This document shows positions 1 to 64,000 of a stretch of 64,000 nt of DNA, one piece after another (the stretch's first letter is position 1; the number at the start of each line of letters is the position of its first letter). The position numbers were made by a program, and so were the translations under genes. The DNA comes from Candidatus Acetothermia bacterium (GTDB taxonomy: Bacteria > Bipolaricaulota > Bipolaricaulia > Bipolaricaulales > Bipolaricaulaceae): positions 1 through 64,000 of the forward strand of contig JANLFW010000004.1 of NCBI GenBank assembly GCA_024653305.1, written 5' to 3'. Under the pieces are notes generated by a model. The model saw nothing but the letters and a program-made list of their open reading frames with translations, did not search any database and was not told the DNA's origin.

Positions 1-85
1 TGGGAGGAGCACCGCCTTCCTTCAACCACCCCGTCACCAACGCCTCGGCCTGGTAACGATCTCCTGGCGCACCAAGGAAGGGCCC

Positions 86-113
86 TTGCTTTTCCCCTTG
101 CTTTTGGTATACT
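86..113 (+). promoter_or_regulatory. Promoter of the cold-shock gene
   Basis: A -35 TTGCTT (86-91) and a -10 TATACT (108-113) are separated by 16 nt. Transcription from here would give an untranslated leader of about 110 nt before the cold-shock start codon. Long 5' leaders are characteristic of cold-shock mRNAs, so this spacing is plausible. A second TTGCTT at 98-103 is too close to the -10 to be used with it. I see no gene in 1-229. Confidence 0.55.
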
Positions 114-229
114 TATCGCTTGCTGGACCGGACGAAGTGCAACCGAAGTGGCTGTTGGGAGTTCCCCAACGAGCGAGTAGGGGCACGTGTAGTCGGTCGA
201 AACGGTAAGAAAAGGAGGGGGAACAACCA

Positions 230-430
230 ATGGCCACCGGCAAGGTGAAGTGGTTCGACGATTCCAAGGGTTACGGCTTCATCGAGCAGGAGGGCGGGCC
301 GGATGTGTTCGTGCATTTCTCGGCGATCAACATGCCCGGCTTCAAGTCCCTGCGCGAAGGCCAGATCGTGGAGTTCGAGGTCGAACAGGGCCCGAAAGGG
401 CCGCAGGCCAAGAACGTGACGGCACGGTAA
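230..430 (+). CDS. csp: Cold-shock domain protein (CspA family)
   Basis: This 66-residue protein is one cold-shock OB fold, the usual family size. The two RNA-binding motifs are visible: RNP-1 as KGYGFI (residues about 14-19) and RNP-2 as DVFVHF (about 26-31). The family binds single-stranded RNA or DNA in the cytoplasm and melts secondary structure. The ATG is preceded by a strong Shine-Dalgarno AAGGAGG (212-218) 11 nt upstream. The gene has its own promoter and is followed directly by an intrinsic terminator, so it is monocistronic. It converges with the long minus-strand operon that ends at 558. The family assignment is certain; which paralogue it is cannot be told. Confidence 0.97.
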
Positions 431-458
431 ATCACGTCCAGAACGAGCTAGACCAAGC

Positions 459-486
459 GGGGCCCCGGAAACGGGGCCCCTTCCTT
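459..486 (+). terminator. Intrinsic terminator after the cold-shock gene
   Basis: A perfect 9-bp G/C stem (459-467 with 472-480) closes a GAAA tetraloop and is followed by a pyrimidine/T-rich tail (TTCCTT, 481-486). It lies 28 nt after the stop codon and fits a rho-independent terminator for the cold-shock transcript. Confidence 0.8.
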
Positions 487-557
487 ATTCTGCTCGACGA
501 GAACTTGTAGCCGGGTTCCCGAGCCCCCTGGTCTCCTCGGAGATGGTCGCACGCCTC

Positions 558-1397
558 CTACCGTGTGCTCCAGGTGGCGAACGCCTGTTTGCCGGCCGCG
601 GTGAGGAACGCCCAGCGGACGAGGGCCATCCGGTCATGGTGGAACGACTCCCCGAGACCGTCAAGGTACCGGTGGATCGCGTCCCGCAGGTTCTTGAGGC
701 CATCGTGGGTGGGGGCGGCGAGGATGGCGGCGGCGTGGCTGAGGAGGTCATCGGGGACGCCGAGGAGGCGCAGTTCCTCCACCGCCCAGTGCCGGGTCGG
801 AGCCCACGACCCGCGGGCCACGGCGAGGAGCTTGACCAACGCGAGGCCGGCCTCGCCGAGGATCAGCCGAGCGGTGAGTTCCCGGTTCCGGTCCAGGCAC
901 TTCGCAGCCCGACCGAGAGCGAACACCGTCTCCAGGTAGTGCACCTTGAGCCGGACCTCCCGCACCTCCGGGGGGAGCACGGCCAGGCGGCGGAACAGGG
1001 TGGCCAGCCGCCCCGCAGGGTCGTGGAGGATCGCCGCATGCTGGAACGGGTAGTGGTCGAGGTCGTGGGTGGACCGTTCCAGTGCGGCGAGCTCGCTCCA
1101 CGAACGCAGGTAGAACTCGTGGTCCACCTTCTTCGGCGGCCCCTCGTCGATCACGAACACGTGCCGCTCCTCCATTGGGGTGGCGGCGTAGGCCGCGTCG
1201 TCCATGGCCACCTCGATGTCGTAATCGGAGAGCCGGTCCCGGAACGGCCGGCTGGCCGAGCCCACGAGGTAGACCCCGATGACCCCTGGCTTTGTCGTGT
1301 ACGGCGCGCTGAGCTCCCTCGCCCTGTCGAGGGCGGATCCCCCGTTGAAGCCACTGGTACCGGATCCGTGGGGGTCGGGTCTTGATCTCTCGCTCAT
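558..1397 (-). CDS. Nucleotidyltransferase-fold protein
   Basis: This 279-residue protein has the nucleotidyltransferase superfamily signature: a GS motif (VYLVGSASRP, about residues 42-51) followed by the paired acidic residues of DYDIEV about ten residues later. The rest is mostly helical, which resembles nucleotidyltransferases with an appended helical substrate domain. The family transfers NMP to small molecules, antibiotics or proteins, and nothing here fixes the substrate. It starts 7 nt after the yqeG stop and is the last gene of the minus operon. No known resistance enzyme is recognised. Confidence 0.7.
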   Translation of the reverse strand: MSERSRPDPHGSGTSGFNGGSALDRARELSAPYTTKPGVIGVYLVGSASRPFRDRLSDYDIEVAMDDAAYAATPMEERHVFVIDEGPPKKVDHEFYLRSWSELAALERSTHDLDHYPFQHAAILHDPAGRLATLFRRLAVLPPEVREVRLKVHYLETVFALGRAAKCLDRNRELTARLILGEAGLALVKLLAVARGSWAPTRHWAVEELRLLGVPDDLLSHAAAILAAPTHDGLKNLRDAIHRYLDGLGESFHHDRMALVRWAFLTAAGKQAFATWSTR

Positions 1398-1404
1398 TGT
1401 TTGT

Positions 1405-1938
1405 CTACCCCTTTCCGTGCTTGGACGACTTTGCCGCTGCGCTGCAAATGGGCCGGCGGCCCAAGAGTCGCTCCAGGGCTCGGTTGACCTTGGTCAGCCG
1501 GGACTCCTCGGGTCCCAGGGGCTCCACGAGCACCGTGTACAGGCCCATCCGCCTCCCCCCAAGGACGTCGGTGAGGAGCTGGTCCCCGATCACCGCCGCC
1601 TCGAAAGGCTCGGCCCCCAGGAGCCTCAGGGCCCGGCGGAACCCACGCTTGAAGGGCTTCCGGGCTGGGGCCACCACCGGGATCCCCAACCTCTGCAGCT
1701 CTTGCACCACCGGGGCGTCCGGGGGAAGCCGGGCGTTAGAGAGCACGGCCAACCGAAACCCACCACCTTGAAGGCCCCGCAGGAGTTCCCGAACACGTCG
1801 ATCCAACGCCCCCCGGCGCCACAGGCCTAAGGTATTGTCGAGATCGAAAAGAAGGGCCCCCCTCCCCCGCCGCGCAAGCCCGCGGTAGTCCACGTCGTGG
1901 ACGGTGGGGGCTTCTTCGTCGGGCCGTACCCACCTCAC
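1405..1938 (-). CDS. YqeG-family HAD (type IIIA) phosphatase
   Basis: The 177-residue protein carries the HAD nucleophile motif DLDNT at about residue 33, a motif II Ser/Asn in VLSNA, and the GDQLLTD acidic motif near residue 118. The order and length match the YqeG/YHR100C-like HAD-IIIA phosphatases. Eukaryotic members dephosphorylate phosphatidylglycerophosphate; the role of bacterial members is less certain. Its start overlaps the stop of the preceding DUF4911 gene (ATGA). The C-terminal tail after about residue 165 is basic and unconserved-looking. Linkage to RNA-processing genes is notable because yqeG homologues often lie beside ribosome-assembly genes. Confidence 0.85.
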   Translation of the reverse strand: MRWVRPDEEAPTVHDVDYRGLARRGRGALLFDLDNTLGLWRRGALDRRVRELLRGLQGGGFRLAVLSNARLPPDAPVVQELQRLGIPVVAPARKPFKRGFRRALRLLGAEPFEAAVIGDQLLTDVLGGRRMGLYTVLVEPLGPEESRLTKVNRALERLLGRRPICSAAAKSSKHGKG

Positions 1939-2207
1939 GGCTCGATCTGGATTTCCCCGATCGTCACGTGCTCGGCGGCGGCCCGTAGCACGCGAAGGAC
2001 CTCGTCAACGCTTCCCGGAGCCACGTAGATCTTGAACAGCTTCCGCCCGCCCACATCCCGGTACTCCCGGCGTACGTTGGCCACCCCGTCCATGGCCGAG
2101 AACGCCGCGTCCAGGAAATGGAGGGCCTCGTCGTCCGTCTCCACCCACACCACGGCCGCCTCCGGGGGCGGGGAAAGTTCGCGCAGCCGGGCGAACCGGT
2201 CACCCAT
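1935..2207 (-). CDS. Small DUF4911-like protein
   Basis: I place the start at the ATG at 2207, giving 90 residues. It overlaps the mazG stop by 8 nt (ATGGGTGA), typical of translational coupling. The core alternates strands and one helix: a hydrophobic strand VVWVETDD, a helix with a FLDAAF segment, then a KIYVAP strand. This agrees with the short DUF4911 family. No catalytic residues are evident and the function is unknown. Its place between mazG and yqeG suggests a housekeeping role. Confidence 0.6.
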   Translation of the reverse strand: MGDRFARLRELSPPPEAAVVWVETDDEALHFLDAAFSAMDGVANVRREYRDVGGRKLFKIYVAPGSVDEVLRVLRAAAEHVTIGEIQIEP

Positions 2208-2847
2208 GGCCACCCTCACTCCGCGCCAGGAACTTGCGCAGGGCAAGTTCGGGGTCGCATCCCCAGTGGCGGGCAAGGGCGGCCACCTCCACCAGCATCT
2301 CCCCTACCACCGCCTCCGGGTCCGGAGCGGCCTCGGGGATGCGCAGATGCCGTCCCACCGGGACGGGCTCCCCGGACGCCTCCTTCACCTCGACGAACTT
2401 GCTCGCCGCAAGCAGGGCCGGCTTGCTCGGGTCCAATCGGTGCCCGCCTTCCCGCTGCTTGATCTCCTCCCACCGTCGGCGGACCTCGTTCGGGGTGGCC
2501 GCCTCCCCCTCGCCGAACACATGGGGGTGCCGCCGCACGAGCTTCTCCCGCAGGCCGTCGGCCACGTCGCCGATGTCGAACCGGCCGGCTTCGGCCTCGA
2601 TCTGGGCGTGAAGGAGCACCTGCAGGAGGAGGTCCCCCAGCTCCTCACGGAGCTCGACCGAGGCCTCGGCCTGGAGGGCCTCGGCCACCTCGTACGCCTC
2701 CTCCAGGAGGTAGGGGATCAGAGTGCGGTGGGTCTGGGCCCGATCCCACGGGCACCCGTCCGGACCACGCAGGTGGGCAATCACCTGCACGAGCTCCCCC
2801 AGCGCCCGCGCCGCGCCGTCCGGCGCCCGCGGCTTCCTCACGCTCAT
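2200..2847 (-). CDS. mazG: MazG-family nucleoside triphosphate pyrophosphohydrolase
   Basis: The 215-residue protein has the all-alpha NTP pyrophosphatase signature. The EEAYEV helix and a downstream EELGDLL helix supply the acidic metal ligands, and a CPWDRAQTH segment near the N terminus is typical of bacterial MazG. MazG hydrolyses (d)NTPs to (d)NMP and pyrophosphate and acts as a house-cleaning enzyme in the cytosol. This protein holds one MazG domain plus a partial second repeat (KFVEVKEAS region), slightly shorter than the 260-residue E. coli form. Its start overlaps the upstream PPIase gene by ATGA. Confidence 0.92.
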   Translation of the reverse strand: MSVRKPRAPDGAARALGELVQVIAHLRGPDGCPWDRAQTHRTLIPYLLEEAYEVAEALQAEASVELREELGDLLLQVLLHAQIEAEAGRFDIGDVADGLREKLVRRHPHVFGEGEAATPNEVRRRWEEIKQREGGHRLDPSKPALLAASKFVEVKEASGEPVPVGRHLRIPEAAPDPEAVVGEMLVEVAALARHWGCDPELALRKFLARSEGGHG

Positions 2848-5336
2848 TGCGACGGCGGCTCCGCCGTGCCGCCCAGTTCCTCGAGGAGCGGGCCGACCTC
2901 GCCCGCCCGGAAGTTGGGGTCCGCGGCCCGGATGCGCTCCAGGTCCGCTTTAGCCTTGTCCTTCTGCCCGAGCTCCTTCTCGAGCAGGGCCCGTTGCCAC
3001 AGCGCCTCCAGCCCCTGGGGGCCAAGGGGCTGGCCGGGCCCGACCCGCTGCTCCTCGCAGGCGACCATCTTGTCGTAGATCGCCAGGCGCTGCTGGGATG
3101 TGGTGGCCACGGCCAAGGCCTGCCGGTAGTAGTCCATCGCTCGGTCGTACTGGACCCGGGGCACATAGGAGTCGCCGAGGCCCACCAACGCGTCGAGGTT
3201 GCCCGGGCTGAGCTCGAGGATGGCCTCGTACTGGCGGATGGCGGCCTCGTACTTGTACTGCTCCCGGAAGTAGCCGGCGAGGCGGAACCGGGTGGTGGTA
3301 TCCTTGGGATCCAGCTCCACGATCTTCCGGGCGATGGTTTCCTTCATCGTGACCTCGAACGCCCGGGGCAACGCCTGCCGGTAGTAGTCCAGTGCCTTTG
3401 CCTGGTCGCCCTGCTGGAGGTACACGTCGCCCAGGCCCACGTAGGCTTCAGCCCGGTAGGGAAATTGCTTGATCACGTCTTGATACCGGCGCTTGGCATC
3501 CTCCAGACGGCCAGCGGCGAAGTACCCGCCGGCCAGCTTGATCTGGACCTCCGACGTCGGGTTCCGCTTGTAGGCGGCTTCGTACTGGACGATGGCGCGC
3601 TGGGCATCCCCTTGAGCGAGGAGGAGATCCCCCATCAGGGTGAGGGCGGTGACGTTCTCCGGCTCCCGGGCCAGCACCTCCTCCAGGAGGGGTTTCGCCT
3701 CTTGGTACTGCCGACCCTTCACGTACGCCCCGGCGAGCTTGAGCTTGAGGGTGACGCTTCCCGGTTGGAGCTCCAACCCCTTGCGGTAGGCCTCGATCGC
3801 CCGCGCGTAGAGCTCCATGGCCATCGCCGCGTCCCCCTGGCCGGTGTAGGCGGCCACGAAGTCCGGTTTGGCCTCGATCGCCTGGCGGTATTCGGTGTCG
3901 GCCTGGACGTACCTGCCCAGGCTGCGGTACAGCTCGGCCAGGTGGTAGCGGAACTGGGGATTCCGCGGATCCAGGGCCAACGCCCGCTGGTAGAGCGCCT
4001 CGTCGGCCTCCCCGGTCTCCACGAACGCGAGGTACGCCTGCACCGCCTTCGCCTTGTAGTCCGCCTCTTGGGCACGGAGGCGTTCGAGCTCGGCCTCCTC
4101 CTCCGGGGTCCGCTCCGCCTTCTTCTCGAGCTCTACCCGCTTCGTGCCGACACCGGTGAATAGGTCCTCGTACAACCGGCCGATGTAGTAGTTCAGGTAG
4201 GGATCCTCGCCCGTGCCCGCCTCTCGGGCGCTGAGCAGGACCTGTACGGCCTGCTCCTTGTCCTTTCCCAGGAGAAGGGCGGCGGAGAGCAAGGGATCGG
4301 ACACGACAAGCTGGGCCGCCTGACGGCGCGCAACGTACCAATCGTTCCAGCGCTTCCCTTCCTCATCCTGGAGGTAGTCCTTCTGGACCTGGTCGCGGAC
4401 CTCGGCGAACGTCGGGATCACCGCGGCTTTCCGGTCGAGGACCTTCAAGATGTGGAAGCCCTGCTCGTCGTCCACCACCGTGACCTGGCCGGGGGCGAGG
4501 CCAAATGCTGCCTCCTCCACCTTGGTGGAGAACGTGGACCCGCCGCGGGCGAACCAGTCCATCTCCCCGCCCTGGTCCCGAGTGGCCTCGTCCTTGGAGT
4601 ATTCCCGGGCCAGCGCGGCGAAGTCCGCCCCCGCGGCCTGGACACGGCCCAGGAGCTCGTCGGCCAACTTGGCCTCGTCGACCAGGATGTGGGCGACCTT
4701 GATCTTCTCCGGTTCAGACTGATACCGGTCTTGGTGGGTGGTGTAGTACGCCTGGAGCTGGTCGTCCGTGGGCTGGATGGGGCCGACCACGAACTGGCGC
4801 AGGCGTTCCTCCCGAAGCCGGCTCTCCTCGGCCATCGCCAACTGACGCCGGTATTGGTCCAGGGTTAGCCCCAAGGTCTTGAGGTAGCTTTCGAGGCCCT
4901 TCTCGTCCCCGCCGAACTGGGCCAGGATCTGCTCGTAGCGGCTGCGCGCCGCCTGGTCCACCTCGGCCTTGGGGACGCTGATCCGCAGCCGCTTGGCCTC
5001 CCGGTCCAGGATCGCCTCGCGGATGATGCCCTCGGCGGCCGCGGCCACGTACTGCTGGCGGCGAAACGCTCCCTCCAAACCCTGGAGCTCGGCGGTGAAG
5101 TCTTGGCCGAACATCCGGTAGAGTTGCGTGTAGTACTGGACGAGGTTGTCGTAGGCTTGGGCCAGCTCCTGGCGGGTGACCTTGCGCCCCTCGATGGTCA
5201 TGATCGTCTCTTCCGCGCTGCCCTTGGCGGCTGGGGAGAAACGCTGGAACGTGTAGAGCCCGACGCTGCCTAGAACAAACCCAACCACGACCACCATGAT
5301 GATGGCCACTTTATGCCGTTGGAAGAACCGGTTCAT
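2844..5336 (-). CDS. Membrane-anchored PpiC-type peptidyl-prolyl isomerase fused to a TPR array
   Basis: The 830-residue protein begins with a short basic N terminus and one membrane helix (about residues 10-32). A SurA/PrsA-like chaperone region follows (about 40-190), then a parvulin domain (about 200-305) with HILV and a GGEMDWFARG segment. From about 370 to 800 it is built of repeated helix pairs with TPR spacing (recurrent Y...A...Y...AL). Parvulin foldases of this kind act outside the cytoplasmic membrane on secreted proteins. The long TPR half is unusual for PpiC/SurA/PpiD proteins and suggests a scaffold for envelope complexes. The gene lies 9 nt after atpZ and overlaps mazG by ATGA. 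Confidence 0.88.
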   Translation of the reverse strand: MNRFFQRHKVAIIMVVVVGFVLGSVGLYTFQRFSPAAKGSAEETIMTIEGRKVTRQELAQAYDNLVQYYTQLYRMFGQDFTAELQGLEGAFRRQQYVAAAAEGIIREAILDREAKRLRISVPKAEVDQAARSRYEQILAQFGGDEKGLESYLKTLGLTLDQYRRQLAMAEESRLREERLRQFVVGPIQPTDDQLQAYYTTHQDRYQSEPEKIKVAHILVDEAKLADELLGRVQAAGADFAALAREYSKDEATRDQGGEMDWFARGGSTFSTKVEEAAFGLAPGQVTVVDDEQGFHILKVLDRKAAVIPTFAEVRDQVQKDYLQDEEGKRWNDWYVARRQAAQLVVSDPLLSAALLLGKDKEQAVQVLLSAREAGTGEDPYLNYYIGRLYEDLFTGVGTKRVELEKKAERTPEEEAELERLRAQEADYKAKAVQAYLAFVETGEADEALYQRALALDPRNPQFRYHLAELYRSLGRYVQADTEYRQAIEAKPDFVAAYTGQGDAAMAMELYARAIEAYRKGLELQPGSVTLKLKLAGAYVKGRQYQEAKPLLEEVLAREPENVTALTLMGDLLLAQGDAQRAIVQYEAAYKRNPTSEVQIKLAGGYFAAGRLEDAKRRYQDVIKQFPYRAEAYVGLGDVYLQQGDQAKALDYYRQALPRAFEVTMKETIARKIVELDPKDTTTRFRLAGYFREQYKYEAAIRQYEAILELSPGNLDALVGLGDSYVPRVQYDRAMDYYRQALAVATTSQQRLAIYDKMVACEEQRVGPGQPLGPQGLEALWQRALLEKELGQKDKAKADLERIRAADPNFRAGEVGPLLEELGGTAEPPSQ

Positions 5337-5345
5337 GAGTTCTCG

Positions 5346-5528
5346 TCACCCCGTTTTCCCCATGAATCGCTTAAGGTTCCGCGCCGCGGCCCAAATCCCG
5401 CCGGCCAAGCCGACGAGGATCCCGCCGAGGCGCCCGCCCTTGCCCCCGGTCAGAAGGTCGATCCCATAGCCAGCACCGTACCCAACCAACGCCCCCCCAG
5501 CCACGGTGAACCCCAGTTGCCCGACCAA
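5346..5528 (-). CDS. AtpZ/AtpI-like small membrane protein
   Basis: This 60-residue protein has two predicted membrane helices separated by a Gly/Lys turn (TGGKGGRLGG). That resembles AtpZ/AtpI, a two-helix protein linked to F-type ATP synthase assembly or Mg/Ca transport. The start is a TTG at 5528; no ATG or GTG exists in frame between it and the spoVS stop 31 nt upstream. Sequence just upstream (PLREALRGL in frame) also looks coding, so the true start may be a rarer codon further up. No ATP synthase genes are in the window. Confidence 0.55.
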   Translation of the reverse strand: MVGQLGFTVAGGALVGYGAGYGIDLLTGGKGGRLGGILVGLAGGIWAAARNLKRFMGKTG

Positions 5529-5559
5529 GGCCAGCCCGCGCAGCGCCTCCCGCAGCGGG

Positions 5560-5901
5560 TCAGATGTCCTGCCATGCCTCTGCGGAGGCAGTGGGACCTT
5601 CCTCCTTGTGGCTCCGCGGCCGTAGGTTCGCCACCGGCGGAGTGCGGGACCGCACCGTAAACCGAATGCCCGTCCGGGTTTCTCCGTTCACGTCCACCTC
5701 GACGAACGAGGGCACAAAGAACAGGTCGAGCCCGCTCGGGGCCACGTACCCGCGGGCGATGGCGATGCACTTCACCGCCTGGTTCACGGCCTTGGGGCCG
5801 ATGGCCTGCAGCTCGGCCACACCTTCCTCGCGGAACGTGTTCGCCACCGCCCCCGCGGCCGCACTGGCAACCGAAGTCGACGCGATCTTCAGCACGTTCA
5901 C
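5560..5901 (-). CDS. spoVS: Stage V sporulation protein S (SpoVS) family protein
   Basis: The first 86 residues match the SpoVS fold: MNVLKIAS start, the QAIG.KAVNQAVK helix, IARGYVAPSG, and a final strand ending in RFTVRSR. SpoVS is an Alba-like small nucleic-acid-binding protein. It affects sporulation in Bacillus but is also widespread in non-sporulating thermophiles. Here it has an additional polar 27-residue C-terminal tail not usual in the family. It lies 14 nt after rny, a recurrent neighbourhood that suggests a shared RNA-related role. No sporulation genes are present in the window. Confidence 0.93.
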   Translation of the reverse strand: MNVLKIASTSVASAAAGAVANTFREEGVAELQAIGPKAVNQAVKCIAIARGYVAPSGLDLFFVPSFVEVDVNGETRTGIRFTVRSRTPPVANLRPRSHKEEGPTASAEAWQDI

Positions 5902-5915
5902 GGTTACCTCCTTAC

Positions 5916-7445
5916 TTACCGGGCCGTCTCCACGAACTGGGTCTGGCGGATGACGGTCACCTTGATCTCCCCTGGGTATTGGATCTGCTTCTCGATCCGC
6001 CGGGCGATATCATACGCGAGCTTTGCGGCCGCGTCATCCGTGGTTTTTTCCGGCTTCAGGATCACCCGCACCTCCCGGCCGGCCTGGATGGCGTACGCCT
6101 CCTTCACCTGGGGGTAAGCGCAGGCCAGCTTTTCCAGCTCCTCCAGCCGCTGGAAGTACCGCTCGTAGGTCTCCTTCCGCGCCCCGGGCCGGGCTGCGGA
6201 CAGGGTGTCGGCAGCCTGGATGAGGACCGCGGTGACCGTGGCCGGTTCCACGTTGCCGTGATGGGCGGCGATGGCGTTGACGATGGGCCAAGGCTCCCCG
6301 TAGCGCCGGGCGAGGTCGGCCCCGATCAGGGCGTGGGGGCCCTCCACCTCCTGGTCCACCGCCTTCCCGAGGTCGTGGAGGAGGCCGGCCCGTTTGGCGG
6401 GTTTCGGGTCGATCCCGATCTCCTCGGCGAGGAGCCGGGCGAGGAAGCTCACCTCGAGCGCGTGCTGGAGCTGGTTCTGGCCGAAACTCGTGCGGAAGTG
6501 AAGCCGCCCTAGGAGCACGATCAGCTCCGCCGGCAGGTCCACCCCGGCCTCGAACGCTGCCTTCTCCCCGTATTCCTGGATCAGCTCCTCGACCCGGTCC
6601 TTGGCCTTGCGCACCATCTCCTCAATGCGCGCGGGGTGGATGCGGCCGTCCTCGAGGAGCCGCTCCAGGGCCAACCGGGCCACCTCGCGCCGGATGGGAT
6701 GGAACGAGGACAACACCACCACCTCCGGGGTGTCATCCACCAACACCTCCACCCCGGTGAGCGCCTCGAACGCCCGGATGTTGCGGCCGTCGCGGCCGAT
6801 GATGCGCCCCTTGTAGTCGTCGTTGGGGAGGGGCACCGCGCTCACGGTGGCCTCCTCCGCGTAGTCCAAGGCATAGCGCTGCACGGCATCGGCGAGGATG
6901 CGGCGGGCCCGGCGCTCCGCCTCCTGCTTGGTGCGCCGCTCCACCTCGGCGATCTTTCGGGCGAAGTGCCGCTCGGATTCCGCCTCCACAAGCTTCAACA
7001 GGTAATCCTTGGCTTCCTCTTGGGTAAGCCCGGCCAGCCGTTCCAGGAGCGCCTGCTCCTCCGCCAGGAGCTTCTGCCCCATCTCGATCAGCCGCCCCAG
7101 CTCCGCCTCGTCCTGACGGAGGGAATCCTCGATCATCTCGAGATAATTGCTCTTCTTGCCCAGGCGGTCCTCCCGCCCGCGGAGCCGTTCCTCAGCTTGG
7201 GCAAGATCGGCTTCCTTCTTGCGGAGTCTCTCTTCCTCCCGTTCGCGGAGCTCAGCAACCTCTTGTTGCACGGTGAGGAGCTTTTCTCGATAGATGCGCT
7301 CAGCCTCCTGGCGTGCCTGTTCCAGGATGGCCTCCGCTTTGCGCCCGAGGCGGCGGTTATGCCACCGGGCGAGGAGGAGTCCGGCGGCCAGGCCCACCAG
7401 GAGGGCGCCCGATCCGATGAACGCAAGCACACTGGTCGTGGCCAT
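5916..7445 (-). CDS. rny: Ribonuclease Y
   Basis: The 509-residue protein has the full RNase Y order: an N-terminal membrane helix (about 5-27), a long charged coiled coil (about 30-190), a KH domain with the GRDGRNIRAFE motif (about 215-225), an HD domain with HDLGKAVD (about 350), and the conserved C-terminal region. RNase Y is a membrane-bound endoribonuclease that starts mRNA decay. The ATG has a good Shine-Dalgarno (AAAGGAGGG) 7 nt upstream. The upstream RND gene ends 41 nt away. RNase Y in place of RNase E agrees with the SpoVS neighbour. Confidence 0.97.
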   Translation of the reverse strand: MATTSVLAFIGSGALLVGLAAGLLLARWHNRRLGRKAEAILEQARQEAERIYREKLLTVQQEVAELREREEERLRKKEADLAQAEERLRGREDRLGKKSNYLEMIEDSLRQDEAELGRLIEMGQKLLAEEQALLERLAGLTQEEAKDYLLKLVEAESERHFARKIAEVERRTKQEAERRARRILADAVQRYALDYAEEATVSAVPLPNDDYKGRIIGRDGRNIRAFEALTGVEVLVDDTPEVVVLSSFHPIRREVARLALERLLEDGRIHPARIEEMVRKAKDRVEELIQEYGEKAAFEAGVDLPAELIVLLGRLHFRTSFGQNQLQHALEVSFLARLLAEEIGIDPKPAKRAGLLHDLGKAVDQEVEGPHALIGADLARRYGEPWPIVNAIAAHHGNVEPATVTAVLIQAADTLSAARPGARKETYERYFQRLEELEKLACAYPQVKEAYAIQAGREVRVILKPEKTTDDAAAKLAYDIARRIEKQIQYPGEIKVTVIRQTQFVETAR

Positions 7446-7486
7446 TTCCCATCCCTCCTTTGGGCCGGTCAGGCAGTTGACCCACT

Positions 7487-10294
7487 TTATTCCCTCGGCC
7501 GGGTTTCCTCAACCAACCACGCCGCGCCGGCAGGGACGAACAGCAGGCTCCCGAGCAGGGTGAACCCAAGCCCGAGCAGGGCCGAGGTCCCCAGGAGCCG
7601 GAGCCCTGGGGTATGAGCGGCCAGGAGCGCTCCGAACGCGGCCATGGTGGTCAGGGAGCTGGTCAGGATGGGAGCCATGCTGGTAGCGGCCCCCCGGGCC
7701 ACCGCGTCCCCACCCTGCCGCCGCTCTTCCTCCACCCGATGCAGAAGGTGCACGGCGCTGTCCACCCCGATCCCGATGAGGAGAGGGGAGATCACGATGT
7801 TGGTGAAGTTGAACTCAATCCGCAGGAGCCTCATCCCCGCCAACATCCACACGTACCCCATCGCCAGCGGGGCCATCGCCAGAAGCGCCTCGCTTGGGCG
7901 CGGGAAGTCCCGCCAGATGAAGATCAGGATGAGGACCACGGCCAAGATGGTGGAGAGGGCGAAGTCTCGCTTCATGTACCGCTCCAGGCGGGCTTGGAGC
8001 TCGGGGAGCCCGAAGTACTCCACCCCCAGGGTTCCCGTCCAGTCCAAGAATTCCTGGAGGTTCCGACCTTCGTAGAGCGTCCTTTTCATCCGCGCCTCCA
8101 CCACGTACTGGGCCTTCGCTGTGGAGTACTGGGCCCGGATGTCCTCCGGGAGGAGCGAAAGCAGCCGGACCACCAACTCCGGCTCCGGGGGTAGGGCCTC
8201 GATGGCCGCCACGAACGAGGCCAGCACCGCGAGGTCGGCCGCCAGCTCGGCCACCGTCTTCTGGACCGATGCCCGGTCTACCCCCCGCATCGACCGCCAC
8301 ACCCGAACCAGCTCGTCCGTCCCCTGGGCGAGGACACCGGCGAGACGGGTCTGCCCGCTCAGGGCGGCGAGGAGCTCGAACTGGGACAGGCGGGACAGCA
8401 GGATCTCCACGTCGGCCAAGATGGCGTCCCACCGCTCCAGGTTCTCCTGCAGGGTTCCCACCGCCTGGTGGGCCGCGGCCAGCGGCACGTCCTGGAGGGA
8501 GACCTGCCCCCGCAAGAGCTCCTGGGGGAGGAGGTCGCGCACGGAAGCGGTGGACTCCACCAGGGGATGGGCGGCCAGCTTTGCCTCGAGGGGCTTGATG
8601 TCCTCTGGCCGGGCGCAGAAGAACCGGAACGTGTCCCCAAGCCAAATCTCGCCGGCGAACTCGCGGGTGATGGTGGTGAGCACATCCTGGGCCGAGGTCG
8701 GTGGGGCGAGCTGGGCGGACACAAACCGGAAGTGGACGTGGCTCGCCTGGTACACGAGGGCCCCGGTGATGAGGAGCCCCACCACGACCACCCCCCGGCG
8801 CTGCAGGAGAAGCCGATGATAGGCATGCCGCAGGCGGACCGACGGGAGCGGAGGCCGCTCCCGGAACTGACGCCGGAAGACGGCATAGGTCAGCGTGACC
8901 AGGCTCGGGGTAACGAGCAACCCGATGACGAGGGCGATCACGATCCCCACGGTCATGATCACCCCCATCTCCCAAAGCGCCCGGGAGTTGGATACAAGAA
9001 GGCACGCGAACACGGCCGAGGTGGTCACCGCCGCGATGATGCACGCTTCGCCCTTGCTGCGGATGGCGGTGGCCAGCGCCGCCCCCACCGAGCTGCCGAG
9101 CACCCGCTCCTCGGCGTACCGGGCGAGAAGGTGCACGGAGAAGTCAATGCCCAGCCCGAGCACCAGGGCCGGCAGGAACGCGGTCAGCAGGTTGAACCCG
9201 CCCACCGCGAACTTGGCCCAGGCCATGGTGAGAAGGGCCGACACGAGCACCGGCACCAACGCCACCACGCACAGGAACGGGCTGGTGAAGGCGATGAGGA
9301 TCAGCACGAATACGGCCGTGGAGGAGATGATGGTCACCAGGTTCATGTCCCGGCGGATGACCTGGTCCACCTCGACGCTCGTCACGTACGGCCCGGTGAC
9401 CCCGGCCGTGACCCCCACCGCGCCGAGGTCGGCCCGGGCCACCGCATCCCGCACGCTGCGGGTGATGCGGTGGTTGTAGTCCAGGCCTTCGTAGGCCGAC
9501 CGGGCCGGCCAGATCTGTACGATCAGGCGCGTGTGATCCCGGGACAGGATCGGCTGGCCGGTGTCTTCGGGGAGGGGGCGGGCCTTCACCGCGCGGACGA
9601 TGCCCGCCGCCTCGTCCAGGAGCCCCTGCACCCGGGGCAGGTCCTCGAGCAAGGCGACGGTGCTCCATCCGGCCTGGGCAAGCTCGTGCAAGGCCTTCTC
9701 CACCGCGTCCGCATCCGTGATGGCCCCGGACGCCACCGCCGAGAGGAGCTCGGCCACCGACGGGACGCCGCCCGGGGGCAGCGCCGGGAGAAGAGCCAGT
9801 ACCTCCTGGGCGATGTCCCGCAGGCGAGAGAGCTCCTCAGGGGACAGGGTGCGGAACAGGAGGAGCTCGGGGGGGACGGGAATTCCCTGCCCAAGTCGGT
9901 ACGAGGCCCCGATGATCTCGGGGTCGTCGAGCTCGGCGATCACCCGGTCGGCGGCGGCGAACAGGATCCGCGCCCGCTCCTCCAGCGAGGCCGGCGGCGC
10001 GGTCAGGGTGAGCAGGACCGCCACCACATCCGTGGTGGCCAGCTCCTCCTGCACCTCTTGGAACCTCTCCACCAGGGGGTCGCGCTCCGGCAAGAGGTCA
10101 ATGTAGGAACTGCGAATGGGGAGATCCTGGATGTAGTACAGGGCCGCCCCCACCAGGGCGGCCACCAACACGGCCACCACCGCCGCCCAGCGCCCGGTGA
10201 TGGAGACGATCCCCCCGAGCACGCGGGCCCGCAGGCCGCGGCGTTCAGCCTTGTTTGGACTCTTCTCCGGATGGGGTCCGAATGGTGATGTCAT
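7487..10294 (-). CDS. RND superfamily (MMPL/HAE3-type) membrane transporter
   Basis: The 935-residue protein has the pseudo-duplicated RND layout. It starts with one membrane helix (about 35-52), then a large extracytoplasmic loop (about 60-300), a bundle of helices (about 300-480), a second single helix, a second loop, and a terminal bundle. Both halves contain the GIGVDSAVH/GLGIDFSVH-type sequence typical of MMPL and HAE3 exporters. These proton-driven carriers usually export lipids or hydrophobic compounds; the substrate cannot be inferred. The chosen start overlaps nusA by 50 nt and lacks a clear Shine-Dalgarno, so an internal start is possible. Confidence 0.85.
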   Translation of the reverse strand: MTSPFGPHPEKSPNKAERRGLRARVLGGIVSITGRWAAVVAVLVAALVGAALYYIQDLPIRSSYIDLLPERDPLVERFQEVQEELATTDVVAVLLTLTAPPASLEERARILFAAADRVIAELDDPEIIGASYRLGQGIPVPPELLLFRTLSPEELSRLRDIAQEVLALLPALPPGGVPSVAELLSAVASGAITDADAVEKALHELAQAGWSTVALLEDLPRVQGLLDEAAGIVRAVKARPLPEDTGQPILSRDHTRLIVQIWPARSAYEGLDYNHRITRSVRDAVARADLGAVGVTAGVTGPYVTSVEVDQVIRRDMNLVTIISSTAVFVLILIAFTSPFLCVVALVPVLVSALLTMAWAKFAVGGFNLLTAFLPALVLGLGIDFSVHLLARYAEERVLGSSVGAALATAIRSKGEACIIAAVTTSAVFACLLVSNSRALWEMGVIMTVGIVIALVIGLLVTPSLVTLTYAVFRRQFRERPPLPSVRLRHAYHRLLLQRRGVVVVGLLITGALVYQASHVHFRFVSAQLAPPTSAQDVLTTITREFAGEIWLGDTFRFFCARPEDIKPLEAKLAAHPLVESTASVRDLLPQELLRGQVSLQDVPLAAAHQAVGTLQENLERWDAILADVEILLSRLSQFELLAALSGQTRLAGVLAQGTDELVRVWRSMRGVDRASVQKTVAELAADLAVLASFVAAIEALPPEPELVVRLLSLLPEDIRAQYSTAKAQYVVEARMKRTLYEGRNLQEFLDWTGTLGVEYFGLPELQARLERYMKRDFALSTILAVVLILIFIWRDFPRPSEALLAMAPLAMGYVWMLAGMRLLRIEFNFTNIVISPLLIGIGVDSAVHLLHRVEEERRQGGDAVARGAATSMAPILTSSLTTMAAFGALLAAHTPGLRLLGTSALLGLGFTLLGSLLFVPAGAAWLVEETRPRE

Positions 10295-11189
10295 AGCCGG
10301 TGAGTTTGGCCGCTAGCTCTACATTGTGACCATCGCGTCCGATCGCGAGCGAGACCTCGTTGGCAGGTACGGTGACCACGGCCTTCTTGGCCGCTCCGTC
10401 CAACTCCACCTCCAGGGCGCTGGCCGGGGCGAGCGCACCCCGGATCACCTGGCGCACGTCCTCGGTCCACCGCACGATGTCCACCTTCTCCCCGGACAGC
10501 TCCCGGCTGATGGCCCGGATCCGGCTACCCCCCGCCCCGATGCAGCTCCCCACCGGATCGATGCGTGGGTCCACCCCCCGCACGAGGACCTTCGACCGCA
10601 CCCCGGCCACCCGGGCCACCTGCACCACCTCCAGCATCCCCTGCTCCAGCTCCGGCACCTCCAGGGCGAGGAGCTTGGCCACGAATTGGGGATGGGCGCG
10701 GGACACGTAGATCTTAGGGTCCCCTTGCGTCTTCTCCACCTTGTAGAGGTAGGCGCGCAGACGCCGCCCGGGGATGTACCGCTCGCTGGGGATCCGTTCC
10801 TCGTCCGGGAGCAGCGCCTCCGCCTCGCCCAGGTTGATCCACACGTCGCGCCCCTCGAACCGGTGCACGAACCCGTTCAGGATCTCCCCGATGCGGGAGG
10901 AGTACATCTCGTAGAGCGTCTCCCGCCGGCGGCGCAGGATCTCCCGGCGGAAGAACTCCTCCGCCCGGCGCGTCGCGATCCGCCCCAGTTTGCCCAGATC
11001 GAACCGGGTCCCGTTCACGTACACGTCGCCGGAGCGGCGGTCGATCCTGACCTCGGGGGGCTCGTCCCCGCCGAACTCCGCCTGGTACGCAGCGGCAATG
11101 CCCTTCTCCATGGCCTCGTAGGCCACCTCCCGGTCGATGCCCCGCGCCCGGGCCATTTCCTCCAGCGCCTCGAGGAAATCGATGTTCAT
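10245..11189 (-). CDS. nusA: Transcription termination/antitermination factor NusA
   Basis: The 314-residue protein has the NusA order: an N-terminal RNA polymerase-binding domain (about 1-105), an S1 domain (about 110-180), and two KH domains (about 190-310) with the GSCIGAGGSRIRAI and AIGRDGHNVELA loops. It binds RNA polymerase and nascent RNA and modulates pausing and termination. It lacks the C-terminal acidic repeats of proteobacterial NusA, as most other bacteria do. Its start overlaps the rimP stop (ATGA). The usual downstream infB and rbfA are absent; an RND transporter follows instead. Confidence 0.96.
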   Translation of the reverse strand: MNIDFLEALEEMARARGIDREVAYEAMEKGIAAAYQAEFGGDEPPEVRIDRRSGDVYVNGTRFDLGKLGRIATRRAEEFFRREILRRRRETLYEMYSSRIGEILNGFVHRFEGRDVWINLGEAEALLPDEERIPSERYIPGRRLRAYLYKVEKTQGDPKIYVSRAHPQFVAKLLALEVPELEQGMLEVVQVARVAGVRSKVLVRGVDPRIDPVGSCIGAGGSRIRAISRELSGEKVDIVRWTEDVRQVIRGALAPASALEVELDGAAKKAVVTVPANEVSLAIGRDGHNVELAAKLTGYDITIRTPSGEESKQG

Positions 11190-11656
11190 CGGCCCTCCCC
11201 CTCATAGACGACCTGGGCCTGCACCACGCGCGACAGGGGGACGTCCACCCGGTCCTGGCCAAGGTCAAGGGTGATCGCGTCGTCCACCAGCTGCACCAGC
11301 CGCCCCTGGTACCGAGTCCGGACCGCCTCCCCCTCTCCAGGGGCCACCTGCACCCGGACGAGCTTGCCCAAGACCCGTTCGTAGTGCCACCGTTCCCACA
11401 GCCCCCGCTCGACCCCCGGCGACGACACCTCCAAGAGATAAGAAGAGGATAGCAGATCCGCCTGGTCCAAAAGCGCCTCCATGGCCCGGCTGGCCCGGGC
11501 ACAGTCGTCCACGGTCACGCCGCGGGGATGGTCGATGTACACCACGAGCCGTGCGTAATCGCGGCAGCGGTGGAGCTCCCAGTGGTACAACTCCACCCGG
11601 GCTCGGTCCGCACCTTGGCGCAGGAGCGCGTCGATCTTTTCCCGTAGCATTTCCAT
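11186..11656 (-). CDS. rimP: Ribosome maturation factor RimP
   Basis: The 156-residue protein matches RimP in size and order. The N-terminal domain holds the VYIDHPRGVTVDDCARASRA segment and the YLLEVSSPGVERGL motif, and a C-terminal SH3-like domain follows. RimP assists assembly of the 30S subunit. It is the first gene of the minus operon and overlaps nusA by ATGA, the conserved rimP-nusA pairing. No Shine-Dalgarno precedes the ATG, and a perfect -10 TATAAT lies 8 nt upstream, so the mRNA is probably leaderless. Confidence 0.95.
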   Translation of the reverse strand: MEMLREKIDALLRQGADRARVELYHWELHRCRDYARLVVYIDHPRGVTVDDCARASRAMEALLDQADLLSSSYLLEVSSPGVERGLWERWHYERVLGKLVRVQVAPGEGEAVRTRYQGRLVQLVDDAITLDLGQDRVDVPLSRVVQAQVVYEGEGR

Positions 11657-11664
11657 GTTTGTTC

Positions 11665-11693
11665 ATTATACTTTCCCCACAGGATGGGCACAA
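11665..11693 (-). promoter_or_regulatory. Leaderless-type promoter of rimP, with an overlapping divergent -10 for rluD
   Basis: On the minus strand a -35-like TTGTGC (11693-11688) and a perfect -10 TATAAT (11670-11665) are 17 nt apart, with the -10 ending 8 nt before the rimP ATG. On the plus strand the same bases read TATACT (11667-11672), 11 nt before the rluD ATG. I see no good -35 for the plus direction. The two divergent genes are only 27 nt apart, so the two start sites must compete for the same melted region. Confidence 0.6.
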
Positions 11694-12589
11694 AGAGCGG
11701 ATCGCGTGTGGATCGGGTCTCGGTGGCCGAGGCCGATTCCGGGGAGCGGGTGGACCGCCTGCTCGCCCGCAAGCTCGGGATCTCCCGCAGCTACGTCCGG
11801 GCCCTTTTGGCCAGCGGGGCGGTGACCATCGGGGGGGGCGCCCCCGACCCGGACCGGCGGGTGCAAGCCGGGGAGGAGGTCGTCGTGGCCTGGGACGGGC
11901 CGGGGATCCCGGCCACCCCGTACCCGATCCCGATCCTGTACGAAGACGAGCAGGTAGTGGTGGTGGACAAGCCCCGCGGCCTCGCCGTCCACCCGGTGGG
12001 TCCCGGGCGCGGGGTGACGGTGGTGTCCGCCCTGCTCGCCCAGGGGCCGCTGGCGCCGGGGGCGCCGGGTCGGCCCGGCGTGGTCCACCGCCTCGATGTG
12101 GCCACCACCGGGGCGTTAGTCCTGGCCCGGACCGAGTCCGCCCGAGCGTCGCTCGTCTCCCAGTTCCAAGCCCGCACGGTGGTCAAGGAGTACCTGGCGG
12201 TGGTGGAGGGGGAGCTCGATGTGGACGAGGGGGCGATCGAAGGGCGGGTGGAACGGGATGACGCGCGGCCGTGGCGGATGAAACTCGGGGGGATGGGCAA
12301 GGATGCGCGCACGGAGTTCACCGTGCTGCGGCGGAACCAGGGCCGATCCCTGCTCCTCGTGCGGCCGCACACCGGGCGCACCCACCAGATCCGCCTGCAC
12401 CTCGCGGCGATCGGCCACCCCGTGGTGGGGGACCCGGTGTACGGGAAGCGCGGGGAGGCACTCCTCCTCCACGCGTGGCGGCTGGGGTTCCGTCACCCGG
12501 CTACCGGGGCGTGGATGGAGTTCGAGGCCCCGCCTCCGCCCGAGTTCCTCCCCTGGCTTGGCGGGCCAAGTAGTACGCCCCAGCGCTGA
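11684..12589 (+). CDS. rluD: RluD-family 23S rRNA pseudouridine synthase
   Basis: The 301-residue protein has an N-terminal S4 RNA-binding domain (about 10-70, with RLLARKLGISRSYVRALLASG-type spacing) followed by the RsuA/RluA catalytic domain. The catalytic Asp lies in HRLDVATTG, where most members read HRLDKDTSG, and the conserved GRTHQIRLHL segment follows. It isomerises uridines in rRNA. The gene is divergent from rimP across a 27-nt gap. Its last 89 nt overlap the convergent phosphatidyltransferase gene. Assignment within RluA/C/D is by domain order only. Confidence 0.92.
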   Translation: MGTKSGSRVDRVSVAEADSGERVDRLLARKLGISRSYVRALLASGAVTIGGGAPDPDRRVQAGEEVVVAWDGPGIPATPYPIPILYEDEQVVVVDKPRGLAVHPVGPGRGVTVVSALLAQGPLAPGAPGRPGVVHRLDVATTGALVLARTESARASLVSQFQARTVVKEYLAVVEGELDVDEGAIEGRVERDDARPWRMKLGGMGKDARTEFTVLRRNQGRSLLLVRPHTGRTHQIRLHLAAIGHPVVGDPVYGKRGEALLLHAWRLGFRHPATGAWMEFEAPPPPEFLPWLGGPSSTPQR

Positions 12590-13037
12590 ACTGGGTGGCC
12601 ACCGCCGCCCAAAACGCCCACCCCCCGTACGGGGTGACGAGGAGGAGGACGGCGGCGAGGGCGGTGAGGCCGGCCGCGGCCTTGCCCGGCCAGCGGGCCA
12701 CGAACTCCTCCCGCCGTTGCCACAGAAACAGCGTCCCCACCCCCAGCCCGAGCTGGGGGATGAGGAACAGGACCGGTCCCATGGGCGGGAGCCTTCCCAC
12801 CGCGGCCAAGGAGGAGAACAGCCCGAGGTAGAAGAGCTTGTCCACGGTCGGGTCCAGGAGCTGGCCGACCTCGGTTACCTCCCGGTGCCGCCGGGCGATC
12901 CAGCCGTCGAGGACGTCGGTGGCGAGGGCGCACAGGAACACGGCGAACGCTGGCCACCACCGTTCGGCGAGCACGGCGATCACCGTGGGAGCGATGAGCA
13001 CCCCGCGGAGCACGGTGAGCGCGTTGGCCAGTGTCAT
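12501..13037 (-). CDS. pgsA: CDP-alcohol phosphatidyltransferase (PgsA-like)
   Basis: From the ATG at 13037 the protein has 178 residues, the size of PgsA. The family signature is complete (D.LDGWIARR...G.LLDP..D, about residues 41-66), and four or more hydrophobic helices follow. It would join a CDP-diacylglycerol to glycerol-3-phosphate or another alcohol at the cytoplasmic face of the membrane. Residues further upstream read poorly, and the 13037 start sits 7 nt after a -10, so I reject the longer reading frame. Its 3' end overlaps rluD by 89 nt, tail to tail. Confidence 0.88.
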   Translation of the reverse strand: MTLANALTVLRGVLIAPTVIAVLAERWWPAFAVFLCALATDVLDGWIARRHREVTEVGQLLDPTVDKLFYLGLFSSLAAVGRLPPMGPVLFLIPQLGLGVGTLFLWQRREEFVARWPGKAAAGLTALAAVLLLVTPYGGWAFWAAVATQFSAGAYYLARQARGGTRAEAGPRTPSTPR

Positions 13038-13044
13038 CGCCCCG

Positions 13045-13073
13045 ATCATACCCCCGGCAGAGGGAACGGCCAA
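13045..13073 (-). promoter_or_regulatory. Leaderless-type promoter of the PgsA-like gene
   Basis: The -35 TTGGCC (13073-13068), 17-nt spacer and -10 TATGAT (13050-13045) end 7 nt before the ATG at 13037. There is no Shine-Dalgarno, which implies a leader of at most a few nucleotides. The divergent gene at 13136 has its own -10 TATAAT at 13093-13098. Confidence 0.6.
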
Positions 13074-13135
13074 TGGTCCGAGGGGGATGGGGTATAATCC
13101 CGTGACCACACCATCCTATCCTGTGAGGTGATCAC

Positions 13136-14446
13136 ATGCGTAGGACCAAGGTCATCATCATGGGCGCCGCCGGCCGTGACTTTCATAACTTCAACGTTTT
13201 TTTTCGCGATGACGCCGCATATGAGGTGGTGGCGTTCACCGCGACCCAGATCCCGGGCATCGAGGGCCGCCGTTACCCGGCGGAGCTGGCGGGGAAGCTC
13301 TACCCCCACGGCATCCCCATCGAACCGGAAGAGCGGCTTTTCGAGCTCGTGCGGGAACACGGGGTGGAGCGGGTGGTGTTCGCCTACTCCGACGTGTCCC
13401 ACCAGCACGTGATGGAACGGGCGGCGGTGGCAGCCGCGGCCGGGGCCGACTTTTGGCTGATGGGCCCCCGCACCACCCAGCTTGGGGCCAACAAGCCGGT
13501 GGTGGCGGTGTGCGCGGTCCGTACCGGTTGTGGCAAGTCCCAGACCACCCGGCGGGTCGTGGATGTGCTCAGGGGGTGGGGGAAAAGGGTGGTGGTGGTC
13601 CGCCATCCCATGCCCTACGGGGACCTCGCCGCCCAGGCCGTGCAGCGGTTCGCCACGTTCGATGACCTGGACCGGGCGCGGTGCACGATCGAGGAACGGG
13701 AGGAGTACGAGCCCCACCTCCAGCGGGGGACGGTGGTGTACGCGGGGGTGGACTACGCCCGTATCCTCCGGCGGGCGGAGGAGGAGGCAGACGTGATCCT
13801 GTGGGATGGGGGCAACAACGACTTCCCGTTCTACCGCCCGGACCTCCTGATCGTGGTCGCCGATCCCTGGCGGGCCGGACACGAGCGCACCTATTGGCCG
13901 GGGTCGGTGAACATCCGGCAGGCCGACGTGGTGGTGATCAACAAGGTGGACTCGGCGGGGATCGAGGCCATCGAGCGCCTGCGGGCGTCCATCGCCGAGC
14001 TGAACCCGCAGGCCACCGTGATCGAGGCCGCGTCCCCGATCACGGTGGAGGATCCGGAGCTCGTGGCGGGACGGAAGGCCCTGGTGATCGAGGACGGCCC
14101 CACGGTGACCCATGGGGAGATGCCGTTCGGTGCCGGGGCGGTGGCGGCGCGGAAGCTTGGGGCAACCCTGGTCGACCCGCGCCCGTATGCGGTGGGGTCC
14201 ATCGCCGCCGCGTACGCCCTGTACCCCCACCTCGGCCCGGTGCTCCCGGCGATGGGGTACGGCGAGGAGCAAGTGCAGGAGCTGGCGGCGACCATTGCCA
14301 AGGTCCCATGTGAGGTGGTGGTCATCGCCACCCCCATCGACCTGCGGCGCCTGATCCGGCTGGCCACGCCGGCGACCCGGGTCCGGTACGAGCTCCAGGA
14401 GATCGGCCGCCCCACCCTGGCCGACGTGCTCGCCCCCCTCGTGTAG
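13136..14446 (+). CDS. COG2403 GTPase (cyclic 2,3-diphosphoglycerate synthetase-like)
   Basis: The 436-residue protein starts with a Rossmann-like half (VIIMGAAGRDFHNFN, residues 6-20) and carries a P-loop at about residues 127-136 (VRTGCGKSQ), followed by an NKVD-type guanine motif near residue 265. This order is that of COG2403, which includes the cyclic 2,3-diphosphoglycerate synthetase of methanogens and many uncharacterised bacterial homologues. The bacterial function is not established. A TATAAT -10 (13093-13098) and the Shine-Dalgarno GAGGTGAT precede the ATG, so this gene has a short leader, unlike its divergent neighbour. It appears to be monocistronic. Confidence 0.82.
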   Translation: MRRTKVIIMGAAGRDFHNFNVFFRDDAAYEVVAFTATQIPGIEGRRYPAELAGKLYPHGIPIEPEERLFELVREHGVERVVFAYSDVSHQHVMERAAVAAAAGADFWLMGPRTTQLGANKPVVAVCAVRTGCGKSQTTRRVVDVLRGWGKRVVVVRHPMPYGDLAAQAVQRFATFDDLDRARCTIEEREEYEPHLQRGTVVYAGVDYARILRRAEEEADVILWDGGNNDFPFYRPDLLIVVADPWRAGHERTYWPGSVNIRQADVVVINKVDSAGIEAIERLRASIAELNPQATVIEAASPITVEDPELVAGRKALVIEDGPTVTHGEMPFGAGAVAARKLGATLVDPRPYAVGSIAAAYALYPHLGPVLPAMGYGEEQVQELAATIAKVPCEVVVIATPIDLRRLIRLATPATRVRYELQEIGRPTLADVLAPLV

Positions 14447-14452
14447 ACAGGG

Positions 14453-14470
14453 GTCCGGGGCAGCCCGGAC
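14453..14470 (+). terminator. Stem-loop after the COG2403 gene
   Basis: A perfect 7-bp stem (14453-14459 with 14464-14470) with a 4-nt loop begins 6 nt after the stop codon. No T tract follows, so it could be a weak or factor-assisted terminator or just a transcript-stabilising hairpin. Confidence 0.35.
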
Positions 14471-14546
14471 AAATGCGGCTGGGCCGCCTTGACTTCGTTC
14501 CTCCCCCGCCCCCCCTTCCCCGGTACCCTGACGGCAGGAGGGCATC

Positions 14547-15458
14547 ATGAGAACGCAAGCGTGGGGTGGACTGATCCTGGCGGTGATGCTGGGGATTGCC
14601 GCAGTGGGCCAAGGCACCACCCTCGCCGGCGTGTTCGGGATCGAACTCACCTTCACCCCGGTCCCGCCGGCGACCCTGGAGGTGGACACGGCCATCGTCC
14701 TGTCCCTGTCGTTCGCTGGGGCGGAGGTCACCAGCCGAACCCAGCTCTCCCTGGATGGGCTGGTGGCTGAGCACATCACGATGGGGGTGAATCTAGACGG
14801 GATCGTGCTCCGCACCGGGATGCGCTTCGATCCCTGCTTCTCCCTGTACTGGTTCGAGGTCCGCGGCGGATGTTGCCCGTTGGACCTGGGAGCCCTGTTC
14901 CTGGTGGAGAACCTGGCGGATGCCTGCCAGACCCCGGACTACACCATCGGCATCGTCCTCGACCTGGGCGTGCGCACCGATCTCGGGCTCGTCGTGCGCA
15001 GCCTCACCGGATTCGGCGTGATCGACCTCTACCACCTGATCGACGATGACCCGGCCACCGTCCTCACCGCCGTGCCCGGATGGTGGTTCGAGGAAGAGCT
15101 GGTGTCCCTGAGCTTCACGACCTCGTGCTTCCGCGCGGACTCGGTGTTGCTGTTCGACCCTGTGGGGTTCGCGTGGGGCCAGTTCGTCGCCGCATACCGG
15201 TTCCCATCGCCGGAAGTGGAGATGGGGGCTGGGGTCCAGCTAGACGCCGGGCTCGCCCTGGATTGGGCCGAGCTCTTCCTCGGCCTCGCCATCGACCCAG
15301 CGACGCTCAGGTCCACGACCACGTTCGACCTCCTCGGGTTCGTCGCCCAGGAGGTGGAGGTGAGCGTGGCCTTCTCCGGGGTTCGCCTCTACTCCCGGAC
15401 CCGGTTCGACTTCACCGGGCTCCTCCAGGAAGTGATCGGGTTCACGCTCACCTTCTGA
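14547..15458 (+). CDS. Secreted beta-rich protein, putative outer-membrane barrel
   Basis: The 303-residue protein has a signal peptide (hydrophobic stretch about 8-21, likely cut after VGQG). It consists of alternating hydrophobic/polar segments typical of beta strands. It ends in GFTLTF, the aromatic-terminated last strand recognised by the outer-membrane assembly machinery. Cys residues occur in the middle (PCFS, GGCCPL and ADACQ, about residues 90-130), and similar pairs occur in the broken gene at 55770-56926. A good Shine-Dalgarno (GGAGGG) precedes the ATG. I do not recognise the family. The barrel call is inferred from strand pattern, signal and terminal Phe. Confidence 0.6.
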   Translation: MRTQAWGGLILAVMLGIAAVGQGTTLAGVFGIELTFTPVPPATLEVDTAIVLSLSFAGAEVTSRTQLSLDGLVAEHITMGVNLDGIVLRTGMRFDPCFSLYWFEVRGGCCPLDLGALFLVENLADACQTPDYTIGIVLDLGVRTDLGLVVRSLTGFGVIDLYHLIDDDPATVLTAVPGWWFEEELVSLSFTTSCFRADSVLLFDPVGFAWGQFVAAYRFPSPEVEMGAGVQLDAGLALDWAELFLGLAIDPATLRSTTTFDLLGFVAQEVEVSVAFSGVRLYSRTRFDFTGLLQEVIGFTLTF

Positions 15459-15493
15459 CGTGAAACGAGGCCGGCCGTTCACGCCCAAGCCCC

Positions 15494-16573
15494 CTATGGG
15501 GTCCCGGGCCACAGGAGTTCGTCCCCGTACCGCAGCCGCCACTGGGCAAGGCCACCGATGAGGCCACGTGCCAGGGGAAACCCGTTGGACCACAGGTACT
15601 GAGCGGCCTGGACGGCTGAGGTCCCATCCTCGTCCAGGCACCAAATGGCGACCCCGCCCCCAGCCGAGAGGGCCGACCTAGGCGGCAGTGCGGCCGCCCA
15701 CGCCGCGAGCACGTCCAAGGTAGGTCGAGGCAGGTTCACCGCCCCCGGGAAGTGGCCCTGGGCGAACGCCTGCGGGTCGCGCAGGTCGAGGAGGACCAGG
15801 TACTTCTGGGCGACCTGACCGGCGGAGACCGGGTTCCCCCCGTAGTACGGGATCCCGCTGGGCAGGGTCTGGGGTGCCCCTTGTGCCCACACGAAGAACA
15901 GGCCCCCCAGCTCTTGCCACCACCCGACGAGTCCCCCGGCCACGGCCCGGGCCGCAAACCCCTGGTCCATCAACCATTGCGCGGCCTGGGCGGCCGCAGC
16001 CCCTGTCTCGTCGTAGAAGTAGATGTAGGGCCACCGCGGCAGCCGCGGGATCCAGCTCCCAAGCTCGGCGAACGGGATGTTGATCGCTCCCAGGAGGTGC
16101 CCTTGGGCGAACGCCTGGGCGTCCCGAAGGTCCACGAGGAGGTAGTAGTTCCTGTGGTCGTGGAGGCCGACGGCCGATCCCTCGAACGGCTGGGCCGGCC
16201 GCACGAACCCTTGGATGGTCAGGGTCTGCGTCTGAGCCTGCGGGTCGTCGGAGTACACGGTGAGCGAACGCTTGACCGACTGCCCCCCGTATCCGGTGGA
16301 CTCGAAATGGACGGTGAGCTCCGCCTGTTCTCCCGGCAAGAGCACCGTCTTCGTAAGCAACACGGAGGTGCAGCCGCAGGTCCGGGAGGGCGGCTGGGTG
16401 AAGTTGAGCGGGGCGTCCCCCACGTTGCGGAGGACGTACACGTGCTGGACCAGCATCCCCTCGGGCACCTGGCCGAAATCGTACACCGGTTGGTCCACCA
16501 CCAACCTCGGCCCGGCCCAACCGCCAAGAGCCACGAGCGCAACCAGCACCAAAGACAGGATCCACTGCTTCAT
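15494..16573 (-). CDS. Secreted DUF1573 protein with two rhodanese domains
   Basis: The 359-residue protein has a signal peptide (1-20) and a DUF1573 immunoglobulin-like domain (about 25-125) with the YDFGQVPEG motif and a CGC pair (residues 66-68). Two rhodanese domains follow (about 140-235 and 250-350). Both keep the DLRD..AFAQGH entry motif. The second has a Cys at the catalytic position (C312 in WCLDEDG), while the first has Phe (F186). Rhodaneses move sulfane sulfur or sense redox state, and here they would lie outside the cytoplasm. One domain is probably structural. A -10 TATCAT lies at 16605-16600. Confidence 0.85.
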   Translation of the reverse strand: MKQWILSLVLVALVALGGWAGPRLVVDQPVYDFGQVPEGMLVQHVYVLRNVGDAPLNFTQPPSRTCGCTSVLLTKTVLLPGEQAELTVHFESTGYGGQSVKRSLTVYSDDPQAQTQTLTIQGFVRPAQPFEGSAVGLHDHRNYYLLVDLRDAQAFAQGHLLGAINIPFAELGSWIPRLPRWPYIYFYDETGAAAAQAAQWLMDQGFAARAVAGGLVGWWQELGGLFFVWAQGAPQTLPSGIPYYGGNPVSAGQVAQKYLVLLDLRDPQAFAQGHFPGAVNLPRPTLDVLAAWAAALPPRSALSAGGGVAIWCLDEDGTSAVQAAQYLWSNGFPLARGLIGGLAQWRLRYGDELLWPGTP

Positions 16574-16688
16574 CAGGTGGTCCCCCCTCTTCTACATCCA
16601 TGATACACCGGGCGGGAGCAGGGAGGCATGTCCCTTCCCCGTCCGCCTAGACGTCCGTCCAGGGTGGGGGCTGGTCGGCGGAGGGGGA

Positions 16689-17171
16689 TCAGGAGAGGTC
16701 GAGAACCTCTGCCGCAAGCGCGGCGAGGTCGACCACAGCGCACGTCGGCCTCCTGAGCCAGCCCCCGCACTCGCCCGGGTTCACCACCAGGGGTGTCCCG
16801 GCGCGGACCTCCAGGTTGTGGGTGTGGCCGTACACCACGAGGTCGTAGTGCCCGGAGGCGGCGAGGGCAGAAAGGACCCGCGGCTCGTGCATGAGGACGA
16901 TCCGCCGCCCGGCCAGGACGAGCTCGTGGGGACCGTGGACCAGCTCCCCGACCTCGGAGAAGCGCTCCTGAAGATAGAGCTTGTCCCCGTCGTTGTTGCC
17001 GAACACGGCCACGACCCGGAGCCCGCTCTCCCGGAACGGTTCGGCCATGAACGGGGACACGATGTCCCCGGCATGGAGGACGAGCTCCACCCCGCGCTTG
17101 CGGAACCGGGCCAGGGCGCGGCGTAGGTTCCCCATGTTGTCGTGGGTGTCGGAAACGACTCCGATGCGCAT
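16689..17171 (-). CDS. YfcE/MJ0936-type metallophosphoesterase
   Basis: The 160-residue protein shows the calcineurin-like motifs in order: SDTHDN (residues 8-13), HAGDI near 35, GNND near 58, an H in MHEPR, and YGHTHN near 120. The small size matches the YfcE/MJ0936 phosphodiesterases, which use two metal ions and act on model phosphodiesters. Natural substrates are mostly unknown. It starts 4 nt after the threonine synthase stop, so it belongs to the DUF72-thrC transcript. Confidence 0.9.
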   Translation of the reverse strand: MRIGVVSDTHDNMGNLRRALARFRKRGVELVLHAGDIVSPFMAEPFRESGLRVVAVFGNNDGDKLYLQERFSEVGELVHGPHELVLAGRRIVLMHEPRVLSALAASGHYDLVVYGHTHNLEVRAGTPLVVNPGECGGWLRRPTCAVVDLAALAAEVLDLS

Positions 17172-17175
17172 GTCC

Positions 17176-18315
17176 TCATCCCGTCGCCGCGTCCGACCCG
17201 GCCTTGAGGCCGGAGCCGGTGAGGGGGACGACCACCTCCTCCCCCGGCCGGATCGCGCCCCGGGCGACGAGGGCCCGCAACGCGGCCACGGCCACGGCCG
17301 ACGTGGGCTCCACGTAGATGCCTTCCCGCTCCGCCAGCTCCGCCCGCGTCGCCAGGATTTCCTCCTCCGGCACCGTCACCGCCGCCCCCCCGAGCGCGCG
17401 GAGGAGGCCGAGGACCTCCCGCCCCCGCGGCGGCCGCGGGATGCGAATCCCCTCGGCCACCGTGTCCTTGGAGCCGGCCGGTGCCGGCTCCTCCAGCCCT
17501 TGGGCGGCGGCGCGGGCGATGGGCGCACACGCTTCGGCCTGAGCGGCGTGGACCCGGGGGGCGCGGGCAAGCCAGCCGAGGGCGCGCAGGCGGGCGAACC
17601 CGTACCCGAGCCCGAGGAAGAGGCCCCCACCCCCCACCGGGGCCACCACGTGGTCGGGGACCTCCCCGTCCAGGCCCTCGAACAGCTCGTAGGCGAGGGT
17701 GGCCAGGCCCTCGAGGAAGTACGGGGATTCGTTGTGGGAAGCGTAGGCAAGACCGGGGTCGGCGGCGCACGCCGCGCGCACGGCGTCAGCCGCCCGCTCC
17801 CGCGGTCCGGGGACGAGGGCGAGTCCCGCCCCGTAGGCGCGGATCTGGGCGAGCTTCTTCTCCGAGGCGTAGGCGGGGACGAACAGCTGAGCCTGCAGCC
17901 CGGCCCGGGCGGCGTACGCGGCCAGGGCTGACCCAGCGTTCCCCGACGAGTCGTCGGCCACCGCCCGGATCCCGAACGACCGCAGCACGGCCACCAGCAC
18001 CGCCGCCCCGCGGTCCTTGAACGACCCGCTGGGATTGCCGCCCTCCAGCTTGAACCAAAGGGTGATCCCAAGGTTCGGGCCGATGCGCAGCGACGGCACG
18101 AGTGGGGTGCCCCCCTCCCCCAGCGTCACCGGTTCCACGGGCGGCAGGAACGGGGCATAGCGCCACACGCCTCGCCCGACCAGATCCCCCCGCTTGAGGT
18201 CGCGGGGCAGATCCCGACGGTAGGTCAACGGGACCCGGCACCGCGGGCAGGGGGCCGGCACCGGCGTCGGCTGCACAGTGAAGCCACAACGCGGACAGTA
18301 GAGTTGCCCGGTCAT
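17176..18315 (-). CDS. thrC: Threonine synthase
   Basis: I use the ATG at 18315, which overlaps the DUF72 stop (ATGA), giving 379 residues; a GTG at 18330 is the alternative. A zinc-ribbon-like N terminus (CPRCG...CPRC) leads into the fold type II PLP domain. The PLP lysine lies in NPSGSFKDRG, and the DDSSGNAGSALAAYAAR phosphate loop and a C-terminal PLTGSGLK follow. This is the plant/archaeal-type architecture. The enzyme makes threonine from O-phosphohomoserine. No other threonine genes are nearby. Confidence 0.93.
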   Translation of the reverse strand: MTGQLYCPRCGFTVQPTPVPAPCPRCRVPLTYRRDLPRDLKRGDLVGRGVWRYAPFLPPVEPVTLGEGGTPLVPSLRIGPNLGITLWFKLEGGNPSGSFKDRGAAVLVAVLRSFGIRAVADDSSGNAGSALAAYAARAGLQAQLFVPAYASEKKLAQIRAYGAGLALVPGPRERAADAVRAACAADPGLAYASHNESPYFLEGLATLAYELFEGLDGEVPDHVVAPVGGGGLFLGLGYGFARLRALGWLARAPRVHAAQAEACAPIARAAAQGLEEPAPAGSKDTVAEGIRIPRPPRGREVLGLLRALGGAAVTVPEEEILATRAELAEREGIYVEPTSAVAVAALRALVARGAIRPGEEVVVPLTGSGLKAGSDAATG

Positions 18316-19046
18316 CTTTCCATCAGACACCGAAAACGCAGCGCATCCCGGGCCATGGTGTCGTTGTTGAACAGCACGTACACGGCTTCTGCCTCCAGTG
18401 AGCGCACCTGCTCCACGAGGAACTGCAGATCCTGATCGGTGTACGTGTAGCGGTACATGCGCTCCCCGGGCGGGGAGCCGTGCAGGCGTAGATAGGCGAT
18501 CGGGCCGGCGGTCACGGGGAGGGCCTTGAACGGGTCAGCGCAGTGGACGAGGGAGAACTCCCGGCAGATCGCAGCGACCCGCTTCGGATCCTCTCCCCAG
18601 TCCCCCCGTGGCTCCCACACGAGAAGAAACCCATCCCGGTCGATATCGGCAAGGAAACCGCCCAGGGCGTCCGTGTTCTCCGGGGTTGGCCCAAACGAGG
18701 CCGGGCACTGCAGGAGAAGGATCTTGGCCCGCAGGCGGTGGGCGACCTCAGCGGAGCGGGCCCATGCCTCCCGGGCTTCCCAGCCGCGGAACCGTGCCTT
18801 GTGGGTGATGTCCTGGTGGACCTTGACCGCGAACTCGAACTCCCGGTTTACCCCGTCGGCCAGGGCCCGCCAGCGGTCGGCGGTGGCCGGGCGCGGGACG
18901 CGGTAGAACGTGGAATTCACCTCCACGAGCGGAAAGTGGAGCGCATAGAGCTGGAGCTTGTGGGGAAAGCGTCCCCTCCAGTCGGCCTCGCCCACGTCGG
19001 CGGGCCGCAGCGCCGCCCACCCGCAGCACCCGATGCGCAGCTCCAT
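18312..19046 (-). CDS. DUF72 domain protein
   Basis: The 244-residue protein has the DUF72 (YecE) TIM-barrel signature: GCCGW at the N terminus, FYRVP, EFAVKVHQDITH, and a C-terminal YVLFNNDTMARDA. The family is common and structurally known but has no firm function; some members resemble xylose-isomerase-like barrels. It is the first gene of the unit with thrC and the phosphoesterase. A perfect TATAAT lies 7 nt before the ATG and there is no Shine-Dalgarno. Confidence 0.9.
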   Translation of the reverse strand: MELRIGCCGWAALRPADVGEADWRGRFPHKLQLYALHFPLVEVNSTFYRVPRPATADRWRALADGVNREFEFAVKVHQDITHKARFRGWEAREAWARSAEVAHRLRAKILLLQCPASFGPTPENTDALGGFLADIDRDGFLLVWEPRGDWGEDPKRVAAICREFSLVHCADPFKALPVTAGPIAYLRLHGSPPGERMYRYTYTDQDLQFLVEQVRSLEAEAVYVLFNNDTMARDALRFRCLMER

Positions 19047-19053
19047 ACCACGG

Positions 19054-19082
19054 ATTATAGGTCCCTCACGGTTTCCTGTGGA
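19054..19082 (-). promoter_or_regulatory. Leaderless-type promoter of the DUF72-thrC operon
   Basis: A perfect -10 TATAAT (19059-19054) ends 7 nt before the ATG at 19046. A weak -35 TCCACA (19082-19077) lies 17 nt further upstream. No ribosome-binding site can fit between them. The rest of the 157-nt gap up to 19203 holds no gene I can support. Confidence 0.6.
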
Positions 19083-19203
19083 CGTCCGTCCCGCGACGAG
19101 GAAGCCATACGGGAACTGGATTCCAGGACACCCCCGGTCTTCACCGTCGTATCTGGGGCTGCACAGCGTGCGGAGATCGCGGCCGATCCCGGCGGGTATC
19201 GGG

Positions 19204-19998
19204 CTAATCGGCGGGGATCTCCTGCTCCCACCGCCGCAGGTTGTCGAGCACGCCGTACGCGGTGAGGTCGAGCTGGAGGGGGGTAATGGACACGTACCCC
19301 GAGAGCACCGCCCACACGTCGGTCTCCTCCTCCCCCGGCGGGGGCGAGCTGAGCATCTCCCCGGTGAGCCAGTAGTAATCCCGCCCGCGGGGATCCACCC
19401 CGCGCACGAGCTCGTCGTCCCATAGCTTCCCCCCGAGGCGGGTGATCCGGATCCCCTTTGGCTTTCCCCGGGGTATGTTCACGTTAAGAAGGGTCCCGGC
19501 CAGCACCGCCCGCTCGGCCAGCGTCAGCCTGGCCATCCGGGCCGTCAACCGCGCGGCCACCTCGTAGTCAGGCCCCCCCTGTCCCGCCTCCTCCGATCCC
19601 ACGTCGAGGGACACGGCGATCGCCGGGAGCCCGGCCGAGGCCCCCTCCATGGCCGCAGCCACCGTGCCGGAATAGGTCGCGTCACGACCCAGGTTCGCCC
19701 CGGCGTTGATCCCCGCCACCACCAGGTCCGGTCGCCGGGGGGCAAGCCCGAGGAGGGCCAGGAGCACGCAGTCCGACGGGGAGCCATTGGTCACGTGGAC
19801 CACCTCCCCGTCCGGCAGACGGGCGGTGGACAGACGGAGCGGTTTGTGGAACACCCGGGTGCGGGAAGCAGCCGACCAGTTGCGGTCCGGCGCCAACACC
19901 CACGTCTCCCCCACCTTCGCCAGCGCCTTCTGCAGCGCGAGGAGACCGGGGGAGAGATAGCCGTCGTCGTTGGTGATGAGGATGAAGGGCTCAACCAT
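19204..19998 (-). CDS. surE: 5'/3'-nucleotidase SurE
   Basis: The 264-residue protein has the SurE N terminus ILITNDDGYLSPG with the metal-binding Asp pair, then the VAGINAGANLGRDATYSGTV motif with its Asn and Ser. SurE removes phosphate from nucleoside 5'- and 3'-monophosphates and some polyphosphates. The ATG at 19998 overlaps the rsmD stop by 8 nt (ATGGTTGA), which I prefer to the upstream TTG at 20004. The two genes form a small minus-strand unit. Confidence 0.95.
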   Translation of the reverse strand: MVEPFILITNDDGYLSPGLLALQKALAKVGETWVLAPDRNWSAASRTRVFHKPLRLSTARLPDGEVVHVTNGSPSDCVLLALLGLAPRRPDLVVAGINAGANLGRDATYSGTVAAAMEGASAGLPAIAVSLDVGSEEAGQGGPDYEVAARLTARMARLTLAERAVLAGTLLNVNIPRGKPKGIRITRLGGKLWDDELVRGVDPRGRDYYWLTGEMLSSPPPGEEETDVWAVLSGYVSITPLQLDLTAYGVLDNLRRWEQEIPAD

Positions 19999-20593
19999 CG
20001 TCAACCCCTTGTTGGGGCGCAGTGTAGCCGGTCATTTCGTCGGGGACAAACCGGTAGAACGAGAGCCGAGTCTCCCCGTACGCGCGCTGGAGCTCGAGAC
20101 GAAGGGCGCCGTACCGAGCGGCGACCCCCTCCTTGTGGAACGTCTCGACGACCACGAGCGCCCCCGGGGCGAGCGGGACGAACTCCCCCAGCGCGGCCAC
20201 CGCCCGTTGGGCAAGTCCGCTCTCGTACGGTGCTCCGACGAACGCCAGCTCGAAGGCGCGTCCCTGTTCGGCCAGGACGCGGATCCCCGCTAGCGCATCG
20301 AGGCGCAGCACCTCGGTTCGGTCCCGATAGCCCAGGCGCCGGATGTTCTCCTGGATCAGGCGCACCGCGTGGGGGGAGCTGTCCACGAACACGGCGCGGC
20401 GGGCTCCCCGCGATAGCGCTTCCAAGCCCACCGCACCCGTGCCAGCGAACAGATCCAGGAACTCCGCCCCGGCCACGAGCCCGCCCAGCGTGTCGAACAA
20501 GGCGGTGCGCACCCGGTCGCGTAGGGGGCGGATGTCCGTCCCATGCCACTCGGCCAGCTTCCTCCCCCGGTGAGCCCCGCCGATGATCCGCAC
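19991..20593 (-). CDS. rsmD: 16S rRNA (guanine966-N2)-methyltransferase RsmD-like
   Basis: The 200-residue protein has the RsmD N terminus (RIIGGAHRGRKL), the DR.R.ALF segment and motif I (FLDLFAGTGAVGLEALSRGA), all diagnostic. Motif IV, normally D/NPPY and part of the catalytic pocket, reads GAPY (residues 120-123), losing both the acidic/amide residue and the first proline. The start is GTG, preceded by GGGAGC. The family methylates G966 of 16S rRNA; the altered motif raises doubt about activity. The divergent gene starts at 20700. Confidence 0.87.
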   Translation of the reverse strand: MRIIGGAHRGRKLAEWHGTDIRPLRDRVRTALFDTLGGLVAGAEFLDLFAGTGAVGLEALSRGARRAVFVDSSPHAVRLIQENIRRLGYRDRTEVLRLDALAGIRVLAEQGRAFELAFVGAPYESGLAQRAVAALGEFVPLAPGALVVVETFHKEGVAARYGALRLELQRAYGETRLSFYRFVPDEMTGYTAPQQGVDDG

Positions 20594-20699
20594 TTGCGCT
20601 CCCCTGAGAACCGGCTACGATTTTTCGAAGCCGTCTTCAGGATATCCCAAATCCGAGGGCAGGACACCGGGGGTTGCCCCGGCCCTGGAAGGAGAGCGG

Positions 20700-22028
20700 G
20701 TGCGGTACGACGTAGCGGTGATCGGAGCGGGACCGGCGGGGTTGTTCGCCGCCCTGGAGCTCGCCGAGTCCGGGCTTTCCACGGTGGTGGTGGAGAAGGG
20801 GCAGGCCCCGCGGGAGCGCCGGAGCATCACGTGCGGGGTGGGGGGGGCCGGTGCCTTCTCCGACGGCAAACTGAATTTGACCCCGCGCATCGGGGGAGAT
20901 CCGGCGGCGATCGGCTGTTCCGTGGCCGAACTGGCCGAGCTCATCGCCTACGTTGACCATGTGTTCACCCGCTACGGCGCCCCTGCCCAGTACTCCGGCG
21001 AGGACCACAAGGCGCTGGCTCGCCTGAAGAAGGCCGCCGCCGAGGCTGGGGTGGAGTTCATCTCCGGCCGTCAGCGCCACATCGGCACCGGCTGCATCCG
21101 CGAGGTCATCGACGCGATGTACCGCGACCTCCTCGACCGGGGGGTGGCGTTTCGGCTAGGGGACAAGGTCAAGGCCATCGCCTGGGCGAACGACGAGTTC
21201 GTCGTGGACCTCGGTAAGGAACAGATCCACGCCGGCGCGGTGATCGCCGCCCCGGGCCGGGTGGGGGCGTACTGGCTCAGGGAGGTGGCCCGCTCCCTGG
21301 GGGTGGGTCCCCAGTTTGGCCCCCTCGACGTCGGGGTGCGGGTGGAGTTCCCGGCCGAGCTCTATGACCCCATCGAGCGGGTGATGTACGATGCCAAGTT
21401 CCGCGTACGCACCTCGACCTACGATGACATGGTCCGCACGTTCTGCACCAACCCGCGGGGATTCGTGGTCCAGGAGGACCACGACGAGTTCGTGCTCGTG
21501 AACGGGCACGCCGAGAACGAGTGCAAAACGGAGAACACGAACTTTGCTCTCCTGGTGCACATCGAGCTCACCGACCCGGTGGAAGACACCACCGAATACG
21601 GCCGGGCCATCGCCAAGCTCGCCACGACCATCGGCGGCGGCCGGCCGATCCTGCAGCGGCTGAAGGACCTCCGAGCTGGGCGGCGATCCACCGCCGACCG
21701 CATCCGGCGGGTTTCCATTCAGCCCACGCTCGCCGCGTTCACCCCGGGGGACATCTCCATGGCCCTCCCCCACCGGGTGGTGGTGGACCTGGTGGAGGCG
21801 ATCGACGTGCTCGACCGGATCATGCCCGGAATCGCGTCTGAGGGGACGCTGGTGTACGCGCCGGAGATCAAGTTCTACGATACCCAGTATCGGGTAGGGG
21901 CGGGGATGGAGACGGGGCTCCCCGGGTTCTACGTGGTGGGGGACGCGTCCGGGCATTCCCGGGGGATCGTGTTCGCCGCCCTGACCGGGATCCTCGCCGC
22001 CCGCCACATCAAGGCCCGCCCCGGCTAA
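20700..22028 (+). CDS. COG2509 FAD-dependent dehydrogenase
   Basis: I set the start at GTG 20700, just after a Shine-Dalgarno AAGGAGAG. That gives 442 residues beginning VRYDVAVIGAGPAGLFAA, a dinucleotide-binding GxGxxG. A GVGGAGAFSDGKLNL segment (about 44-58) and a C-terminal GDASGHSRGIVFAALTG flavin motif mark the COG2509 family, uncharacterised FAD-dependent dehydrogenases related to geranylgeranyl reductase-like oxidoreductases. The substrate is unknown. It is followed after 11 nt by phosphofructokinase, so the two are probably co-transcribed. Confidence 0.87.
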   Translation: MRYDVAVIGAGPAGLFAALELAESGLSTVVVEKGQAPRERRSITCGVGGAGAFSDGKLNLTPRIGGDPAAIGCSVAELAELIAYVDHVFTRYGAPAQYSGEDHKALARLKKAAAEAGVEFISGRQRHIGTGCIREVIDAMYRDLLDRGVAFRLGDKVKAIAWANDEFVVDLGKEQIHAGAVIAAPGRVGAYWLREVARSLGVGPQFGPLDVGVRVEFPAELYDPIERVMYDAKFRVRTSTYDDMVRTFCTNPRGFVVQEDHDEFVLVNGHAENECKTENTNFALLVHIELTDPVEDTTEYGRAIAKLATTIGGGRPILQRLKDLRAGRRSTADRIRRVSIQPTLAAFTPGDISMALPHRVVVDLVEAIDVLDRIMPGIASEGTLVYAPEIKFYDTQYRVGAGMETGLPGFYVVGDASGHSRGIVFAALTGILAARHIKARPG

Positions 22029-22039
22029 CCGTTTTGACG

Positions 22040-23011
22040 ATGACCAGGGTGGCTGTATTGACGAGCGGTGGCGACGCCCCAGGCATGAACGCCGCCATCC
22101 GCGCCGTGGTTCGTACCGGCATCGCCCACGGGTGGGAGGTGTTCGGGGTCCGCCGCGGCTACGCCGGCCTCCTCGAGGGCGCCCTCATCCCCCTCGGAGC
22201 GCGGGACGTGGGCGGCATCATCCAGCTTGGGGGGACGGTGCTCGGCAGCGCCCGCTGCCCCGAGTTCAGAACCGAAGCCGGGCAGCAAGAAGCCCTCCGG
22301 ACCCTGAGCCGCCACGCCATCGATGCCCTGGTGGTCATCGGCGGAAACGGTTCCCAAAGTGGGGCGTATGGGCTCGCGCGGCTCGGGTTCCCCGTGGTGG
22401 GGGTGGCCTCCACCATCGACAACGACCTCGTGGGCTCCGACATCACCATCGGCGTGGACACCGCCCTCAACGTGGCCCTGGAGGCGATCGATCGACTGAA
22501 GGTGACCGCCTCCTCGCACCAGCGGGCGTTCCTGGTGGAGGTGATGGGGCGGGACTGTGGGTATCTGGCGCTCATGGCCGGCATCGCCGGCGGGGCGGAA
22601 GCGGTGGTCATCCCCGAGGTGGAGACGGACCCGGAGGCGCTGGCCGCCGAGCTCCATCAGGCCTACGAGCGGGGGAAGCCCCACGCTCTGGTGGTGGTGG
22701 CGGAGGGGGCGCGGTACAACGCCTCCCGCCTTGCCGAATACTTCCGGAAGAACGAAAAGCGGCTGGGGTTTGAGCTTAGGGTGACGATCCTCGGGCACGT
22801 CCAGCGGGGCGGGGCCCCGGGCGCGTTCGACCGCCTGCTGGCCACCCAGCTCGGGGCGGCGGCCGTTGATTGCCTCGCCCGCGGCGAACACGGGGTACTG
22901 GTGGGCTGGATCCGGGGGGCGGTGGCCACCACCCCGCTCGCCGAAGCGGCCCGGTACAAGAAGGAGTTAGATCCTGAGCTTTTCGAGCTCGCCCAGGTGC
23001 TGGCGCGGTAA
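22040..23011 (+). CDS. pfkA: 6-phosphofructokinase
   Basis: The 323-residue protein matches PfkA in size and motif order: TSGGDAPGMN at the N terminus, the catalytic STIDNDL (Asp 127 in E. coli numbering and here), the MGRDCG loop, and LGHVQRGG near residue 255. The phosphate-donor loop reads GGNGS, with Asn at position 103 where E. coli ATP-dependent PfkA has Asp; Gly 104 agrees with ATP rather than pyrophosphate as donor. Catalysis is fructose-6-phosphate to fructose-1,6-bisphosphate in glycolysis. I prefer ATG 22040 to the TTG two codons earlier. The neighbouring glucan locus feeds hexose into this step. Confidence 0.93.
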   Translation: MTRVAVLTSGGDAPGMNAAIRAVVRTGIAHGWEVFGVRRGYAGLLEGALIPLGARDVGGIIQLGGTVLGSARCPEFRTEAGQQEALRTLSRHAIDALVVIGGNGSQSGAYGLARLGFPVVGVASTIDNDLVGSDITIGVDTALNVALEAIDRLKVTASSHQRAFLVEVMGRDCGYLALMAGIAGGAEAVVIPEVETDPEALAAELHQAYERGKPHALVVVAEGARYNASRLAEYFRKNEKRLGFELRVTILGHVQRGGAPGAFDRLLATQLGAAAVDCLARGEHGVLVGWIRGAVATTPLAEAARYKKELDPELFELAQVLAR

Positions 23012-23034
23012 AAATTTCCGGTGTTTGGGCAAGA

Positions 23035-24384
23035 TCACGTTCGCCGTTTGAGGATCCGAAAGCTCCACGGCGGCAGGATGACCTCGCCCGATACTTCCTC
23101 TCCGGCGAGCAGATCCCGAAACCTTCCTGGAAGGAGAAACGCTTCTTCCCCGTCCCCCGCGTTCAGGACGACGAAGACCTCCTCCCCCGCAAGGGTCCGT
23201 CGCAGGCAAAGCGTTCGCCCGTGCGCCTCGACGAAGTGTAAGTCCCCGCCGCGCAGGGCCGGCTCACCACGGCGTAGGCGCACAAGCTCCCGGACGGCCG
23301 CGCGGGCCTCCTGGTCCCATAGGTTCTGGTCCCAGGCGAAGCAGCAGCGGCAGTCCGGATCTTCCCCGCCCTCCATCCCGATTTCGTCCCCGTAGTAGAT
23401 CGCCGGTGCACCGGGAAAGCCGAGCAGAAAGGCCGTGGCCAGAAGCAGGCGCCGTTTGTCTCCCTGGCAAAGGGTTAGGAAACGAGGTTTGTCGTGGCTT
23501 CCAAGGAGAGTGTAGCAGGCGAACCCATTCTCCTCCGGGTAACTACGCCACAGGCTGTAGACGTAGTGGGCGAACCGGCGGGCATCCCATGTCCCTTGGG
23601 CGAAGAAGTGGACGAGCCCCTCCCAAAGCTTGTAGTGCATCACCCCATCGAGCGCCCCGTGCTTGAACCAGGAGGTGGCGATCCCCATCACCTCCCCGAG
23701 GACGTAGGCGTCAGGGTTTTCTTTTTTGACCGTCCGGAAAATATCCCGCACGAAGTCCGGGGGCAGGTATTCCACCGTGTCCAGGCGCCAGCCGTCGATT
23801 TCGTATTCGCGTATCCAGTGGCGTACCACCGAAAGCAAGTATCCCCGCACTGCGGGGGTTCGGTGGTTCCACTCCGGCAAAGTGGGGCAACCGGCCCAGC
23901 AGACGTAGTTGGGCTCCGGTTCGCGAACGTCCCTATCTCCCCGGATGGTGAACCAGTCCCAGTAGGGGGAGGCCCGGCCGTGCCGGAGCACGTCCTGGAA
24001 GAAGGGGTGCCGTTCCCCGCAGTGGTTGAACACCCCGTCGAGCACGATGCGCATGCCGCGGGCGTGCAGGGCCGAGGTGAGCTCACGGAGGGCGTCGTTC
24101 CCCCCAAAGGCCGGGTCCACCTGGAAGTAGTCCTCGGTGTCGTACTTGTGGTTGGTGGGAGCCTTGAAGATCGGGGTGAGGTACAGGGCGGTTATCCCGA
24201 GGTCCGCCAGGTAATCCAGCTTCTCCAGGATTCCCCACAGATCTCCGCCGAAAAAGCTTGCTCGATCGGGGAGCTCTCCCCAGGGCCTTGCTCCGGGTGG
24301 ATCGTTCCGCGGGTCCCCGTTGCGGAACCGATCGGGGAAGATCTGGTAGAAGACGGCGTCCCGCACCCACTCCGGCGGGTTCAT
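23035..24384 (-). CDS. Cytoplasmic GH13 alpha-glucosidase/cyclomaltodextrinase-type enzyme
   Basis: The 449-residue protein is a GH13 barrel without a signal peptide. Catalytic residues are in place: nucleophile D202 (GWRLDTVE), acid/base E231 (LGEVMG) and D298 (GSHDKPR). The VFYQIFPDRF start and FFGGDL segment are those of neopullulanase/cyclomaltodextrinase-like enzymes, but the usual N-terminal domain is missing. It would cut imported maltodextrins. Its ATG overlaps the stop of the MalG permease gene, making it the last gene of the uptake operon and supporting an intracellular role. Confidence 0.9.
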   Translation of the reverse strand: MNPPEWVRDAVFYQIFPDRFRNGDPRNDPPGARPWGELPDRASFFGGDLWGILEKLDYLADLGITALYLTPIFKAPTNHKYDTEDYFQVDPAFGGNDALRELTSALHARGMRIVLDGVFNHCGERHPFFQDVLRHGRASPYWDWFTIRGDRDVREPEPNYVCWAGCPTLPEWNHRTPAVRGYLLSVVRHWIREYEIDGWRLDTVEYLPPDFVRDIFRTVKKENPDAYVLGEVMGIATSWFKHGALDGVMHYKLWEGLVHFFAQGTWDARRFAHYVYSLWRSYPEENGFACYTLLGSHDKPRFLTLCQGDKRRLLLATAFLLGFPGAPAIYYGDEIGMEGGEDPDCRCCFAWDQNLWDQEARAAVRELVRLRRGEPALRGGDLHFVEAHGRTLCLRRTLAGEEVFVVLNAGDGEEAFLLPGRFRDLLAGEEVSGEVILPPWSFRILKRRT

Positions 24385-25238
24385 CCCTTGACGGCTCCGC
24401 GGGTAAGCCCCGAGATGAGCTGGTTTTGCAGGAGGTAGAAGATGAGCACGATGGGGAGGGCCCCCACGATGGAGGCGGCCGCAAACATTCCCCAGCGAGT
24501 GGTGTACTGTCCCGTGATGAACAGACGCAGGCCCACGGCCAGAGTGTACCGCTGAACGCCGGTGAGCAGGACGCTCGCCAAAAGGTAGTCTGAGTACGTA
24601 GCGATGAACTGGAGGATGAACACCACGGCCAGGATGGGCCGGGCAAGAGGTAGGATGATCCTGGTGAAGGCCTGAAAGCGCGTAGCCCCATCGATCATGG
24701 CCGACTCCTCGAGCGAGCGGGGGATGGTGTCAAAGTACCCCTTCATGAGCCAGGTGTTGAACCCGAGCGCTCCTCCCAAGTACACCAGGATCAGTCCGGT
24801 ATGCGTATTCAGGCCAATGGCCGGGATGAAGCCCCCCAGCCTGAGCAAGAGGATGTACAGCGCCACCATGGCCAGCATTTGGGGAAACATTTGTACAAGA
24901 AGGAGTGCCATGAGTCCGGTTCGGCGCCCCCGGAACCGGAACCGGGAAAAGGCATACGCCCCCAGCGCGGTCAGAGTGGTCGTGAACAGGGCGGTGAGCC
25001 CGGAGACCTTGACGCTGTTTGCGATCCATATCGGGAATGGGTGCTGAGGGTTGGTGAACAGCTCTTGGTAATGGCCCACCGAGGGGTTCCGGGGGATGAG
25101 CCGTTGGCCGACCAAGGTGTTGGTGGGGTTGAACGAAGCCGACAGGATCCACACAACGGGGAACAGGGCGAACACGATCGCGATCCAGAGGATGAGATGC
25201 CGAACGATGGCGCCCACCAGGGTCGGGCGCCTATACAT
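24381..25238 (-). CDS. malG: ABC maltodextrin permease, MalG type
   Basis: The 285-residue protein has six predicted membrane helices and the cytoplasmic EAA loop (EESAMIDGATRFQAF, about residues 190-205) that contacts the transport ATPase. Its end (ISGLTRGAVKG) is typical of MalG. It would pair with the MalF homologue, whose stop overlaps its start by 8 nt. Surrounding amylases and the MalE-like binding protein make malto-oligosaccharide the likely substrate. No MalK ATPase gene is in the window, so an ATPase encoded elsewhere must serve it. Confidence 0.93.
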   Translation of the reverse strand: MYRRPTLVGAIVRHLILWIAIVFALFPVVWILSASFNPTNTLVGQRLIPRNPSVGHYQELFTNPQHPFPIWIANSVKVSGLTALFTTTLTALGAYAFSRFRFRGRRTGLMALLLVQMFPQMLAMVALYILLLRLGGFIPAIGLNTHTGLILVYLGGALGFNTWLMKGYFDTIPRSLEESAMIDGATRFQAFTRIILPLARPILAVVFILQFIATYSDYLLASVLLTGVQRYTLAVGLRLFITGQYTTRWGMFAAASIVGALPIVLIFYLLQNQLISGLTRGAVKG

Positions 25239-26787
25239 TCTCGGACACCTCCTCCAAGGCCCGGGTGAACCGGAAGTTGATCCAGCTAATGGTGCCGATG
25301 ATGAGAAAGATTAGGATGGATACGGCCGAAGCGAGACCATATTGATTCCCTCGTTGTCCCTCGAAGGCAAGCCTATAGGTATATGAGATGAGGATATCCG
25401 TCGACCCGGCCGGGGTCAGAGCCCCAGGGATGGGCGGCCGGCCCTCCGTGAGCAGGTATATGTTCGTGAAGTTGTTGAAGTTGAACGCGAACGAGCCGAT
25501 GAGCAGAGGTGCCAAGGACACCAAAAGGAGCGGGAAGGTGATCCGCCAGAATCTTTGCCAAGCCGAAGCCCCGTCAATCTGGGCCGCCTCATGGAGCTCT
25601 TCAGGGATGGACTGAAGCGCCCCCAGGGAGATGATCATCATGTAGGGGAAGCCAAGCCAAAGGTTGTTGAGGAGCAACGCCACCTTTGCCCAAAACGGGT
25701 CTTGGAGCCAAGGGATCTTGACCCCAAACAGGCTGTACAGGATCTGATTGAAGACCCCAACCTCGGTGTTGAAGAACCCGCGCCACATGAGGACGGAGAT
25801 GAAGGCCGGAATGGCGTATGGCACGATGAGGAGCATCCGGTAGGCCCTTCGAAGTCGCAGGTAGGGATTGTTGAGGTGGTAGGCCAGAAAGAGCCCTAGG
25901 GCGAATGTGAGGAGGACCGAAAAGAACGCGTAAGCGAACGTCCAAGCAAAGACCCGGAAGAACGGGCCGGAGATCTGTGGGTTGGTCACCAGGGCGAAGA
26001 AGTTCCTCCACCCGACGACGATCGTGAACCCAGGGAGGAGGATCTCTCCCTCCGGGGAGGTGAAGAAGCCCTCCACCGGCCGATACACGGTGCCCGAAAG
26101 TAGGTCCACCAAGGCGTCGGCTTCCGGATCGTAGCGGTAGCGGTGTTCGTAGGCGGAGAACTCCTGAAGCGATGTCATCCGCAGGATTTTCTCCCCAAGC
26201 GGGAACGCCATGGCTTGCAGCGTGGACAGGTTCCGAACCAACTCGGGGAGCGCCAGGCGCCGGTACCCTTGAACACCGTCAATGACGCCGTCGCTGTCCT
26301 CGTCTAAGAAATCCTGATCCCCGGGATCCACAGGGGTGACCTCACCTTTGCGGGCAAACAACACGGGACCGTCCTCGGGGTAAAAGAGAAACACAAACTC
26401 CGTTCCCCCTTCCCGCTGGAAAACCGAGTAGCGGAACGTCTCGGTGTCCGGGGGAAGATAGAACTTGCTCTCAAACTGAGCAATCGCCTGTTCCTTGGAG
26501 AGGATGTGGCCGGTCCCGTAGTTGGTGAACGCGATATAGATGTTGTAGCCAACAGGGTAAAGGACGAACAGCGTAAGGAAGAGAAGGCCGGGAATGAGGT
26601 ACTTGAGAGGGTAAGTGCGTTTCGAAAGATAGATCCAGTTGATAAGACCGAGGGCGACGGACAAGCCCGCGGCCATCCAGTACTCCCCCCGCAAAAGGAG
26701 GGAAGAGAAGGCCCAGATGCCCAGGGCGTCAAGGAGGCCGAGGGCCAGGACGGTCGCCCCTTGGGCAAAGATCTTCCTCCAGCTCAT
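25231..26787 (-). CDS. malF: ABC maltodextrin permease, MalF type with large periplasmic loop
   Basis: The 518-residue protein is the size of E. coli MalF (514). Helices occupy about 15-95 and 270-510, separated by a large extracytoplasmic P2-like loop (about 97-265), and an EAA loop (EELHEAAQIDGASAW) lies near 400. Within the loop, residues 162-171 (DEDSDGVIDG) fit a DxDxDG calcium-binding loop as in EF-hand or thrombospondin repeats. That is unusual for MalF and suggests metal-stabilised docking of the binding protein. It is preceded by a strong hairpin after malE. Confidence 0.93.
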   Translation of the reverse strand: MSWRKIFAQGATVLALGLLDALGIWAFSSLLLRGEYWMAAGLSVALGLINWIYLSKRTYPLKYLIPGLLFLTLFVLYPVGYNIYIAFTNYGTGHILSKEQAIAQFESKFYLPPDTETFRYSVFQREGGTEFVFLFYPEDGPVLFARKGEVTPVDPGDQDFLDEDSDGVIDGVQGYRRLALPELVRNLSTLQAMAFPLGEKILRMTSLQEFSAYEHRYRYDPEADALVDLLSGTVYRPVEGFFTSPEGEILLPGFTIVVGWRNFFALVTNPQISGPFFRVFAWTFAYAFFSVLLTFALGLFLAYHLNNPYLRLRRAYRMLLIVPYAIPAFISVLMWRGFFNTEVGVFNQILYSLFGVKIPWLQDPFWAKVALLLNNLWLGFPYMMIISLGALQSIPEELHEAAQIDGASAWQRFWRITFPLLLVSLAPLLIGSFAFNFNNFTNIYLLTEGRPPIPGALTPAGSTDILISYTYRLAFEGQRGNQYGLASAVSILIFLIIGTISWINFRFTRALEEVSENV

Positions 26788-26794
26788 GATGGGA

Positions 26795-26820
26795 GGGGCC
26801 GGCCGGAACCGGCCGGCCCC
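26795..26820 (-). promoter_or_regulatory. malE-malF intercistronic stem-loop
   Basis: Perfect 12-nt inverted arms (26795-26806 and 26809-26820) made of GGCC blocks are separated by 2 nt. The hairpin lies 12 nt after the malE stop and 7 nt before the malF start. No U-tract follows on the minus strand, so it is not a classical terminator. It sits where E. coli has REP elements that protect malE mRNA and lower malFG expression. Confidence 0.75.
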
Positions 26821-26832
26821 TAGGCTTCCTTT

Positions 26833-28026
26833 CTACTTGCAGCCGAGGAGCGTGCGGATCTGCTCCGCGGCGTTCCTCATCGCCTCCTCAGGACCGAGCT
26901 TCTGGGAGACGATTAGTTCCAGAGCATCCGACCAAGCACCCCAGACCGAGGCCATCTCCGGGATCTTGGGCATGGGGATCCCGTCGGCAGCGCTGGCCGC
27001 GAACGCCTGGATGTCGGGATTGTCCGCGAGCTCCGCCAGGGCGGGCAAGTACGCGGGCGGCCGCTGGCCCCGCTCGTAGATGGCGAGCATGACCTCCTTG
27101 GTGGCCAGGAAGTCCTTGAGGAACAGGTTAGCCAGGATCTTGTTCTCGCTGAAGGCACTGACCATGAACCCCTGAACCCCGGTGAACGGCCGCGGTGTGT
27201 TCCCCTCGATGAGCGGGATCTTGGCGACGCCGTAATTGATCCCAGCGGCGTGGATGCCAGGGAGAGTCCAAGGACCTCCGATGAACATGGCCAAAAGCCC
27301 CTCGTTGAACAGCCCGGTCACGGTCTGGTAATCGGCCCCCGCGAACAGGATCCCCCCCTTCACCAGACGGTCGAGGAGCCTGGCGCCTTTGACGGAGCCC
27401 TCGCTGTCCAGGCCGATGTCACAGGGGTTGAGGGTCCCTTCCGGCGTGCTGCCGAAGACGTAGCCCCCGTAAGCGGAGTGCAGGGGGAAGGTGTGATAGG
27501 GATCCGGCTGTTGAATCAAGAACCCATACTGTCCCTTTTCGGGTTCGGTGAGGGCCTTGGCAATCTCGATCAGTTCTTCGAAGGTGGCCGGCGGCTCGGG
27601 CACCAGGTCCTTGTTGTAGACCAGAGCCACGCACTCGGTGGCGTAGGGAAGACCGTACAGCTCCCCGGCCCAGGAGAAGGCCTCCAAGCTCGCTGGGTCG
27701 AACTGGGCCAAAAGGGCTGCCGGGAGGAAGATCGGCTCAAGAAGGCCGTTGAAGATCAGCTCGCCGATCCAGTCGTGGGGGCCGATAATAATGTCCGGGC
27801 CCTCCCCGGTGGGAGCAGTGACGGCCAGGTTGCCCCGGATATCGCCGAAGGGCACTTCCACAACTTCCACCGGCACCCCATAGGCGGCGGTGAACTTCTG
27901 CGCCGCCTCCGTGAGGGCCGGTGCTCGGGTTTCGTCACACCACACGATCAGCTTCCCCGGCTCGGAGGCCAGGCCCAGCATCCCCAATACCAAAATGCTC
28001 AACACCGCGATTCCGAAATTCCGCAT
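26833..28026 (-). CDS. malE: Extracellular maltose/maltodextrin-binding protein
   Basis: The 397-residue protein starts with a signal peptide (about 1-21, MRNFGIAVLSILVLG..LAS) with no lipobox Cys, so it is probably soluble in a periplasm. The mature part is a type I sugar-binding protein (LIVWCDE, FTAAYGVPVEVVEVPFGDI, GPDIIIGPHDWIGELI, and a MFIGGPWTLPG motif). It delivers maltodextrins to MalFG. A GAGGAGG Shine-Dalgarno precedes the ATG. Its first 30 nt closely match the start of the secreted amylase gene at 30300. Confidence 0.93.
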   Translation of the reverse strand: MRNFGIAVLSILVLGMLGLASEPGKLIVWCDETRAPALTEAAQKFTAAYGVPVEVVEVPFGDIRGNLAVTAPTGEGPDIIIGPHDWIGELIFNGLLEPIFLPAALLAQFDPASLEAFSWAGELYGLPYATECVALVYNKDLVPEPPATFEELIEIAKALTEPEKGQYGFLIQQPDPYHTFPLHSAYGGYVFGSTPEGTLNPCDIGLDSEGSVKGARLLDRLVKGGILFAGADYQTVTGLFNEGLLAMFIGGPWTLPGIHAAGINYGVAKIPLIEGNTPRPFTGVQGFMVSAFSENKILANLFLKDFLATKEVMLAIYERGQRPPAYLPALAELADNPDIQAFAASAADGIPMPKIPEMASVWGAWSDALELIVSQKLGPEEAMRNAAEQIRTLLGCK

Positions 28027-28167
28027 CCTTCATCCCTCCTCATTTTTGATTAAACTAAGCCTGGGTTTCCCTTCTTTTTCTGTCACCATCTATTTTCGCT
28101 CTTCTCACCCCCTTCTTCGTGGTCTGCCAGCCCAAGACCGACTCGGCCCTTTCGCCGTCGATCCACC
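28027..28167 (-). other. AT-rich gap upstream of malE
   Basis: These 141 nt separate the secreted amylase stop from the malE start and are clearly poorer in G+C than their surroundings. A malE promoter or an mRNA processing site would be expected here. I see GTGACA (about 28086-28081) and TTTAAT-like elements but cannot pair them at normal spacing. No gene is supported. Confidence 0.4.
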
Positions 28168-30300
28168 TCACTCCTCCCGCGCCAATATCCAGGCCTGGAC
28201 AGGGGGCATGACCACCCGGCCCCGGAAGATCGTCTCTCCGCCGACGAGCCGCCAGCTCCCAGGGGGAAGTTCCAAGGAAGCCATCCTGGGAGCGTTGTTG
28301 GCGACAACGAGCACCTCGCCTTGCTCCCCACGGAAGAAAGCGAGCACGCCCTCCTTGGCGGCGTAGGCGCGGACTGCGCTCCTTGTGAGCGCGGGGATCG
28401 CCCGCCGCATCTGGGCCAACCCGATGTAATGGGCGAGAAGCTCCTCGTTCACCACATCCCACTGGATGGGGTAGCGCTGGGCATCGTGGAACCCTTTCTC
28501 ACCCAAGATGCCCCGCTCATCCCCTTGGAAGACCACGGGGACCCCCGGCAGGGCGTAGAGCAGGGTGGAGAGCAGCTTGAGCCGCTTGATGGCCTCAGGG
28601 GCAGGGGGTTCGCCGAAACCGCCTCCGCCCAGGTCAGTGAGGACGCGCGACGTGTCGTGGGAGCTCACGAGATTGAAGCCCATGGCGGCGACGTTCTCCC
28701 CGTAGGCCGCGAAGTAGCGGCTGAGCTCAGACAGGGTGTGCTCCCCATCGGCGTTCCCCTGCGCATAGGGTAGCAGCACGTCGCGACCCAAGGCATAGTT
28801 CATGAGGGAGTCGAACTGATCGCCCTGCACCCAGGACGGATCGAGCTGCCAGATCTCACCCACCATATAGGCCTCGGGATGGCGGGCTTTCACGAGCTCT
28901 CGCAGCTCGGAGAAGAAGCCATGGGCGTTGATGATCTCGTTGGGCACGTCTACCCTGAACCCGTCAAACCCGAAGTCCAACCAGTGGCGCACTACATCGA
29001 AGAGGTAAGTTTTCACTTCGGGGCCCGCGGTGTTCAGTTTGGGAAGGCTTCCCAACCCCCACCAACCCTCATAGGCATTGCCGTCGCCGAGGAGGAAAGG
29101 CCATTTGCGGACGAAGTACCAGTCCCAATAGGGACTTTCCGGCCCGTTTTGGACCACGTCTTGAAACGCCCAGAAGCCTATCCCAGTATGGTTGGGAACG
29201 AAGTCGAAGATCACGCGCATGCCCAGGGCATGCGCTTCGTCCAAAAGCAGCCTTAGATCGGCTTCGGTGCCGAACTTTGGGCTCACCTTGAGGTAGTCGC
29301 GGGTGTCGTAGCCATGGGCGCTCCCCGAGTCGAAACTGGGGTTTAAGTAAAGTATGGTCACCCCTAGCTCGCTCAAGTAGCCTAGCTTTTCGACGACACC
29401 CCGAAGGTCCCCACCGAAATACTGGTGGCAACAGTGCTCTGGAGTGATCGGATCGCTCCAAGAGGAAAGGACAGGCCCCCCCTCAGTCCAGAGCTCGTTA
29501 TAGAAGAATTCGTCGGTCTGGAGGGCCAGTACATCGTTTTCCGGATCCCCATTGTAGAAACGGTCGGGGAAGATCTGGTAGGCAATCCCTTGGCTTACCC
29601 ATTTAAGCTGGGGAAAGCGGTCGGCGCCGTCGAAGAAGAAGGGCTCGGAGGGATCGTCCGGCACGGTGAACTCCGAACCGTCGATGGCAGTGCCGACGAA
29701 GCAATAGTCCAACGATTCGAACACCGGAAGGGAAATGCGCCACATTTCGCCCCAGTCCCACCAAAGCTGCCGCTCCATGGGCCACTCACCCTGATCCGTG
29801 ACCAGGCGGACCGACTCCACTTGACCGGGCGCCGTTCGTAACCGCAGCACGAGCCGATCGTCGGCGATGCACAAGTACGCGGGGTCATGGGGGTCAAACA
29901 TCGGGGAAGGGCCTACGAGAACCGGCTTGACGATGCGTACAGCATTTTGGCCCCCGAACCCGTCGTCAACGTAGCCGTCGGCCTCGGGATCGACCGGGCC
30001 GCCGCCGCGGGCGGTGGCCATGTCCCGGGGCCACCGCCCGTTGATGAAGAACTTGTACTGATGGGTTCCGGGCTCCAGGCAAACGGTGATGGCCCAGGAG
30101 CTGTCGGGCTGCTTTTCCATGGGCCATTCGCCCCAGGTGTTGAACGAGCCGCGTAGGCTCACCGAGGTGACGGTTTCATCTTCCAGCGGGGTGTAAACAA
30201 AGGTGACGGCTACCTTCAAGCCTGGACACTCAACCTCTTGAGCTAGTCCGCCCAATAGCAGCGCACTCAAGATCAGGACCGCGATTCCGAACTTCCGCAT
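28168..30300 (-). CDS. Secreted GH13 amylase with N-terminal starch-binding domains
   Basis: The 710-residue protein has a signal peptide (1-20). A CBM48/CBM20-like domain follows (about 28-100, GSFNTWGEWP and GTHQYKFFING), then a second beta domain like the N domain of cyclomaltodextrinases (about 140-225), then the GH13 barrel (about 238-640). Catalytic residues are D451 (FRVDVPNE), E482 (VGEIWQ) and D549 (SSHDTS). It would cut alpha-1,4-glucans outside the cytoplasm to supply the MalEFG importer. A short C-terminal beta domain ends the protein. Neopullulanase-type specificity is possible; the exact bond preference cannot be read. Confidence 0.92.
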   Translation of the reverse strand: MRKFGIAVLILSALLLGGLAQEVECPGLKVAVTFVYTPLEDETVTSVSLRGSFNTWGEWPMEKQPDSSWAITVCLEPGTHQYKFFINGRWPRDMATARGGGPVDPEADGYVDDGFGGQNAVRIVKPVLVGPSPMFDPHDPAYLCIADDRLVLRLRTAPGQVESVRLVTDQGEWPMERQLWWDWGEMWRISLPVFESLDYCFVGTAIDGSEFTVPDDPSEPFFFDGADRFPQLKWVSQGIAYQIFPDRFYNGDPENDVLALQTDEFFYNELWTEGGPVLSSWSDPITPEHCCHQYFGGDLRGVVEKLGYLSELGVTILYLNPSFDSGSAHGYDTRDYLKVSPKFGTEADLRLLLDEAHALGMRVIFDFVPNHTGIGFWAFQDVVQNGPESPYWDWYFVRKWPFLLGDGNAYEGWWGLGSLPKLNTAGPEVKTYLFDVVRHWLDFGFDGFRVDVPNEIINAHGFFSELRELVKARHPEAYMVGEIWQLDPSWVQGDQFDSLMNYALGRDVLLPYAQGNADGEHTLSELSRYFAAYGENVAAMGFNLVSSHDTSRVLTDLGGGGFGEPPAPEAIKRLKLLSTLLYALPGVPVVFQGDERGILGEKGFHDAQRYPIQWDVVNEELLAHYIGLAQMRRAIPALTRSAVRAYAAKEGVLAFFRGEQGEVLVVANNAPRMASLELPPGSWRLVGGETIFRGRVVMPPVQAWILAREE

Positions 30301-30367
30301 CCTGCATTCCCCCTTGGCTTTCTGCCTCTTCGTTCCCTTGCACGATCACCTCGACGCTCACACCCAT

Positions 30368-33253
30368 TCACCAGCGCACCTCCACCGGCACAAGCGTGGC
30401 GTAGCGCCGCCCGGCCGGGTCGTACGCGGAAAGGAGCTCCTCTTGAGAAGCTCCTTCCGATGCCAGGTAGTCGTAGATCTGGGGCGCCCACAGGGGATCC
30501 GGACAGCCCCCGCCGGTCCACTCGCCGGCTGTCGCCCCGATCGGGCGCAGGTGGTTCTTGCCGTAGCCATCCTGGGACCCCACCAGCACGTAGTGCCACC
30601 CCCGAAGCTCGGGGACCAAGGACTTCTCGATGGTGACGATGATCCGTCCTCTCTTCAGGTCGGAGGCCACCTCCACGAGGAACGGCCCCTCGCCCCCAGC
30701 CGTCCACAGGTGTCGCCCGTACGCCGGCCAGCCCGCGACCTTGACGAAGAAGTCCCACGGGTGGTCGGGGTGGAACGCGACCTGGGCCGCCTCGGCCTCC
30801 GGGTGCGCCTCCGTGCTCCCGCCCGCGGCCACGTCCAGGTACAGGTAGATGATGGGGTGGGAGAACCCGTGGGGCCCGTTCCACGGGTTGGGAAGCACGG
30901 GGAACTCGAACGCCAGTTGCCAGCGGGTCCTGGCGTCGTAGACCGCGTACCGAACAAGATCGAACAGGCCCTTCTCCTGGAACACCCGGTTTAGCGGGTA
31001 CGTGTACGCCCCCGGGCCGTGGTCGTCCCCGGTCGGGTCGGCCATCGCCCACACCTCCACCCCTTGGATGAGGGTGGGGATGCGGGCGAGCACCGGCCGC
31101 TCCGGCGCTTGTCCCAGGAGCTCCCCGGGCCGCTCCAGGGCGACGGCCGCCGTGAGGCTCTGCCCCGGCTCGACACCCAATTCCTCGAACGGGACGGCCG
31201 CCTCGACCACCTCCCCCACCGCCGCCTTGCGGGCAAGCAGGGTGCGGATAGGGGAGGCCAGCCGCCAGCCGCCCTTCCCGTCCGCCCCGTAGCGGAACAC
31301 GAACCCGGACCCGTCCGGGCGCACCTTGGCCAGGTCCAGCTCCACCGCCGATACAAGGGCGAATCCCAGCTGGTCCCCGGCGTGCCGGGCCGCCACGTTG
31401 GCCGGCTCCCCGGGCCTGCCCGAGGCGTAGAGCACGAGGTACAGGTCCTGGCCGATCAGCTCCTGGGCCGGGCGGTCAAACCTCACCAGGAGGTAAACCA
31501 GGTTCTCCCCATATCCCACCGCGGCTTGGACGATGGGGCCGCACCCTGGGAAGAAGACGGCCTCGGCCCATTCCTCCGCGCCCATCACCCCGTCCAAGGT
31601 GGGTTTCACCTCGCCCAGGTTAGCCGAGGTGGGTGTCCGCAGGCGCAAAAAGAGCACCTGGGGGATCTCCGCGTCGCTGTACCCCGCAGCGCGGTAGGCG
31701 CCCACCAGGTGGGCCTTCATGAGCCAGTCGAAGAGGTCATCGGTCCCCGAGTCCTGGTCGGTCCCGTACCACCAAAACCAGTCGGAACCCTCGGCAGCAT
31801 AGAGGGCCTCGAGCGCCGCCTCCGGGGCGCCGGCGGCAAACACCGCCGCCCGGGCGGCGGCAAGCCTCGCCCACCCTTCATCCTCCTCCGGCTCGCCGGT
31901 CCAGGTGGAGAGGTCCCCGGCCCACGATCCCACCGGGATACGGGCGAGCTCCACCTGCGCTGGGTGGGCGGCGAGGAACGCCGCCGGGGTGACCGTGCGC
32001 ACCCACTCCGCTTCGGACAGGGCCCGGTACAGGGCGCGCAGGAACTCCCGGCCGTTGTCCGGGTACCCAGCCATGAACATCCAGTTCTCCCCGTCCAAGG
32101 CCACCACCAGGACGTGCTCCTCTGGGGCGTCCAGCGCCTCCCAGGTACGCCGGAGCTCGTCCATGAAGTCGGCCACCGCCTCCGCGGTGGGCTTGTTCCC
32201 GTAGGCAAAGCTGACCTTGTCGGACAGGTTGTGGTCCCGGAAGAAGAGCGCAATCCCTTCAAACCGCCAGGGCTGGGTCAGTTCCGCCCGGGATGGGGTC
32301 CGGCCGAGGGCCGCGGCGAGCGTCCATTCATCGGCCACCGTCCAAGCGAACCCGGCTTCCCCAAGGAGTGCCACCGCCCGCTCGGACACGGCCTGCTCCG
32401 GCGGCCATACCCCTTGGGCCGGGGGCCCAAAGAGCCGGGCATGCTGCTCCTGGGCGAGTTCAAGCTGCCCGAGGATATCCTCGTCCCAGCCCCGTCCGGC
32501 GAGGAGGGGCAGGATCGGGTGGAAAAACGGGCTGGTGATGAGCTCGCTTCCCAACGCCTGGACCTCCCGGTAGGCGTCCACCACCCAGGAAAGGGCCGTG
32601 TGCTGGGCGCGGATGAGGCGCGCGATGTCGTCCGCGGTGAACCCGGCCTTCCCCCGCAGATCGGCCACCCCGAGCTCCTGGTGGAGCTCAGGGGAGATCT
32701 GCCAGAGGAGGAAGAGGCCGGCCGCGTCGAGGAGTTCCTGGTCCGTGAGCGCCCGCTGGTCCTTGAGGGCGTTGAGCGCGGCGTAGCGGGGATCGAAGTA
32801 CTTGCCCCCGGGGCGCAGCATGTACGGGTTGATCCAGAAACTTTGGGTCTGCATGGCCGCGCGCTCTTGCGGGGTCAGGGACTGCGGATCATGGAGGAGC
32901 GTCCACGTCCACCGGAGGTGGTTGTCCACCGCCCCGATGTATTCGTAAAGTCCGCCTTTTGCCCGCTCCTCCTCGGTGATCTCCACGTAATCGAGGAGCT
33001 GCCAAAGCAGGCTCGGCTGGAGGTTGTAGGCCACGCGGATCCCCGGGAACCCGGCGAGGATCCGGGGGGAGTCGATGTACTCCTGCACCCCGTGCACCCG
33101 CACCCAGGGTAGCTCGTACTCGCCAGTGAGCCGGTTCCAATAGAGCGGCTGGTGCTGGTGCCAGACGATGACCACGTTCAGCGGCCCTTTTTCCGCCAGC
33201 CCCCCTCCGGCCGCTGCCAGGAGGAGGATCACCGTTGCCCACAGCCTGCGCAT
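30368..33253 (-). CDS. Secreted GH57 amylopullulanase-type enzyme with glucodextranase-like C-terminal domain
   Basis: The 961-residue protein has a signal peptide (1-20) and a GH57 catalytic domain with all motifs: HQHQP (32-36), GVWPPE (281-286), nucleophile E309 in VADEW, RDHNLSD (339-345) and D387 in ALDGEN. A beta domain (about 560-720) and a glucodextranase C-type DOMON-like domain (about 740-960, with HPIIYLYLD) follow. Such enzymes cut alpha-1,4 and alpha-1,6 bonds of starch and pullulan, often in thermophiles. It sits 67 nt upstream of the secreted GH13 and 3 nt downstream of the GH36-like gene. Confidence 0.92.
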   Translation of the reverse strand: MRRLWATVILLLAAAGGGLAEKGPLNVVIVWHQHQPLYWNRLTGEYELPWVRVHGVQEYIDSPRILAGFPGIRVAYNLQPSLLWQLLDYVEITEEERAKGGLYEYIGAVDNHLRWTWTLLHDPQSLTPQERAAMQTQSFWINPYMLRPGGKYFDPRYAALNALKDQRALTDQELLDAAGLFLLWQISPELHQELGVADLRGKAGFTADDIARLIRAQHTALSWVVDAYREVQALGSELITSPFFHPILPLLAGRGWDEDILGQLELAQEQHARLFGPPAQGVWPPEQAVSERAVALLGEAGFAWTVADEWTLAAALGRTPSRAELTQPWRFEGIALFFRDHNLSDKVSFAYGNKPTAEAVADFMDELRRTWEALDAPEEHVLVVALDGENWMFMAGYPDNGREFLRALYRALSEAEWVRTVTPAAFLAAHPAQVELARIPVGSWAGDLSTWTGEPEEDEGWARLAAARAAVFAAGAPEAALEALYAAEGSDWFWWYGTDQDSGTDDLFDWLMKAHLVGAYRAAGYSDAEIPQVLFLRLRTPTSANLGEVKPTLDGVMGAEEWAEAVFFPGCGPIVQAAVGYGENLVYLLVRFDRPAQELIGQDLYLVLYASGRPGEPANVAARHAGDQLGFALVSAVELDLAKVRPDGSGFVFRYGADGKGGWRLASPIRTLLARKAAVGEVVEAAVPFEELGVEPGQSLTAAVALERPGELLGQAPERPVLARIPTLIQGVEVWAMADPTGDDHGPGAYTYPLNRVFQEKGLFDLVRYAVYDARTRWQLAFEFPVLPNPWNGPHGFSHPIIYLYLDVAAGGSTEAHPEAEAAQVAFHPDHPWDFFVKVAGWPAYGRHLWTAGGEGPFLVEVASDLKRGRIIVTIEKSLVPELRGWHYVLVGSQDGYGKNHLRPIGATAGEWTGGGCPDPLWAPQIYDYLASEGASQEELLSAYDPAGRRYATLVPVEVRW

Positions 33254-33256
33254 TGT

Positions 33257-35377
33257 TCACCTCCCGCGTACGGAGAGCCATCCTTCTCCCGCCGCACGGC
33301 ATAGCCAGACATCCCCGCGACGGTCAAGGGTTACCTTCATCCCATCCTCGGCGTCCACGGAGACCGACCCCTTGGCGACGATCGCCACCGGCCCCACCGG
33401 GTGGGAGAGGCGGAGGCGCCAGCCACCATTCCAGTCCGCCTCCGTCACCGCCTTCCTGGGCATCGGGACGAGGAGATCGGTCAACCCCACCGGAGCGATG
33501 CCCTCCCGTTCGGGAGCGAGCACGAAGTAGGCCACCCCTCCCGGGCGGAGCCGTCCCTCCATCGCCCCCACCGCCCCGCCGCTCAAGCCGTCCCAAATCA
33601 GGAACTCCCCGGGCACCGGCGGATCCAACCGAAACGGGAGCTCCTCCTCTGCCGTGTTGATCGCGATCACGTAGGCCCAACGGGCCGGGCCGAGGTCCCG
33701 CTCCGTCCAGAAGGCCTCTACGTCGGAGCCGAGGGTGTCGATCACCGGGAACGGCGGACGATCGGGCTGAGCGAGGGTGCCATCGGCGAGGACGAGCCGA
33801 CGGAGGAGATCCCGATCGGCCAACCCCAGCTGGTCCCCGAACCCCACCGGGCCGCAGGATAGGGCCCGCAGGATCGCGTCCTCCACCGGGCCGTCACCAC
33901 CGAACCCAGGGTGGGGCCGGGTGAGGAACAGGTCGTGGAACGGCGCGAGGCCCAGCGTCCACAGCACCGCCCCCATGAGCAGGTTCTGCCGGCGCAGGAC
34001 GCGGGCCGGCGTCCACGCATCCAGGAACTCGGGATGGCCGACCCGGGCCGCGACCTCGAGCGCCGGCCGCTGGGCGAACAGCCAGTCGGTGTGGGTGCGG
34101 GCGGCGACGACGTTGGGTTCCTGGGTGGACGCGAGCGCCATGCCCATCGTCTGCATGCACAGGAGCACCGGCAACCCCTGCTCGCGGAACGCACGGGCCA
34201 TGCCGGAAAACCACCGCCTCGCCGCCCCGGGATCGGCCCGCAACGCCTGGTCCAGATACTGACAGGTCCTCAGCCAATCGTGCCACGCCGCGATGCCCCC
34301 TTCGCCCTTGACCTCCCGGGCGATGGCCCGGTACACGTCGGGCCCCTCGCCGTCCACGCCGTACGCGTTGTCTTCGGCCAGCGCGGACAGGTGCAACACG
34401 TAGGGAAGGCCGGTGCGGGCGGCGATCTCGGCCAGGCCCTGCGGGTACTTGCGCGGATCGGGGCGGAAGCACTGCGCCCGGCCGATCGTCCGGTACGGGT
34501 ACCAAAGGTCGAGGCCGAAGTACCGAACCGGAATCCCCTCTCGGCAGAACGAGGCGGCGAGCGCCTCGAGGAGGGCCCCGTCCATGGGGTGAAGGAGCTC
34601 GGTGTAGTAGGACCCGTAGGCGTTCCAGTAGCCCAAGGTGGAGAGGAGGGGGTGCTCGAGGGGGGCGGGCCGGGCCTTCCCGCTCAGGAGGAGCAACCGG
34701 TCCCCAAGGTTTCGCAGCGCGGAGATGGGGTCCTCCCCGGCCACGAACCACGTGCTCAGGGTGAACCCGGCCGGGAGCCGGTCCACCGCCCCGGAGAGGC
34801 CCCGGGCGGCCCCGCCGGGGAGGCGCACGAGGGGGCTCACGAGGAAGTGATCGGCCGGGGCGATGGCCACCGCCCCTTCATCGGAAAAAACAACCAGTGG
34901 CGCGAACGCCTCCTTGGGGAGCTCCCCCGGCCCGCGGCCGAGGCAGGCGGTGGGCCAGTACCCGCCTGGGTAGCGGTCCCCCGCCCCGCCCAAGCCGAAC
35001 GTGGCGAGGAAGAACCGGAGGTCGTCGGGGAAGGCGAACGTGGGGGCGAGGAACGTCGGCTCATCGAACGAGTCGACCGTGGAGAGTCCGGCGAGGTCCC
35101 GCCGGAGCTCCGCTTGAACCAAGACCGCACCCGGATAACCACGCACGGAAAAGGTGAGGAGGGGCTCGCCACCCACGCCGTACGTCCGGCGCCACAGGCG
35201 ATACCGCCCCCACCGATCGTGGCCGTCGGCCGTCTCCCACGGGCCCGAGGTCATGTCCCCTTCTCGCCACTCCCCGGCCGCGGGGAGCCGAACCCCCAAT
35301 CCCACCGCCCATGGCCGGCCGGCGCCGACCAAGGTCAGCCGTCCGTCGTCCTCGATCCGCACCACAAGCTCGTTCAT
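33257..35377 (-). CDS. GH36-like (raffinose synthase/alpha-galactosidase clan) protein, cytoplasmic
   Basis: The 706-residue protein has no signal peptide. Residues about 1-240 are a beta-rich domain and the middle looks like a (beta/alpha)8 barrel. A strand carries YFGLDLWY with a candidate nucleophile Asp, then FRPDPRKYPQGLAEIA and LPYVLHLSA. Later comes ARTHTDWLF plus a long run ending GLAPFHDLF. This order recalls the raffinose-synthase-like branch of GH36, but similarity is low and I cannot fix the catalytic pair. It overlaps the ROK regulator by ATGA, so it is the first enzyme of the glucan operon and may process alpha-linked oligosaccharides. Confidence 0.55.
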   Translation of the reverse strand: MNELVVRIEDDGRLTLVGAGRPWAVGLGVRLPAAGEWREGDMTSGPWETADGHDRWGRYRLWRRTYGVGGEPLLTFSVRGYPGAVLVQAELRRDLAGLSTVDSFDEPTFLAPTFAFPDDLRFFLATFGLGGAGDRYPGGYWPTACLGRGPGELPKEAFAPLVVFSDEGAVAIAPADHFLVSPLVRLPGGAARGLSGAVDRLPAGFTLSTWFVAGEDPISALRNLGDRLLLLSGKARPAPLEHPLLSTLGYWNAYGSYYTELLHPMDGALLEALAASFCREGIPVRYFGLDLWYPYRTIGRAQCFRPDPRKYPQGLAEIAARTGLPYVLHLSALAEDNAYGVDGEGPDVYRAIAREVKGEGGIAAWHDWLRTCQYLDQALRADPGAARRWFSGMARAFREQGLPVLLCMQTMGMALASTQEPNVVAARTHTDWLFAQRPALEVAARVGHPEFLDAWTPARVLRRQNLLMGAVLWTLGLAPFHDLFLTRPHPGFGGDGPVEDAILRALSCGPVGFGDQLGLADRDLLRRLVLADGTLAQPDRPPFPVIDTLGSDVEAFWTERDLGPARWAYVIAINTAEEELPFRLDPPVPGEFLIWDGLSGGAVGAMEGRLRPGGVAYFVLAPEREGIAPVGLTDLLVPMPRKAVTEADWNGGWRLRLSHPVGPVAIVAKGSVSVDAEDGMKVTLDRRGDVWLCRAAGEGWLSVRGR

Positions 35378-36522
35378 CCCGTCCTCTCCATGGGCGACCG
35401 GAAGGCCTCGGCGGTGACCAGCGTCGCCGCCCCGATGAGGAACCCGTCCGGCCCGAGCTCCGCCGGCACAATGGCCAGCTCCCGCGCCGTTTCCGGGAAC
35501 GCGTGGTGACGCACCTCTTCCTCCAGCGCAGGGAGGAACAGGTCGGCGTCGGTCATGCGCTCCCCGCCGAGGACGATCGCCTCCGGGTTGAGGAGGTTCA
35601 CCACGTTCTTTGCCCCGATCCCAAGGTACCTCCCCATTCGGACGAAAGCCTCACGAGCCGAGGCGTCGCCGCTTCGGGCGGAAGCGACCAAGCTCGGGAT
35701 CCCTGGGTGACCCAAACGCTCGGCCTCAGCGGCCAGGAACCAGTCCGAGGCAAAGACCTCAAGGCACCCCTGCTCCCCACACCGACAACGGGGGCCGGCG
35801 GGGTCAATGGTCATGTGGCCCACCTCCCCAGCCCCGCCGAAGGCGCCCCGGTATAGCTCTCCGCCGATCACGACCCCGGCCCCGATCCCCTCTCCCACCG
35901 TGATGCACACGAAGTTCCGGAATCGGCGCCCCGCCCCGTACCAGCACTCCGCCAGGGCCAGGGCATTCACGTCGTTTTCCACACGCACCGGGAGGCCGAG
36001 GCGGTCCGCCAAGGGCTCCCCCACCGCCACGTTGTGCCAACCGAGGATGGGTGAGTACAGGTCCACCCCGTGGGCGTCGACGAACCCGGAGATGGCCACC
36101 CCAACCCCGAGGATCCGGCCGCGGGCCAACCGCTGGAACGCGTTCCTCACGAGGGAAAACACCTCATCGGGCATGGGCGGAGTGGGCAGAGGGGCTTCCC
36201 AGCGGCGGGCGATGCGCCCGGCCAAGTCCACCCGGGCGGCGAGGACGCGTTCCCGTTCCACCTTGACCCCGATGACATGGGCATAGGTGGGGTTGAAGGC
36301 GAGGAGCACAGCCCGCCGTCCTCCGTTGGACCGGGTTTTGCCGACCTCGCGGGCGATGCCCTCGGCGAGGAGGTCACGGGCGAACCGGGTGATGGCCGAC
36401 GGGGCGAGGCCGGTGAGGTGGGCAAGCTCGGTGCGGGACATCGGGCCCCCCGTGCGCAACAGGTCGACCACCATGCCCCGGTTGTGATCCCGCAACAGTC
36501 CCAACGCGCCCTTGCGCCGCAT
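35374..36522 (-). CDS. ROK-family transcriptional regulator
   Basis: From ATG 36522 the protein has 382 residues. A winged helix (about 10-75, with MSRTELAHLTGLAPSAITR) is followed by a ROK sugar-kinase-like domain with VGVAISGFVD, ENDVNALALAE and a zinc motif CRCGEQGCLE near residue 250. This is the NagC/Mlc/XylR type of sugar-responsive repressor. It leads the glucan operon and overlaps the GH36-like gene. A longer reading frame to 36573 begins inside the promoter and is rejected. Its Shine-Dalgarno AGGAAG overlaps one arm of the operator-like palindrome, implying autoregulation. Confidence 0.9.
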   Translation of the reverse strand: MRRKGALGLLRDHNRGMVVDLLRTGGPMSRTELAHLTGLAPSAITRFARDLLAEGIAREVGKTRSNGGRRAVLLAFNPTYAHVIGVKVERERVLAARVDLAGRIARRWEAPLPTPPMPDEVFSLVRNAFQRLARGRILGVGVAISGFVDAHGVDLYSPILGWHNVAVGEPLADRLGLPVRVENDVNALALAECWYGAGRRFRNFVCITVGEGIGAGVVIGGELYRGAFGGAGEVGHMTIDPAGPRCRCGEQGCLEVFASDWFLAAEAERLGHPGIPSLVASARSGDASAREAFVRMGRYLGIGAKNVVNLLNPEAIVLGGERMTDADLFLPALEEEVRHHAFPETARELAIVPAELGPDGFLIGAATLVTAEAFRSPMERTG

Positions 36523-36525
36523 ACT

Positions 36526-36573
36526 TACTTCCTGGCAAAAAGGAAGTATACCAACCTCTGGGGATGGCGTCAA
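36526..36573 (-). promoter_or_regulatory. Promoter and operator-like palindrome of the glucan operon
   Basis: On the minus strand TTGACG (36573-36568), a 17-nt spacer and TATACT (36550-36545) form a near-consensus sigma-70-type promoter. A palindrome with perfect 8-nt arms, TACTTCCT (36548-36541) and AGGAAGTA (36533-36526), separated by 7 nt, starts inside the -10 and ends at the ROK Shine-Dalgarno. Binding there would block both polymerase and ribosome entry. The ROK product is the obvious candidate ligand. Confidence 0.75.
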
Positions 36574-36621
36574 GGGGTTTCACGTCTGGAATCGTTTTCC
36601 AAGACCGGAGGCCCCCCGGGG

Positions 36622-37620
36622 TCAGGCCCCGCGCAGGAGGTACGAGAGCCCCATCGCCCCCAGGTACACGAGGACGATCGCCCCGGTGTCCCAGGAGAGG
36701 AGGATGAGGCCCTTCCTCCTGGGTTGGTAGCTCAACCCAACCAGGAGGAGAGCGTACATCAGCACGATCGCCGCCACCGTCACCAGGTGGTTTTGGTGCA
36801 CGGCGGCGAGGAGAGGGCCGCCCGTGTAGACCAGGTCATCCACGGCCAGGATCGTCAGGTTGAAGAGCACGCTCCCGAGGAGGTTCCCCAGCGCCAGGTC
36901 GGCCGCCCCCAGGCGGGCCGCGGACACGACCACCACCAACTCGGGCAAGGTGGTGGACCAGGCGATGAGGAGCGTCCCCACCAGGGCTTGACCAAGCCCG
37001 GTCTCCCGGGCCAGCTCCTCTCCCAACCGGGGCAGGAACATGGCGGCGGCGATGACCACCGCGGCAGCGGTCCCGTAGCGGACGAGGGCTTTCCGGAGGG
37101 GGACACGCGCGTACTCCGGCTCTCGCGCGCCCGGGAATTCGCGTCCCCGCTCGTGGAGGAACGCGAGGCGCAGGGCAAGGAGGTACCCCCCGAAGAGGAG
37201 GGGGGTGATCGGGCTGATCCAGCCCAGGCTGGGCAGGGATCTTCCAGCGCCGAGGCCCGCGCCTACCAGGCCGAGGAGAAGGAGCCCGAACCCGGCGGGG
37301 AGGACATGTCCGTGATGGACGCGGGCCACCCAGGGAATCCGTCCGCCGACCGCGTCCAGCACCGCCACCATCACGAGGTTGAGCATGCACGCCCCGAGCA
37401 CGTTCCCCACGGCGATGTCGGGGACGACGAACACCGCCGAGGCGGAGAGGCCGGTGATGAGCTCGGGGAGCGAGGTCGTGGCCGCCACCAGCACGAGCCC
37501 GATCCAGGTGCGTCCGAGCCCGGTCTTCTCCGCCAGCGCGTCTCCGTAGAACGCGAGCCGACTCCCGGCGTAGATGATTGCACCAGCGGTAGCGAAGAAC
37601 AGCACCCAAGTCATCGGCAC
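36622..37620 (-). CDS. Calcium/cation antiporter of the CaCA (YrbG) family
   Basis: The 332-residue protein has about ten membrane helices in two inverted halves. Each half carries an alpha-repeat: VAATTSLPELITG (about 43-55) and IAWSTTLPELVVV (about 215-228), with the acidic residue of the (S/T)LPE motif that binds the cation. CaCA exchangers move Ca2+ or other cations against Na+ or H+ across the cytoplasmic membrane. A Shine-Dalgarno GGAGGTG precedes the ATG. It follows recR by 31 nt and is probably the last gene of the dnaX transcript. Ion preference is not determinable. Confidence 0.92.
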   Translation of the reverse strand: MPMTWVLFFATAGAIIYAGSRLAFYGDALAEKTGLGRTWIGLVLVAATTSLPELITGLSASAVFVVPDIAVGNVLGACMLNLVMVAVLDAVGGRIPWVARVHHGHVLPAGFGLLLLGLVGAGLGAGRSLPSLGWISPITPLLFGGYLLALRLAFLHERGREFPGAREPEYARVPLRKALVRYGTAAAVVIAAAMFLPRLGEELARETGLGQALVGTLLIAWSTTLPELVVVVSAARLGAADLALGNLLGSVLFNLTILAVDDLVYTGGPLLAAVHQNHLVTVAAIVLMYALLLVGLSYQPRRKGLILLSWDTGAIVLVYLGAMGLSYLLRGA

Positions 37621-37651
37621 CTCCGCCGAACCGGCCTCGGGTGAACCGAAG

Positions 37652-38236
37652 TCACAGGGTGGTGCGGCCCTTGAGGGCGCGGCCCAGCGTGAGCTCGTCC
37701 GCCGATTCCAGGTCCCGGCCCACCGGAACCCCGTGGGCGATCTGGGACACCTGGACCCCGAGCGGCTTGAGCAGACGCAGGATGTGCATGGCGGTGAGGT
37801 CCCCTTCTAGCTTTGGCTCCAAGGCCAGGATCACCTCCCGCGTCCCCTCGTTCTTGACTCGCTCCGCGAGCTGGGCCACGTTGAGGTCCTCGGGCCCGAC
37901 GTGGCTGCTCGGGGAGATGAGGCCCCCCAGCACGTGGTACAGGCCCCGGTACTCCCCGGTGCGCTCGAGGTGCTCCACCTCCCACGGCCGGGCCACGACG
38001 CAGATCGTGGTCGGGTCACGCCCGGGATCCCGACAGATGGGACACAGGCCCTCCGTGGAGAAGCTCCCGCAGCGCGGGCAACGCCCGATCCGAGGAAGCC
38101 CGGTCAAGGCTTCGCTCAGGCGCTTGGCCTCCTCGGGCTTGGCTACGAGGAAGAACGCGATCCTTTCTGCAGACCGACGGCCGATCCCGGGAAGCCGGGT
38201 CAGGGCGGCGAGCAGCTCCGCGAGCGGGGGGATCAT
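37652..38236 (-). CDS. recR: Recombination mediator RecR
   Basis: The 194-residue protein has the RecR order: a helix-hairpin-helix (LTRLPGIGRRSAERIAFFL), a C4 zinc finger (CPRCGSFSTEGLCPICRD, about 57-74), and a Toprim domain with VVARPWEVEHLERTGEYRGLYHVLGG. RecR with RecF/RecO helps load RecA on gapped DNA. Its ATG overlaps the ybaB stop, completing the dnaX-ybaB-recR arrangement conserved across bacteria. Confidence 0.97.
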   Translation of the reverse strand: MIPPLAELLAALTRLPGIGRRSAERIAFFLVAKPEEAKRLSEALTGLPRIGRCPRCGSFSTEGLCPICRDPGRDPTTICVVARPWEVEHLERTGEYRGLYHVLGGLISPSSHVGPEDLNVAQLAERVKNEGTREVILALEPKLEGDLTAMHILRLLKPLGVQVSQIAHGVPVGRDLESADELTLGRALKGRTTL

Positions 38237-38550
38237 GGGGTGAACCCTGGAGGCAGCAGCCCGGCCAGGTCGGCCATCGCCTTCTGCGCGATGTCCTTGG
38301 CCTTGGCTTGGGCCTCCCGCACGGCCGCTACCACCAGGTCGGCGAGCATGTCCACCTCGGAGGGGGTCGCCACCTCCGGGGAGATCGCGAGCTCCACCAG
38401 TTCCCCATGGCCGGTCACCACCGCCCGCACCATCCCCCCGCCGGAGGTGGCCTCGACCCGGGCCTCGCCCAGTTTCCGTTGCCGCTCTTGCATCTCGGTC
38501 TGGATCCGCTGGGCCTGCTTCATCAGATTGCGCAGATCACCTAGTCCCAT
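38233..38550 (-). CDS. ybaB: YbaB/EbfC nucleoid-associated protein
   Basis: Translation from the ATG at 38550 gives 105 residues, the normal size. It has MKQAQRIQTEMQERQ in the first helix, a central GGGMVRAVVTGHGELVEL hairpin and a C-terminal helix with VVAAVREAQAKA. YbaB forms a tweezer-like dimer that binds DNA and is nearly always encoded between dnaX and recR, as here. It overlaps dnaX by 14 nt and recR by ATGA. Confidence 0.96.
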   Translation of the reverse strand: MGLGDLRNLMKQAQRIQTEMQERQRKLGEARVEATSGGGMVRAVVTGHGELVELAISPEVATPSEVDMLADLVVAAVREAQAKAKDIAQKAMADLAGLLPPGFTP

Positions 38551-39997
38551 GGTCCTCCTCCCGGAGAATCGTCCCCTCGAGCGCCTGGGCCAGCAACCTG
38601 GCCCCTTCCTCGAGCGATGGCTTCGCGCCCCCTCCCCCCTCCCAGGCGATGTGCACGGCAAGGAGGGGGCTGAAGAACCGGTGCGCGGTGCCCTCCACGT
38701 ACGCCCGCACCTCCGGGTCGAGCAGGGACTCGTAGTGGTACCCGCAGTCCGCGGGGAGGCGGATGGTGAGCAGGCCGTCCACCAGGGTCGCCGTGGCCGG
38801 GGCGAGGAACGCGGCCACGGCCACCCTCTCCTTGAGGATCTCGGCGAGCATCTCCTGCCACGCCTTTCCCACCGGGTCCATGGCCTGGGGCGTGGCCCCT
38901 GAGTCCGGGTGCGTTTCCGCTGGCGCTCCCGCGGATCCAGACGTCCCCGGATCCGAATGCGCGGCCGTGGCTTGGGCCGCGGCCCGTGGGGGGCCGCACA
39001 GCTCGAGGACCGCCACCTCCAGGTGGAGGCGCCGGGAGAACGCCCGGGGGAGCTCGGCCCGCAGCTCGATCAGGCGGCAGGCGACCGGGATGAACTGGGC
39101 CTCCCCGGCGATGATCCGGTCCCGGGCCCGCGCCGCCGCCTCCTCCAGGAACAGGACGAGGTCCCGCCCCCGTTCGGCGAGGTCGTTCACGATCTCGAGC
39201 GCCCGGTCGGGGTCCTGCCCAGCCAGTGCAGCCAGGAACCCGTCTACCTGCGAAAGCGGGGGGAGACCGAGGAGCTCGACCACCGCCGCCTCGGTCACTT
39301 CCCCACCCTGGCCGAGCTGTTCCATGAGCACGATTGCATCCCGCATGGCCCCTCCGCTCCGCCGGGCGATGAGCTCGGCCGCCCCGGGGGCCAGGGCGAT
39401 CCCCTCCGCGGCTGCGATCTTGCGGAGATGGGCGGCGATCTGGTCCTCCGAAATCGGGAGGAACTCGAACGCCTGGCACCGGGAGAGCACGGTCGAGGGC
39501 ACCTTGTGCGGCTCGGTGGTGGCGAAGATGAAGAGCACGTGAGGCGGAGGCTCCTCAAGGGTCTTGAGGAGGGCGTTGAACGCCTCCCCAGTGAGCATGT
39601 GCACCTCGTCGATGATGAACACCTTGTACCGGGCCCCGGCCGGGACGTACGCCACCTCCTCGCGGAGCTGGCGGATCTGGTCCACGCCCCGGTTGGATGC
39701 GCCGTCGATCTCCACCACATCCAACGACCGCCCAGCGAGGATACGTCGGCAGGACTCGCAGCGGTTGCAGGGCTCACCGCCTTCGGAGGCGAGGCAGTTG
39801 ACAGCGCGGGCGAAGATGCGGGCCACCGAGGTCTTACCCACCCCGCGCTGGCCGGCGAACAGGTAGGCGTGGCCGGGCTTCCCCTGGGCCACCGCCCGGC
39901 GCAGGGTGCCCGCCACGAGCTCCTGCCCCACGACCTCGGCGAACCGCTGCGGGCGCCACCGCCGGTACAAAGAGAGGTTCGTGCCCTGATCGACCAT
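38537..39997 (-). CDS. dnaX: DNA polymerase III subunit gamma/tau
   Basis: From the ATG at 39997 the protein has 486 residues. It starts LSLYRRWRPQRFAEVVGQE, has the Walker A GQRGVGKTS (about 45-53), a four-Cys zinc module (CLASEGGEPCNRCESC), the Walker B IIDEVHML, and the SRC sensor (TVLSRCQAF). It is the clamp-loader ATPase. The tau-specific tail is about 120 residues. No slippery A6/A7 run is visible for a programmed frameshift. A -10 lies 7 nt before the ATG with no Shine-Dalgarno, so I reject the longer upstream reading. Confidence 0.96.
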   Translation of the reverse strand: MVDQGTNLSLYRRWRPQRFAEVVGQELVAGTLRRAVAQGKPGHAYLFAGQRGVGKTSVARIFARAVNCLASEGGEPCNRCESCRRILAGRSLDVVEIDGASNRGVDQIRQLREEVAYVPAGARYKVFIIDEVHMLTGEAFNALLKTLEEPPPHVLFIFATTEPHKVPSTVLSRCQAFEFLPISEDQIAAHLRKIAAAEGIALAPGAAELIARRSGGAMRDAIVLMEQLGQGGEVTEAAVVELLGLPPLSQVDGFLAALAGQDPDRALEIVNDLAERGRDLVLFLEEAAARARDRIIAGEAQFIPVACRLIELRAELPRAFSRRLHLEVAVLELCGPPRAAAQATAAHSDPGTSGSAGAPAETHPDSGATPQAMDPVGKAWQEMLAEILKERVAVAAFLAPATATLVDGLLTIRLPADCGYHYESLLDPEVRAYVEGTAHRFFSPLLAVHIAWEGGGGAKPSLEEGARLLAQALEGTILREEDHGTR

Positions 39998-40004
39998 CAG
40001 GACA

Positions 40005-40033
40005 AGGATACCGATGCTCTCGTGCTCCTGCCA
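40005..40033 (-). promoter_or_regulatory. Leaderless-type promoter of dnaX
   Basis: A -35-like TGGCAG (40033-40028), 17-nt spacer and -10 TATCCT (40010-40005) end 7 nt before the ATG at 39997. The same -35 hexamer, spacing and a similar -10 recur before the amidase gene at 49569, which supports its being a true promoter class in this genome. Confidence 0.5.
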
Positions 40034-40109
40034 CCTTCTCGTACCGGTGCTCGATCCCACCGGGGATGAGGTAGCTATCCCCCAGCTCCACTCGGGTGCA
40101 GCTCATCTC

Positions 40110-40130
40110 CCACCGACAACTTGTCGGTGG
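40110..40130. repeat. Perfect palindrome upstream of dnaX
   Basis: Two perfect 10-nt inverted arms, CCACCGACAA (40110-40119) and TTGTCGGTGG (40121-40130), are separated by one base. This could be an operator for a dimeric regulator or a bidirectional hairpin. No T-tract follows on either strand. Confidence 0.7.
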
Positions 40131-40283
40131 ATTAGTCTAGGGCGAAAGCTCACCGGCACGGGCCTGGGCGGCGTCGCCCTCGCCGCGAACGGAGGTGGGC
40201 TATACTATTCCTAGATCGGTCCAATGGGAACAGCATGATGCGTCCGGTCGATCCGAAGGGCCCGCTTCCGCCCTACCCCGAGT

Positions 40284-40406
40284 GTGTCCATCCGCACCCT
40301 TCTCGCCGTATTGGGGCTTGGGATCAACCTCCTTCCCGGTGCCCGCCGGGTCTTGGCGCCAGAGAGGATCGCCGCCGACGCGCAAGTGGAGGTGACCGCA
40401 TGCTGA
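40284..40406 (+). CDS. Possible leader peptide or signal-peptide remnant upstream of ilvE
   Basis: A GTG-started frame of 40 residues is unusually rich in Leu, Val and Ile in its first half (RTLLAVLGLGINLLPGA). It ends 58 nt before the branched-chain aminotransferase gene. That composition and place fit an attenuation leader peptide for branched-chain amino acids. A 7-bp hairpin (40423-40447) lies between it and the ilvE Shine-Dalgarno. The same sequence could equally be the signal peptide of a decayed secreted protein. No Shine-Dalgarno is visible, so confidence is low. Confidence 0.25.
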   Translation: MSIRTLLAVLGLGINLLPGARRVLAPERIAADAQVEVTAC

Positions 40407-40464
40407 AGCCAAGCAAAGGGCAGAGCGAGACCGCCATGGGCTCGCTCACACAAGGAGGATTGGC

Positions 40465-41421
40465 ATGAAGGCGATGAAGAACAACCGGTACGCGTTCTTC
40501 AAGGGGGAGATCATCCCCATCGAGGAGGCCAAGGTCAGCGTCATGGCCTCGGCCCTCCACTACGGCACCGGGGTGTTCGAGGGAATCCGCGCCTACTGGA
40601 ACGAAGAAGATGAGGAGCTTTACATCTTCCGCCTCCGGGAGCACTTCGCCCGGTTTGTCCGCAACTGCCGCCTTCTGTTCATCGAGCTCCCCTACACCGT
40701 CGATCAGCTGTGCGAGGTCACCCTAGATCTGCTCCGCCGCGAAGGATTCAGGACCGATGCTTACATCCGTCCGCTCGCGTACAAGGCGAGCGAGGCGATC
40801 GGGGTTCGGCTGCACGACCTGGCCAGCGAGTGCGCGATCTTCGCCATGCCTTTCGGGGACTACATCGGCAAGCCGAACGGGGCACGGGTGATGGTCTCCT
40901 CGTGGCGACGGGTGGGCGATAACGCGACCCCGGCCCGGAACAAGATCACCGGCGCCTACGTCAACTCGGCGCTCGCGAAGACCGAGGCGTTCCTGAACGG
41001 GTTCGACGACGCGATCATGCTGTGCCAGGATGGGCATGTGTCCGAGGCCAGTGCGGCCAACTTGTTCTTGGTGCGCGACGGCGTCTTGATCACGCCCCCG
41101 GTGACCGATGACATCCTGGAGGGGATCACCCGGGCCACGGTGATCGAGCTCGCCCGCGACGCCGGGGTCGAGGTCACGGAGCGCCCGATCGATCGGTCGG
41201 AGCTGTATGTGGCCGAGGAGGCATTCCTATGCGGCACCGCCGTAGGCGTGGTGCCCGTGATCGAGGTGGACCACCGCAAGGTCGGGAGCGGCGCTCTGGG
41301 TCCTATCTCTACCCACGTGCGCGCCCTGTACGACGCCGCCGTGCACGGCCAAGAACCACGGTACCGCCGGTGGTGCACCCCGGTGTACCGGACGAAGGCC
41401 GCCGTGGACACGGGCCGCTGA
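40465..41421 (+). CDS. ilvE: Branched-chain amino acid aminotransferase (fold type IV)
   Basis: The 318-residue protein matches IlvE: the HYGTGVFEGIRAY motif (32-44), the PLP lysine K160 in ARNKITGAYVNS, the EASAANLFLV segment and a TGTAVGV-like GTAVGVVPV phosphate motif near 255. It transfers the amino group between glutamate and the keto acids of Val, Leu and Ile. A strong Shine-Dalgarno AAGGAGG (40452-40458) sits 6 nt upstream. It heads a plus-strand run of ilvE, ACT protein, MFS carrier and Mut7-C protein. D-amino-acid aminotransferase is the closest alternative, but the EGIRAY motif favours IlvE. Confidence 0.92.
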   Translation: MKAMKNNRYAFFKGEIIPIEEAKVSVMASALHYGTGVFEGIRAYWNEEDEELYIFRLREHFARFVRNCRLLFIELPYTVDQLCEVTLDLLRREGFRTDAYIRPLAYKASEAIGVRLHDLASECAIFAMPFGDYIGKPNGARVMVSSWRRVGDNATPARNKITGAYVNSALAKTEAFLNGFDDAIMLCQDGHVSEASAANLFLVRDGVLITPPVTDDILEGITRATVIELARDAGVEVTERPIDRSELYVAEEAFLCGTAVGVVPVIEVDHRKVGSGALGPISTHVRALYDAAVHGQEPRYRRWCTPVYRTKAAVDTGR

Positions 41422-41528
41422 CGGCGGCTAGATCCCGCGTCCGTCCCCGGCAACGCCCAGCCGTTGTCGTCCCCCGGAATTTCTTCCCGCCTTCCGAGCA
41501 CGGTAGGATGCCCACGGAGGTGATCGGA

Positions 41529-41895
41529 GTGAGGGAGTTCTCGTTCATCCTCGGGAACAACCTCAGGCCGCTGGTGGAGGTGACGGCGGCGCTCGGCGCG
41601 GAGCACGTAAACCTGGAGGGGATCGCGGGTGTGACCGTCCTCGACGAGGGGGTCATCGCCATCGTGACCGACAACCCGGACAAGACCCGCAAGGTCCTCA
41701 AGGGGCTGGGGATCGAGTTCGAGGAACGAGAGGCGCTCGTGATGAGCCTCCCCACCAGCCGGGCCAACTCGCCACCCTCCTCGACCGCCTGTCCACCAAC
41801 GGGATCAACTCTCCTGCTGCGGCACCGTGGAGAAGAACCAGATCGTCACCCCAGACCAGGTGGAACGGACCAAGGCCATCTTGAGGATCCCGTAA
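41529..41895 (+). pseudogene. Tandem ACT-domain protein with two frameshifts
   Basis: The GTG at 41529 follows a good Shine-Dalgarno (GGAGGTGAT). About 75 residues read as a first ACT domain (VREFSFILGNNLRPLVEV...VIAIVTDNPDKTRKVL). The reading then shifts near 41753 (after a CCCC run), where the next frame reads NQPGQLATLLDRLSTNGIN, a second ACT domain. It shifts again near 41808, where the third frame reads GTVEKNQIV..DQVERTKAILRIP and stops at 41895. Each shift is explained by one missing base. The intact product would be a two-ACT amino-acid sensor of about 120 residues, fitting its place after ilvE. Decay and sequencing error cannot be separated. Confidence 0.75.
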
Positions 41896-42018
41896 CCCGG
41901 CTGGTCGAGGTCGCGAACATCGGGTGCCGGCCCCACAGGGCGTGCTTCCCCGCGGCGTGCGGAAGGACGGGTCTGGAAGAGTTATCCTTGGTTGGCTTCA
42001 ACATCGGAAAGGGAACCG

Positions 42019-43341
42019 TTGGTGCGCATCTTCGTCAGCCTCTTCTTCGCCACGGCGACGGCGCAGATCGGGCTTGGGATCATCTCCCCGATCTTGCCCC
42101 TTTACGCGAGGACGTTCTCGGCAAGCGGCCTCGCCATCGGCCTCGTGTTCGCCGCGTTCTCGGCGTCGCGGACCCTGTTCGGCCCGATCCTTGGCCGTGC
42201 CTCCGACCGCGTGGGCCGGAAGTCCCTGATCGTCGCCGGACTGGCGTCCTACACCGCGGTCTCGATCCTGTACACCCTGGCAGGGAACCTCTGGCAGCTC
42301 GGGCTGTTCCGGTTCCTCCAGGGGATCGCGTCGGTGATGGTCACGCCGCTTGCCCAGGCCTACGTGGGCGACCTCACCCCACGCGGGAAGGAAGGGCAGT
42401 ACACGAACCTGTTCTACTCGTCGCAGTTCATGGGGATGGCGATCGGGCCCGTTCTCGGCGGCGGGATCGGGGCGGCGTGGTCGTACGAGAGCGCGTTCTA
42501 CGCGATGGCGGCGCTGAGCATGGTCTCGCTCCTGCTCGTGGTGTTCACCGTGCCCGCCGACCGTCGGCTGCCCGCGGTCTCGCGCCCCTCTCGGATGGCC
42601 CCGATCCGTCAGGTGATCGCCCACGACGCGGTGAAGGCGATGATGACCTACGCGGCCACGCGCGGGTTCTGGCGCCAGGCGTTCAACACGTTCTACCCCT
42701 TGTACGCGGTGGCGGCGCTCAGCGCGGACGAGGCGAGCATCGGTTTGGTCCTATCGGTGTACATGTTCACCGAGGGGCTCCTGGAGATCCCGTTCGGGTT
42801 CTTGGCCGACCGCTATCCGCGCATGCGCCAGATCGTGGTCGGAAGCGGTTGTGCGCCATTGGCCCTGGTGGCGATCCCGTTCGTCGGCTCGACGTGGGGG
42901 GTGGTGCTTCTCGCGTTCGCGATGGGGGCATTCTCGGCTCTGGGCCGGGCGTCGCTGGTGGCGATCCGCACCGCGCTCGGGCGCACCTACGGGATGGGAA
43001 CCCTGGCCGGGCTCCAGGGGAGCGCGTTCGCGTTCGGGCAGATGTTCGGGCCCGTCGTGAGTGGAGCGGTGGTGGACGGCCTTGGGCTAGCCGCCGCGTT
43101 CCCGTTCGGAAGCGGCGTGGGCATGATTGGCACGGTGCTGGTCATCGCCTGGATGCGGCGCTGGCTGCGCAAGAACCCGGGCGACGCGGGGGGTGGCTCG
43201 GCGTCGCCTGGCGGCGACCCCATCCAAACCGAGCTTGCGAGATCCCAAGGGGCCGGAGGGAGGTGGCGGCGTGTCCGAGCAGGGCCTGAGCACGGCGTAC
43301 TTCCGATTCTATGCGGAGTTGAACGACTTCCTGCCAGCTGA
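42019..43341 (+). CDS. Major facilitator superfamily transporter
   Basis: The protein has about 440 residues and twelve predicted membrane helices. The loop 2-3 motif GRASDRVGRKSLI and its second-half counterpart GFLADRYPRMRQI are characteristic of MFS drug/metabolite carriers. The start is uncertain. TTG 42019 or GTG 42022 follow an AAAGGGA Shine-Dalgarno, and a TTG at 41992 lies only 3 nt after a -10-like TATCCT (41983-41988), so I prefer the later one. The 3' end overlaps the next gene by 71 nt in another frame. The substrate is unknown. Confidence 0.85.
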   Translation: MVRIFVSLFFATATAQIGLGIISPILPLYARTFSASGLAIGLVFAAFSASRTLFGPILGRASDRVGRKSLIVAGLASYTAVSILYTLAGNLWQLGLFRFLQGIASVMVTPLAQAYVGDLTPRGKEGQYTNLFYSSQFMGMAIGPVLGGGIGAAWSYESAFYAMAALSMVSLLLVVFTVPADRRLPAVSRPSRMAPIRQVIAHDAVKAMMTYAATRGFWRQAFNTFYPLYAVAALSADEASIGLVLSVYMFTEGLLEIPFGFLADRYPRMRQIVVGSGCAPLALVAIPFVGSTWGVVLLAFAMGAFSALGRASLVAIRTALGRTYGMGTLAGLQGSAFAFGQMFGPVVSGAVVDGLGLAAAFPFGSGVGMIGTVLVIAWMRRWLRKNPGDAGGGSASPGGDPIQTELARSQGAGGRWRRVRAGPEHGVLPILCGVERLPAS

Positions 43342-44050
43342 GCAGCGGCAGCGCACCATTCCCTACAGCTTCCCCGGTGCCCCGGCGGTGAAGGACGCCA
43401 TCGAGGCCCTGGGTGTGCCCCACGTGGAGGTCGACCTGATTTTGGTGGGCGGGGAGTCGGTGGGATTCTCGCACCGGTTAAGCCCGGGCGATCGGGTGGC
43501 CGTGTACCCGATGTTCGAGAGCCTGGACGTCTCCGGCCTCTCCCGGCTGCGAGGGAGGCCGCTCCGACGGCCCACGTTCGTCGTCGACGTCCACCTCGGC
43601 AAGCTCGCCCGCCTGCTGCGGCTCCTCGGGTTCGACACCCTTCACACGAACCACTACCAAGACGACGTGATCGTGGCCATCGCCGCGCGGGAGGGGCGGA
43701 TTCTGCTGACCCGCGATCGTGAGCTCCTGAAGCACAATGCTGTGACCCATGGGTACTGGATTCGCTCCACCCAGCCCGTGCAGCAAGCCCGGGAGGTGGT
43801 GCGGCGGTTCGACCTCGCCGGGCAGGTACAGCCGTTCCAGCGGTGCATGGCCTGCAACGGCCTTCTCAAGCCGGTGGCCAAGGCCGAGGTCCTGCCGCGG
43901 ATTCCGCCCCGGGTCGCGGCGTGGCGGGACGAGTACCTGCTTTGTTCAGGCTGCGGCAAGCTCTACTGGGAAGGCTCGCACTACCCCAAACTGGAGGCGC
44001 ACATCGCCCAGATCCTCGGGGAAGCGTCGGATCGGGCGGATGGAGGCTGA
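43271..44050 (+). CDS. Mut7-C RNase-domain protein with N-terminal ubiquitin-like domain
   Basis: From the GTG at 43271 (GGAGG 8 nt upstream) the protein has 259 residues. Residues about 5-90 form a ThiS/MoaD-like ubiquitin fold domain (FRFYAELNDFLP...FSHRLSPGDRVAVYP). Residues about 95-250 are the Mut7-C PIN-like RNase domain with FVVDVHLGKLARLLRLLGFDT, LLTRDRELL and a zinc ribbon C.AC...C.GC. This two-domain architecture is known in bacteria, and RNase function is predicted, not proven. Its start lies inside the MFS gene end. Confidence 0.9.
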   Translation: MSEQGLSTAYFRFYAELNDFLPAEQRQRTIPYSFPGAPAVKDAIEALGVPHVEVDLILVGGESVGFSHRLSPGDRVAVYPMFESLDVSGLSRLRGRPLRRPTFVVDVHLGKLARLLRLLGFDTLHTNHYQDDVIVAIAAREGRILLTRDRELLKHNAVTHGYWIRSTQPVQQAREVVRRFDLAGQVQPFQRCMACNGLLKPVAKAEVLPRIPPRVAAWRDEYLLCSGCGKLYWEGSHYPKLEAHIAQILGEASDRADGG

Positions 44051-44106
44051 TCGTCTCGATCACCCGCGCCGGGGCCCCACCAGGGCTCGATCACGGCGAG
44101 GTCTGG

Positions 44107-44763
44107 TCAGCGGGTGGGCAAAAGATAGAGGAAGATCGCGAAGTAGTGGCACATGCAGCCAGCGAGCACCATGAGGTGCCAGATCGCGTGGTTGAACGGG
44201 ACACGTTTCCAAGCATAGAACACGATCCCCAACGTGTATACGACGCCGCCGGCAAGCAGGAGCGCGAGCGCCCCCAATGGAATGTGGGCGAGCACCTGAT
44301 CAGAAGCCACGACCACCAGCCAGCCCATCACCACGTACGTGACCACCGAGAGCTTGCGCAGCCGCCCGAGAAAGACCGACTTGAACACGACACCGGCGAT
44401 GGCCATCGCCCACACCACCCCAAGGAGCGTCCAACCCCACGGCCCGCGCAGGCTGATCACCAGGAACGGCGTGTACGTACCGGCGATGAGAAGGTAGATC
44501 GCGGCGTGATCCACCACGCGGAAGAACGCCTTCACCCTGCGGTCGCGGAAGCCGTGGTACAGCGTGGACGCGAGGTGGGTGAGGACGAGGGTCGTCCCGT
44601 AGATGCTGAGGCTCGCGAGGCGCCAGGGGTCGCCCCCGCGCAGGGCGGCCAGGCTCACGAGGGCGGCGAGGCCGGCGAGGCTGAGGCCCGTCCCCACCGC
44701 GTGGGTGACCGCGTTCGCGATCTCCTCGCCCTCCGTGTACTCGGGTAACTCCGGGCTTCTCAT
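44107..44763 (-). CDS. Hemolysin III/PAQR-family membrane protein
   Basis: The 218-residue protein has seven predicted helices and the family marks: EEIANAVTHAVGTGLSLAG at the N terminus, STLYHGF with a conserved His near 70, DHAAIYLLIAGTYTPF in the middle and NHAIWHLMVL with His near 195. Bacterial hemolysin III (YqfA/TrhA) members are PAQR relatives involved in membrane lipid homeostasis; lytic activity is not general. The gene stands alone on the minus strand and converges with the Mut7-C gene. Confidence 0.93.
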   Translation of the reverse strand: MRSPELPEYTEGEEIANAVTHAVGTGLSLAGLAALVSLAALRGGDPWRLASLSIYGTTLVLTHLASTLYHGFRDRRVKAFFRVVDHAAIYLLIAGTYTPFLVISLRGPWGWTLLGVVWAMAIAGVVFKSVFLGRLRKLSVVTYVVMGWLVVVASDQVLAHIPLGALALLLAGGVVYTLGIVFYAWKRVPFNHAIWHLMVLAGCMCHYFAIFLYLLPTR

Positions 44764-44896
44764 GGCAGCATCAACGTTTTCAAGCTCCCTGGAGTCACTA
44801 TTTTACTGGAATGACACGGTCCATGGCCGTTTCCCCCTTGCGCGACGCGTTTTGACCGGAGTCCAACGCCCGTGTCCCGGCGCGCTCGGACGGATT

Positions 44897-46006
44897 TCAG
44901 GGTTCCGCAAGCGCGACCTCGCTGTAGCCCGATCGGCAGGGAGGCCCGGCGGTGTGCCACAGGCGGCGGGCGTGGAGGTCGATGATCACCGACAGGACCG
45001 TGTGGTACTGGGCGTGATCCGGGAAGGCCGGGCTCGGATGGCGGCATACGGAGTCGGGGAAGCCCAGGTGATCGCGGAGGAAGTCCTGCAGGGCCTCCGC
45101 AGCAATCGGTCCTTGGGCGGCGGCGTGGCCGAGGAGTTCGGTGAGCCGCGCCTGGCGGAGGTAGGTGGAGTGCCGCTCCTCAGCGAGCGGCTGGACGAGC
45201 CCCAGACGCTCTGGGGCCAGAAAATGGTTGGCGTGGACGAGGAAGCCTTGCTGCGGCTCCCACCGCAGGGCCCCGGTCGGGGCGCGCTCCAGGTCCACCG
45301 CCGCCCCCTGGCCGGGACGTCCGGCCTGCCCGAGGAGGAAGTTGGCCGATCCAGGAGATCCGTCTGACTCCACCGTTGCCACTGCCTCGTCCAAGGTGCG
45401 GGCGTTCAAGACCTGCCAGCACCGCACGTGGAACGGGACACCCTCCCGTTCCCAGCGGTCGAGGTGGGACACGAGGCCGGTCACGCATAGGCCCACCCCG
45501 GCCGAGTTGAGCCCGATCTTGCCCCCGGCGATCCCGGCCTCGGTGAAGCACAGGACTGCGAGGTCCTCCCCTCGGATCCGCAGCCACAGCTCGGCCACCC
45601 CGGGGAACCAGTCCCAGTTCTCCCCCAGGATCAGGTGTCCCTCCTGGACGTGCTCGGGCAGGGCAGCGAACGCGGTGCACGCGCTCCCGCCCAGCCCCTG
45701 GCGCACGAACTCCCCGTAGAAGAGCTCGTACCGGGCGTTGAGCGCCATCAGGGGGAGGAGGGGCAGGCCAGACCCGGCGGCCAAACCGCCAACCATCGCC
45801 GCGTAGCCGGAGAACCCCGTCCGGATGCGTTCGAGGTGGACCCGCGCCCGCCGCAGGACCTCGTCCCGCGACAGCCCCAGTTCGTCCCGAAACCGGCGGA
45901 AGTACAGGTCTAGGTTGTGCTCGATCAGGGCCTTGGCCCGGCGACCGTGCTCATAACCCACCTCGTACGGTTCGCCGGCCAGGTCGAGGACGGGAACGGC
46001 CCTCAT
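44897..46006 (-). CDS. C45-family acyltransferase (isopenicillin N acyltransferase-like Ntn hydrolase)
   Basis: The ATG at 46006 overlaps the stop of the upstream GNAT gene (ATGA) and gives 369 residues. The C45 pattern is clear: an N-terminal helical part, then GGSACTAFAA with C110 as the likely autoprocessed nucleophile, then LILGENWDWFPG, GIAGGKIGLNSAGVGLCVTGL and a C-terminal HTVLSVIIDLHARRLW. The family includes acyl-CoA:6-APA acyltransferase and various amide hydrolases. No signal peptide is seen. Pairing with a double GNAT hints at an acyl-modification pathway with unknown substrate. Confidence 0.88.
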   Translation of the reverse strand: MRAVPVLDLAGEPYEVGYEHGRRAKALIEHNLDLYFRRFRDELGLSRDEVLRRARVHLERIRTGFSGYAAMVGGLAAGSGLPLLPLMALNARYELFYGEFVRQGLGGSACTAFAALPEHVQEGHLILGENWDWFPGVAELWLRIRGEDLAVLCFTEAGIAGGKIGLNSAGVGLCVTGLVSHLDRWEREGVPFHVRCWQVLNARTLDEAVATVESDGSPGSANFLLGQAGRPGQGAAVDLERAPTGALRWEPQQGFLVHANHFLAPERLGLVQPLAEERHSTYLRQARLTELLGHAAAQGPIAAEALQDFLRDHLGFPDSVCRHPSPAFPDHAQYHTVLSVIIDLHARRLWHTAGPPCRSGYSEVALAEP

Positions 46007-46875
46007 CCCGTGCCTGCGAGGCTCTTCTCGAACTCGATCCACGCCGGCTGGCGCACGAACCCAAGCCGAACGTTGATCGCCAGCATCCGCTCGTTGGTGG
46101 TGGCATTCCACGTCTTGATCAGCCTGTAGCCGTGGTCCCGCGCGTACTCGATGGTCTTGAGCTTGAGGGCCACCGCCACCCCCCGGCCGCGGTACTCCCG
46201 CCGCACCCCGGTCAGGCCCTGATACAGGTGCTCCGGCTCCTCCTTGTTCCGGCTGAGGAAGCTCTCCCCGATGTAGCGGTCCCCGTCCTTGGCCACGAAG
46301 TACCCGTCGAGCAGGGTGTTGGGGTGCTCGATGAGGTTGCGTACGAACTCGTCCATGGGTGGGGGCGTGTACGGCGTGTGCGCGGGGACGTCGGCCATCG
46401 CCGTGGTGTGGAGATCGTACGCCTTCTCCAGCCACTTCGGGTCCCGCTCCTTCTCCTCGGCCAGGGTGGTGATGGTGATGCCCTCCCGATCCATGCGCTT
46501 GGTGTACCCCTGAAACGGGGCGAAGTCAAAGCTTTGTACGTCAAGGCGGGACTCCCAGCTTCGCATCGCCTCGCGGAACCCGCGGTTCTCGAGGAAGGCG
46601 ATGCTCCCGGGCATCGTCTCCCGGGCCGAGGTGTTGATGAGCACGGCCCCGAGCCCCAGAAGGTCGGCGAGGATCCGGTCATAGAGGAGGGTACCGATCC
46701 CCTGCCGTTGGTGGGCAGGGTGGACCTCGACCCACATCCAAAACCGCCCGGGATGGAAGCGGTGGGGCATGTGGTGGTAGACCCCGTGGCCCACGATCCG
46801 GCCGGCCACCTCCGCCACGTACCGCCGGAGCACGTACGCGGTTCCCGCAAATTCCCGGATATGGAGAGCGCACAT
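46003..46875 (-). CDS. Tandem GNAT-fold acetyltransferase
   Basis: The 290-residue protein has two GNAT domains. The first (about 1-135) has the acetyl-CoA loop in VHPAHQRQGIGTLLY. The second (about 140-290) has VRREYRGRGVAVALKLKTIEYA and ends in NVRLGFVRQPAWIEFEK. Both carry the Q/RxxGxG/A pyrophosphate loop, so both might bind acyl-CoA, although in similar double proteins only one is active. It is translationally coupled to the C45 gene. The substrate cannot be assigned. Confidence 0.88.
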   Translation of the reverse strand: MCALHIREFAGTAYVLRRYVAEVAGRIVGHGVYHHMPHRFHPGRFWMWVEVHPAHQRQGIGTLLYDRILADLLGLGAVLINTSARETMPGSIAFLENRGFREAMRSWESRLDVQSFDFAPFQGYTKRMDREGITITTLAEEKERDPKWLEKAYDLHTTAMADVPAHTPYTPPPMDEFVRNLIEHPNTLLDGYFVAKDGDRYIGESFLSRNKEEPEHLYQGLTGVRREYRGRGVAVALKLKTIEYARDHGYRLIKTWNATTNERMLAINVRLGFVRQPAWIEFEKSLAGTG

Positions 46876-46898
46876 AACGGCCTCTAGCGGTCGCCATC

Positions 46899-47756
46899 TT
46901 AGCCAAGGGCTTCGTCCCCCTCCACCGGAGGGGGGCCGTGGATGCCCCGGTATACGGTGCGCCGGGGAACTCCCAACCGCCGGGCCGTCTCGGCCCGCGC
47001 CTCCTTCGGGGTGAGGCCTTGGGCAAGGAGCCCGTGGTAGAGGTCGCGGACGGCCTCCGGGGTGGAGGGTGGGGTTGGCCGAGCGGAACCGATGAGGACC
47101 ACCACCTCCCCCTTCACCTCCCCGCGGGCCATCAGGGCCGCGTGGACCTCCTGAGCCGTCCCGCGCACGAACTCCTCGTGAAGCTTGGTGAGCTCCCGGG
47201 CCACCACCACCGGCCGGTCAGGGTACAGCTCGGCCAGGATGCCCAAGGTGGCCACGATCCGGTGTGGGGAGTCGTAGGCAACCGCGGTGCAGTCCAGGTC
47301 CCGAAGGCCTTCCAGTACCCGCCGGCGGGGCCCGATCGGGCGGGGAAGGTGCCCGAGGAACAAGAACCGGTCGGGGGGAAGGCCTGAGGCCACCAGGGCG
47401 GCCACCGCCGCGGTGGGACCGGGGATGGGCACCACGGGAATCCCTTCCCGAACACATGCCCGTACTAAGGGATACCCAGGGTCGGAAATGAGGGGGGTCC
47501 CCGCATCCGAAACGAGGGCTACATCCTTCCCTTCCCGGAGGAGGCGGAGCACCCCTTCCACCCGCTCCGCCTCCACCCCCTGGTAGAGGCTCGGGGCGAA
47601 CGGGGTGTGGATGCCGTAGTGGGCGAGGAGCCTCCGCGTGCGGCGGGAGTCCTCCCCCACGATCACGTCCACCTCGCGGAGGATCCGCAGCACCCGCAGG
47701 GTCACGTCTTCCAAGTTCCCGATGGGGGTGGAACAGATGTACAGGATACCGGCCAC
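46899..47756 (-). CDS. rsmI: 16S rRNA (cytidine1402-2'-O)-methyltransferase RsmI
   Basis: The 285-residue protein matches RsmI: LYICSTPIGNLEDVTLRVLRIL at the start, EDSRRTRRLL, VSDAGTPLISDPGYPLV and PIPGPTAAVAALVASGLP. A short C-terminal helix-turn-helix-like tail (KEARAETARRLGVPRRTVY) is also present in many members. It methylates the ribose of C1402 in 16S rRNA. The GTG start lies 5 nt after a perfect TATAAT on the minus strand and has no Shine-Dalgarno. It is divergent from prfB. Confidence 0.96.
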   Translation of the reverse strand: MAGILYICSTPIGNLEDVTLRVLRILREVDVIVGEDSRRTRRLLAHYGIHTPFAPSLYQGVEAERVEGVLRLLREGKDVALVSDAGTPLISDPGYPLVRACVREGIPVVPIPGPTAAVAALVASGLPPDRFLFLGHLPRPIGPRRRVLEGLRDLDCTAVAYDSPHRIVATLGILAELYPDRPVVVARELTKLHEEFVRGTAQEVHAALMARGEVKGEVVVLIGSARPTPPSTPEAVRDLYHGLLAQGLTPKEARAETARRLGVPRRTVYRGIHGPPPVEGDEALG

Positions 47757-47761
47757 GGCAG

Positions 47762-47767
47762 ATTATA
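47762..47767 (-). promoter_or_regulatory. -10 element of rsmI
   Basis: TATAAT (47767-47762) ends 5 nt before the rsmI GTG at 47756, too close for a Shine-Dalgarno, implying a leaderless transcript. I see no convincing -35. Confidence 0.5.
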
Positions 47768-47769
47768 GC

Positions 47770-47798
47770 TTGCGGTCTTTCCCGAACCGGGCTAAGTT
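47770..47798 (+). promoter_or_regulatory. Leaderless-type promoter of prfB
   Basis: TTGCGG (47770-47775), a 17-nt spacer and TAAGTT (47793-47798) end 7 nt before the ATG at 47806. There is no Shine-Dalgarno. The element overlaps the upstream region of the divergent rsmI, whose -10 lies at 47767-47762. Confidence 0.45.
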
Positions 47799-47805
47799 CC
47801 TTCTC

Positions 47806-48885
47806 ATGGAGCGGCTGCGCGACCTCAAGGAGCAATTGGAGCGCCTGGAACGGCGGCTGAACCTGGACGCGTTGCGAAAGCGGGTGGCGGTGATCGAGGC
47901 GGACATGGCCCGCCCCGGGTTCTGGGAAGACCGGGCGGCCGCCCAGGGCAAGGTCCAGGAGCTGGAGGCGGCCAAGGAGCGGCTGCAGGAGTTCAGGGCG
48001 CTCGTGGCCGAGCTCGAGGAGGCCGAGGTCCTGTGGCAGCTGGCGGAAGAGGAAGGGGACGAGGCGGCCAAGGCCGAGGCGGAGGGGCGCCTCACCGCTC
48101 TCGCCGAGGCGGTGGAGCGGGCCCGGCTCCAGTTCCTCCTCAGCGGCCCGTACGACCGCAACGACTGCTTCCTCGCCCTCAACGCCGGGGCCGGGGGGAC
48201 CGACGCCCAAGACTGGACGCAGTTGCTCCTCCGGATGTACACCCGATTTTGCGAACGCAATGGGTTCCAAGTACGGCTGGTGGACGAAACCCCTGGTGAG
48301 GAGGCCGGGCTCAAGTCGGCGACCCTGGAGGTGCGGGGGCGGTACGCGTACGGCCTCCTCCGGGGGGAGACCGGAATCCACCGCCTTGTGCGCATCTCCC
48401 CGTTCGATGCCGCCCGTCGCCGTCATACCTCGTTCGCCTCGGTCACCGTGACCCCGGTGGTCCCCGAGGAGGACGTGGACATCGCCGAGGAGGACATCAA
48501 AATCGATTCGTTCCGGGCCGGCGGCCCCGGCGGCCAGCACATGCAGAAGAACGAGACCGCGGTCCGGATCACCCACCTCCCCACGGGGATCGTCGTGTCC
48601 TGCCAAAACGAACGTTCCCAGCACCAGAATAAGCTGACCGCCCTCCGCATCCTGCGGGCGCGCCTGCGGGCCCTCCTGGAGAAGGAGCAGGCGAAGAAGC
48701 TCGAGGAACTGAGGGGGGAACTGGCCGACATCGAGTGGGGACACCAGATCCGGTCCTACGTGCTCCAGCCCTACCAGCTCGTCAAGGACCACCGCACCGA
48801 GGTCGAGGTGGGGAACGTCGAGAGCGTGCTGGACGGGGAGCTATGGCCGTTCATCTGGGCGTGGCTGGAGAGCGGTAAGGGCTAG
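47806..48885 (+). CDS. prfB: Peptide chain release factor 2
   Basis: The 359-residue protein has the RF2 stop-codon tripeptide SPF (RISPFDAARRR) and the peptidyl-hydrolysis motif GGQ in AGGPGGQHMQKNE. A coiled-coil N-terminal domain (about 1-110) precedes them. RF2 recognises UGA and UAA. Most bacterial prfB genes need a +1 frameshift at an internal UGA near codon 25. Here the frame runs through that region (RRLNLDALRKRV) without any stop, so no autoregulatory frameshift is needed. The start at 47806 is fixed by a leaderless-type promoter 7 nt upstream. Confidence 0.96.
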   Translation: MERLRDLKEQLERLERRLNLDALRKRVAVIEADMARPGFWEDRAAAQGKVQELEAAKERLQEFRALVAELEEAEVLWQLAEEEGDEAAKAEAEGRLTALAEAVERARLQFLLSGPYDRNDCFLALNAGAGGTDAQDWTQLLLRMYTRFCERNGFQVRLVDETPGEEAGLKSATLEVRGRYAYGLLRGETGIHRLVRISPFDAARRRHTSFASVTVTPVVPEEDVDIAEEDIKIDSFRAGGPGGQHMQKNETAVRITHLPTGIVVSCQNERSQHQNKLTALRILRARLRALLEKEQAKKLEELRGELADIEWGHQIRSYVLQPYQLVKDHRTEVEVGNVESVLDGELWPFIWAWLESGKG

Positions 48886-48927
48886 CACTCTCGTCACGCA
48901 TCGCCCTCACGCGTGACGGGTCACCGG

Positions 48928-49569
48928 TCAAGGTCCGCCGAGGAAGGCGAGGATGCCCTGCAAGATGCCGCGGGCGACCTTTCCCTGGTACAGGGACGAG
49001 GTAAGCCGATCGCGTTCCTCGGGGCAGGTGAGGTAGCCCACCTCCACCAGCACCGCCGGGAGCTTGGTGCGGCTGAGGTACAGGGGCTGGGATCGCACGC
49101 CGCGGTCGGTGGCCCCGGTGGCGCGTACCAGCGCCTGCTGGACCTCGGCCGCCAAGCGAAAGCTCGGGTCGTCGGGCCGGCGGGTGCTGTCCACCCACGT
49201 CTCCACCCCGCAGATCCCCTTGTCCGCGGACGCGTTGGCGTGGATGGACAGGTACAGGGCCGCCCCCACCTGGTCGGCCAGGCCGACCCGGTCTTTCAGC
49301 TCGACGTACCGATCGGAGGCCCGGGTCAGGACCACCTCCAGCCGCGGCTCCCACCGGGCGAGGGCAAAGAGGTGCAGGGCAATGGCCAGGTTCACGTCCT
49401 TTTCTTTCACCCCGGCCACGACCGCGCCCGAGTCGTGATCACCGTGTCCGGCGTCCACCACCACCACGACCGCGCCCGGTCGGGTGAGGGGTTGGCGGAG
49501 GCTTCCGGTGAGGCCGAGGGTGAGGAGGAACAGGATCACCACCAGGACCAGCACGTGCAGCCGCGGCAT
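48928..49569 (-). CDS. N-acetylmuramoyl-L-alanine amidase (Amidase_3)
   Basis: The 213-residue protein has an N-terminal signal or anchor helix (about 5-24). The zinc amidase motifs follow: VVDAGHG (first His), the Glu in VKEKDVNLAI, the IHANAS His, and the catalytic Glu in VLVEVGYLT. It cleaves the amide bond between MurNAc and the stem peptide in the envelope. No SPOR, LysM or AMIN domain is present. A 42-nt gap with an 8-bp inverted repeat (48892-48899 and 48911-48918) separates it from the convergent prfB. A TAGCAT -10 lies 6 nt before the ATG. Confidence 0.92.
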   Translation of the reverse strand: MPRLHVLVLVVILFLLTLGLTGSLRQPLTRPGAVVVVVDAGHGDHDSGAVVAGVKEKDVNLAIALHLFALARWEPRLEVVLTRASDRYVELKDRVGLADQVGAALYLSIHANASADKGICGVETWVDSTRRPDDPSFRLAAEVQQALVRATGATDRGVRSQPLYLSRTKLPAVLVEVGYLTCPEERDRLTSSLYQGKVARGILQGILAFLGGP

Positions 49570-49575
49570 GGCCCG

Positions 49576-49604
49576 ATGCTACGGGGGCCATGGCGAGCCT
49601 GCCA
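49576..49604 (-). promoter_or_regulatory. Leaderless-type promoter of the amidase gene
   Basis: TGGCAG (49604-49599), 17-nt spacer and TAGCAT (49581-49576) end 6 nt before the ATG at 49569. The -35 hexamer is the same as that before dnaX. Confidence 0.45.
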
Positions 49605-49661
49605 GGCGGGGTGTCCGCTCTCCGGCGTACCCGTGTGGGGACGGGGGTGGAAAGGGTGCTC

Positions 49662-49712
49662 TTGACGGGGAGGGTGAGCCGGGGTAGAGTTTCAGTTTGA
49701 AAATGAGTATCG
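49662..49712 (+). promoter_or_regulatory. feoAB promoter with Fur-like box over the start codon
   Basis: TTGACG (49662-49667), 17-nt spacer and TAGAGT (49685-49690) form a good promoter. Immediately downstream, 49698-49712 matches the Fur 7-1-7 consensus TGATAATNATTATCA at 11 of 14 defined positions. This box covers the expected transcription start and the first codons of feoA, an ideal site for iron-dependent repression. No fur gene is in the window. Confidence 0.55.
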
Positions 49713-49951
49713 ATTTTTGCTGGCGATCGCTGGACGCCCTCCCCCCCGGCCAGCCGGGGCGGGTGGTGGCCATCGGCGGCGGCCGGGGCCTCGCCCTGCG
49801 CTTGCGCAGCTTGGGCATCCGCCCCGGGGCAGTGGTGCGCACGGTGGCCCAGGGCCCCTGGCGGGGGCCGGTGCTCTTGGAGGTGGACGGATGCCGGGTC
49901 GCCCTCGGCCGCGGCATCGCCCGCCGGATCTTCGTCCAGCCTCTGCCGTGA
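49703..49951 (+). CDS. feoA: Ferrous iron transport protein FeoA
   Basis: The 82-residue protein is one SH3-like FeoA domain with PPGQPGRVVAI, LRLRSLGIRPGAVV and a last strand ARRIFV, the common pattern. FeoA is a small cytoplasmic partner of the FeoB channel. I choose the ATG at 49703, although TTG at 49697 is in frame; neither has a Shine-Dalgarno, and the -10 ends 12 nt before the ATG. It overlaps feoB by GTGA. A Fur-like box lies over its start. Confidence 0.92.
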   Translation: MSIDFCWRSLDALPPGQPGRVVAIGGGRGLALRLRSLGIRPGAVVRTVAQGPWRGPVLLEVDGCRVALGRGIARRIFVQPLP

Positions 49952-51834
49952 ACGTCCGTCGCATCGCCCTCGTCGGCCAGCCCAACTCCGGAAAATCCAC
50001 CCTGTTCAACGCCCTCGTGGGCTGGCGCGCCGTGGCCTCCAACTTCCCCGGCACCACCGTGGAAATCCTGCGGGGAGGGTCCCACATGGCCGGCCAACCA
50101 GTGGAGGTCGTGGACCTCCCCGGCACCTACTCCCTGTCCTCCGGCGACCGGGCCGAGGAAGTGACCCGGGCCTTCCTCACCTCCGGCGAAGTGGACGCCG
50201 TAGTCCACGCGATCGACGCGTCCCTCCTCTCCCGGTCCCTTGAGCTTACCCTGGAGCTCGCCGAACTGGCGATCCCAATGGTGCTGTGCCTCAACATGAT
50301 GGACGAGGCACGGCGCAAAGGCGTCGCCGTCGACCAGGAGAAGCTGGCCCAGCTCCTTGGGGTACCGGTGGTGGCCACGGTGGCCACCCGGGGGGTAGGC
50401 CTCCCCGCCCTCCTCGCCGCCCTGCCCAACGCCCGTCCCGCCAACCCACCCCGCTATTCGGCCGACGTGGAGCAAGCGTTGACCACAGTGGAGAACGCCT
50501 TGGCCTCCGTCCATACCGGCCTTCCCCCGAGGTACATGGCGATCCAGGCCCTGGCTGGAGCCCCACTCCCAGACGTCCCCCCCGCGGCCACGGCCCAAGT
50601 CCACGCGGTGCGGGAGGCCCTGGCCCGAACCCGGGGCGAGGACCCCGCCCTCGTGCTCGCCGACGAACGCCACGCCCAAGCGGTGCGCACCTTCGAGGCC
50701 GTGGCCCAGGTGACCCACGCCCACCTGGACTGGCGGGACCAGGCCGACTCGGTCCTCATGCACCGCTACCTGGGCTACCCCATCCTGGGGTTGGTCCTGT
50801 TCGCCCTGTTCTGGATCGTGTTTCAGGTGGGGAGCACCCTGGAGAGGCTCCTCCGGGAACCCCTTTCCGGGCTGACCGAGGCGTTGGCCGGGGCGGTGGG
50901 GCCGGGGGCATGGGGGCAGGTGGCGGTGGGGGCGATGGAAGGGCTGTGGGCCGGGCTCGCCCTCGTGCTCCCCTACCTCGTGCCGTTCCTTCTCCTCCTC
51001 GCCCTCCTCGAGGACGTGGGGTACCTGCCCCGGGCCGCGTTCCTCCTGGACGGGCTCATGCACCGCATGGGCCTGCACGGCAAAAGCGTGATCCCGTTCC
51101 TCCTCGGCTACGGCTGCTCGGTACCGGCGGTCCTGGCCACCCGGATCCTCGAGGACGATCGGGACCGTCTGGTCACCGCGGCGCTCGCGGTGATGGTGCC
51201 CTGCGCCGGTCGGGCCATCGTGGTGTTTGGGCTCGTGGGCCGGTTCATGGGCCCGCTTGTGGCGTTGGGGTTGTACCTCCTAAACGCCGCGGTGATCGCC
51301 GTTTCGGGCACACTGCTCCGGCGGTTCCTACCGGGGATGGGGCCTGGGTTGATCCTGGAAATCCCCCCCTATCGGCGGCCGGGGGGCCGCACCACCTTGG
51401 GCAAGGTGTGGCTGCGGCTGCGGGATTTTGTGGCCGTGGCCTGGCCCCTCCTCGTTGGGACGAGCGCCGTGTTCGCCCTGGCCGAGGCCCTGGGATGGGC
51501 AGGGGGCCTGAACGCCGGTGTACGGTTCCTCACGTGGCCGCTGGGCCTGCCCCCGGAGGCAGGGGTGCCCCTCGTGTTCGGCCTCCTCCGTAAAGAGCTC
51601 TCCCTCGTGATGCTCACCCAAGCCTTTGGCACGGCCGACCTCTCCGCCGTCCTTGCTCCAGGGCAGATGGTGATCTTCACTGTGTTCGTTCTGTTCTACA
51701 TGCCGTGTGTGGCCACCTTGGCCGCCCTGGGGCGGGAACTGGGGCCCCGGCGCACCGGCCTTGTCTTCCTCGGCACCACCGGGGTCGCGCTCCTCGTGGG
51801 GCTTCTCCTTCGGGGCTTGGCGTCCCTGGCCTAG
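49948..51834 (+). CDS. feoB: Ferrous iron transporter FeoB
   Basis: From GTG 49948 the protein has 628 residues. The N-terminal G domain shows G1 GQPNSGKS, G3 DLPGTYSL and G4 NMMD. A GDI-like helical region and about eight membrane helices follow, with the two Gate motifs FLLGYGCSVPA and FYMPCVAT carrying the conserved Cys. FeoB imports Fe2+ in anoxic or acidic settings. Its last codon is shared tail to tail with the ZnuB-type permease gene: the tetranucleotide CTAG at 51831-51834 supplies TAG stops on both strands. Confidence 0.96.
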   Translation: MNVRRIALVGQPNSGKSTLFNALVGWRAVASNFPGTTVEILRGGSHMAGQPVEVVDLPGTYSLSSGDRAEEVTRAFLTSGEVDAVVHAIDASLLSRSLELTLELAELAIPMVLCLNMMDEARRKGVAVDQEKLAQLLGVPVVATVATRGVGLPALLAALPNARPANPPRYSADVEQALTTVENALASVHTGLPPRYMAIQALAGAPLPDVPPAATAQVHAVREALARTRGEDPALVLADERHAQAVRTFEAVAQVTHAHLDWRDQADSVLMHRYLGYPILGLVLFALFWIVFQVGSTLERLLREPLSGLTEALAGAVGPGAWGQVAVGAMEGLWAGLALVLPYLVPFLLLLALLEDVGYLPRAAFLLDGLMHRMGLHGKSVIPFLLGYGCSVPAVLATRILEDDRDRLVTAALAVMVPCAGRAIVVFGLVGRFMGPLVALGLYLLNAAVIAVSGTLLRRFLPGMGPGLILEIPPYRRPGGRTTLGKVWLRLRDFVAVAWPLLVGTSAVFALAEALGWAGGLNAGVRFLTWPLGLPPEAGVPLVFGLLRKELSLVMLTQAFGTADLSAVLAPGQMVIFTVFVLFYMPCVATLAALGRELGPRRTGLVFLGTTGVALLVGLLLRGLASLA

Positions 51835-52646
51835 TTCGGGGTGGGGTTGGGACGGCGGCGTTTGGGGGAGAAGACCGTGGCCAGGGCGAACCCGGTCGCC
51901 GCCACCAGGGCGATGGACGCCCCCGCCGGGAGGTCCAGGGCCAGCGACACCCCAAGACCCCCGAGGGCGAACAGGGCCCCAAGGATGGGAGAGAGGACGA
52001 GGAGCTTTTTCATGTCCCACACGAGCTGGCTGGCCGCCGAGGCCGGGAGCATGAGGAGGGAGTAGACCAACATTCCCCCCACGAGCTTCAGGGACACCGC
52101 CACCGCCGCGGCAATCAAAAACAGGATCAGCCACAGGTACGGGCGGGCCGGAACTCCCGCCTCCTCGGCCAGCCTCCGCTCGAGGAGCACGGAGAGGACC
52201 TCCCGGCGAAAGAGACCGATGAAGAGGGCGCTCCCCCCCAGGACCCCGGCGAGGAGGGCCACGTCGCGCCAGCCCACCCCAAGGAGGCTCCCCCAAAGGA
52301 GGGACAGGGCCGGGGAGGCCATGGCCTCGCCGGGGGCCAGGGCCAGGAACACGAACCCCAAGGCCATGGTGAGGGGGAAGGCCACCCCCAACACCACCTC
52401 CGCCGGAAGCCGGGTGTACTCTGCCGCCGGCCCGAGCAGGGCCGCCACCGCCAGGGCGAAGAGGAGGGACAGCACCACCGGGGGCACGGGAACGAGGAGG
52501 GCCAGGGCGGCCCCGGCGAACGCGGCGTGGGCCATGGCGAACCCCACCGACGAAAGCTGAAGCCTCAGGGCGCATACCCCGAGGAGCCCGGACAGCCCAC
52601 CCGCGAGGACGCTCCCCACAAGACTTGGGAGGATCAAGCCCCACAT
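51831..52646 (-). CDS. znuB: Metal ABC transporter permease (ZnuB type)
   Basis: Translation from the ATG at 52646 gives 271 residues with eight or nine hydrophobic helices. The pattern LRLQLSSVGFAMAHAAFAGAALA (about 25-47) and LVGGMLVYSLLMLPASAA near 200 is that of the ABC-3 family (ZnuB/TroC/MntB). It forms the channel for Zn2+ or Mn2+ import. It overlaps the ATPase gene by 13 nt and ends exactly at feoB. It is the last gene of the four-gene metal operon. Confidence 0.9.
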   Translation of the reverse strand: MWGLILPSLVGSVLAGGLSGLLGVCALRLQLSSVGFAMAHAAFAGAALALLVPVPPVVLSLLFALAVAALLGPAAEYTRLPAEVVLGVAFPLTMALGFVFLALAPGEAMASPALSLLWGSLLGVGWRDVALLAGVLGGSALFIGLFRREVLSVLLERRLAEEAGVPARPYLWLILFLIAAAVAVSLKLVGGMLVYSLLMLPASAASQLVWDMKKLLVLSPILGALFALGGLGVSLALDLPAGASIALVAATGFALATVFSPKRRRPNPTPN

Positions 52647-53365
52647 GGCAGGGGCCGCTCCCAAAGCTCCTCCAGGCAGAAAGGGAGGGAAGAAAGCTCG
52701 GAAAGCTTCCCCTCTCGCATGAGGAAGGCCCGATCGGCCTCGGAGAGGAGGACGTCCTCGTGCAGGACGGCGAGCACGGTCATCCCCTCCCCCCGGAGGG
52801 CGAGGATGGCCTGGGCGAGGTCGGCCCGGGCCGCGGGGTCCAATGAGGAAAACGGCTCGTCCAGAAGCAACAGAGCTGCCTCCTTCGCGAACGCCCGGGC
52901 GAGGAGGGCCTTGCGCTGCTGCCCCCCGGAGAGGTGGCCGATGGGCCAGCCTGCCTTGTCCGCGAGGCCGAATGCGGTCAAGGCCTCGCGGGCGCGCTCC
53001 TGGTCCCGGCGCGGCAGGCGCTGCCAGGGGCGGAGGCGGCCGAACCGGCCCATCATGACCACGTCCCGGGTGAGGTAAGGGGTGTCCGGGGGGAAGACCA
53101 GGTCCTGGGGGAGGTAGGCGACGCGGCGCCGCAGGGCCGGGCCGGCGGCCCTTACCTCGGCCCCGAACACGCGCACCGATCCGGCCTGATAGGGGAGGAG
53201 GCCCAGGATCACCTCGAGCAACGTGGTCTTGCCCGCCCCGTTCGGGCCCACCACCACGCCGAGTTCCCCCTGCCCCAGGGTCAAGGAGACACCGATGATG
53301 GCGGGCCGGTCCGCCCCGGCGTAGGCCGCCGCAACGTCCCTCAGCTCAAGGGCGGGCTCTCCCAC
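52634..53365 (-). CDS. znuC: Metal ABC transporter ATP-binding protein (ZnuC type)
   Basis: I start at GTG 53365, which has GGAGG 10 nt upstream, giving 243 residues. Walker A is VGPNGAGKTT, the Q-loop lies in YLPQDL, the ABC signature is LSGGQQRKALLARA, and Walker B is LLLLDEPFSSLD with the switch His in VLHED. It energises the ZnuA/ZnuB-type importer. The start codon lies inside the end of the FmdE-like gene, with a 25-nt overlap, so expression is likely coupled. Confidence 0.93.
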   Translation of the reverse strand: MGEPALELRDVAAAYAGADRPAIIGVSLTLGQGELGVVVGPNGAGKTTLLEVILGLLPYQAGSVRVFGAEVRAAGPALRRRVAYLPQDLVFPPDTPYLTRDVVMMGRFGRLRPWQRLPRRDQERAREALTAFGLADKAGWPIGHLSGGQQRKALLARAFAKEAALLLLDEPFSSLDPAARADLAQAILALRGEGMTVLAVLHEDVLLSEADRAFLMREGKLSELSSLPFCLEELWERPLPCGA

Positions 53366-53778
53366 GTGAACAGCTCCTCCACAGGGGCAGAAAGGATCCA
53401 CTCCACCTGGTCCTCGGTGGCCCCCCCATCGAGGAGGGCCCGCGCCACCTCGTCCCGCAGGGCGATGCGAACCGCGTGGTCCCCGCTCACGAACCGGGCC
53501 GCCGGACGTCCCCCTTCCCGCACCGCGAGGTTCCCCTTCCCAGCGGTGCAGCCGGTCGCGATCTGTAGGCCGTCCACAAGGCAGGAAACCGGGGGCTTAC
53601 CCCCCGTTTCGGCCTCCGCCCGGATCCCGGTGAACCCCGAAGAGCGGAGGAGCCGGAGGGCCAAAAGCCCCATCCGGATCCCCACGGCCAAGAACGGGCC
53701 CCGGTGGCCGTGAAGCCTGGCCCCGAGTTCCCAGAGCTCGCGGGGGTCGACGGTGGGATCGAGGGCAAGCCACTTCAT
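53341..53778 (-). CDS. FmdE-family protein inserted in a metal ABC operon
   Basis: The 145-residue protein shows the FmdE/FwdE signature: LHGHRGPFLAVGIRMG (about 24-39) and CLVDGLQIATGCTAGKGNL (about 85-103), whose His and Cys residues bind metal in characterised structures. FmdE was named from formylmethanofuran dehydrogenase operons, but stand-alone bacterial homologues are common and of unknown role. Here it lies between znuA and znuC, overlapping both (ATGA at its start, 25 nt at its end). A metal chaperone or sensor function is a reasonable inference. The C-terminal zinc ribbon of larger members is absent. Confidence 0.82.
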   Translation of the reverse strand: MKWLALDPTVDPRELWELGARLHGHRGPFLAVGIRMGLLALRLLRSSGFTGIRAEAETGGKPPVSCLVDGLQIATGCTAGKGNLAVREGGRPAARFVSGDHAVRIALRDEVARALLDGGATEDQVEWILSAPVEELFTWESPPLS

Positions 53779-54590
53779 GGCCGCTCCCGCACCGTTTGCA
53801 CCGCGGCGAACACGGCTTGGGCGTTGACCTCCAGCATGGATACGAGATCCCCCGCCCCGGGAATGGCCCCGGGGAAGTTGGTGAGGACCACGTGCACCGC
53901 CCCGAGAACGTAAGCGAGGCGGGCCCCAAAAGAAGTCCCGGACTGCAGGTTGTCGATCACGAGCAAAACCCCGGCCTTCCGCCCTGCGGCCGCAAGCTCA
54001 GAAAGGTCCCGCAAGGTCAACCTTTCCTCAGGGGGGTAGGTGGCCACCACCGTGAGCCCAAGCCACTGAGCGAAGTCGGCCTGCCACTGCATCACGATCG
54101 CCGGGACCTCGGCTAAACCGAGCTCCTGGGCCCGGCCGAGGATTGCGGCGGCCACCGCCGAGAGATCGGAGAGGAACCTCTCCAGCCGCTCCGCGAAGTA
54201 CTCGGCTCGCTCGGGGCGGAGCTCGGTGAGGGTTTGGGCCACGGCCCGGACCTTCTCGGCAAGGAGTTCGGGAGTGTTCCAGGCCCCCTTAAGCCCGAGG
54301 ACCTTGGCCCCGGGGTTCACGTTCCCAAGGAGCCGCTCCAGCCAAGGCTCGATGCCGTGGTAGAGGACGAGCTCCGCCCTGGCCACGGCCAGGAGGTCGC
54401 TGGGCCTGAGGTCGTAGTGGGCCGGACAGAACCCGGCGGGGATGAGGGTGGTCACCGTGACCTCCTCACCGCCCACGGCCTGGACCAGGTCCCCGAAAAC
54501 CACGGACGTGGCCACCACGGCAAGGGGTTGGCCGAAGAGGGGAACGGCGAGGGCTAAGACCGAGAGAATCGCAAGGCGCATAGGTCGCAT
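53775..54590 (-). CDS. znuA: Metal ABC transporter substrate-binding protein (ZnuA type)
   Basis: From ATG 54590, preceded by AAGGAGG at 54601-54595, the protein has 271 residues with a signal peptide (about 1-21) and no lipobox. Cluster A-1 marks are VVATSVVFGDLVQAVGG, a metal-ligand His in CPAHYDLRPSD, a second in LYHGIEPWLE, and VIDNLQSG near 215. The second-lobe ligand His is not obvious, and the charged His-rich loop of E. coli ZnuA is missing. So zinc is not certain; Mn or another metal is possible. It is the first gene of the znuA-fmdE-znuC-znuB operon. Confidence 0.88.
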   Translation of the reverse strand: MRPMRLAILSVLALAVPLFGQPLAVVATSVVFGDLVQAVGGEEVTVTTLIPAGFCPAHYDLRPSDLLAVARAELVLYHGIEPWLERLLGNVNPGAKVLGLKGAWNTPELLAEKVRAVAQTLTELRPERAEYFAERLERFLSDLSAVAAAILGRAQELGLAEVPAIVMQWQADFAQWLGLTVVATYPPEERLTLRDLSELAAAGRKAGVLLVIDNLQSGTSFGARLAYVLGAVHVVLTNFPGAIPGAGDLVSMLEVNAQAVFAAVQTVRERP

Positions 54591-54604
54591 GGTTCCTCCT
54601 TGTA

Positions 54605-54625
54605 GCACGAATTTGAATTTCGTGC
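54605..54625 (-). promoter_or_regulatory. Operator-like palindrome before znuA
   Basis: A 21-bp inverted repeat with 10-nt arms (54605-54614 and 54616-54625, GCACGAA at the outer ends) pairs at nine of ten positions. It lies 3 nt upstream of the znuA Shine-Dalgarno and is markedly AT-rich in its centre compared with flanking DNA. The site fits a dimeric metal regulator such as a Zur/MntR-type protein. A TTGGTG hexamer lies just upstream, but I see no clear -10. Confidence 0.6.
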
Positions 54626-54654
54626 CACCAATGGTACTATGGACGGCGCGGGGG

Positions 54655-55311
54655 TCAAGGGCGCGGGCCAAAGAGTGCCGTCCCCAGGCGGACCATGGTC
54701 GCCCCCTCTTCGACGGCGATCTCCCAGTCCTGGGACATCCCCATGGACAGGACCTCCATCCGCACCCCAGGGATCCCCTCGGCCCGGAGGGCCTCGAACA
54801 GCCGGCGCATGGCCCGGAAGTGGGGACGGGAGTCCTCGGGCCGCTCGGGGGCAGGGGGGACGGCCATGAGCCCGCACACCCGCAGGTGGGGGAGACGGAC
54901 CAGGGCCTGCACGAACTCGGGCACCGCCTCGGGCAGGACCCCTGCCTTCTGGGGCTCGCAGCCCACGTTCACCTGCACGAGCACGGGAAGGGTGGCTCCC
55001 CGCGGGGCGAGAACCCCCTCCAGCTTCTCCGCAAGAGGAAGGGAGTCCACGGTCTGGATCCAGTCGAAGGTGTCCAGGGCCCGGCGGGCCTTGTTGCGCT
55101 GAAGGGGGCCGATCATGTGCCACGTGGCCGGCTCGGGGATGGCCCGGCGCTTTCCTTCCGCCGCCTGGACGTAGTTCTCCCCGATGTGGGCGATCCCAGC
55201 CCGGATCGCCTCCCGCACCTCCGCAGCGCTCCGCCCCTTCGCGGCCGCCACCACCGTCACCCCAGGGGGGACCCGCCGCAGGATCTCCTCACACCTCCGC
55301 GCTACGTCCAT
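54655..55311 (-). CDS. yggS: YggS-family PLP homeostasis protein
   Basis: Translation from the ATG at 55311 gives 218 residues in the alanine-racemase-like PLP barrel of YggS/PROSC. The PLP lysine lies in VVAAAKGRS, and IGENYVQ, WHMIGPLQRNKAR, LVQVNVGCEPQKAG and LSMGMSQDWEIAVEEGATMVRLGTALFG follow in order. These proteins keep free PLP levels balanced and have no known catalytic turnover. A -10-like TACAAT lies at 55333-55328. It is a single gene between the barrel-protein unit and the metal operon. Confidence 0.94.
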   Translation of the reverse strand: MDVARRCEEILRRVPPGVTVVAAAKGRSAAEVREAIRAGIAHIGENYVQAAEGKRRAIPEPATWHMIGPLQRNKARRALDTFDWIQTVDSLPLAEKLEGVLAPRGATLPVLVQVNVGCEPQKAGVLPEAVPEFVQALVRLPHLRVCGLMAVPPAPERPEDSRPHFRAMRRLFEALRAEGIPGVRMEVLSMGMSQDWEIAVEEGATMVRLGTALFGPRP

Positions 55312-55390
55312 CGGGCGATCGCCGGCGATTGTAGCCCCCCCTGTTCCCCTCCGCCCTCCGGGTGCTCCTCCCTTCGTCGGGGTCAGGGTG

Positions 55391-55428
55391 AGGGGAAAAG
55401 AAAAGGGGCCGGGACTCGTCCCGGCCCC
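55391..55428 (-). terminator. Intrinsic terminator of the barrel-protein unit
   Basis: A perfect 10-bp G/C stem (55405-55414 with 55419-55428) with a 4-nt loop is followed on the minus strand by a T-rich run (55404-55391). It lies 14 nt after the stop of the 104-residue gene and would end that transcript. The remaining sequence to 55312 shows no gene. Confidence 0.85.
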
Positions 55429-55442
55429 CTGTTCCCAAAAGA

Positions 55443-55757
55443 TCAGTACACGACCGGACCACCCGGGCCGGTGAACAGGCCGAAGATGGGATCGGGTGTG
55501 TTCTCCCACCAGTCGGGCCACCCCCAAGACGGGCAGAAGCCGCCCGCGGGCACCGTGTACGGCCCGTACACCTCGGTGACCCCGTTCTGGACCACGGTGA
55601 CCGTCGCGTGGGCTCCGACCACGGGCGAGCCGGCCCCGGCGTCCACCACGTACCCTTCGATCACCCCGGTGGGCACGGCGGGGATGAAGAGACGCCCGGA
55701 GAGGGTCAGGATCCCGAGGATCACCCCGCCCAAGATCGCCGTGTTCCAACGCGTCAT
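55443..55757 (-). CDS. Small exported protein with carboxypeptidase-regulatory-like fold
   Basis: The 104-residue protein has one hydrophobic N-terminal segment (about 7-27), a signal or anchor. After it comes GVIEGYVVDAGAGSPVVGAHATVTV, the pattern of a carboxypeptidase regulatory-like beta-sandwich. The end is rich in Gly, Pro and Trp (SWGWPDWWE). It starts 12 nt after the broken barrel gene and is followed by a terminator, so the two are co-transcribed. Function unknown; an accessory role at the cell surface is a guess. Confidence 0.6.
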   Translation of the reverse strand: MTRWNTAILGGVILGILTLSGRLFIPAVPTGVIEGYVVDAGAGSPVVGAHATVTVVQNGVTEVYGPYTVPAGGFCPSWGWPDWWENTPDPIFGLFTGPGGPVVY

Positions 55758-55769
55758 TGGCCCACCTCC

Positions 55770-56926
55770 CTAGAACGTGAGCACCCAGCCCACGCTGAGG
55801 CCCATGTCCCCACCCACCTCAGCGGTGAATGAAGTGGTCACCGTGAGGTTCTGCAGGACGGGGACCGCCGCCTCGGCCACAAACCGGGACAGCCCGAACA
55901 GGGTGCCCGCGGGCTTGAAGTACAGGCCAACATCCAGGGAGTACCGACCACCGCAGCAGCCCGGACCACAGAACCCAAGCTTCAGGTACTCGAACTCGCC
56001 GTCCTCACGCACGTCCTCATCCAAGATCTCCTCGACCTTGGCCACGTTGAATGCGGTCAGGAACTCGGCGTAGCCGCACCCCCCAAGCTCACAGCGGGCC
56101 TTGAACCCGTAGATCTCCAGGCCCCGCCAGGTGTGGTCCGTGAACACCGCGTCCCCGTACACCTGGAAGCACGCCTCCCCAACGCCCTCCCACTTGGGCT
56201 CAACCGCCACCGTCTTGCCGATGGTGGTGAACTTGGCGGAGGCGTCGAAGCTGATCCCGCAGCAGATGGGAAAGCCACGCGCCACCACCTCGAGGTAGTC
56301 GAACCCTTCCTCCTTGGTGAACGCAAACCCCAGGTCGAGGGTCACCCCGCACCAGAACGGAACTTCCTCCGCCGTGAGCTCGGCGTAGGTGAACTGGAAC
56401 CCACCCGGGAACGGGTCCACGGGGAAGGTCTTCTCGTAGGCGCCCAGACAGGAGATCACGCAGTCCTGGAGGCGGGCCCCGATCCCCACCACGGCCCCCA
56501 CCGTAAACCCGCCGAGGTCGCGTTCCGCCGCGACCACCATCCCACCCGCCGGCCCCCCGAAGTACCCGGGGATGGTAGGGCCCACCATCGCCGAATAGAA
56601 ACTGAAGTCCGTGCCGGCGATGGGGAGGGTTACCTGGCCCAAGGAGTACAGGAAGGCCGGGGCCCAAAGAGGAGGGTCCACTCCACCGTAGCCGAGGCCA
56701 GCATGCCCGCCACATCCAGGCTCTGCCACACCCAGCCGTCGGACCCGAACCACTCCCCCTTCCCCCCACCCGCCAGCCCGCCACCGTCCCGCTCAGCTCA
56801 AGTGCGGTGGAGGCCAGGCCCAAGCTGGGAAGGAGATCCACTGTGCCCGACCAGGTCCCGCTCACCCCTTGGCCCACCACGGCACCGGAAAACGCCGATA
56901 TCAAAAGGAATTGTCCCTTTGCGCAT
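55770..56926 (-). pseudogene. Secreted Cys-containing putative outer-membrane barrel gene with three frameshifts
   Basis: The ATG at 56926 has a strong Shine-Dalgarno (GGGGAGG). Coding then jumps frames. One extra base in the run at 56915-56917 gives a signal peptide reading GQFLLISAFSGAVVGQG, then GTWSGTVDLLPSLGL. One base is missing near 56754-56767, after which the frame reads EWFGSDGWVWQSLDVAG. One more is missing near 56655-56664, entering the final frame from AFLYSLGQVTLP to GWVLTF. The product would be about 385 residues, beta-rich, with Cys pairs (CCG, CGPGCCGG) and a terminal Phe, resembling the protein at 14547. The shifts lie in C/G runs. A 243-nt gap to 57170 holds only the promoter of the next gene. 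Confidence 0.7.
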
Positions 56927-57131
56927 TGTGCCTCCCCTTCCTCGCAGGGGGATGAAGGAACTCGGTCCCTGTCCCAAGACCATCTCCTTTCCTTGGAACT
57001 TGGTCGGAGTATGGGAAGCCCGGAGCCCACCCGTCAACTCGATCATCTCTCAGGAAGTAATCGCGGCCATTCTGACCATGAGAGCACGGAAAAACTGCAA
57101 CCCCATCGGGTCCGGGACCAATGTCCCCCCA

Positions 57132-57160
57132 TTGGCGCGTCGGGTTGGGTTGCTTACCAT
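57132..57160 (+). promoter_or_regulatory. Leaderless-type promoter of the radical SAM gene
   Basis: TTGGCG (57132-57137), a 17-nt spacer and TACCAT (57155-57160) end 9 nt before the ATG at 57170. No Shine-Dalgarno is present. Confidence 0.5.
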
Positions 57161-57169
57161 AGACCTGCA

Positions 57170-58180
57170 ATGCACGAGGCCATGTTGTGGGAGCCGGCCG
57201 GGGAAGGACGGGTGCGGTGCAAGCTCTGCGCTCACCGGTGCCTGATCCCTGACGGAGGGCGGGGGATCTGTGCGGTTCGGGAGAACCGGGGCGGAACGCT
57301 CCATACCCTGGTGTACGGGTGTCTTGTCTCGCAGGACCTCGATCCCATCGAGAAGAAGCCCCTGTTCCACTTCCTCCCCGGGGCGCCGGCCCTGTCCATC
57401 GCCGCGGTGGGGTGCAACTTCCGCTGCGACTTCTGCCAGAACCACCACATCTCCCAATACCCCCGGGAGCACGGGGGCCGGATCCTCGGGGAGCCGGTGG
57501 CCCCGGAGGAGGTGGTGCGGGCGGCCAAGGCCGCCGGGGCCCGGGTCATCGCCTACACCTACACCGAGCCCACGGTGTTCTTCGAGATGTGCCACGAGAC
57601 CGCACGTCTGGCGGCGGCGAATGGCATCCGCAACGTGTTCGTGTCCAACGGGTACCTCACCCGGGAGGCGGCGGAGACGATCGCCCCCTACCTCTCCGGG
57701 ATCAACGTGGACCTGAAGAGCTTCTCGGGCGAGTTCTACCGCCGCCACTGCGGGGCGACCCTCCAGCCGGTGTTGGACACCATTGCCCAGATGGTGGCCC
57801 AGGGGATCTGGGTCGAAGTGACGACCCTGGTCATCCCCGGTTGGAACGATTCTGAGCAGGAGCTGCGCTGGATCGCGGAGTTCCTCTTCGGGATCTCCCC
57901 GGACATCCCGTGGCACGTATCCCGGTTCGTGCCGGCCTACCACGTCCACGACCGACCACTCACGCCGGTGCCTACCCTCCGCCGGGCGCGGGACCTCGGC
58001 CGAGAGGTGGGCCTGCACTACGTGTACCTGGGGAACGTGCCCGGGGAGGGGGAGGACACGCAGTGCCCGTCCTGTGGCCGCGTCCTCATCCGCCGGTACG
58101 GGTTCCAGGTGTTGGAGAACGCCGTTTCCGACGGGCGTTGTCCGAGCTGCGGTGAGGCCATCCCCGGGGTGTGGGTCTAG
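57170..58180 (+). CDS. amrS: AmmeMemoRadiSam-system radical SAM enzyme
   Basis: The 336-residue protein has an N-terminal Cys motif (CKLCAHRCLIPDGGRGIC), the radical SAM cluster motif CNFRCDFCQ (about residues 82-90), and the family marks IAYTYTEPTVFFE, NVDLKSFSGEFYR and LVIPGWNDS. A C-terminal zinc ribbon (CPSCG...CPSCG) is present. It belongs to the pyruvate-formate-lyase-activase-like family found with Memo and AMMECR1 proteins; neither partner is in the window. The system's reaction is not established. I choose ATG 57170 from the promoter position; ATG 57179 is in frame. Confidence 0.92.
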   Translation: MHEAMLWEPAGEGRVRCKLCAHRCLIPDGGRGICAVRENRGGTLHTLVYGCLVSQDLDPIEKKPLFHFLPGAPALSIAAVGCNFRCDFCQNHHISQYPREHGGRILGEPVAPEEVVRAAKAAGARVIAYTYTEPTVFFEMCHETARLAAANGIRNVFVSNGYLTREAAETIAPYLSGINVDLKSFSGEFYRRHCGATLQPVLDTIAQMVAQGIWVEVTTLVIPGWNDSEQELRWIAEFLFGISPDIPWHVSRFVPAYHVHDRPLTPVPTLRRARDLGREVGLHYVYLGNVPGEGEDTQCPSCGRVLIRRYGFQVLENAVSDGRCPSCGEAIPGVWV

Positions 58181-58192
58181 CCCCCACAACCC

Positions 58193-58966
58193 CTAACGCT
58201 GGCAGCAGGGGCAGAAGTAGGTGCCGCGGCCGCCGAGGATCACCCGCTGGATCGGGGTCCCACAGGTCGGGCACGGCTCCCCCTCCCGGCCGTACACGGA
58301 GAGCTCAACCGCGAACCCGCCCGGCTCCCCGTTCGGCCCCTGGTAGACCCCATCGGGAAGCGTCGTCCCGGCCTCGGCCAGGGCCGCCTGGAGCACCTCC
58401 GGGATCGCGTTCGTAAGGCGCCTGGCCTCGGCGGGCTCGAGCCCGCCCGCCGGCCGGCGGGGGTCGATCCCCGCCCGGAACAGGATCTCCGCTGCGTAGA
58501 TGTTCCCGATCCCCGCGATCTTCCGCTGGTCCATGAGCCAGAGCTTGATCGGCATCCGGCTCCCCTTGAGCGCTGTGGGAAGCCAGGACAAATCCCCGAA
58601 CGGCTCCGGGCCGAGGTCTCCCTTGAACTCCCGCACCACCTCAGCTGTACCCAGGCGCCGCGGATCCACGAGGTACACCTCCCCATCCGGAAACCGCAGG
58701 GCCAGGCGCACCCGCCCCTCCGGCGCGGACGCGCCCCACGCCAGGCGCCCAGACATGCGCAGGTGGATCACGAGCAGCCGGTCCCCGAGGTCGAACAGGG
58801 CGTACTTCCCCCGCCGGGCGAGGGCTCGCACCTCGACCGGGAGATCGAGGGCGGGCCGGACGTGGGCGAGCTTCGGGTCGTGGGCCTCCACGGCGAGGAG
58901 GGTCTTCCCCTCCACCACGGGCCGCAGCCCCTGGACCATCGTCTCCACCTCAGGGAGCTCGGGCAT
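58193..58966 (-). CDS. mutM: Formamidopyrimidine-DNA glycosylase
   Basis: Starting at ATG 58966 the 257-residue protein begins PELPEVET, whose Pro is the catalytic nucleophile after Met removal. RRGKYALF (Lys near 55), DQRKIAGIGNIYAAE and the C-terminal zinc finger CPTCG...CPCC complete the Fpg signature. It removes 8-oxoguanine and formamidopyrimidines from DNA. It starts 7 nt after the amidohydrolase stop, so both genes are probably on one transcript. Confidence 0.96.
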   Translation of the reverse strand: MPELPEVETMVQGLRPVVEGKTLLAVEAHDPKLAHVRPALDLPVEVRALARRGKYALFDLGDRLLVIHLRMSGRLAWGASAPEGRVRLALRFPDGEVYLVDPRRLGTAEVVREFKGDLGPEPFGDLSWLPTALKGSRMPIKLWLMDQRKIAGIGNIYAAEILFRAGIDPRRPAGGLEPAEARRLTNAIPEVLQAALAEAGTTLPDGVYQGPNGEPGGFAVELSVYGREGEPCPTCGTPIQRVILGGRGTYFCPCCQR

Positions 58967-58973
58967 TCGCAGT

Positions 58974-60479
58974 CTAGGACGCCGCGCCCTTGAACACCGG
59001 CTCGCCAGCAAGGAAGGTCATGTCCACGCGAATCCCCGACCACGGGGAAGTCTGCGGGTCGGCGGACAGCACCACCAGGTCCGCCCACTGCCCGGGCGCG
59101 ATGCTCCCCAGCCCCCCCTCGGCAAACGCGGCATACGCCGCCCCGTGGGTGTACGCGCGCAGGGCCGCTTCCAACGGGAGCCGCTGCACCGGATGGGGCG
59201 GGTCGAGGACCGCGCCGATGCCGTACAGGGGGCCCATCGGCATCCCGTCGGAGCCGAACGCGAGGGGAATCCCCCGCTCAACCACCCAGGCATGGGGGTC
59301 GATCCGGGCGTCGCGCTCCGGCCCCAGGCGCTCCTCGTACATCTTCCCCGGGCCGGACCACTGGGCCACGAAGTTGGGCTGCATAGACGCGATCAGCCCC
59401 AGGCCGCTCATGCGGTCCAGTTGCTCCGGCGTGGCCAGCTCCAGGTGCTCGACCCGATGGCGGTCGTGGGCGCCGACCGCGCTCAACCGCGCCGCAGCCA
59501 GCACCTCCTCCACCGCCCGGTCGCCGATGGCGTGGATCGCCACCTGGAGCCCAGCGTCCATCGCTCTCTTCCACCGCTGGGCCAGCTCCGCCCGCCCCAG
59601 GAGCACCCGCCCGTGCCCCATCTCACCCCGGTACGGGTCCTGGAGGGCGGCGGTGCGGGCGCCGATCGACCCGTCGACGAACGCCTTCACCCCCATCACC
59701 CGCAGCAGCGGCGAGCCGAACCCGGTGCGCACCCCGAGCGCCTGCAGGGCCGGGAGCTGCTCGAGCGGCAGGTACAGGAACGTCCGCGTCCGCAAGAGCC
59801 CGCGCCGCTCGGCGATCTGGTACACGGGGAGATCGGCGGCGCCCGCCATGTCCGCCACCGCAGTCACCCCCAGGGACGCGGCGTATTGACACGCAGCGGC
59901 CACCGCCTCCACCAACGTCTCCCGCTCCGGCCGCACCGCAGAGGTGAGCTCCCACGCTGCCTCCTCCCACAGATGCCCCCGGTCCCGGTCCACGAACTCC
60001 CCTTCCGGCCGGGGGCAGCGGGCGAGGGCCAAGGTGTTGCAGGCCACCAGGTGCCCGTCCACCCGCACCGCGCAGCAAGGTTGGCGCGGCACGGCCCGGT
60101 CGAGGTCGCCCCGTTCCAGGTACCGGCGCTCCGGCCACCGCGATTCGTCCCAGCCGCGGCCCACCACCCACTCCCCGGGGCGGGCCTTGGCCGCCTCCCG
60201 CAACCGGTCCACGGCCTCGGAAAGCGACCGGGCGGAACCAAGGTCCACGTAGAACGTGCGTTCCAAGCCCACCCGGACGAAATGGGTGTGGGCATCGAAG
60301 AACCCGGGGAGAAGGGCCCGCCCGTGCAGGGGGATGACCCGCGTGGCCGGGCCGCGCAGGCGTAGGATCTCTTCGCTCCGCCCCACCGCGGCGATGTGCC
60401 CGCAGCGGACGGCCACCGCATCCGCCCCTGCCTCCCCACCGAGGATCGATCCCCCGTGTAAGATCAGCTCGGCCGCCAT
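58974..60479 (-). CDS. Amidohydrolase of the YtcJ-like family
   Basis: The 501-residue protein starts with a beta-sandwich part and the metal motif DAHTHF (about residues 61-66). It continues with VVGRGWDESRWPERR, the MGVKAFVDGSIGARTAAL segment, VAIHAIGDRAV and FGSDGMP. This order is that of the metal-dependent YtcJ/NfdA-type amidohydrolases, some of which act on N-substituted formamides; the substrate here is unknown. A TATAAT (60495-60490) lies 10 nt before the ATG without a Shine-Dalgarno. Confidence 0.9.
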   Translation of the reverse strand: MAAELILHGGSILGGEAGADAVAVRCGHIAAVGRSEEILRLRGPATRVIPLHGRALLPGFFDAHTHFVRVGLERTFYVDLGSARSLSEAVDRLREAAKARPGEWVVGRGWDESRWPERRYLERGDLDRAVPRQPCCAVRVDGHLVACNTLALARCPRPEGEFVDRDRGHLWEEAAWELTSAVRPERETLVEAVAAACQYAASLGVTAVADMAGAADLPVYQIAERRGLLRTRTFLYLPLEQLPALQALGVRTGFGSPLLRVMGVKAFVDGSIGARTAALQDPYRGEMGHGRVLLGRAELAQRWKRAMDAGLQVAIHAIGDRAVEEVLAAARLSAVGAHDRHRVEHLELATPEQLDRMSGLGLIASMQPNFVAQWSGPGKMYEERLGPERDARIDPHAWVVERGIPLAFGSDGMPMGPLYGIGAVLDPPHPVQRLPLEAALRAYTHGAAYAAFAEGGLGSIAPGQWADLVVLSADPQTSPWSGIRVDMTFLAGEPVFKGAAS

Positions 60480-60489
60480 GGCTCAGGCC

Positions 60490-60495
60490 ATTATA
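60490..60495 (-). promoter_or_regulatory. -10 element of the amidohydrolase-mutM unit
   Basis: Perfect TATAAT (60495-60490) ending 10 nt before the ATG at 60479. No matching -35 is visible at 16-18 nt. The transcript leader would be about 3 nt. Confidence 0.45.
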
Positions 60496-60538
60496 GTCGG
60501 GGGTGTCGTCCGCCCGGGAGAGGAGGTAGGATAGGGCC

Positions 60539-61564
60539 GTGGACACGAAGGTGCTTTCCGCGGACGCCCTCGGGATCGCCGCCGCGGCGGAGATCATCCG
60601 GGCTGGGGGATTGGTGGCCTTCCCCACCGAAACCGTGTACGGCCTGGGGGCGGACGCCCTGTCCGCCGAGGCGGTGGCCCGGGTCTTCGCGGCCAAGGGG
60701 CGGCCCCGGTTCGACCCGATCATCGTCCACGTGGCCGCCCCCGAGGAGGCGGAGGGGCTATGGGCCGCCGTGCCCCCACTAGCGCGGGAACTGATGACCC
60801 GGTTCTGGCCCGGTTCCCTGACCCTGGTCCTCCCCAAGACCCCCCGGGTTCCGGAGGTCGTCACCGCCGGGCTTCCCACGGTGGCGGTGCGCATGCCGGC
60901 CCACGAGGTGGCCCTGGAGCTGATCCGCGTGAGCGGACGCCCCATCGCCGCCCCCAGCGCCAACCGGTTCGGGCGCCTCTCCCCCACCCACCACGAGGCG
61001 GTCCTCGCCCAGCTTGGGGGGGCGATCGATGCCGTGCTCGCCTGCGGCCTAACCCCGGTCGGGGTCGAGTCCACCGTGCTGTCCCTGGTGGACGATCCCC
61101 CGCGGGTCCTGCGCCCAGGGGGTACCCCCCTGGAGGCCCTGCGGGAGGTGATCCCAAACCTCCGGGTGAACCCGCCCCACGGGCCGTCCGCATCGCCGGG
61201 AACCCTCCCCCGCCACTACCTCCCCACGACCCCCCTCTACCTCCTCGAGCCCGGCCCCCCCGAGGATGGAGAGGGCATCGATCGCATGCGCTGTGGGTTC
61301 CTCGCGTTCCGGGATGGGTGGCACGGGTTTGGCCGGGTGGAGGTGCTGTCCCCGCGGGAGGACTTGGTGGAGGCGGCGGCCCACTTCTTCTCGGCCCTGC
61401 GGGCCCTGGACGAGGCGGGCCTTGCCGCCATCGTGGCCGAGCCGGTGCCGGAGGAGGGCCTCGGGGTGGCGATCATGGACCGGCTGCGACGGGCCGCATC
61501 CGGCCGGGCCCGCCTGAGCGAGCGGCACGTGTGGCCCATGCGAAAGGAAGGAGGATGCCCTTGA
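60539..61564 (+). CDS. Threonylcarbamoyl-AMP synthase (Sua5 type)
   Basis: The 341-residue protein has the YrdC domain (about 1-205): GGLVAFPTETVYGLGADA, KGRPRFDPIIVHV, FWPGSLTLVL and the APSANRFGRLSPT loop. A linker with SPGTLPRHYLPTTPLYL leads to a C-terminal Sua5 domain (about 235-330). The enzyme makes threonylcarbamoyl-AMP for t6A in tRNA. GTG is the start; GGAGGT lies about 14 nt upstream. Sua5 with its second domain is the longer form, distinct from TsaC. It overlaps the next gene. Confidence 0.94.
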   Translation: MDTKVLSADALGIAAAAEIIRAGGLVAFPTETVYGLGADALSAEAVARVFAAKGRPRFDPIIVHVAAPEEAEGLWAAVPPLARELMTRFWPGSLTLVLPKTPRVPEVVTAGLPTVAVRMPAHEVALELIRVSGRPIAAPSANRFGRLSPTHHEAVLAQLGGAIDAVLACGLTPVGVESTVLSLVDDPPRVLRPGGTPLEALREVIPNLRVNPPHGPSASPGTLPRHYLPTTPLYLLEPGPPEDGEGIDRMRCGFLAFRDGWHGFGRVEVLSPREDLVEAAAHFFSALRALDEAGLAAIVAEPVPEEGLGVAIMDRLRRAASGRARLSERHVWPMRKEGGCP

Positions 61565-62073
61565 GAGGGAAACGGGTGGCGGTGCTCGTGGCCGACCTCT
61601 ACCAGGAGCTGGAGTTCTGGTACCCCTATCTCCGGCTCAAGGAGGAGGGGGCGAAGGCCGTGGCGGTGGGGCCGGAGGCGGTGGAGTACAAGAGCAAGCT
61701 CGGCTATCCGGCCAAGGCGGAGCTGGCCGCCAGCATGGCCCGGGCCGAGGACTTCGACGGGGTGATCATCCCCGGCGGGTACGCCCCGGACCACATGCGG
61801 CGGAGCAAAGAACTGGTGGAGTTCGTGAGAAAGATGGCGGAGGCCGGGAAGCCGGTGGCCGCGATCTGCCACGGAGGGTGGATGCTCTGTTCGGCCCGGG
61901 TGGTGAAGGGCAAGAAGGTAACGAGCGTCGCCGCGATCCGCGATGACCTCGCGAACGCCGGCGCCACCTGGGTGGACGAGGAGGTGGTGGTGGACGGGAA
62001 CCTCATCACCTCCCGGGTTCCCAGCGACCTCCCCGCGTTCATGCGCGCCATCCTCACCGCCCTCGCCGCGTAG
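61555..62073 (+). CDS. DJ-1/PfpI-family protein
   Basis: The 172-residue protein has the PfpI fold: KRVAVLVADLYQELEFWYP with the conserved Glu, DGVIIPGGYAPDHMRRS and the nucleophile elbow AAICHGG with the reactive Cys near residue 102. Family members include deglycase/glyoxalase-like and peptidase-like proteins. ATG 61555 overlaps the sua5 stop by 10 nt. A TTG at 61561 has an ideal GGAGG 6 nt before it, so the protein may start two codons later. It is the second gene of the sua5 transcript. Confidence 0.92.
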   Translation: MPLRGKRVAVLVADLYQELEFWYPYLRLKEEGAKAVAVGPEAVEYKSKLGYPAKAELAASMARAEDFDGVIIPGGYAPDHMRRSKELVEFVRKMAEAGKPVAAICHGGWMLCSARVVKGKKVTSVAAIRDDLANAGATWVDEEVVVDGNLITSRVPSDLPAFMRAILTALAA

Positions 62074-62158
62074 CCGCCCACCCGGGCCGAACGGCCAGGG
62101 ATCCCGTTCGCAGCTGCACCGTCCTCCGTTTGCGGTCGACCGCCCGGGCGCCCAGGCG

Positions 62159-62953
62159 TCACCCCCGGGGAACCTGGACCTCGATCCGGACCACCGACCG
62201 CTGGACCGCTTGGACGACCTCGGCCGGGGAGAGCGCCACTCCTTGCGACGACGCCACGGGGGGCAGGCTGATCCCACGACCGGCGAGCCATACCCGGGCC
62301 AAGTTCACGGACACGGCAAACCCGGCTTCCTGCCCGCCACCGGTCGACAGGTTTCCGGCCACGACACCCACCACCTCCCCGGACGCGTTCACCAGCGGCG
62401 CCCCGCTATACCCGGCCCGAAACGGGTCGCGCACGGCGAGGAGATCGGTGAGCACCGCGTCCTCGGGGCCGATCGCCCGCCACCCGACCCCGAGGACCTC
62501 GGTGGTGAGGGCCGTCGGCCACGCCCTTCCCTCTGGGTACCCGATGGCGGTGACCTCGTCTCCGATGTGAACGAAGTCCGAGTTGCCCAGCACTGCCCGC
62601 GGCATCGGGCGGGCCCCCGCCACCGCAACCACCGCCAGGTCATGATCGGCAGTCGTGGCCACCACGGCGGCCCGATAGCGTCGCCCTGCCCACTCCACCG
62701 TCACCTGTCGAGCCCCGCGGACGACGTGGGCCGCGGTGAGGATGTACCCGGCCTCACCGATCACGAACCCGGTCCCGGACCCCACCCGTTCCTGGAGATA
62801 AAGTCCGGGTACGAACGCGACGAGGAGGGCCCCGGCCACCACCAGGACCAACACGGGCACCCACCACCGGCGCGGCCGGGGCGGGGCCTCGGGTTCAGCC
62901 CACGGTTCCTCGAACGGATCCGGTGTTCCGTCGTCCAGCGGAGATCCGATCAC
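62159..62953 (-). CDS. Membrane-anchored trypsin-like serine protease (S1C type, no PDZ)
   Basis: The 264-residue protein has an acidic Pro-rich cytoplasmic start, one membrane helix (about 31-50), then a trypsin-like domain. Catalytic residues are His in LTAAHVV, Asp in TADHDLAVV and Ser in AGYSGAPLV. HtrA/DegP-like proteases share this arrangement but normally carry PDZ domains, which are missing here; the last 40 residues are simply helical. The start is GTG with GAGGGAG upstream. It would act outside the membrane in protein quality control. Confidence 0.88.
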   Translation of the reverse strand: MIGSPLDDGTPDPFEEPWAEPEAPPRPRRWWVPVLVLVVAGALLVAFVPGLYLQERVGSGTGFVIGEAGYILTAAHVVRGARQVTVEWAGRRYRAAVVATTADHDLAVVAVAGARPMPRAVLGNSDFVHIGDEVTAIGYPEGRAWPTALTTEVLGVGWRAIGPEDAVLTDLLAVRDPFRAGYSGAPLVNASGEVVGVVAGNLSTGGGQEAGFAVSVNLARVWLAGRGISLPPVASSQGVALSPAEVVQAVQRSVVRIEVQVPRG

Positions 62954-63043
62954 GCCACTCCCTCGACACAGGGGCAGATGAGAGAACCCGCCTTGGGCCA
63001 GTCGGAACGCGCGCCCGGCCGCACCGGGCCTTGACCGGGCGGG

Positions 63044-64000
63044 TCACTTCCGGCGTCGGTGCCGCCCTCTCCGGATCTTCCGGCACCGCCTGGGTCGGGC
63101 TTCTGGGGTCAGGAGCCCGCGCAGGAGCCGGCGGTACCCCTCCGCCCCCTTGGCCAGGTCGGCCACGGGGATGCGTTCGTCCGGCTGGTGGGCGAGGGCC
63201 TCGTCTCCCGGCCCGTAGCCCACGGTGGGGATGCCCCGCCGGCCGCACGACTCCACTCCGTCCGTGGAGAACCGCCACACCCGCAGCGGAGGCTGCGAGA
63301 GCGCCGCCCACGCCCGCTCCACCCACGGGTGGCTCGGGTCCATCCACCACGCGGGGAAGAAGTACTGGGCGGTGAGCTTCTCCCCGGTGTACGCGGTGAG
63401 CTCCCCCTGCTCCACCAAGGCCTTCACCCCCAGCTCCTCGTAGTCGGCGAGCACCGAGTCCGGGGTCTCCCCGCGCACGATGCGCCGGTCGACAAGGGCC
63501 CAGCACCGGTCGGGGACCAGCGGACCGCAGGTGGGGGTGCCCACGGCGACCACCGTCGCCGACCCCCGGCCGAGGACCGGGTCCTCGGGCAAGGGGACGG
63601 CCAGGGCGTAGGGCAGGGCGTCCACCATGCGCTCGATCGCGTTCTCCCCGAGCTCGGGCATCGCGGCGTGGGCGGTGCGGCCGGGGGCCTCCAGGCGCAG
63701 CACGGCCCGCCCCCGGTGCCCGACCCCTAGGCGCAAATCCGTGGGCTCGCCGAGCACCACCAGGTCGGGGCGGCTCACCCCGTCCAGCACCCGTGCCAGC
63801 ACTGTCCCCTCGGCGGTCTCCTCGTGGGGCACGTACACGAGGAGGAGCGTCCCCTGCAGGTCGCGGGCCGCGGCTGCCGCCCCGGCGACCTGGGCGGCGA
63901 TCGCCCCCTTCATGTCCACCGCCCCACGGCCGTATAGCATCCCATCGGCGATCTCCGCTCCAAACGGGGGATGGACCCAGGCCCCCGCATCCCCGGGGGG
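63044..64000 (-). CDS. M20-family (YgeY-like) metallohydrolase, 5' end outside the window
   Basis: The frame is open to the window edge and the N terminus is missing. At least 318 residues are visible, with GMLYGRGAVDMKGA carrying the metal-bridging Asp, YVPHEETAEGT with the catalytic Glu pair, VLGEPTDLRLGVGHRGRA, and a C-terminal FSTDGVESCGRRGIPTVGYGPGDEALAHQPDE. This is closest to the YgeY branch of M20 deacylases/peptidases, often annotated as selenium-metabolism-linked. The last 20 residues are very basic. A 90-nt gap follows before the protease gene. Confidence 0.88.
   Translation of the reverse strand, partial: PPGDAGAWVHPPFGAEIADGMLYGRGAVDMKGAIAAQVAGAAAAARDLQGTLLLVYVPHEETAEGTVLARVLDGVSRPDLVVLGEPTDLRLGVGHRGRAVLRLEAPGRTAHAAMPELGENAIERMVDALPYALAVPLPEDPVLGRGSATVVAVGTPTCGPLVPDRCWALVDRRIVRGETPDSVLADYEELGVKALVEQGELTAYTGEKLTAQYFFPAWWMDPSHPWVERAWAALSQPPLRVWRFSTDGVESCGRRGIPTVGYGPGDEALAHQPDERIPVADLAKGAEGYRRLLRGLLTPEARPRRCRKIRRGRHRRRK

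Follow-up and report, generated by a model that had tools for sequence, protein, structure and literature searches.

The window analyzed here, a stretch of 64,000 nucleotides from a Candidatus Acetothermia bacterium of the phylum Bipolaricaulota, contains a gene (14547-15458, forward strand) for a secreted, cysteine-bearing protein that ends in an aromatic residue. The locus raises the question of whether this protein, referred to as protein 1, is an outer-membrane beta-barrel, and how it is related to a second, similar-looking protein (protein 2) encoded in the same window. The cell envelope of the Bipolaricaulota is poorly known. In its passages on the envelope, an earlier study of a phylum member left undecided whether the cells are mono- or diderm and suggested a simple outer membrane of the Thermotoga type; it named a surface antigen of the outer membrane and a permease, and reported no lipopolysaccharide genes (Hao et al., 2018; PMC6092417). 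A 2023 paper, in the part of its text concerned with the envelope, takes an outer membrane for granted and describes it as detached at the poles (PMC10665443). According to the analysis presented here, the most likely product of the gene is a hitherto undescribed barrel protein of the outer membrane of this little-known, mostly uncultured phylum.

Protein 1 belongs to a conserved family of secreted proteins

The gene starts with ATG and has an open frame of 303 aa including five cysteines. By inspection, approximately residues 1-21 (MRTQAWGGLILAVMLGIAAVGQ; 14547-14609, forward strand) form a Sec signal peptide, and the protein ends in the strand VIGFTLTF (15432-15455, forward strand), which fits the BAM beta-signal pattern. 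The first-pass annotation had described an open frame, a signal peptide, strand periodicity, cysteines and a final G..L.F strand, and all of these features were recovered. A highly conserved segment of pattern RSLTGFGV..LIDDDP.T...VPGWWFEEELV (14997-15107, forward strand), mostly non-strand according to low-confidence predicted secondary structure, is a candidate constriction loop.

Relatives of protein 1, designated family 1, were detected at E <= 0.01 in 47 of 60 phylum genomes, including the genome from which the window originates. Within its own taxonomic family (f1), 35 of 37 genomes had a match (own genome included), and the search of the phylum genomes yielded a single strong match per genome. 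A family-1 profile search was positive in 76 of 100 phylum genomes, among family f1 in 37 of 40. The closest named relative, from a Bipolaricaulaceae MAG, is 95% identical over the full length. Among the 33 family-1 loci, 29 were distinct (L003/L032, L004/L034, L007/L033 and L014/L035 are duplicated contigs), and the fragment L028 was left out of the alignment, the alternation score and the cysteine counts. Searches against Pfam (protein 1 and 29 family-1 members), NCBIfam and PDB sequences gave no convincing match. Only weak hits (ADH_N, DUF3996, DUF7349, PRK05105, PagF) were returned, and each family hit concerned one member alone, in agreement with the earlier statement that no described family could be recognized. 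Relatives of family 1, and also of the second family described below, were not found among the viral contigs searched.

The genomic context of family 1 is similarly conserved. A GTPase-like (P-loop) gene, located at 13136-14446 (forward strand) in the window, is the immediate upstream neighbor of the family-1 gene, with the same orientation, in 28 of the 29 distinct loci; the remaining locus is cut by a contig end. Its product matches the Pfam CobW domain just above the cut-off (21.4 bits vs. 20.7) and appears to be related to cyclic 2,3-diphosphoglycerate synthase. On the other side, a convergent gene (15494-16573, reverse strand) encodes a DUF1573-type domain fused to rhodanese domains, and a gene of this type also adjoins family 1 in six more loci (L015, L021, L022, L023, L025, L027).

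Strand alternation, terminal motif and a low-confidence structure model point to a probable outer-membrane barrel

Hydrophobic alternation was scored as z against local shuffles. Protein 1 and the in-frame part of protein 2 both reached a z of 3.9, and high values were found throughout family 1 (median 3.3, minimum 2.1, n=29) and the family of protein 2, family 2 (median 4.1, minimum 2.7, n=27). The C-terminal 330 residues of the putative BamA proteins of the phylum yielded a median of 3.2 (range 1.5-6.0, n=29), and 24 other window proteins, hand-picked as controls from 52 coding-like window ORFs, a median of -0.6 with a maximum of 1.6. The terminal motif G..[hydrophobic].[FWY] occurred in 28 of 30 family-1 and in 30 of 30 family-2 loci (best-scoring loci in each case). 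Among the 52 coding-like ORFs of the window it was restricted to proteins 1 and 2 and one ORF of 104 aa.

Omp85/BamA (PF01103) was identified in 55 of the 60 genomes, with no match in the other five, and TamB was matched in none of the 60. The own genome is among those encoding BamA (G000:C8, C-terminus FEFGMSPMF), as the first-pass annotation, which had suggested to search for it, would lead one to expect. The presence of BamA, the terminal motif and the BamA-like alternation thus support the earlier proposal of an outer membrane and a BAM-like insertion. Families 1 and 2 share this alternation and the terminal aromatic strand with the Omp85/BamA barrels; however, protein 1 itself gave no match to PF01103 and is not a member of the Omp85/BamA group of barrels with POTRA domains.

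A structure model of protein 1, computed from five-sequence input, was a 17-strand beta-meander of low confidence (mean pLDDT 49, pTM 0.48). Foldseek searches with this low-confidence model had a best E of 0.007, with none at or below 0.001; the top 20 rows were membrane beta-barrels, and soluble proteins accounted for 5 of the 50 matches listed. In VIA-align, 48 of the 50 matches listed were membrane barrels (porins, OmpG, VDAC, TamA, BamA), at VIA Z values of at most 6.8, a range in which, according to the tool, only a common arrangement may be shared and which is insufficient alone. Residues 170-282 of the low-confidence model were superposed on the C-terminal strands of porins. The model of protein 2, obtained from a single sequence, was uninformative (pLDDT 33) and too poor for a fold search, so that structure prediction, which had been proposed for both proteins, hinted at membrane barrels, at low confidence, for protein 1 only.

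Within family 1, an internal hairpin repeat was observed (mature residues 27-73 vs. 220-266, E 2e-5). Of 12 distant orthologues, 11 matched a C-terminal segment of the profile twice, suggesting that the proteins have grown by hairpin duplication. According to the mechanism that we propose, protein 1 would be exported by Sec, its C-terminal G-x-x-L-x-F strand would serve as recognition signal, and BamA would insert a barrel of about 16-18 strands, built from repeated beta-hairpins, which would probably act as a porin-like channel.

The two window proteins are distantly related

Protein 2 had been described as the reconstructed product of 55770-56926. The gene does not form one frame in the window: the in-frame C-terminal part (55770-56753, reverse strand) ends in LSVGWVLTF, and the frame is broken upstream, to about 56926. 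An intact copy with an open frame of 406 codons is present in a genome of the same genus. Family 2 was found in 43 of the 60 genomes, including 36 of the 37 of family f1, and is multi-copy; the own genome alone has eight matches. In full-length members, the signal peptide typically precedes a 'LSGSW...LLP' segment, and the C-terminus is similar to 'GWTFTF'. The conservation of families 1 and 2 across genomes indicates that both window genes are real. Three family-2 loci without a recognized signal peptide (L036, L038, L065) were left out of the profile comparison and the alternation score.

Whether the two families are related depended on the part of family 2 that was compared. Without the family-2 N-terminus, hhalign found no relation (probability 0.8%). 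With the N-terminus included, the first 70 mature residues were aligned in register (E 7e-4, probability 27%), and the C-terminal repeat of family 1 aligned to the N-terminus of family 2 (E 9e-4). Using gap-trimmed alignments, family 1 vs. family 2 scored 36.1, compared to 22.1 for the reversed alignment and to a mean of 16.8 and a maximum of 30.7 for 150 parity-keeping shuffles. In addition, among the ORFs searched, the family-1 HMM matched one of the family-2 type (E 5e-6). A bridge was provided by seven barrels of taxonomic family f3 that are encoded next to genes for SLH domains, as these matched each of the two families (family 1 with a probability of 91%, E 1e-6; family 2 with 96%, E 5e-9). 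The profile of the phylum's BamA barrels matched neither family 1 nor family 2 nor the f3 barrels (hhalign, 0.2-0.3%), which indicates a relation beyond the generic barrel pattern. On this profile evidence, the window proteins 1 and 2 are distant members of one phylum-wide superfamily of putative barrels, a link that appeared only after the family-2 N-terminus and the f3 barrels had been added. The relation presumed in the first-pass annotation therefore exists at a distance, but is not detectable in the comparison lacking the N-terminus. With BamA encoded in the own genome and the two proteins distantly related, neither of the conditions named in that annotation as refuting its proposal holds.

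Two candidates from the searches were discarded: a weak hit in the own genome (C23:13886) is by eye a thioredoxin-like ORF, and a 3283-aa stop-to-stop frame in G005, at first a potential giant barrel, by eye joins two distinct genes, one adhesin-like and one for a barrel. A secreted-looking ORF of 104 aa (55443-55757, reverse strand) is located directly downstream of the broken family-2 gene of the window; it ends in GPGGPVVY and has no Pfam match.

The five cysteines of protein 1 are clade-specific

The five cysteines of protein 1 are Cys97 in an FDPCFS turn (14835-14837), the pair Cys109-Cys110 in GGCCP (14871-14876), Cys127 in CQTP (14925-14927) and Cys194 (15126-15128), all on the forward strand. 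Among 29 members from family f1, they are present in 29, 27, 29, 29 and 27, respectively. In 12 distant orthologues from families f2, f7 and f8, taken from the 39 non-f1 genomes with a match to the family-1 profile, none of the five columns holds a cysteine, the column of Cys127 being a gap, and the surrounding strands align. Two of these 12 have a cysteine one residue from the column of Cys194, and most carry cysteines elsewhere. The absence of cysteine from these columns in the distant orthologues implies that the five cysteines are dispensable for the fold and have been gained or lost roughly as a set; they would then represent a local stabilizer or a ligand site on a pre-existing fold rather than a part of the fold itself. 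In family 2, nine columns with a cysteine in the first sequence are conserved in 28-30 of the 30 members. The paired cysteines that had been noted in both window proteins do occur in the sense that both proteins bear cysteines, but in the alignments the columns of the two families lie at non-equivalent positions, indicating a resemblance rather than a common motif.

There is an almost even chance that the cysteines form disulfides that brace neighboring loops of the barrel, e.g., between Cys97 and Cys127. The set is conserved in a nearly all-or-nothing manner, and in the low-confidence model Cys97 and Cys127 are positioned in loops of neighboring hairpins on the same side, with Cys109-Cys110 and Cys194 on the other. 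Against disulfides, Cys109 is replaced in two of the 29 members and Cys194 in another two, each without the other. In addition, neither VKOR nor DsbB was found in any of the 37 f1 genomes (6 and 2 of the 60 genomes overall, respectively; many of the genomes are incomplete). DsbA-type domains were detected in 7 of the 37, with two of these hits scoring below the cut-off; the own genome had none. The lack of VKOR and DsbB matches leaves room for metal binding or free thiols. Coordination of a metal (ion or cluster) by the cysteines at the rim of the barrel, with a role in metal uptake or sensing together with the CobW-like neighbor, would also be consistent with the three invariant cysteines and the two conserved in 27 of 29, and the CobW-type group, to which the domain of the constant neighbor scores, includes metal chaperones. 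We consider this reading less likely, as the CobW match is marginal and the neighbor appears to be related to cyclic 2,3-diphosphoglycerate synthase, and as the cysteines are distributed to both sides of the barrel in the weak model.

We found no literature on disulfides in outer-membrane beta-barrels of Acetothermia. Among the 60 genomes, VKOR is confined to families f3 and f4 and DsbB to f6 and f8, and the disulfide machinery appears to be patchy in the phylum.

Superfamily barrels are often encoded near putative SLH tether genes

An SLH domain was identified in 38 of the 60 genomes, with no match in the other 22. All 39 SLH loci were compared with 35 BamA loci from 35 of the same 38 genomes; no control locus was available for the remaining three, in which Omp85 was not matched. 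A superfamily barrel (E <= 0.01) was present within about 5 kb of 18 of the 39 SLH loci and of none of the 35 BamA loci (Fisher P 9e-7). In 13 of the 39 loci, which belong to families f1, f2, f3 and f5 and include the own genome, the barrel starts less than 400 bp past the stop of the SLH gene on the same strand. No superfamily barrel start was found within 400 bp downstream in the other 26, some of which are cut by contig ends; two of these have an ORF missed by the HMM, with a signal peptide and ending in the terminal motif, at 111 bp (G055) and 416 bp (G054).

The SLH proteins are short. Their stop-to-stop frames comprise 166-283 codons in 35 of the 39 loci, and in 38 of the 39 the C-terminus is a hydrophobic helix (mean hydropathy over 18 residues >= 1.9). 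The SLH protein of the own genome consists of a signal peptide, an SLH domain (Pfam 23.9 bits vs. a cut-off of 20.8), a heptad stalk of about 55 residues, in which the hydrophobic fraction is 0.87 at the a/d positions and 0.25 elsewhere, and a C-terminal helix. In the proposed mechanism, the SLH domain would grip the cell wall and the C-terminal helix would be embedded in the outer membrane at the side of the barrel, so that the two proteins would probably act like OmpA (Omp-alpha) and OmpB (Omp-beta) of Thermotoga. This would apply to the superfamily barrels elsewhere, since the family-1 gene of the window is not adjacent to an SLH gene and has the GTPase-like gene as its constant neighbor.

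A more far-reaching proposal, in which a split, miniature SLH tether would hold the outer membrane together with private, hairpin-duplicating barrels and, in one taxonomic family whose genomes have no known disulfide oxidase, thiols acquired as a set would stay reduced and bind metal at the rim, appears rather improbable. It is also improbable that protein 1 is a secreted or surface-attached soluble beta-protein, i.e., a beta-sandwich or beta-solenoid with an incidental terminal Phe: such a protein would agree with the low confidence of the model, the few soluble proteins among the Foldseek matches listed, the fact that soluble beta-sheets alternate too, and the N-terminal InlB B-repeat, a domain typical of surface proteins, of one family-2 paralogue in the own genome, but not with the terminal aromatic motif in 58 of the 60 best-scoring loci, the alternation like that of BamA barrels, the membrane barrels as top fold matches and the relatives adjoining an SLH tether gene. 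We consider it quite likely that protein 1 is a BamA-inserted outer-membrane beta-barrel of the Bipolaricaulota, probably porin-like, and that it belongs to a superfamily whose members beside SLH genes would probably work in a Thermotoga-like manner.

Comparison with known tether and porin systems

The phylum's SLH proteins resemble OmpA1 (Omp-alpha) of the Thermotogales in combining an SLH domain, a coiled coil and a C-terminal hydrophobic helix in one chain, as far as the latter is described in the relevant parts of PMC3387000 and PMC9388160. According to PMC3387000 and a figure legend in PMC9388160, the Thermotoga ompA1 gene adjoins ompB in the same direction, apparently in one operon. The superfamily barrels likewise resemble OmpB (Omp-beta), as outlined in these sources, as beta-proteins with a signal peptide and an aromatic end encoded downstream on the same strand, a likeness of architecture and gene order. 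The differences are that the stalk is short in the phylum, as in the own protein, and that the barrels are paralogous, often cysteine-rich and just downstream in only 13 of the 39 loci; the window gene itself differs from ompB in not being downstream of a gene for an SLH/coiled-coil/TM anchor. Coupling of an SLH tether to an outer-membrane beta-barrel is also a feature of the OmpM/SlpA-like SLH porins of diderm Terrabacteria, as presented in the sections of PMC10628300 and PMC9388160 on these proteins, and OmpM1 chains were among the weak Foldseek rows obtained for protein 1. However, OmpM as described there unites SLH domain and barrel in one polypeptide, whereas in the Bipolaricaulota each has its own gene, and an SLH domain is absent from the window barrel.

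No published description of porins or barrels of Bipolaricaulota or Acetothermia was found, judging by titles and the beginnings of abstracts. Family 1 is a new family of predicted barrels, and the superfamily would represent a new variant of the arrangement of a split SLH tether and a porin. The SLH genes beside some of the barrels point to a tether divided between two proteins, as in the Thermotoga toga. Together, the barrel superfamily, BamA and the SLH gene make the question of the envelope testable, and the superfamily supplies candidate outer-membrane marker genes for the phylum.

Further observations on SLH and family-2 loci

At G000:C12:25188-28816 (L105:1589-5217, minus strand), two family-2 barrels lie in tandem about 0.4 kb downstream of the SLH/coiled-coil/helix gene of the own genome; no other arrangement in this genome comes as close to an Omp-alpha/Omp-beta gene pair. 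Tandem arrays of two to three barrel ORFs, of 367-570 codons and in some cases truncated by the limits of the stretch, follow the SLH gene in the f3 loci L095, L098 and L103. In one genus (g5; L099, L106, L108, L109, L115, L117, L118), the gene after the SLH gene is by eye an apparent secA, and in four of these loci (L099, L109, L115, L117) a family-2 barrel is located upstream of the SLH gene on the opposite strand.

Two family-2 barrels (L071:522-1955 and L073:106-1611) carry an extra N-terminal domain, which is an InlB B-repeat (Pfam) in L071 and cadherin-like by eye in L073. Finally, in two genera a protein with, by eye, CARDB-/PKD-like repeats adjoins family-2 paralogues (L078:6692-11608 and L070:1-2043); it also contains a subtilase-like domain in L078, and the L070 stretch covers its end alone.
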